A stretch of DNA of 15,390 bases from an uncultured Blautia sp. (lineage in GTDB: Bacteria > Bacillota > Clostridia > Lachnospirales > Lachnospiraceae): positions 1 to 15,390 of the forward strand of contig USPF01000051.1 in the NCBI GenBank assembly GCA_900556555.1, read 5' to 3'. Below the pieces are notes generated by a model that saw nothing but the letters and a program-made list of their open reading frames with translations, did not search any database and was not told the origin of the DNA. Both the position numbers and the translations under genes were made by a program. The first letter of the stretch is position 1; the number at the start of each line of letters is the position of its first letter. Shown here piece by piece: positions 1 through 15,390 of the stretch.

Positions 1-51
1 TCCTTTTCCCACTGTCTGATAGAACAAATTTCGATTTTCCTGATCTTTCAT
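1..51 (-). CDS. Start of an unidentified gene, cut by the window edge
   Basis: An ATG on the minus strand at 49-51 is followed by 17 open codons to the window edge, beginning MKDQENRNLFYQTVGKG. A purine-rich ribosome binding site (AAAGGA) lies 6 nt upstream of the ATG. The start sits about 105 nt beyond the ATP synthase terminator, so the gene probably has its own promoter. Seventeen residues are too few to name a family, and I do not recognise it. The good spacing and the uninterrupted frame support a real gene start; a chance ORF cannot be excluded. Confidence 0.5.
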   Translation of the reverse strand, partial: MKDQENRNLFYQTVGKG

Positions 52-102
52 ACTGTTTCCTTTCCACTTGTTTTTGTACCAATACTTACAGCTCTTTCTA
101 TT

Positions 103-126
103 AGTATATTCTCATTTCACGAAATT
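103..126 (-). promoter_or_regulatory. Possible promoter/operator for the left-edge gene
   Basis: Between the ATP synthase terminator and the left-edge ATG, the minus strand has a -10-like TATACT at 103-108. Just upstream is a small palindrome ATTTC-GT-GAAAT (115-126) where the spacer and -35 would lie. No convincing -35 hexamer is visible 16-18 nt upstream of the -10. The placement fits a promoter with an operator, but the signals are short and could be chance. Confidence 0.25.
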
Positions 127-155
127 GTTCTGCCTTTTATCCTGACCGTTTATTC

Positions 156-200
156 AAAAAAAACTGGGTCACAGTATTTTTACAAATGCTGTTTCCCAGT
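156..200 (-). terminator. Rho-independent terminator of the ATP synthase operon
   Basis: On the minus strand, ACTGGG (195-200) pairs with CCCAGT (163-168). Inside it, ACAGCATTT (184-192) pairs with AAATACTGT (171-179) through one weak pair. The stem runs directly into a tract of eight T (156-163). It begins 11 nt after the atpC stop codon, exactly where the end of the operon is expected. Confidence 0.9.
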
Positions 201-210
201 CTTGTTCTGT

Positions 211-615
211 TTATTCTTTTACACTTAACCGAACCAATGCTCTTTGAAGCTTTGCTTCTGCAATCTTGTATTCCCTGTCTGTCAGACCGCCCTTTGCAAG
301 CAGATTCTCTGCCCGCTCCTTGGCTCTCTCAGCTCTTTCTGCATCAATCTCTTCTTTCCATTCCCAGGTAGTTGCCCACAAACTGCAGACACCATCCATC
401 ATAGAAAGCATTCCACCGATACAAGCAGCTTCACGTACTGTACCATCTTCCAGTACCACATGAGCCTCTCCCATACCAAGTGCAGTACAGAAATTACAGT
501 GTCCGGCAAGAATTGCCAAATCTCCCGTAATACTTCTGCAAACAATGCGGACTACATTATCGCCTTCAAACAAGAGACCGTCCGGTGTTCCGATTCGTAA
601 TGGAAATGTCTTCAT
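211..615 (-). CDS. atpC: F-type ATP synthase epsilon subunit
   Basis: The 134-residue protein has the normal length and layout of the F1 epsilon subunit. An N-terminal beta-sandwich (about 1-85) has the typical PDG..F.G opening and a GDLAILAGH segment, and is followed by a charged two-helix C-terminal domain (about 87-132). Epsilon sits on the central stalk with gamma, couples it to the c-ring, and can inhibit ATP hydrolysis. Residues 90-95 read IDAERA, matching the I(L)DxxRA ATP-binding motif known from Bacillus epsilon subunits, so ATP may set its inhibitory conformation. The loop after AGH is cysteine-containing (HCNFCTAL) rather than the usual proline-bearing form. It is the last gene of the operon, 11 nt after atpD, with the terminator immediately downstream. 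Confidence 0.97.
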   Translation of the reverse strand: MKTFPLRIGTPDGLLFEGDNVVRIVCRSITGDLAILAGHCNFCTALGMGEAHVVLEDGTVREAACIGGMLSMMDGVCSLWATTWEWKEEIDAERAERAKERAENLLAKGGLTDREYKIAEAKLQRALVRLSVKE

Positions 616-626
616 AGACAGCCTCC

Positions 627-2036
<1,410 letters not shown>

Positions 2037-2043
2037 CTATTTT

Positions 2044-2907
2044 TTAGATGCCTTCCGCACCTCCAACAATCTCCGTGATTTCCTGCGTTATGCTTGCCTG
2101 ACGTGCACGGTTGTAATACAGATTCAGTTTATCAATCATTTCCTCTGCATTGCTTGTTGCTGCCTCCATAGCCATTCTTCTGGCTGCCAGCTCACTGGCA
2201 AGGCTTTCACACACGCCGCCATAAATCAGTCCCGCCAGATATTCCGGAACAATGGCGTCAAAGACTTCCATGCTGTTTGGCTCATACAGAATCAGACTGC
2301 GTGCCGCATCATCTAAATCATCCGGTGCATCTTCTGCCAGATCCGTCAGTGGCAGAAGGGATGAAACTTGCGGCTGCTGAGACAGCATGGAAACAAAAGT
2401 GGTAAAGCACAGTTCAATATGACCAAATGTGCCTTTCTTAAATTCCCCGCTCAGAAGATGTGCGATTTCAAAACAATCTGCCACAGAAACATCTGCTACT
2501 TCTGCAAATGCGTCTGTCAGAATTTCCGTACCTTTCCTCTGGAAGTATTCAACTGCTTTCTTACCAATAGGAAGAACGACATAATCTTTGCCTGCACTTA
2601 CTTCCTCTACTTTTTTGAACATGTTGGCATTATAGCCCCCTGCCAGCCCACGGTCACCTGCAACTACAACAAAACAGTATTTGTCACTTACAGCTTCCCT
2701 GGCAAACACAGAATAAAATTCTGTATTATCCACTGCAATATGCTGCAGCGTACGGTAGAGATCTTTATAGTAAGGACGGCAGATTTCTGCCCGTTCTTTT
2801 GCTTTACGCAGCTTGGAGGACGCTACAAGTTCCATCGCTTTTGTAATCTGCATGGTGCTCTGAACACTCTTGATACGCAGTTTTACAGCTTTCATATTTG
2901 CAGCCAT
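2044..2907 (-). CDS. atpG: F-type ATP synthase gamma subunit
   Basis: The 287-residue protein is the central rotor shaft that turns inside alpha3beta3. The N-terminal helix has the family signature (KAVKLRIKSVQSTMQITKAM, then ELVASSKLRKA) and the C-terminal helix ends with the expected YYNRARQASITQEITEIVGGA. These two helices form the antiparallel coiled coil of the shaft, and the middle (about 75-215) is the Rossmann-like globular part. The ATG at 2907 is supported by an AGGAGG site 7 nt upstream. The gene lies 20 nt after atpA. Its length is normal and I see no frameshift or missing segment. Confidence 0.97.
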   Translation of the reverse strand: MAANMKAVKLRIKSVQSTMQITKAMELVASSKLRKAKERAEICRPYYKDLYRTLQHIAVDNTEFYSVFAREAVSDKYCFVVVAGDRGLAGGYNANMFKKVEEVSAGKDYVVLPIGKKAVEYFQRKGTEILTDAFAEVADVSVADCFEIAHLLSGEFKKGTFGHIELCFTTFVSMLSQQPQVSSLLPLTDLAEDAPDDLDDAARSLILYEPNSMEVFDAIVPEYLAGLIYGGVCESLASELAARRMAMEAATSNAEEMIDKLNLYYNRARQASITQEITEIVGGAEGI

Positions 2908-2927
2908 ACTGCTTCCTCCTAATCACT

Positions 2928-4457
2928 TTATTTTTCTGGTCTTGTATTCAGGAAATTTTCCGTATAAGTATCCAGAACGTTTTTCAGCTTACTTTCTGTT
3001 TCTGATTCCAGTTTTCCTGTTGTACGGATTTCCTGCATCACTTCAACACCCTGTGCATCTGTATCCAGATAAGTATATAAACCGGCTTCATAGGATTTTA
3101 CATCCTCTACATCTACTTTTACCAGGTTACCCTTGGTAACTGCATAAAGGATTGCCACCTGTTTTTCTACCGGCACAGGTGAGTTCTGATTCTGTTTTAA
3201 TACTTCTACAATACGGGCACCCTGTTCCAGACGTGCTTTTGTATCCGCATCCAAGTCAGAACCAAACTGTGCGAAGCTCTGCAGCTCACGGTACTGGGAA
3301 TAAATCAGTTTCAGAGAGCCTGCAACTTTCTTCATTGCCTTAATCTGAGCATTACCACCTACTCGGGATACGGAAATACCCGGGTTTACTGCCGGCATAA
3401 TACCAGAGTGGAAAAGCTCTGTTTCAAGGAAAATCTGACCATCTGTAATAGAAATAACGTTGGTCGGAATATATGCGGATACGTCACCAGCCTGTGTCTC
3501 GATAATCGGAAGGGCTGTCAGTGAACCGCCACCATGCTCTTCATCCAGTTTTGCAGCACGCTCCAGAAGTCTGGAGTGCAGATAGAAAACGTCTCCAGGA
3601 TAAGCCTCACGGCCAGGCGGACGGCGGATCAGAAGAGAAAGTGCACGGTAAGCTACCGCATGTTTACTCAAATCATCATAAACAATCAGCACATGCTTGC
3701 CTTTGTTCATAAAGTATTCACCCATTGCACAGCCTGAGTATGGTGCAATGTACTGAAGCGGGCTGGCTTCAGAAGCTGTAGCAGCTACAACGATGGTGTA
3801 ATCCATAGCACCGTTTTTAGAAAGGTTTTCCACAAGGTTTGCTACTGTAGAACGTTTCTGTCCGATTGCTACATAAATACAGATTACATCTTTGCCCTTC
3901 TGGTTAATAATGGTATCTACCGCTACAGCAGTTTTACCTGTCTGACGGTCACCAATGATCAACTCACGCTGGCCTCTTCCAATCGGTACCATGGAGTCAA
4001 TAGCCTTGATTCCTGTCTGCAGTGGTTCAAATACAGATTTTCTTTCACAAATTCCTGGTGCCGGGCTTTCTACAGGGCGGAATTCTTCCGTCACAATAGG
4101 GCCAGCGCCATCAATTGGCTGTCCAAGAGCATTTACAACTCGGCCAATCATTGCCTCACCTACCGGAACAGACACAACTTTTCCGGTACGTTTTACAGTC
4201 TGGCCTTCACCGATGTTTTCATCGGAACCAAATAATACGATGGACACGCTGTTTTCTTCCAGGTTCTGCGCCATACCAAAACTACCATCTTCAAATTCCA
4301 GCAATTCACCTGCCATACAGTTTACAAGACCGCTGGCTCTTGCGATACCGTCACCAACCAGTAAAACGGTACCTGTTTCATTCTGCTGGATTGCATTTTC
4401 ATAGTATTTAATCTGGCTGCGGATGACCTTGGATATTTCTTCAGGTTTTAATTGCAT
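2928..4457 (-). CDS. atpA: F-type ATP synthase alpha subunit
   Basis: The 509-residue protein is the regulatory nucleotide-binding subunit of F1. The N-terminal helix ([16 protein letters not shown]) contacts delta on the peripheral stalk. The beta-barrel contains [11 protein letters not shown], followed by the P-loop GDRQTGKT at 169-176 and the Walker B region [13 protein letters not shown] at about 255-267. [12 protein letters not shown] (360-371) contains the arginine finger R365 that completes the catalytic site of the neighbouring beta subunit. The C-terminal helical domain is complete. The length is normal for the family. It follows atpH by 17 nt and precedes atpG by 20 nt, so it is expressed within the atp operon. 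Confidence 0.98.
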
Positions 4458-4474
4458 GTTTCCATTCCCATCCT

Positions 4475-5014
4475 TTAAATTATTATTTCATTCAGTTTTT
4501 TGGAAACGCCTGCCAGGCGGCCCTGTACGGTTCCATCCAGCTGTTTTCCTTCCAACTCTACTTTCAAACCGGCAAGTACCGAAGGATCCACTTTCTGAGT
4601 CAGGGAAATCTGTTTTCCGCTGATTTCTTCCAGCTTCTTCCTGAGTGCCTCTGCCTGTTCTTCTTTCAGTGCCACTGCACTGGTAACTACTGCTTCCGCA
4701 ATATTGTGATCTGCGTTATAACGCCTTACAAATTCCTCACAACAACCCGAGAATTCTCTTAAAATATTGCGTTCACACAGTATCTTCATAAAATTCACTA
4801 AATATCGCTCCGCCCCGTCACCAAAGGCTTTCTCAATCAAGTCATTTCTCTCTTCCTGAGGGATTGATGGCTCCATGAGAAGCTTCACGTAGTCAGGATT
4901 CTCCCAAAAGAGCTTTTGGATTTCTCCCATCTGTTCCATAATGGTGTCTGTGAGCTGTTCTTCGGCAGCAAGATCATACAGGCTGCCGCCATACAGTCTG
5001 GCAGTCTGCGTCAT
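4475..5014 (-). CDS. atpH: F-type ATP synthase delta subunit
   Basis: The 179-residue protein is the peripheral-stalk subunit that holds the top of F1 to subunit b. It has the expected N-terminal six-helix domain, starting [17 protein letters not shown], and a C-terminal domain with [20 protein letters not shown] followed by [19 protein letters not shown] near the end. This is the common delta C-terminal pattern (G..V.....DGS...L). Its ATG overlaps the atpF stop in an ATGA arrangement, which suggests translational coupling and the equal synthesis expected for stalk partners. Delta is the least conserved F1 subunit, but order and length leave little doubt. Confidence 0.95.
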
Positions 5015-5514
5015 GATGCATCACCTACATTCGATATAAATTCGTCAATTAGTTTTTCATGGTCTTCTTCGCAGATTTCTCTTTCGATTACCTTTCCAGC
5101 AATCTCCATAGCCATTCCACCAATTTCACCCTTGATCTCATTTACTGCTTTTCTCTTCTCCTGAGCAATATCGCTCTCAGCCTTAGCCTTCAAAGCGGCT
5201 GCCTGAGCAGTTGCCTCTTTCAGCATCTCTTCACTCTGGATTGCCGCTGTCTTCTGAGCAGAAACAAGGATTTCATTCGCTTTATTTTTGGCATCCTGCA
5301 TATTCTGTTCATATTCTGCCTTCATGGCATGTGCTTCTTCTTTCGCCTGTACGGCATTCTGAATCTCTGCGTCTGCCATGGCCTTACGTTTTTCCAAAAT
5401 ATTATTAATTGGCTTGAATAGAAAACGCTTGATTAGATACATCTGGATAAAAAGGTTGCATATCTGCGCTATGAAGGTCCACGGCACAATTCCAACTAAA
5501 TCCTGCACCTGCAT
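5011..5514 (-). CDS. atpF: F-type ATP synthase b subunit
   Basis: The 167-residue protein has a single N-terminal membrane segment (about 8-30, VGIVPWTFIAQICNLFIQMY) followed by a long charged helix rich in A, E, K and Q (about 35-150). This is the right-handed coiled-coil stator arm of the peripheral stalk. It dimerises, grips subunit a in the membrane and reaches delta and alpha at the top of F1. The family junction FKPINNILEKRK is present at about 34-45. An AGGAGG site lies upstream. The gap of 51 nt to atpE holds a short hairpin. The stop overlaps the atpH start by 4 nt. Only one b gene is present, so a homodimer is expected. Confidence 0.96.
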   Translation of the reverse strand: MQVQDLVGIVPWTFIAQICNLFIQMYLIKRFLFKPINNILEKRKAMADAEIQNAVQAKEEAHAMKAEYEQNMQDAKNKANEILVSAQKTAAIQSEEMLKEATAQAAALKAKAESDIAQEKRKAVNEIKGEIGGMAMEIAGKVIEREICEEDHEKLIDEFISNVGDAS

Positions 5515-5542
5515 GCTTGTAACCTCCTGTTTTTTCCTTAAC

Positions 5543-5559
5543 TGTTCCTATTTTGAACA
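5543..5559 (-). promoter_or_regulatory. Small hairpin between atpE and atpF
   Basis: On the minus strand TGTTC (5555-5559) can pair with GAACA (5543-5547) across a 7-nt loop, in the 51-nt gap between the c and b subunit genes. No T-run follows directly. A weak hairpin here could act in mRNA processing or stability and help set the excess of c over b that the complex needs. This role is inference, and a five-base-pair stem may be chance. Confidence 0.25.
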
Positions 5560-5565
5560 ACCAAA

Positions 5566-5865
<300 letters not shown>

Positions 5866-5886
5866 TCATTTTCTTTTTTTGTAATC

Positions 5887-6648
5887 TTAACCTTCTTCTG
5901 CTGCATTTGCGATATACATAACCGTCAGCATACAGAAGATAAATGCCTGCATAAATCCTGAGAACCAGTCAAAATACACGGATAACACTGCAGGTACACC
6001 AACATCAAGAATTGGTATTTTTGCTAATACATCACCAACCACACCCGGAATCAAACCTAAAAGTGCAGAACTGGCTACTGCAAGAGCACCGTAAATCAGG
6101 CCATTGATAACCACACCGGAAAGAATATTTCCAAAGTGACGGCAAGCCATACTGATCGGTGTTGCAAGCTCCGAAAGAATATTAAACGGAGTCATAACAG
6201 CAATGGGAGTCGTAAATCCCTTCAGATAACCGCCAAAACCATTGGTCTTGATCTTCTGGGCCGTGATAATGGAAAATACCACAATCGCCCAGGCTGCTTC
6301 TGTCGACAGGTCTGCTGTAGGACTGCGCAGCCCAATCAAGCTGATCAGGTTTGATACAATACTGGTGGCAAACAAGGCAGCCACAAACGGAATAAAATAC
6401 CGGAAACGTTCTCCCATATTCCCAACCACAAATTTATTGGCCGTCTCCACCAGAAATTCTGCAAGAGCCTGTCTCTTGGAAATGTTCTCAACTTTCAGGT
6501 CATGAGTCAGCCAGATACATAATCCTGTGATTAGTATCATAACAATCCAGCTCACAACTAATGTCTCACTGATCTGTAATTTACCCAGCACAGGAAAATC
6601 AATTGGCAGTGTATAGAATACTCTTGCCCCTGAAATATCCAAATTCAT
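5887..6648 (-). CDS. atpB: F-type ATP synthase a subunit
   Basis: The 253-residue polytopic membrane protein forms the ion half-channels next to the c-ring. The stator arginine is Arg170 in SMACRHFGNILSG, the family's most conserved segment. Upstream, GNMGERFRYFIPFVAALF (76-93) and STEAAWAIVVFSII (115-128) match the a-subunit core helices, and the C-terminal helix FMQAFIFCMLTVMYI completes the fold. Its length is typical for clostridial a subunits. The ATG at 6648 has a GGAGGTGG site about 9-11 nt upstream. It lies 22 nt after atpI and opens the core atpBEFHAGDC order. Coupling-ion specificity cannot be read from this subunit alone, but its partner c subunit is Na+-type. Confidence 0.97.
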   Translation of the reverse strand: MNLDISGARVFYTLPIDFPVLGKLQISETLVVSWIVMILITGLCIWLTHDLKVENISKRQALAEFLVETANKFVVGNMGERFRYFIPFVAALFATSIVSNLISLIGLRSPTADLSTEAAWAIVVFSIITAQKIKTNGFGGYLKGFTTPIAVMTPFNILSELATPISMACRHFGNILSGVVINGLIYGALAVASSALLGLIPGVVGDVLAKIPILDVGVPAVLSVYFDWFSGFMQAFIFCMLTVMYIANAAEEG

Positions 6649-6670
6649 CTATTCTTCCACCTCCTATCCT

Positions 6671-7084
6671 TTATTTTTTTAGAATACCTCTGAGTTTGAT
6701 GCCGATACTCGGAAATAAAAGTGGAAGAAGTCCCGCAACCAGCGCAAAACAGGGAGCCACAGCGACTGCGATAATCCATAGTATCTGCAGCAGCATTCTT
6801 CTTGAGTAACTGGCTTTCATTCTCATTCTGGCCATTTCTTCATCCTCAGTGGCTGCCACCTTCTGAACGGCAAGCCCCATCAGGAAGAAATTCAGCACAG
6901 CGACAATGCCTCCGCCGATGCCGCCAAGGAATACCGTATAATCAAACGGTATCTTTTCTGAAAAAATAAAGTGAAAAACTGCAAATCCGATCCACATCAA
7001 AATGACGCCAATCAATGTACTTGCAGCTACTTTCGTCGTTTCCTTTTTTACGGCAGGCTGAACATCAGAAAAAATTTTTTTCAT
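6671..7084 (-). CDS. atpI: ATP synthase subunit I (AtpI family)
   Basis: The 137-residue protein has about four predicted membrane segments (roughly 19-41, 50-74, 96-116 and 117-130) separated by a charged stretch (79-95, TEDEEMARMRMK...). This layout, the size and the position directly before atpB match the AtpI family. Studied relatives assist c-ring assembly and, together with AtpZ, have been linked to divalent cation uptake. It is not a subunit of the mature enzyme. It starts 10 nt after the atpZ-like gene and ends 22 nt before atpB. Sequence conservation in the family is low, so the name rests mainly on topology and context. Confidence 0.85.
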   Translation of the reverse strand: MKKIFSDVQPAVKKETTKVAASTLIGVILMWIGFAVFHFIFSEKIPFDYTVFLGGIGGGIVAVLNFFLMGLAVQKVAATEDEEMARMRMKASYSRRMLLQILWIIAVAVAPCFALVAGLLPLLFPSIGIKLRGILKK

Positions 7085-7094
7085 AATCCCTCCA

Positions 7095-7355
7095 TTATAT
7101 GTGTCTGTTGAAACCGATTTTTTTCTTCTTTTCCTTCTTCTGGCGTTTGTTCACAGATAGATATAACTTATATGCTACCATGCCTGACCCACCCAGCCCA
7201 AAGAAAAAGCCGGGAATGTAAATCCACCCGCCGACGCCCGTGCGCTGAGACACCCACATACAGATGCCGAGGCATAACAGCAGTGGAGTGATAAGCGAAA
7301 GCCCGAACTGCGTCAGAGTTGTAATATTTTTTACAATCTCCGTCCAATTTTTCAT
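7095..7355 (-). CDS. atpZ: AtpZ/AtpI-family small membrane protein
   Basis: I place the start at the ATG at 7353-7355, which gives 86 residues. GGGAG lies 8 nt upstream, and the frame beyond it (to 7448) overlaps the likely promoter and has no family character. The protein has two membrane hairpin helices (about 15-36 and 43-66) joined by SQRTGVGGWIYIPGF, then a lysine-rich cytoplasmic tail (70-80). This is the AtpZ/AtpI pattern found as the first gene of many Firmicute atp operons, where it is tied to rotor assembly and perhaps Mg2+/Ca2+ movement. It lies 10 nt before atpI, so both accessory genes are translated ahead of the core subunits. The symbol is assigned by family and position. Confidence 0.8.
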   Translation of the reverse strand: MKNWTEIVKNITTLTQFGLSLITPLLLCLGICMWVSQRTGVGGWIYIPGFFFGLGGSGMVAYKLYLSVNKRQKKEKKKKIGFNRHI

Positions 7356-7419
7356 GACATTTGCTCCCTTTCCCTTTTCGATTATGCGACTCCTATAAAC
7401 AGTATTTCCGCATAGTTGA

Positions 7420-7448
7420 ATCTTATCATATATCAACGAACTTCTCAA
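7420..7448 (-). promoter_or_regulatory. Probable promoter of the ATP synthase operon
   Basis: On the minus strand TTGAGA (7443-7448) and TAAGAT (7420-7425) are separated by exactly 17 nt. The -35 matches five of six consensus bases, and the -10 matches four, including the important T, A, A and T positions. Transcription would begin near 7413, leaving a leader of about 58 nt before the atpZ-like ATG. An overlapping TATGAT (7425-7430) is a better -10 by itself but has no fitting -35. The call is the best available, not certain. Confidence 0.45.
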
Positions 7449-7494
7449 CTTATTTTAGGGAAAATTAATAAAGTTAAATTTTTAAAAAACAGAA

Positions 7495-7522
7495 TGACGA
7501 AAACAATACCTTATTTTCGTCA
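7495..7522. repeat. Perfect inverted repeat between two transcription units
   Basis: TGACGAAAA (7495-7503) and TTTTCGTCA (7514-7522) are a perfect 9-bp inverted repeat around a 10-nt centre. It lies about 50 nt upstream of the predicted atp promoter and directly abuts the terminator hairpin of the preceding gene. On the minus strand a T-rich stretch follows after a short gap. It could be a second terminator, a dyad operator for a regulator of the atp operon, or both. The symmetry is visible; the function is inferred. Confidence 0.5.
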
Positions 7523-7570
7523 AAAGCACATAGCCGGAGGACTTTTGTGTCCTTTTGTCTATGTGCTTTT
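7522..7570 (-). terminator. Long bipartite hairpin terminator after the DUF5808 gene
   Basis: A 12-bp perfect outer stem joins 7522-7533 and 7559-7570 (AAAAGCACATAG with CTATGTGCTTTT). Inside it a second 5-bp stem pairs AGGAC (7538-7542) with GTCCT (7549-7553). It starts 9 nt after the stop of the gene ending at 7580. The A and T ends are symmetrical, so it could stop transcription in either direction. Only four T follow on the minus strand, so efficiency is uncertain. Confidence 0.75.
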
Positions 7571-7579
7571 CGCTCTTTA

Positions 7580-8911
7580 TCATTTTACTATTTGATTATA
7601 AATTTTTTCTGCCGCACCTTCTGTACTGCTCCCAAACAAATACCTTCTTTTTTCTGTCTGTATGAAAATCCATGGCCCTGTTCTTGGATCCCGGCACACC
7701 TTCACACTTCCCAGGGAATTGCTGTTAAACAGCCCTTTCTGTACACTTTCCATTCCTGAACCATTTACTTTTGACAGAGGAATCTGCTCTGTCAGAAGTT
7801 CTGCTGATTCTATCTCTTCTTCCCTGATCTCATAAGAAGTTCCTGTATGAGATGCTGTGAGCACTCCGTTTTCATAAGAAAGTTCCACAGGCTGACGTTC
7901 TTCATAGATAAGCCACACCCCCATAAAGGGCATTGATACCAACAGCAGAACCAATAAGAACATGATTATCTTTCCGGCTCTTCGTGCCAGATTAAAAGAC
8001 ACATTCATGCCAGTCCTGTCGTTGATCAGCAGTTTCTTGTCATAAGGATTATAGTAAAACATACCCCGGATCCAGTAGTCATCCTCATCCACATAAAATC
8101 CTTTTCCACTGTCTTTTGTAAACTTTTCCTGCATCCTCCGTACCCGGAACTCCACACGCACCACCAGGATCACCAGTACACTGGTCAGAAGAAAAATCAA
8201 GGTCATATTCAGCCAGAAATTTTTTATGGTCAGCCATATGATCCAGTTTAACGCAACTGAAAACCATGCGGTGTACAGCCAGTTCTTCCCCCAGTTATAC
8301 TGCCGGATACGTGTGAGAACCTCCGCTGTCTTCATGTTTTCATCTACAGTCTCTACTCTTTTCCGGTACATGAAACGGTAAGCCAGCCAGGAAAAAAGAA
8401 CAAGACCTGCATCCATCACATAAACCATCCAGAAAGTCTTGTCTCCTATAAGTGGAAGCAAACTCACCACCAGCGGAATCAAAAACCATATGGGTGACAG
8501 CCATTTTACTGAAGTTCCAGCCAGTTCCAGATTTGCTACAATTTCTGTCTGGGTCTTCTTCCACCCTCGCTGTATCTTCAGTTCCTTTAGTGCTTTGTTG
8601 CACCGGATATACGGAATATACGTCAAAACCAGAAAAACATCGATCCACAGCAGATACACCAGCATCATCACACCAAAATCACGGATAGGCATACAGAGAA
8701 CCGCCGAGATCAGCATTATGATACACAGGATTTTAAGCTGCTTTAGAAATTTTCGCAGGATTTCCTGAACCTGAGTATCTTCTCTTGCCTCAAAAGGAAG
8801 TGTTACTCCAATCACAATGTTTTTCTTAAATTTCGTCTCATTTTTCTGCATAAAATATACCAGGGGAATAATCCATATAATAGAGCCCCACATAATCAGA
8901 TTCGTCATCAT
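7580..8911 (-). CDS. Multi-spanning membrane protein with DUF5808-like and PH-like domains
   Basis: This 443-residue integral membrane protein is of unknown function. Membrane segments are apparent at about 3-20, 60-75, 79-100, 137-155, 159-181, 212-229, 233-252 and 313-336. Between the last two is a hydrophilic stretch (270-310) containing DEDDYWIRGMFYYNPYDKKL, which resembles the DUF5808 motif. The part after the final helix (about 340-443) looks like a bacterial PH-like domain, with strands around VELSYENGVLTAS and a closing RRYLFGSSTEGAAEKIYNQI. The start overlaps the GntR stop as ATGA, so the pair is translationally coupled. Relatives commonly sit beside GntR regulators in Firmicutes. 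A role in envelope stress or antimicrobial response is a guess. Domain names are from memory of the motifs. Confidence 0.85.
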   Translation of the reverse strand: MMTNLIMWGSIIWIIPLVYFMQKNETKFKKNIVIGVTLPFEAREDTQVQEILRKFLKQLKILCIIMLISAVLCMPIRDFGVMMLVYLLWIDVFLVLTYIPYIRCNKALKELKIQRGWKKTQTEIVANLELAGTSVKWLSPIWFLIPLVVSLLPLIGDKTFWMVYVMDAGLVLFSWLAYRFMYRKRVETVDENMKTAEVLTRIRQYNWGKNWLYTAWFSVALNWIIWLTIKNFWLNMTLIFLLTSVLVILVVRVEFRVRRMQEKFTKDSGKGFYVDEDDYWIRGMFYYNPYDKKLLINDRTGMNVSFNLARRAGKIIMFLLVLLLVSMPFMGVWLIYEERQPVELSYENGVLTASHTGTSYEIREEEIESAELLTEQIPLSKVNGSGMESVQKGLFNSNSLGSVKVCRDPRTGPWIFIQTEKRRYLFGSSTEGAAEKIYNQIVK

Positions 8912-9285
8912 ACTTCATCTCTCCCTTCCATATGAAGTGTATTTCTGCACAAATTCAAAATCTCCTCTTTATCCATTCCTGTCAGTACCAGTTCCGACAG
9001 ACAAATCCTGAGTTTTTCAAGAAGCTGTTCATCCGGTTCTGTCTTATCCGGCACAGAGATCACACTGCCCAGACGCCTTTCTGTTTGTAAATATCCCTCC
9101 TGCTTCAAAAGCTGGTAAGCTTTGCTCACAGTCATCACATTAATTCCACTCTCATCCGCCAGCTCACGCACGGTAGGAAGCCGCATGCCTGCCTTTAGCG
9201 TTCCTTCTACAATTCCAAGCACTACCTGATTCCGTATCTGCTGGTAAATGGGAACTTCGCTGTTAAAATTCAAATGAAGAAGCAT
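8908..9285 (-). CDS. GntR-family regulator, YtrA subfamily
   Basis: The 125-residue protein has an N-terminal winged helix-turn-helix (about 9-78) with the hallmark order PIYQQIRNQV, GTLKAGMRLPTVRELADESGIN and VSKAYQLLKQEGYL. The C-terminal part is only about 47 residues and helical, too short for a FadR or HutC effector domain, which marks the YtrA subfamily. Such proteins are usually dimeric repressors of the operon that contains them. Here the partner is a membrane protein with a PH-like domain, and no ABC transporter genes follow as in the Bacillus ytr operon. The start has a near-perfect AAAGGAGGTG site. The stop overlaps the next start by 4 nt. The inducer is unknown. Confidence 0.92.
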   Translation of the reverse strand: MLLHLNFNSEVPIYQQIRNQVVLGIVEGTLKAGMRLPTVRELADESGINVMTVSKAYQLLKQEGYLQTERRLGSVISVPDKTEPDEQLLEKLRICLSELVLTGMDKEEILNLCRNTLHMEGRDEV

Positions 9286-9314
9286 TCCTGCACCTCCTTT
9301 ATCCTCATTTTTAT

Positions 9315-9350
9315 ATTATATATAGTAATACAAATAATACAAAAAATCAA
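9315..9350 (-). promoter_or_regulatory. Promoter and possible autoregulatory operator of the GntR unit
   Basis: On the minus strand TTGATT (9345-9350) and TACTAT (9322-9327) are 17 nt apart. A second, perfect -10 TATAAT lies at 9315-9320 with a weak TTGTAT (9337-9342) 16 nt upstream. The region is almost pure A/T and contains a tandem GTATTA-TTT-GTATTA and short TATTA/TAATA symmetry over the -10 boxes. Autoregulation by the adjacent YtrA-type repressor would fit, but the operator is inferred. Confidence 0.5.
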
Positions 9351-9361
9351 GATTCTTATTT

Positions 9362-9414
9362 ATTTAAAAAAGAACCCGCAGAAACCAGGTTTCAAACCTC
9401 TGGATTCTGCGGGT
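9362..9414 (-). terminator. Strong Rho-independent terminator of the sensory operon
   Basis: On the minus strand ACCCGCAGAA (9405-9414) pairs with TTCTGCGGGT (9374-9383). The stem continues inward through CCAG/CTGG and GGTT/AACC with one mismatch and a small bulge. A T-rich tail (TTCTTTTTT) follows. It lies 33 nt after the stop of the small ORF at 9448, so that ORF is inside the transcript. Confidence 0.92.
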
Positions 9415-9447
9415 AACTCCTGTTTCCCAGTCCAATGTTTACTTGGT

Positions 9448-9552
9448 CTATGCCGCTTCCTGCAGCTTCTGGATCAACCTCTCAATTTCCTCTGTACTCA
9501 TACCCATGAAAAGAGTCATTTGTTTTACCAGTTCTGTTGCGTCTCGTTTCAT
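9448..9552 (-). CDS. 34-residue small protein, last gene of the sensory operon
   Basis: The ORF has ATG at 9550-9552 and TAG at 9448-9450. A Shine-Dalgarno-like AAAGGA lies 9 nt upstream, and the start is only 23 nt after the stop of the galactose-binding lipoprotein gene. The predicted protein begins MKRDATELVKQMTLF and ends IERLIQKLQEAA. It is largely helical, with a hydrophobic patch (LVKQMTLFMGM) followed by a charged amphipathic helix (STEEIERLIQKLQ). It has no signal peptide, no cysteine and no family I recognise. Location between a structural gene and a strong terminator, with its own binding site, argues for real translation. It might bind the kinase or a membrane partner, but nothing in the sequence proves that. 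Confidence 0.6.
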   Translation of the reverse strand: MKRDATELVKQMTLFMGMSTEEIERLIQKLQEAA

Positions 9553-9575
9553 ACTGTTTATTCCTTTACTTTTTT

Positions 9576-10583
9576 CTATTCCAACACTTTTGCATAAGGA
9601 AGGTAAAGATACTTTTGATTTTCAAATGGAATCTCATCCATACCCTCACCCGATGCCAATGCTGCTGCCAGTTTTGCCATAGCCTCTGCCTGACCTTTCT
9701 TGTCGTTATAAACAGTACCATCCAGCTTTGACTCTCTTACGGCCTTTAATCCCACATCTGTACCGTCGATTCCGAAAAACAACGGCAGCGTAGATTCTGT
9801 ATAATTTAATTTTTCATAGGCATCTATAGCACCAAGTGCCATTTCATCATTATTGGCCAGAACAAGTTCAATCTTTGTCTGATACTGGCTAATCATCTGT
9901 GACATTCTATTTTCTGCCTGAGCTCGGTTCCAGTTAGCCAGCCCATAGCTTAACTTTTCCAGTTCAATTCCATTTGCTTTTAAAGCCTCTACTGCATTTT
10001 CTGTGCGGATAATAGTATCCTGATGTCCCGGTTCACCTTCCAGCACAACATACTGGATTTTCCCGTCTTTATTTCGGTCACTCTGGGGATTTTTCTTAAT
10101 TACATCTGCTGCGATTTCGCCCTGCATAGTACCAGATTCCTGTGCATCTGCCCCTACATAATATAACTTTTCCCATTGCTGCATATCTTCAGCTACAGGT
10201 TCTCTGTTGAAAAAAATCAATGGAATATCATTGTCTCTGGCCAGGTCTATAATCTCCGAAGGATCTGTCCTGTCTACCAAATTCACACAGAGAACATTAC
10301 ACCCTCCGTCAATTAATTCTTGTACCTGATCATTCTGGGTTTTCTGAGAGCCTCCGGCTCCCTGTATATTCACACTGGCTTTCTTACCCTGTGACTCTAA
10401 TTCACGGATTTCTTTCTTAAAACAATCCAGCAGTTCATTTAAAAAAATATCACTCTGATCATAGTAAGTCACACCAGCGCAAAGACCCTGCTCTTCCTGT
10501 ATATCCTGTTTCTGGCAGCCGTTTAAACACAATACTACTGTACCAAAAAAGATTCCTGCAGCTACGTTTCTTTTCTTCCTCAT
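9576..10583 (-). CDS. Glucose/galactose-binding lipoprotein (MglB-like)
   Basis: The 335-residue protein is a type I periplasmic-binding protein. A lipoprotein signal peptide ends in LCLNGC, with Cys23 as the lipidated residue, so it is tethered outside the membrane. Against E. coli MglB from memory, the sugar contacts are all kept: Asp45 and Phe47, Asn126 in FFNREP, His187, Asp189 and Arg193 in GEPGHQDTIIRT, Trp218, the VLANND loop (241-246), Asp273 and Asn293. The EF-hand-like calcium loop DRNKDGKIQ (169-177) and its partner Glu239 are also present. D-galactose or D-glucose binding is therefore well supported. It follows a sensor kinase gene rather than mglA/mglC, so it may be a sensing receptor, a second transport receptor, or both. 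An AGGGA site precedes the ATG. Confidence 0.92.
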   Translation of the reverse strand: MRKKRNVAAGIFFGTVVLCLNGCQKQDIQEEQGLCAGVTYYDQSDIFLNELLDCFKKEIRELESQGKKASVNIQGAGGSQKTQNDQVQELIDGGCNVLCVNLVDRTDPSEIIDLARDNDIPLIFFNREPVAEDMQQWEKLYYVGADAQESGTMQGEIAADVIKKNPQSDRNKDGKIQYVVLEGEPGHQDTIIRTENAVEALKANGIELEKLSYGLANWNRAQAENRMSQMISQYQTKIELVLANNDEMALGAIDAYEKLNYTESTLPLFFGIDGTDVGLKAVRESKLDGTVYNDKKGQAEAMAKLAAALASGEGMDEIPFENQKYLYLPYAKVLE

Positions 10584-10599
10584 GTTTCTTCCCTACTTT

Positions 10600-11550
10600 C
10601 TACTGGCTCATTGTAAAAAGGAGCTCCTGATTTTCTTTGGAAAACAATGTATCCCGCCTCAAAACGATATAAGGTATCTTCTTTCCCGGCATAGTATAAA
10701 AGAAATGTTCCAATTTTTCTGCCATTTGTGACAAACTCTGATACCCCATATTAAAAGCGTCTGGCACTACCAGGCACTCAGCAATTCCTGTATCAAGATA
10801 ATACACCGCTTCTGTTGATTTCCCAATACCATACACCAGCGAACCATGAAGATTATTGGTGGCAGCGGCTGCTCCCACCCTGACCAGGCTATTGTCATCT
10901 AAGGCAATGACAAAATCCACTTTCTGCTGCTCCTGCAATTTTTCAGACACAGACCATAATACTACAGCACCTTTATCTTTCAATGTATCTAGCAATCCGC
11001 TTTCTCTTGCTGCTACTGCTTCTGTATCTCTATTCTCGGCAAATAAGCCAATTGTCTTGTTCTTGACATTTCCATTGTAATCCTTTAATAATTCTTTTGC
11101 CAATGTAACGCCCATCTCATAATGTTCTGGCTCTGTAACCGGGAATGCGTCTGAAGTCTTTTCTCTGTCTACTGTGGATTCCACCAGCATAACAGGAACT
11201 TTCTTTTCAATTTTTTTCAACATTTTCCTAGATTCTTCTCCCGGTACTGGCTGGACTATAATTCCATCTGCACCCTTTGCTATTTCCTTTTCTATCATAG
11301 CCTTTTGCTCTTCTGCCGTGAATTCTTCCCCTGTACTTACTACAAACAGTTCTATCTTTTTATCCTCGGCAGCCATCTTAAGGCCATATTGAAAGGCTGT
11401 CCACTGGTTATCGTCAGAGTTTTGGACAATCACCGAAATCTTATCCAATTCTTCTCCATTTTTCTCTCTTATCATAAGGGATGCCAAAATCACAACCATA
11501 CTTCCCAGAATCATTTCTATAAAAAGAAATACTCTCTTGCTATTCTTCAT
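10600..11550 (-). CDS. Membrane-anchored periplasmic-binding-like protein
   Basis: I choose the ATG at 11550 (316 residues) because AGAGGA lies 6 nt upstream of it. An ATG six bases earlier (11556) would touch the same site. The N-terminus has basic residues and one hydrophobic helix (about 6-26), with no cysteine and therefore no lipobox, so it is probably an uncleaved anchor. The rest has the two-lobe sugar-binding fold of the Peripla_BP_4 type: ISVIVQNSDDNQWTAFQYG at the start, KGADGIIVQPV near residue 90, and FVIALDDNSLVRVGAA in the second lobe. The gene overlaps the end of the kinase gene by 11 nt and precedes the MglB-like lipoprotein gene by 16 nt. This resembles the XylFII co-receptor of clostridial LytS-type kinases. 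The ligand is not evident. Confidence 0.88.
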   Translation of the reverse strand: MKNSKRVFLFIEMILGSMVVILASLMIREKNGEELDKISVIVQNSDDNQWTAFQYGLKMAAEDKKIELFVVSTGEEFTAEEQKAMIEKEIAKGADGIIVQPVPGEESRKMLKKIEKKVPVMLVESTVDREKTSDAFPVTEPEHYEMGVTLAKELLKDYNGNVKNKTIGLFAENRDTEAVAARESGLLDTLKDKGAVVLWSVSEKLQEQQKVDFVIALDDNSLVRVGAAAATNNLHGSLVYGIGKSTEAVYYLDTGIAECLVVPDAFNMGYQSLSQMAEKLEHFFYTMPGKKIPYIVLRRDTLFSKENQELLFTMSQ

Positions 11551-13405
11551 TACCATTCCTCTGCATCTCTTTTTTCTCTATCTCTTCTTTGCTGAACAGG
11601 TGTCCTTTTTCCAGAATCTTCCTATTTTCTTCTGTATAAGGAATTGCAGGAATGCGGATGGAAACCCTGGTTCCTTCGTCAGGCTCACTTTCTATCAAAA
11701 GGCCGTATTCTTTTCCAAACAAAATCTGAAGTCTGTTATTGATATTAACCAATCCTACTCCTGAACCATGTTTACGCTTCCGGTTGCTGTCCGTTAACAG
11801 AAGGCTTACTTCCTCTTCAGACATCCCGATTCCATTGTCTTCTACAGATAGAATCAAAAGATCTTCTTCTTTTTTCACCCGAATCATAATTTCACCACAG
11901 TCATCCATAGGATCCACACCGTAGTTAATAGAATTCTCCAAAATCGGCTGAAGCGTTAATTTCACAGCACAATATTTTTCCAAATCTGGATCCACATCGA
12001 AAGTAACCGAAAATGCATCCTTATAACGTATTCTCTGGATATTCATATAACTTTTTGCGTGTTGCAGTTCATCACGGACACTAATAATGGTATGTCCCTG
12101 AGAAAGGCTGATGCGGAATAATTTTGCAAGCTGGGAAATCATAAATGCTGCCTCATCATTCCGCTCTCCTTCAATCATCCAGGTAATGGAATCCAGGGCG
12201 TTATATAAAAAGTGCGGATTAATCTGGCTTTGCAGTGCATCCAGTTCACTTTTTCTTCTCTCATTCTGCTCCCAGACAATTTCCTGCATCAGTTCTTCAC
12301 TTTTCTCATAGGAACTTTGAATGGAATAACCAAGATGCCTGATTTCAGAAGAACCACCGATATAAATTTCCGGTTTCTTTCCCGCTTCATATTCCATAAC
12401 AGAATGATTCAGTTTTAATATTGGTCTGGAAATCCTCTGGGTCACTACACGGTTAATGATAATCAGCATCATAGCCATCAAAAGGATTACCATAACAATA
12501 AAATACCGGATATTAATCATCTCATGGCTGAAAAGAGAATACGGGATTACACCGACCAGCTTCCATCCTGTGTAACTGACTGTATTCACAATTACTTTTC
12601 TTTGCACACCTTCAAACTCTTCATCATAGACACCGTCTTTATAAGATGCTGCAACCGAACTGTTTTCTTTACAGATTCCATCACTGATTTGAATCTGTCT
12701 TGGATGATAAATAATCTGCCCGTTATTGTCACAGAGATAATAATACTGTCCATTACTGACTTCATTAATCTGCTTCATCATTCTAGAAATACTAGAAAAA
12801 TCCATATCTACCAGAAGGACTCCCGTCTGAGAAGTCCGGTTTTCTGTGAGTTCCACCGCTCTGCTGGAGGAGATGACCCAGTAATAACGGAAAGAATTAT
12901 CGTCAAAGAGATTCTGGATGTGTGGTATGGAAAAATGTATATTTTCCATCTTATCCATGGCCTTCTGGTACCATTCCTGCCTGGTTACATCCGGATCTTC
13001 TTTCTGAGATGCCACAGGTTCCGCTGCCACAAGACTTCCATCTTTGTTATAAATAGCAATTGTACGCAGTTTATCCCTGTTTGCCTCATAGAGGAGATTC
13101 ATCCCCTTCTGGATTTCTTCCCGCTTATCATAAAAATCATTTTCCTTTACTACATTATAATAAACCGCATCCGAGATTTGTCTCATGTTCACCAGATAAT
13201 CCTCCATGGATTCTCCTGTCTGTTCCATAAGTTTTCTGGAGCTTTCCGTCGTTTCCTGCCTGGACAACATGGAAAATCTCATATACATAAGAACTCCCAT
13301 AAGCAGCATGGTCAGCACTGAAATGAAGGAAAACACCAGCATCAACGTACTTTGAATCCCTCCCGGTTTCATTTTTTTTAAATACTGCAGCAATCTTTTT
13401 TTCAC
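11540..13405 (-). CDS. YesM-type sensor histidine kinase
   Basis: The 621-residue membrane kinase starts with GTG (13403-13405), which overlaps the response regulator stop as GTGA. Two membrane helices (about 20-43 and 300-319) flank a large extracellular dCache-like domain (about 50-295). A HAMP segment (about 320-372) follows, then the His_kinase domain with phospho-acceptor His398 in LQSQINPHFLYNAL. The ATPase part has the N box LQPILENSINYG (485-496), DNGIGM (523-528) and GSGVGLVNINNRL (547-559). All catalytic motifs are intact. A charged tail of about 30 residues follows the ATPase domain. This class (YesM/LytS-like) commonly controls carbohydrate uptake in Firmicutes. The two binding-protein genes downstream suggest that a sugar-loaded receptor is its signal. 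Confidence 0.94.
   Translation of the reverse strand: MKKRLLQYLKKMKPGGIQSTLMLVFSFISVLTMLLMGVLMYMRFSMLSRQETTESSRKLMEQTGESMEDYLVNMRQISDAVYYNVVKENDFYDKREEIQKGMNLLYEANRDKLRTIAIYNKDGSLVAAEPVASQKEDPDVTRQEWYQKAMDKMENIHFSIPHIQNLFDDNSFRYYWVISSSRAVELTENRTSQTGVLLVDMDFSSISRMMKQINEVSNGQYYYLCDNNGQIIYHPRQIQISDGICKENSSVAASYKDGVYDEEFEGVQRKVIVNTVSYTGWKLVGVIPYSLFSHEMINIRYFIVMVILLMAMMLIIINRVVTQRISRPILKLNHSVMEYEAGKKPEIYIGGSSEIRHLGYSIQSSYEKSEELMQEIVWEQNERRKSELDALQSQINPHFLYNALDSITWMIEGERNDEAAFMISQLAKLFRISLSQGHTIISVRDELQHAKSYMNIQRIRYKDAFSVTFDVDPDLEKYCAVKLTLQPILENSINYGVDPMDDCGEIMIRVKKEEDLLILSVEDNGIGMSEEEVSLLLTDSNRKRKHGSGVGLVNINNRLQILFGKEYGLLIESEPDEGTRVSIRIPAIPYTEENRKILEKGHLFSKEEIEKKEMQRNGNEE
11557..11562 (-). promoter_or_regulatory. 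Ribosome binding site deciding the start of the anchored binding protein
   Basis: AGAGGA on the minus strand lies directly against the ATG at 11556 but 6 nt from the ATG at 11550. The second spacing is the functional one, so the shorter protein is preferred. The site lies inside the 3' end of the kinase gene, which implies coupled translation. Confidence 0.6.
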
Positions 13406-15006
13406 TTTTTCGCATACTCCGTTCTGTATTTAGAAGGGGATACCCCAAAACGCCGTTTAAAAACATAGCTGAAATAATTAGCATCTGCATATCCGACCTG
13501 CTTTGCTATGATATAACTCTTTTCGTTTGTCTCTATCAACATACGAGAAGCTTTTTCCATTCGGTAATCTGTAAGATATCCAATAAAAGAAGTACCTTCT
13601 TCTTTCTTAAAAATTGTAGAAAAATAAGAATTCGATACACCCAGTTCCTGACAAACACTATCCAGAGAAAGGTCTTCATCATCATAATGATTCTTCACAT
13701 ACTCTTTTGCCTGTACAATAAAAGAACTGGTGGACTGATCTCTGGCACAGGCAATCTTATCCTGGAAAAACAAACTAATATTCTTCAGCCACTGTCCAAG
13801 ACGTTCCGGCTCCATCTCCATCAGTCTGCTATACAATCTTCCAATATCACTACAGAAATCTTCCATAGAAATATTATGATTAGCTGAAAACCTGTACAAT
13901 GCACTGACCAGTTCCATCACAGCAACCTGATGTTGCTGCATAGATTTTTCAGGAGATGACAATCTGCTAAGATACTGCTCCGCTGCCTCCAGAATATCTT
14001 CTTGAGAACTTAAACGAATCGTCTTAAACAAATTTGACAATTCTGCCTCACTGGTAGAATCCGGTTCTGCCCCTTCTTTTGGTGCAATTTCGTTCATATT
14101 GATAGCCCTTGAGGCTCCATACAGGACACGGTAAGACACCGCTTCTCTGGCACCGCTGTAGGATTTTGATAACTCACTGACCCTATCGCACACCTGGCCG
14201 ATTCCCACAGTCACCACTGCTGCAATAATACGGCTTGCATATTTGCAAAAACGGTCACATTCGTCAGTTAATTCGGATACTTCTTTTTTATCCCTTAACT
14301 GAGCGATCAAAACGGTGTTTCCCAGATAAGAAAAACACTTTGCCTGCCACTTCTGTGCCAGACGTTCTTCTGCCTGTTTCTGCACAGATGCAAATAAAAG
14401 CTGTGGACTCATCCCCTCTTCATTTTGCGCAGATGATGTATGAATGACCAGGCAGCAAAAATAAGGACCCTGAAAAGAAATCTGATAATCTGTTATATAT
14501 TTTGGAACCTCTTCTTCCTGAATCCTCCCCTCAATCAAGGTAGAATAAAAGTTTGCCTGCAGAAGCGGTAGAGATTCCAGATAATACTCCTGTAATATTT
14601 TTGCATTTCGTTTTTCACTGATTTCCTGATCCAGTTTCGTCTTCAATCTTTTGAAAATTTCCGTTAATTCTATGGCATTTAAAGGCTTCAGAATATACTC
14701 CTCTGCTTCCAGATGGATAGCTTCTCTGGCATATTCAAATTCATCAAAACCCGTGAAAAACAATATTTTCGTATCCGGATACTCTGCCTTTACCTGCTTT
14801 GCCAGTTCCATTCCATCCATATAAGGCATCTTGATGTCCGTGATCATCACATCCGGCTGATATTCTTCCACCATTTCCAGTGCTTTCACACCATTATTTG
14901 CATGTCCAATCACCGAAAAACCAATCTCTTCCCATGCAATTTTCTTCATAATAATCTGGATAACTTCCTCTTCATCATCCACCAGCAGCAATGTATATCG
15001 ATCCAT
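13402..15006 (-). CDS. YesN-type response regulator with AraC DNA-binding domain
   Basis: I choose the ATG at 15006 (534 residues): GGAG lies 6 nt upstream and the receiver domain then starts MDRYTLLLVDDE, as is usual. An ATG at 15018 would add four residues and has an AGGA spaced only 4 nt away. The receiver domain (about 3-118) has the acidic pair Asp10/Asp11, phospho-acceptor Asp57 in TDIKMPYMDG, Thr85 and Lys107. A long helical linker (about 120-425) follows. The C-terminal AraC/XylS domain (about 429-531) has both helix-turn-helix units and the family ending QVGYADANYFSYVFKRRFGVSPSKYR. It is the first gene of the operon, so kinase and receptors are likely autoregulated. The natural target is the flanking mgl operon (inference). 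Confidence 0.95.
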   Translation of the reverse strand: MDRYTLLLVDDEEEVIQIIMKKIAWEEIGFSVIGHANNGVKALEMVEEYQPDVMITDIKMPYMDGMELAKQVKAEYPDTKILFFTGFDEFEYAREAIHLEAEEYILKPLNAIELTEIFKRLKTKLDQEISEKRNAKILQEYYLESLPLLQANFYSTLIEGRIQEEEVPKYITDYQISFQGPYFCCLVIHTSSAQNEEGMSPQLLFASVQKQAEERLAQKWQAKCFSYLGNTVLIAQLRDKKEVSELTDECDRFCKYASRIIAAVVTVGIGQVCDRVSELSKSYSGAREAVSYRVLYGASRAINMNEIAPKEGAEPDSTSEAELSNLFKTIRLSSQEDILEAAEQYLSRLSSPEKSMQQHQVAVMELVSALYRFSANHNISMEDFCSDIGRLYSRLMEMEPERLGQWLKNISLFFQDKIACARDQSTSSFIVQAKEYVKNHYDDEDLSLDSVCQELGVSNSYFSTIFKKEEGTSFIGYLTDYRMEKASRMLIETNEKSYIIAKQVGYADANYFSYVFKRRFGVSPSKYRTEYAKK

Positions 15007-15044
15007 ATTTTTCTCCATGTAATCCTGTTAAATAATTTTACCTA

Positions 15045-15078
15045 ATTATAACAAGTGCACGACAAAATGTAAATGTAA
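15045..15078 (-). promoter_or_regulatory. Promoter of the two-component/sugar-receptor operon
   Basis: On the minus strand, -35 TTTACA (15068-15073) and a perfect -10 TATAAT (15045-15050) are separated by 17 nt, with an extended TG-N motif just ahead of the -10. Transcription should start near 15038, about 30 nt before the preferred start codon. A tandem hexamer TTACAT-TTACAT (15067-15078) overlaps the -35, and a GTGCAC palindrome lies in the spacer. Either could be an activator or repressor contact. Confidence 0.85.
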
Positions 15079-15093
15079 CGAATCCAGGAACGC

Positions 15094-15120
15094 AAAAAAA
15101 GAGCCAGATTTTCTGACTCT
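15094..15120 (-). terminator. Rho-independent terminator of the mgl operon
   Basis: On the minus strand AGAGTCAG (15113-15120) pairs with CTGGCTCT (15100-15107) through one G-T pair, around a 5-nt loop, and is followed by a run of seven T (15094-15100). It lies 24 nt past the mglC stop and separates mgl from the regulatory operon. On the plus strand the same stem has an A-C mismatch, so it acts mainly on minus-strand transcripts. Confidence 0.88.
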
Positions 15121-15144
15121 TTTTGCTTTGTATCCATATGAAAA

Positions 15145-15390
15145 CTATTTCTTCTGAACATATTTCAAACAGTCAAGTGTTACAGCTACCAGGATGATGA
15201 TACCTGAGAATACGAACTGAAGGTTTGTATCGATACCAAGGATTGTAAGAGAATATGTAAGTGCTGTAAAGATGAATACACCTACTACAACGCCTGAAAT
15301 CTTACCAATACCACCTGTGAAGGATACACCACCTACAACGCAGGCTGCGATGGCATCCATTTCCCATCCCTGTCCATAAGCTGCGGAACC
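15145..15390 (-). CDS. mglC: Galactose/methyl-galactoside ABC transporter permease, C-terminal part
   Basis: The reading frame is open from the window edge, with Gly-Ser-Ala-Ala-Tyr as the first visible residues, and ends with TAG at 15145. The 81 residues contain MDAIAACVVGGVSFTGGIGK, then two hydrophobic helices and the ending DCLKYVQKK. From memory this closely matches the C-terminus of E. coli MglC (LDAIAACVVGGVSFSGG and SLKYARKK at the end), a permease of the carbohydrate ABC importer family that moves galactose, glucose or methyl-galactosides with MglA and MglB. The N-terminal part and any mglA and mglB genes lie beyond the window. It is the last gene of its operon, with a terminator 24 nt downstream. 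Confidence 0.92.
   Translation of the reverse strand, partial: GSAAYGQGWEMDAIAACVVGGVSFTGGIGKISGVVVGVFIFTALTYSLTILGIDTNLQFVFSGIIILVAVTLDCLKYVQKK

Follow-up and report, generated by a model that had tools for sequence, protein, structure and literature searches.

The four sensor genes found beside a galactose ABC transporter (mgl) operon in the window (the whole 15,390 nt stretch of DNA analysed, from a Blautia-related gut bacterium) may well encode a sensor for galactose/glucose with four components, by which the mgl importer next to it is controlled, a reading to which we give a probability of roughly 0.55. The genes encode a YesN-type response regulator, a sensor histidine kinase and two receptors, SBP1 and SBP2. 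Comparison of related loci points to a conserved gene order, an SBP1 that appears to have lost its sugar site, an SBP2 in which the site is apparently intact, and a repeat before mglB. Operons combining a receptor, a kinase and a regulator are described as an established kind in passages of PMC10384115. The known part of the arrangement is this three-component system (XylFII-LytS-YesN, CuaDSR), and the new part is the split between two receptors.

The sensor operon and its neighbour

The sensor genes, the small ORF that follows them and the adjoining end of mglC are all on the minus strand (Table 1). The first-pass annotation had described five tightly packed ORFs with overlaps of 4 and 11 nt and gaps of 16 and 23 nt, and the coordinates agree. 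The kinase has a GTG start and overlaps the regulator by 4 nt, SBP1 overlaps the kinase by 11 nt when started at the ATG at 11550, which is kept in relatives, and 16 nt separate SBP1 from SBP2. A second in-frame ATG for SBP1 is present at 11556.

Table 1. Features of the sensor operon and of the adjoining end of the mgl unit
Feature	Position	Strand	Evidence
mglC 3′ end, galactose ABC transporter permease (neighbouring unit)	15145..15390	-	NF007014 MglC partial, 81 codons, E 3.2e-28
Likely intrinsic terminator of the mgl unit	~15126-15091	-	Hairpin with T tail, z -4.4
Likely promoter of the sensor operon	15073-15045	-	TTTACA-17-TATAAT, extended -10, 11 of 12
YesN-type response regulator	15018-13402	-	Pfam PF00072, PF17853, PF12833
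Sensor histidine kinase	13405-11540	-	Pfam dCache_1, His_kinase, HATPase_c
SBP1, N-terminally anchored Peripla_BP_4 protein	11550-10600	-	Pfam; canonical sugar-site residues missing
SBP2, MglB-like lipoprotein	10583-9576	-	NF011924 MglB E 1e-68; PDB 8fxu E 1.4e-72; site residues
34-codon ORF, not conserved	9552-9448	-	23-nt gap after SBP2
Likely terminator of the sensor operon	~9414-9368	-	Hairpin with T tail, z -3.8

The single promoter and single terminator proposed earlier correspond to the likely signals that bracket the sensor genes. The promoter is one of the two top-scoring matches in the window and the only one of those two with a TG before the -10, and in 28 of 69 relatives the 10-mer TTGTTATAAT at its -10 recurs in front of the regulator gene. 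Consensus scans of the window gave no excess of promoter-like sites (38 vs 33.1, sd 5.7, in shuffles) or of terminator-like sites (13 vs 10.9, sd 3.1, in shuffles), so support for the individual sites comes from where they lie, how they fold and how they are conserved. The hairpin after mgl was absent from the list produced by the consensus terminator scan. As hairpins follow both mgl and the sensor operon, these are likely to be two units, and the sensor genes are presumably carried on a single transcript.

The regulator contains a receiver domain, a GGDEF-like middle domain and an AraC-type HTH domain (Pfam). The extracellular sensor domain of the kinase was identified as dCache_1 (Pfam, E 2.4e-26), which was also found in the kinases of ten relatives of both three- and four-component form. 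When a structure model of the kinase was compared using Foldseek, it matched dCache domains and the GanS kinase domain; the full-length model (75.9) was of moderate confidence and served for domain type alone. As in three-component systems, a His_kinase/HATPase kinase is paired with a YesN/AraC response regulator (Pfam), and the regulator, kinase and binding-protein genes are adjacent on one strand.

Conservation of the gene order

The regulator-kinase-SBP1-SBP2 order was found to be kept in Lachnospiraceae and other Clostridia, and the genera in the titles of the loci include Blautia, Dorea, Roseburia, Eisenbergiella and Anaerobutyricum, amongst others. All 78 of the 78 relatives that could be judged have SBP2 downstream of SBP1 at a distance of at most 2.5 kb, and the order is not unique to one strain. 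At loci with enough sequence, the kinase was in place in 77 of 78 and the regulator in 72 of 73, and in 63 of 67 judgeable relatives mglC lies within 1 kb on the upstream side of the regulator. By the SBP2 and mglC counts the order is beyond chance; the full order was found in 64 of 80 loci. The idea of a sugar sensor with several components, of the same kind as XylFII-LytS-YesN and linked to mgl, is supported. Of the five genes in the first-pass annotation, the four sensor genes stay together beside mgl, but the small protein is not conserved with them, as no convincing counterpart of the 34 aa ORF was found in the 350 nt after SBP2 in 76 relatives (best E 0.47), ruling it out as a conserved part of the system.

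SBP2 appears to be an intact galactose/glucose receptor

All ten of the residues that we take to be the sugar contacts of GGBP could be mapped by alignment onto SBP2 in the window. Across 77 class A and 25 class B sequences, seven of the ten were invariant and the remaining three almost invariant, a count that omits L096 (a split gene) and two class A sequences that were too short, 76 of 78 being retained. In the 7 sequences of a second set, nine of ten were invariant. Position 256 varies in a few sequences. The calcium site, presumably made up of the five residues checked, is also complete. A strict lipobox pattern fits only 45 of the 77 class A sequences, and the Cys column is conserved in all 77.

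SBP2 scored 231.8 bits against the MglB model NF011924, below the cut-off of 420, and is homologous to MglB rather than an equivalog. This homology would fit SBP2 being an additional receptor for transport by MglAC that just happens to lie within the sensor operon, with SBP1 or the kinase's own dCache domain driving the kinase, as would one locus (L150) where a relative of SBP2, likely a transporter receptor, lies between SBP1 and mglA. We consider this unlikely, as mgl already has its own receptor, which is of a different, circularly permuted type, and SBP2 stays with the kinase and not with the transporter, being retained at distant loci where the neighbouring transporters are of other types. 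The sensor SBP2s also formed one clade (support 98) apart from the transport paralogues sampled.

The sugar site of SBP1 is altered

The structure model of SBP1 (pLDDT 90.5) had GanP, AraP and XylFII among its best folds in Foldseek. However, SBP1 has E126, G245 and P265 where the best three PDB relatives (6gq0 GanP, 3brs and 4rxt) have Asp, Asp and Gln, and none of the hinge Asp, C-lobe Gln and N-lobe Asp is preserved in SBP1, each being lost or variable. In a three-component system the canonical sugar site would be in the kinase-adjacent receptor, here SBP1, but it sits in SBP2. The two proteins had been annotated as receptors for sugar alike; this holds for SBP2, whose site is complete, but SBP1 is without the canonical residues and the two are not equivalent.

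The hinge Asp (residue 245 in the window) was found in none of 26 relatives with SBP2 and in 15 of 15 without a sensor SBP2. In the second set, classed by gene map alone, the counts were 0 of 7 and 30 of 31, respectively. The loci of both sets (40 in the first, 60 in the second) were hand-picked among the matches listed, by score and N-terminus coverage, and include near-duplicates (e.g. L131/L133 and L147/L153); 22 of the 60 loci in the second set were left unscored because no kinase gene lay immediately upstream. The hinge Asp was also found in none of the 81 class A sequences (the window and 80 loci), a biased count as the scan patterns contain these residues, so class A was rejected as independent proof of the loss and pattern-free sets were used. 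The 25 of the 80 class A loci that were retrieved without the hinge pattern lack the Asp too, and the hinge residue is Gly in 120 of 120 SBP1 orthologues found pattern-free.

Other residues outside the scan patterns are strongly conserved, namely W52 (81 of 81 in class A and 120 of 120 in the pattern-free orthologues), D220 (80 of 81 and 120 of 120) and R184 (79 of 81 and 119 of 120). Conservation of the altered site in the mgl-linked group is what a new ligand would predict, and it is possible, though rather doubtful, that SBP1 has been re-specialised and that the kinase reads two inputs, galactose/glucose through SBP2 and a different, conserved ligand through SBP1. Site entropy in this group was 0.71 against 1.46, a value lowered in part by the scan patterns, which fix residues 244, 245 and 265. 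In 45 three-component sequences, from which L143 (see below) was excluded, the site entropy was 0.26 against a protein mean of 1.96, whereas these positions are highly variable in 33 more distant sequences of four-component systems (1.86 vs 2.39). Residue 126 is variable even in the mgl-linked group (E in 35 and G in 34 of 81), and a protein contact or a locked shape could also account for conservation at the site. SBP1 is probably more aptly seen as a partner protein anchored in the membrane than as another presenter of sugar.

A single origin for the four-component systems sampled

In the kinase tree, which includes 17 of the 81 class A rows, the 50 sampled four-component kinases formed one clade (SH-aLRT 100), and the SBP2 tree branched in much the same way. 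One row labelled as transport in the SBP2 tree (L084_T6) is a class A sensor SBP2, because L084 re-fetches L067, and two changes that had been counted are really one; the split SBP2 of L125 is absent from this tree. The branching indicates a single origin among the loci sampled, with SBP2 and the kinase inherited jointly. Repeated independent losses of the SBP1 site were unsupported, as the kinase tree needs only one change. On the tree, the SBP1 site was lost and SBP2 was gained in what amounts to one event, so the many loci are not independent, and Fisher tests were set aside because of the single origin.

The closeness of the SBP1 fold to the sugar receptors GanP and XylFII and the persistence of W52 and R184 could be accommodated by an ordinary three-component sensor, with SBP1 still presenting sugar through an atypical pocket and SBP2 as a superfluous copy. 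We regard this as very improbable given the residues lost from SBP1, and the parallel history of SBP2 and the kinase is not predicted for a redundant duplicate.

An exception to the receptor split was L143, a three-component locus that is sister to the four-component clade and has Gly at the SBP1 hinge and Glu in place of Gln. Though its contig ends 139 nt after SBP1, we did not treat it as undecidable, because a terminator-like hairpin with a T tail (z -3.9) follows SBP1 directly and no SBP2 start was seen. It is a true exception.

These findings suggest that sensing was handed over from the anchored receptor to an added, intact one. SBP1 may be a pseudoreceptor that gave up sugar binding and came to act as a membrane-anchored adaptor linking a recruited galactose/glucose receptor to the kinase, through one event ancestral to all of the sampled four-component systems of Clostridia, with operons like those of L150 and L143 as surviving steps; the odds on this fuller account seem to us even. 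If true, sensory specificity was swapped without rebuilding the kinase, as one receptor lost its ligand site and a second was added, and one protein family provides a natural experiment on signalling by binding proteins.

A tandem repeat before mglB and a possible mechanism

A tandem direct repeat precedes mglB, its core being found within 3 mismatches in 52 of 55 loci (of the 57 where the receptor gene was found). Both halves were seen by eye in 51, and in L076 the core was matched but the first half is missing. The exact double repeat was found once each in 10 of 299 genomes, every time before mgl, and SBP1 and the kinase are present in 8 of these 10 genomes and missing from the other two (G166 and G686). 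When the regions before mgl of distant four-component loci were searched, the repeat was not recognised. The conserved repeat fits control of mgl by the regulator.

In the proposed scheme, the SBP2 lipoprotein would close on extracellular galactose or glucose. SBP1, which has no canonical site and is tethered to the membrane through its N-terminal helix, would be a standing partner of the kinase dCache domain and would couple closed SBP2 to the kinase. The kinase would then phosphorylate the YesN-type regulator, which would bind the tandem repeat immediately before the mglB promoter and increase transport. We infer all of the physical contacts, the ligand and the direction of control. If correct, this would be a route by which common gut genera detect free galactose or glucose.

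Comparison with known systems

In the known cases of binding proteins signalling to kinases that were compared here, there is one sensing receptor each, and no description of a two-receptor arrangement was found in the titles and abstract openings of one open-licence literature collection. In the xylose system of Clostridium beijerinckii, of which the YesN regulator is a part, a binding protein is likewise combined with a LytS/YesM-type kinase and a YesN regulator. The SBP1 model matches XylFII both alone and in the XylFII-LytSN complex (5xss and 5xsj), and in passages of PMC6321045 XylFII is bound to its kinase with and without sugar. However, the LytS sensor domain is a four-helix bundle as described in part of PMC9769921, whereas that of the kinase here is dCache, which sets it apart from XylFII-LytS in the strict sense. 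XylFII-LytS also has one sugar-binding sensor receptor, in place of the altered anchored receptor and intact lipoprotein found here.

CuaDSR of Ruminiclostridium cellulolyticum, which senses cellobiose, likewise consists of a YesN/AraC regulator, a kinase and a sensing binding protein, and adjoins an ABC importer (CuaABC) with its own receptor, as the sensor operon here adjoins mgl (sections of PMC10384115). In these sections CuaD is the single sensing receptor, a lipoprotein binding cellobiose at 20 nM and making its own contact with the kinase, and they describe no second, site-less receptor like SBP1.

TorT-TorS-TorR also includes a periplasmic binding protein that signals to a kinase, and SBP1 is weakly similar to TorT. 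It was rejected as a TorT, scoring far under the cut-off (TIGR02955, 48 bits vs 310), and the kinase here is of the dCache/His_kinase type.

GanP and AraP are presumably receptors of a three-component sugar system in Geobacillus stearothermophilus, GanP being a galactose/glucose receptor. GanP was the top solved relative of SBP1 by both sequence and Foldseek, and for the kinase the solved structure ranking first in sequence comparison was the GanS kinase domain. A three-component sugar system in this species is mentioned in part of PMC10384115. GanP retains the sugar residues that are missing from SBP1.

Organization and conservation of the sensor operon

The operon is a four-component variant of a known three-component sugar sensor, in which a regulator, a kinase and the N-terminally anchored binding protein SBP1 are accompanied by a second binding protein, SBP2. 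The sugar would be sensed by SBP2, a lipoprotein homologous to MglB, and passed through SBP1 as the coupling part to the kinase as the signalling part, with the regulator activating mgl, the galactose ABC importer operon. In the window, the minus strand carries, in order, the mglC 3' end, a likely terminator, a likely promoter, the regulator, the kinase, the two binding proteins, a 34-codon ORF and another likely terminator, and the gene overlaps and gaps recorded in the first-pass annotation were correct. Reading of the translations placed an ATP synthase operon downstream of the sensor operon. A likely membrane protein of 443 aa (window 7580–8911), matching no family above the cut-off, adjoins the GntR regulator. 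Blautia was among the names given to some SBP1 and SBP2 homologues.

Features in and around the sensor operon of the window
Feature	Position	Strand	Remark
mglC 3' end	right end of window	minus	last 81 codons present
Likely terminator	between mglC and sensor operon promoter	minus	
Likely promoter	between mglC terminator and regulator	minus	
Terminator	past 34-codon ORF	minus	operon end
GntR regulator	8908–9285		downstream of sensor operon

Genome contigs were scanned with an SBP1 alignment and the best 80 of 85 loci were kept (class A, with the window). Their titles included Blautia, Dorea, Eisenbergiella, Roseburia, Anaerobutyricum and many unplaced Lachnospiraceae, as well as Eubacteriaceae, Clostridiaceae and two Oscillospiraceae. 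The first-pass annotation had proposed a five-gene operon beside mgl. The order mglC-regulator-kinase-SBP1-SBP2 was complete in 64 of the 80 loci. For the small ORF, the 350 nt after SBP2 in 76 relatives showed no convincing counterpart (best E 0.47). A contig edge lay near the genes in twelve of the remaining 16 loci, and four (L007, L048, L065 and L067) were otherwise different. Among loci with enough sequence, SBP2 was present in 78/78, the kinase in 77/78 (the L067 kinase is located 2.8 kb upstream), the regulator in 72/73 (the exception being L007) and mglC no more than 1 kb from the regulator in 63/67 (exceptions L044, L048, L060 and L065). In a draw of 298 family genomes, SBP1 matches reached E 1e-120 or better in 18, and any match at 1e-3 was found in 115.

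Sugar-site residues of SBP1

In its model (pLDDT 90.5) SBP1 has two lobes and the fold of a sugar receptor; GanP, AraP and XylFII were among the best fold matches. The N-terminus is a hydrophobic helix, in which no lipobox was seen. The C-terminal tail (window 10600–10660), which reads LFSKENQEILFTMSQ in most relatives, ranks with the best-conserved segments of the mgl-linked proteins, and Glu E14 of the anchor helix is kept in 79/81; both are possible contact sites. In locus L169, one open frame of 603 aa holds two tandem SBP1-like matches.

A set of weaker matches, 40 fetched loci and L081, was classed by gene map: in 26 loci an SBP2 follows SBP1 (class B), and 15 have no sensor SBP2 (class C), among them L121, where a transporter's receptor adjoins SBP1. 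The positions compared correspond to residues known from ribose and galactose receptors; residue 126 is Asp, 245 Asp and 265 Gln in the three best PDB relatives (6gq0, 3brs and 4rxt). Residue 245, the hinge Asp of sugar receptors, was Asp in 15/15 of class C, whereas class B had Gly (22), Ala (2) or Ser (2). Residue 265 was Gln in 15/15 of class C versus Pro in 10 and Gln in 5 of the 26 in class B, residue 126 was Asp in 15/15 versus 4/26, and residue 220 was Asn in 15/15 versus Asp in 19/26 (Asn in one). Class B retained R184 in 18/26 and W52 in 21/26. The 81 class A sequences had Gly (79) or Ala (2) at 245, Pro at 265 in 78 and Asp at 126 in 3; Asp 220 was present in 80, W52 in 81 and R184 in 79. 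Residues 244, 245 and 265 were contained in the scan peptides, which biases class A at these three positions. The hinge peptide was found in 55 of the 80 loci, and the 25 carrying only the other peptide likewise lacked the Asp. A pattern-free protein search gave 120 orthologues with Gly 245 in 120, Pro 265 in 119 and Asp 220 in 120.

For a second set, a model built from 28 sequences of classes B and C was used to search 391 genomes of the taxonomic class, of which 153 matched at 1e-20. Sixty loci were fetched and scored by gene map alone, 22 without a kinase directly upstream being left unscored; seven were four-component and 31 three-component, five of these with a transporter's receptor next. 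The hinge Asp was present in 0/7 four-component versus 30/31 three-component loci. The lone exception, L143 (7001–8105), has Gly 245 and Glu 265 and retains Asp 126, Arg 184 and Asn 220; a T-tailed hairpin (z -3.9) lies directly past SBP1, and no SBP2 start was seen in the sequence after it. L143 is a genuine counterexample to a strict rule that SBP1 keeps the hinge Asp where SBP2 is absent. The odds of the four-component reading rest on the class B and C loci together with the second set, and are unmoved by the class A selection or by L143 as a firm exception.

Constraint on the two binding proteins

Mean entropy at the nine SBP1 site positions versus the whole protein was 0.26 versus 1.96 in 45 three-component sequences, 1.86 versus 2.39 in 33 distant four-component sequences and 0.71 versus 1.46 in the 81 mgl-linked sequences, the 0.71 being lowered by scan-pattern selection. 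The old constraint on the sugar site is therefore largely gone, and conservation of W52, R184 and D220 suggests that a new one arose in the mgl-linked group. The chief rival, that SBP1 has acquired a new ligand, is to be weighed here, and we consider it rather unlikely.

Site entropy in SBP2, the sugar-sensing part in the preferred four-component reading, was 0.05 versus 0.9 in class A and 0.15 versus 1.5 in class B. Seven of its ten sugar residues were invariant in 77 class A and 25 class B sequences; of the others, D236 was kept in 77/77 and 22/25, N256 in 74/77 and 23/25, and position 16 was Phe or Tyr. All seven sequences of the second set (L125 read as two pieces) kept nine of the ten unchanged, with Asn (5), Ser (1) or Cys (1) at position 256. 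By alignment, the lipid-bearing Cys was present in 77/77 class A and 21/25 class B sequences.

Origin of the four-component form

In a tree of 96 kinases, built by a quick method with a midpoint root and no bootstrap, the 50 four-component kinases grouped in a single clade (SH-aLRT 100) whose sister group comprises L150 and L143; one change is enough. The sensor SBP2s also formed one clade (98), to which none of the sampled transport paralogues belonged and whose branching largely resembled that of the kinases. On these trees the four-component form traces to a single event, and the match between site loss in SBP1 and presence of SBP2 is thus not countable as many independent cases. As a sister of the clade, L143, a three-component operon with the hinge Asp already gone, is perhaps an intermediate. 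The transport receptor of L150 falls on the transport side of the SBP2 tree near the base. Its gene lies between mglA and an SBP1 whose site is intact, and this gene arrangement suggests that SBP2 may derive from a transporter's receptor.

The sensor domain of the kinase was dCache_1 in the window and also in ten relatives, which include both forms, unlike that of LytS in the xylose system, which is described as a four-helix domain (PMC9769921). XylFII is reported to be bound to its kinase with and without sugar (PMC6321045), which makes a standing, sugarless kinase partner plausible.

Repeat upstream of mglB

The loci have in common, upstream of mglB, a tandem direct repeat with the consensus TTAAAAATTTCAATG-N7-AAAAATATTCTATGTT, after which comes a -10-like box, TATACT. 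The window itself ends short of its own mglB promoter. The second half, defined from the same loci in which it was counted, was found with at most 3 mismatches in 52/55 loci and exactly in 34, and L076 lacked the first half. In one shuffle of the 55, one had 3 mismatches and the others more. The exact two-half pattern occurred at one site each in 10/299 genomes, and no reversed-control match was among those listed. Five of the ten sites lay 8.3–8.4 kb before an SBP1 orthologue on the same contig, which is the mglB start in those loci, and the other five lay directly upstream of mglB. SBP1 and the kinase were present in eight of these ten genomes and absent from G166 and G686; seven of the 18 orthologue-bearing genomes were among the ten, which is not a rate, given two different draws and an exact pattern. 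We infer that this repeat is bound by the regulator.

The receptor that belongs to the mgl transporter itself (L001:1726–3030, with equivalents in other loci) matched the glucose/galactose-binding lipoprotein 5jx2 over its full length (E 2.3e-93), and ordinary galactose receptors matched it only piecewise. It is of the circularly permuted Treponema type, Treponema being the organism of 5jx2.
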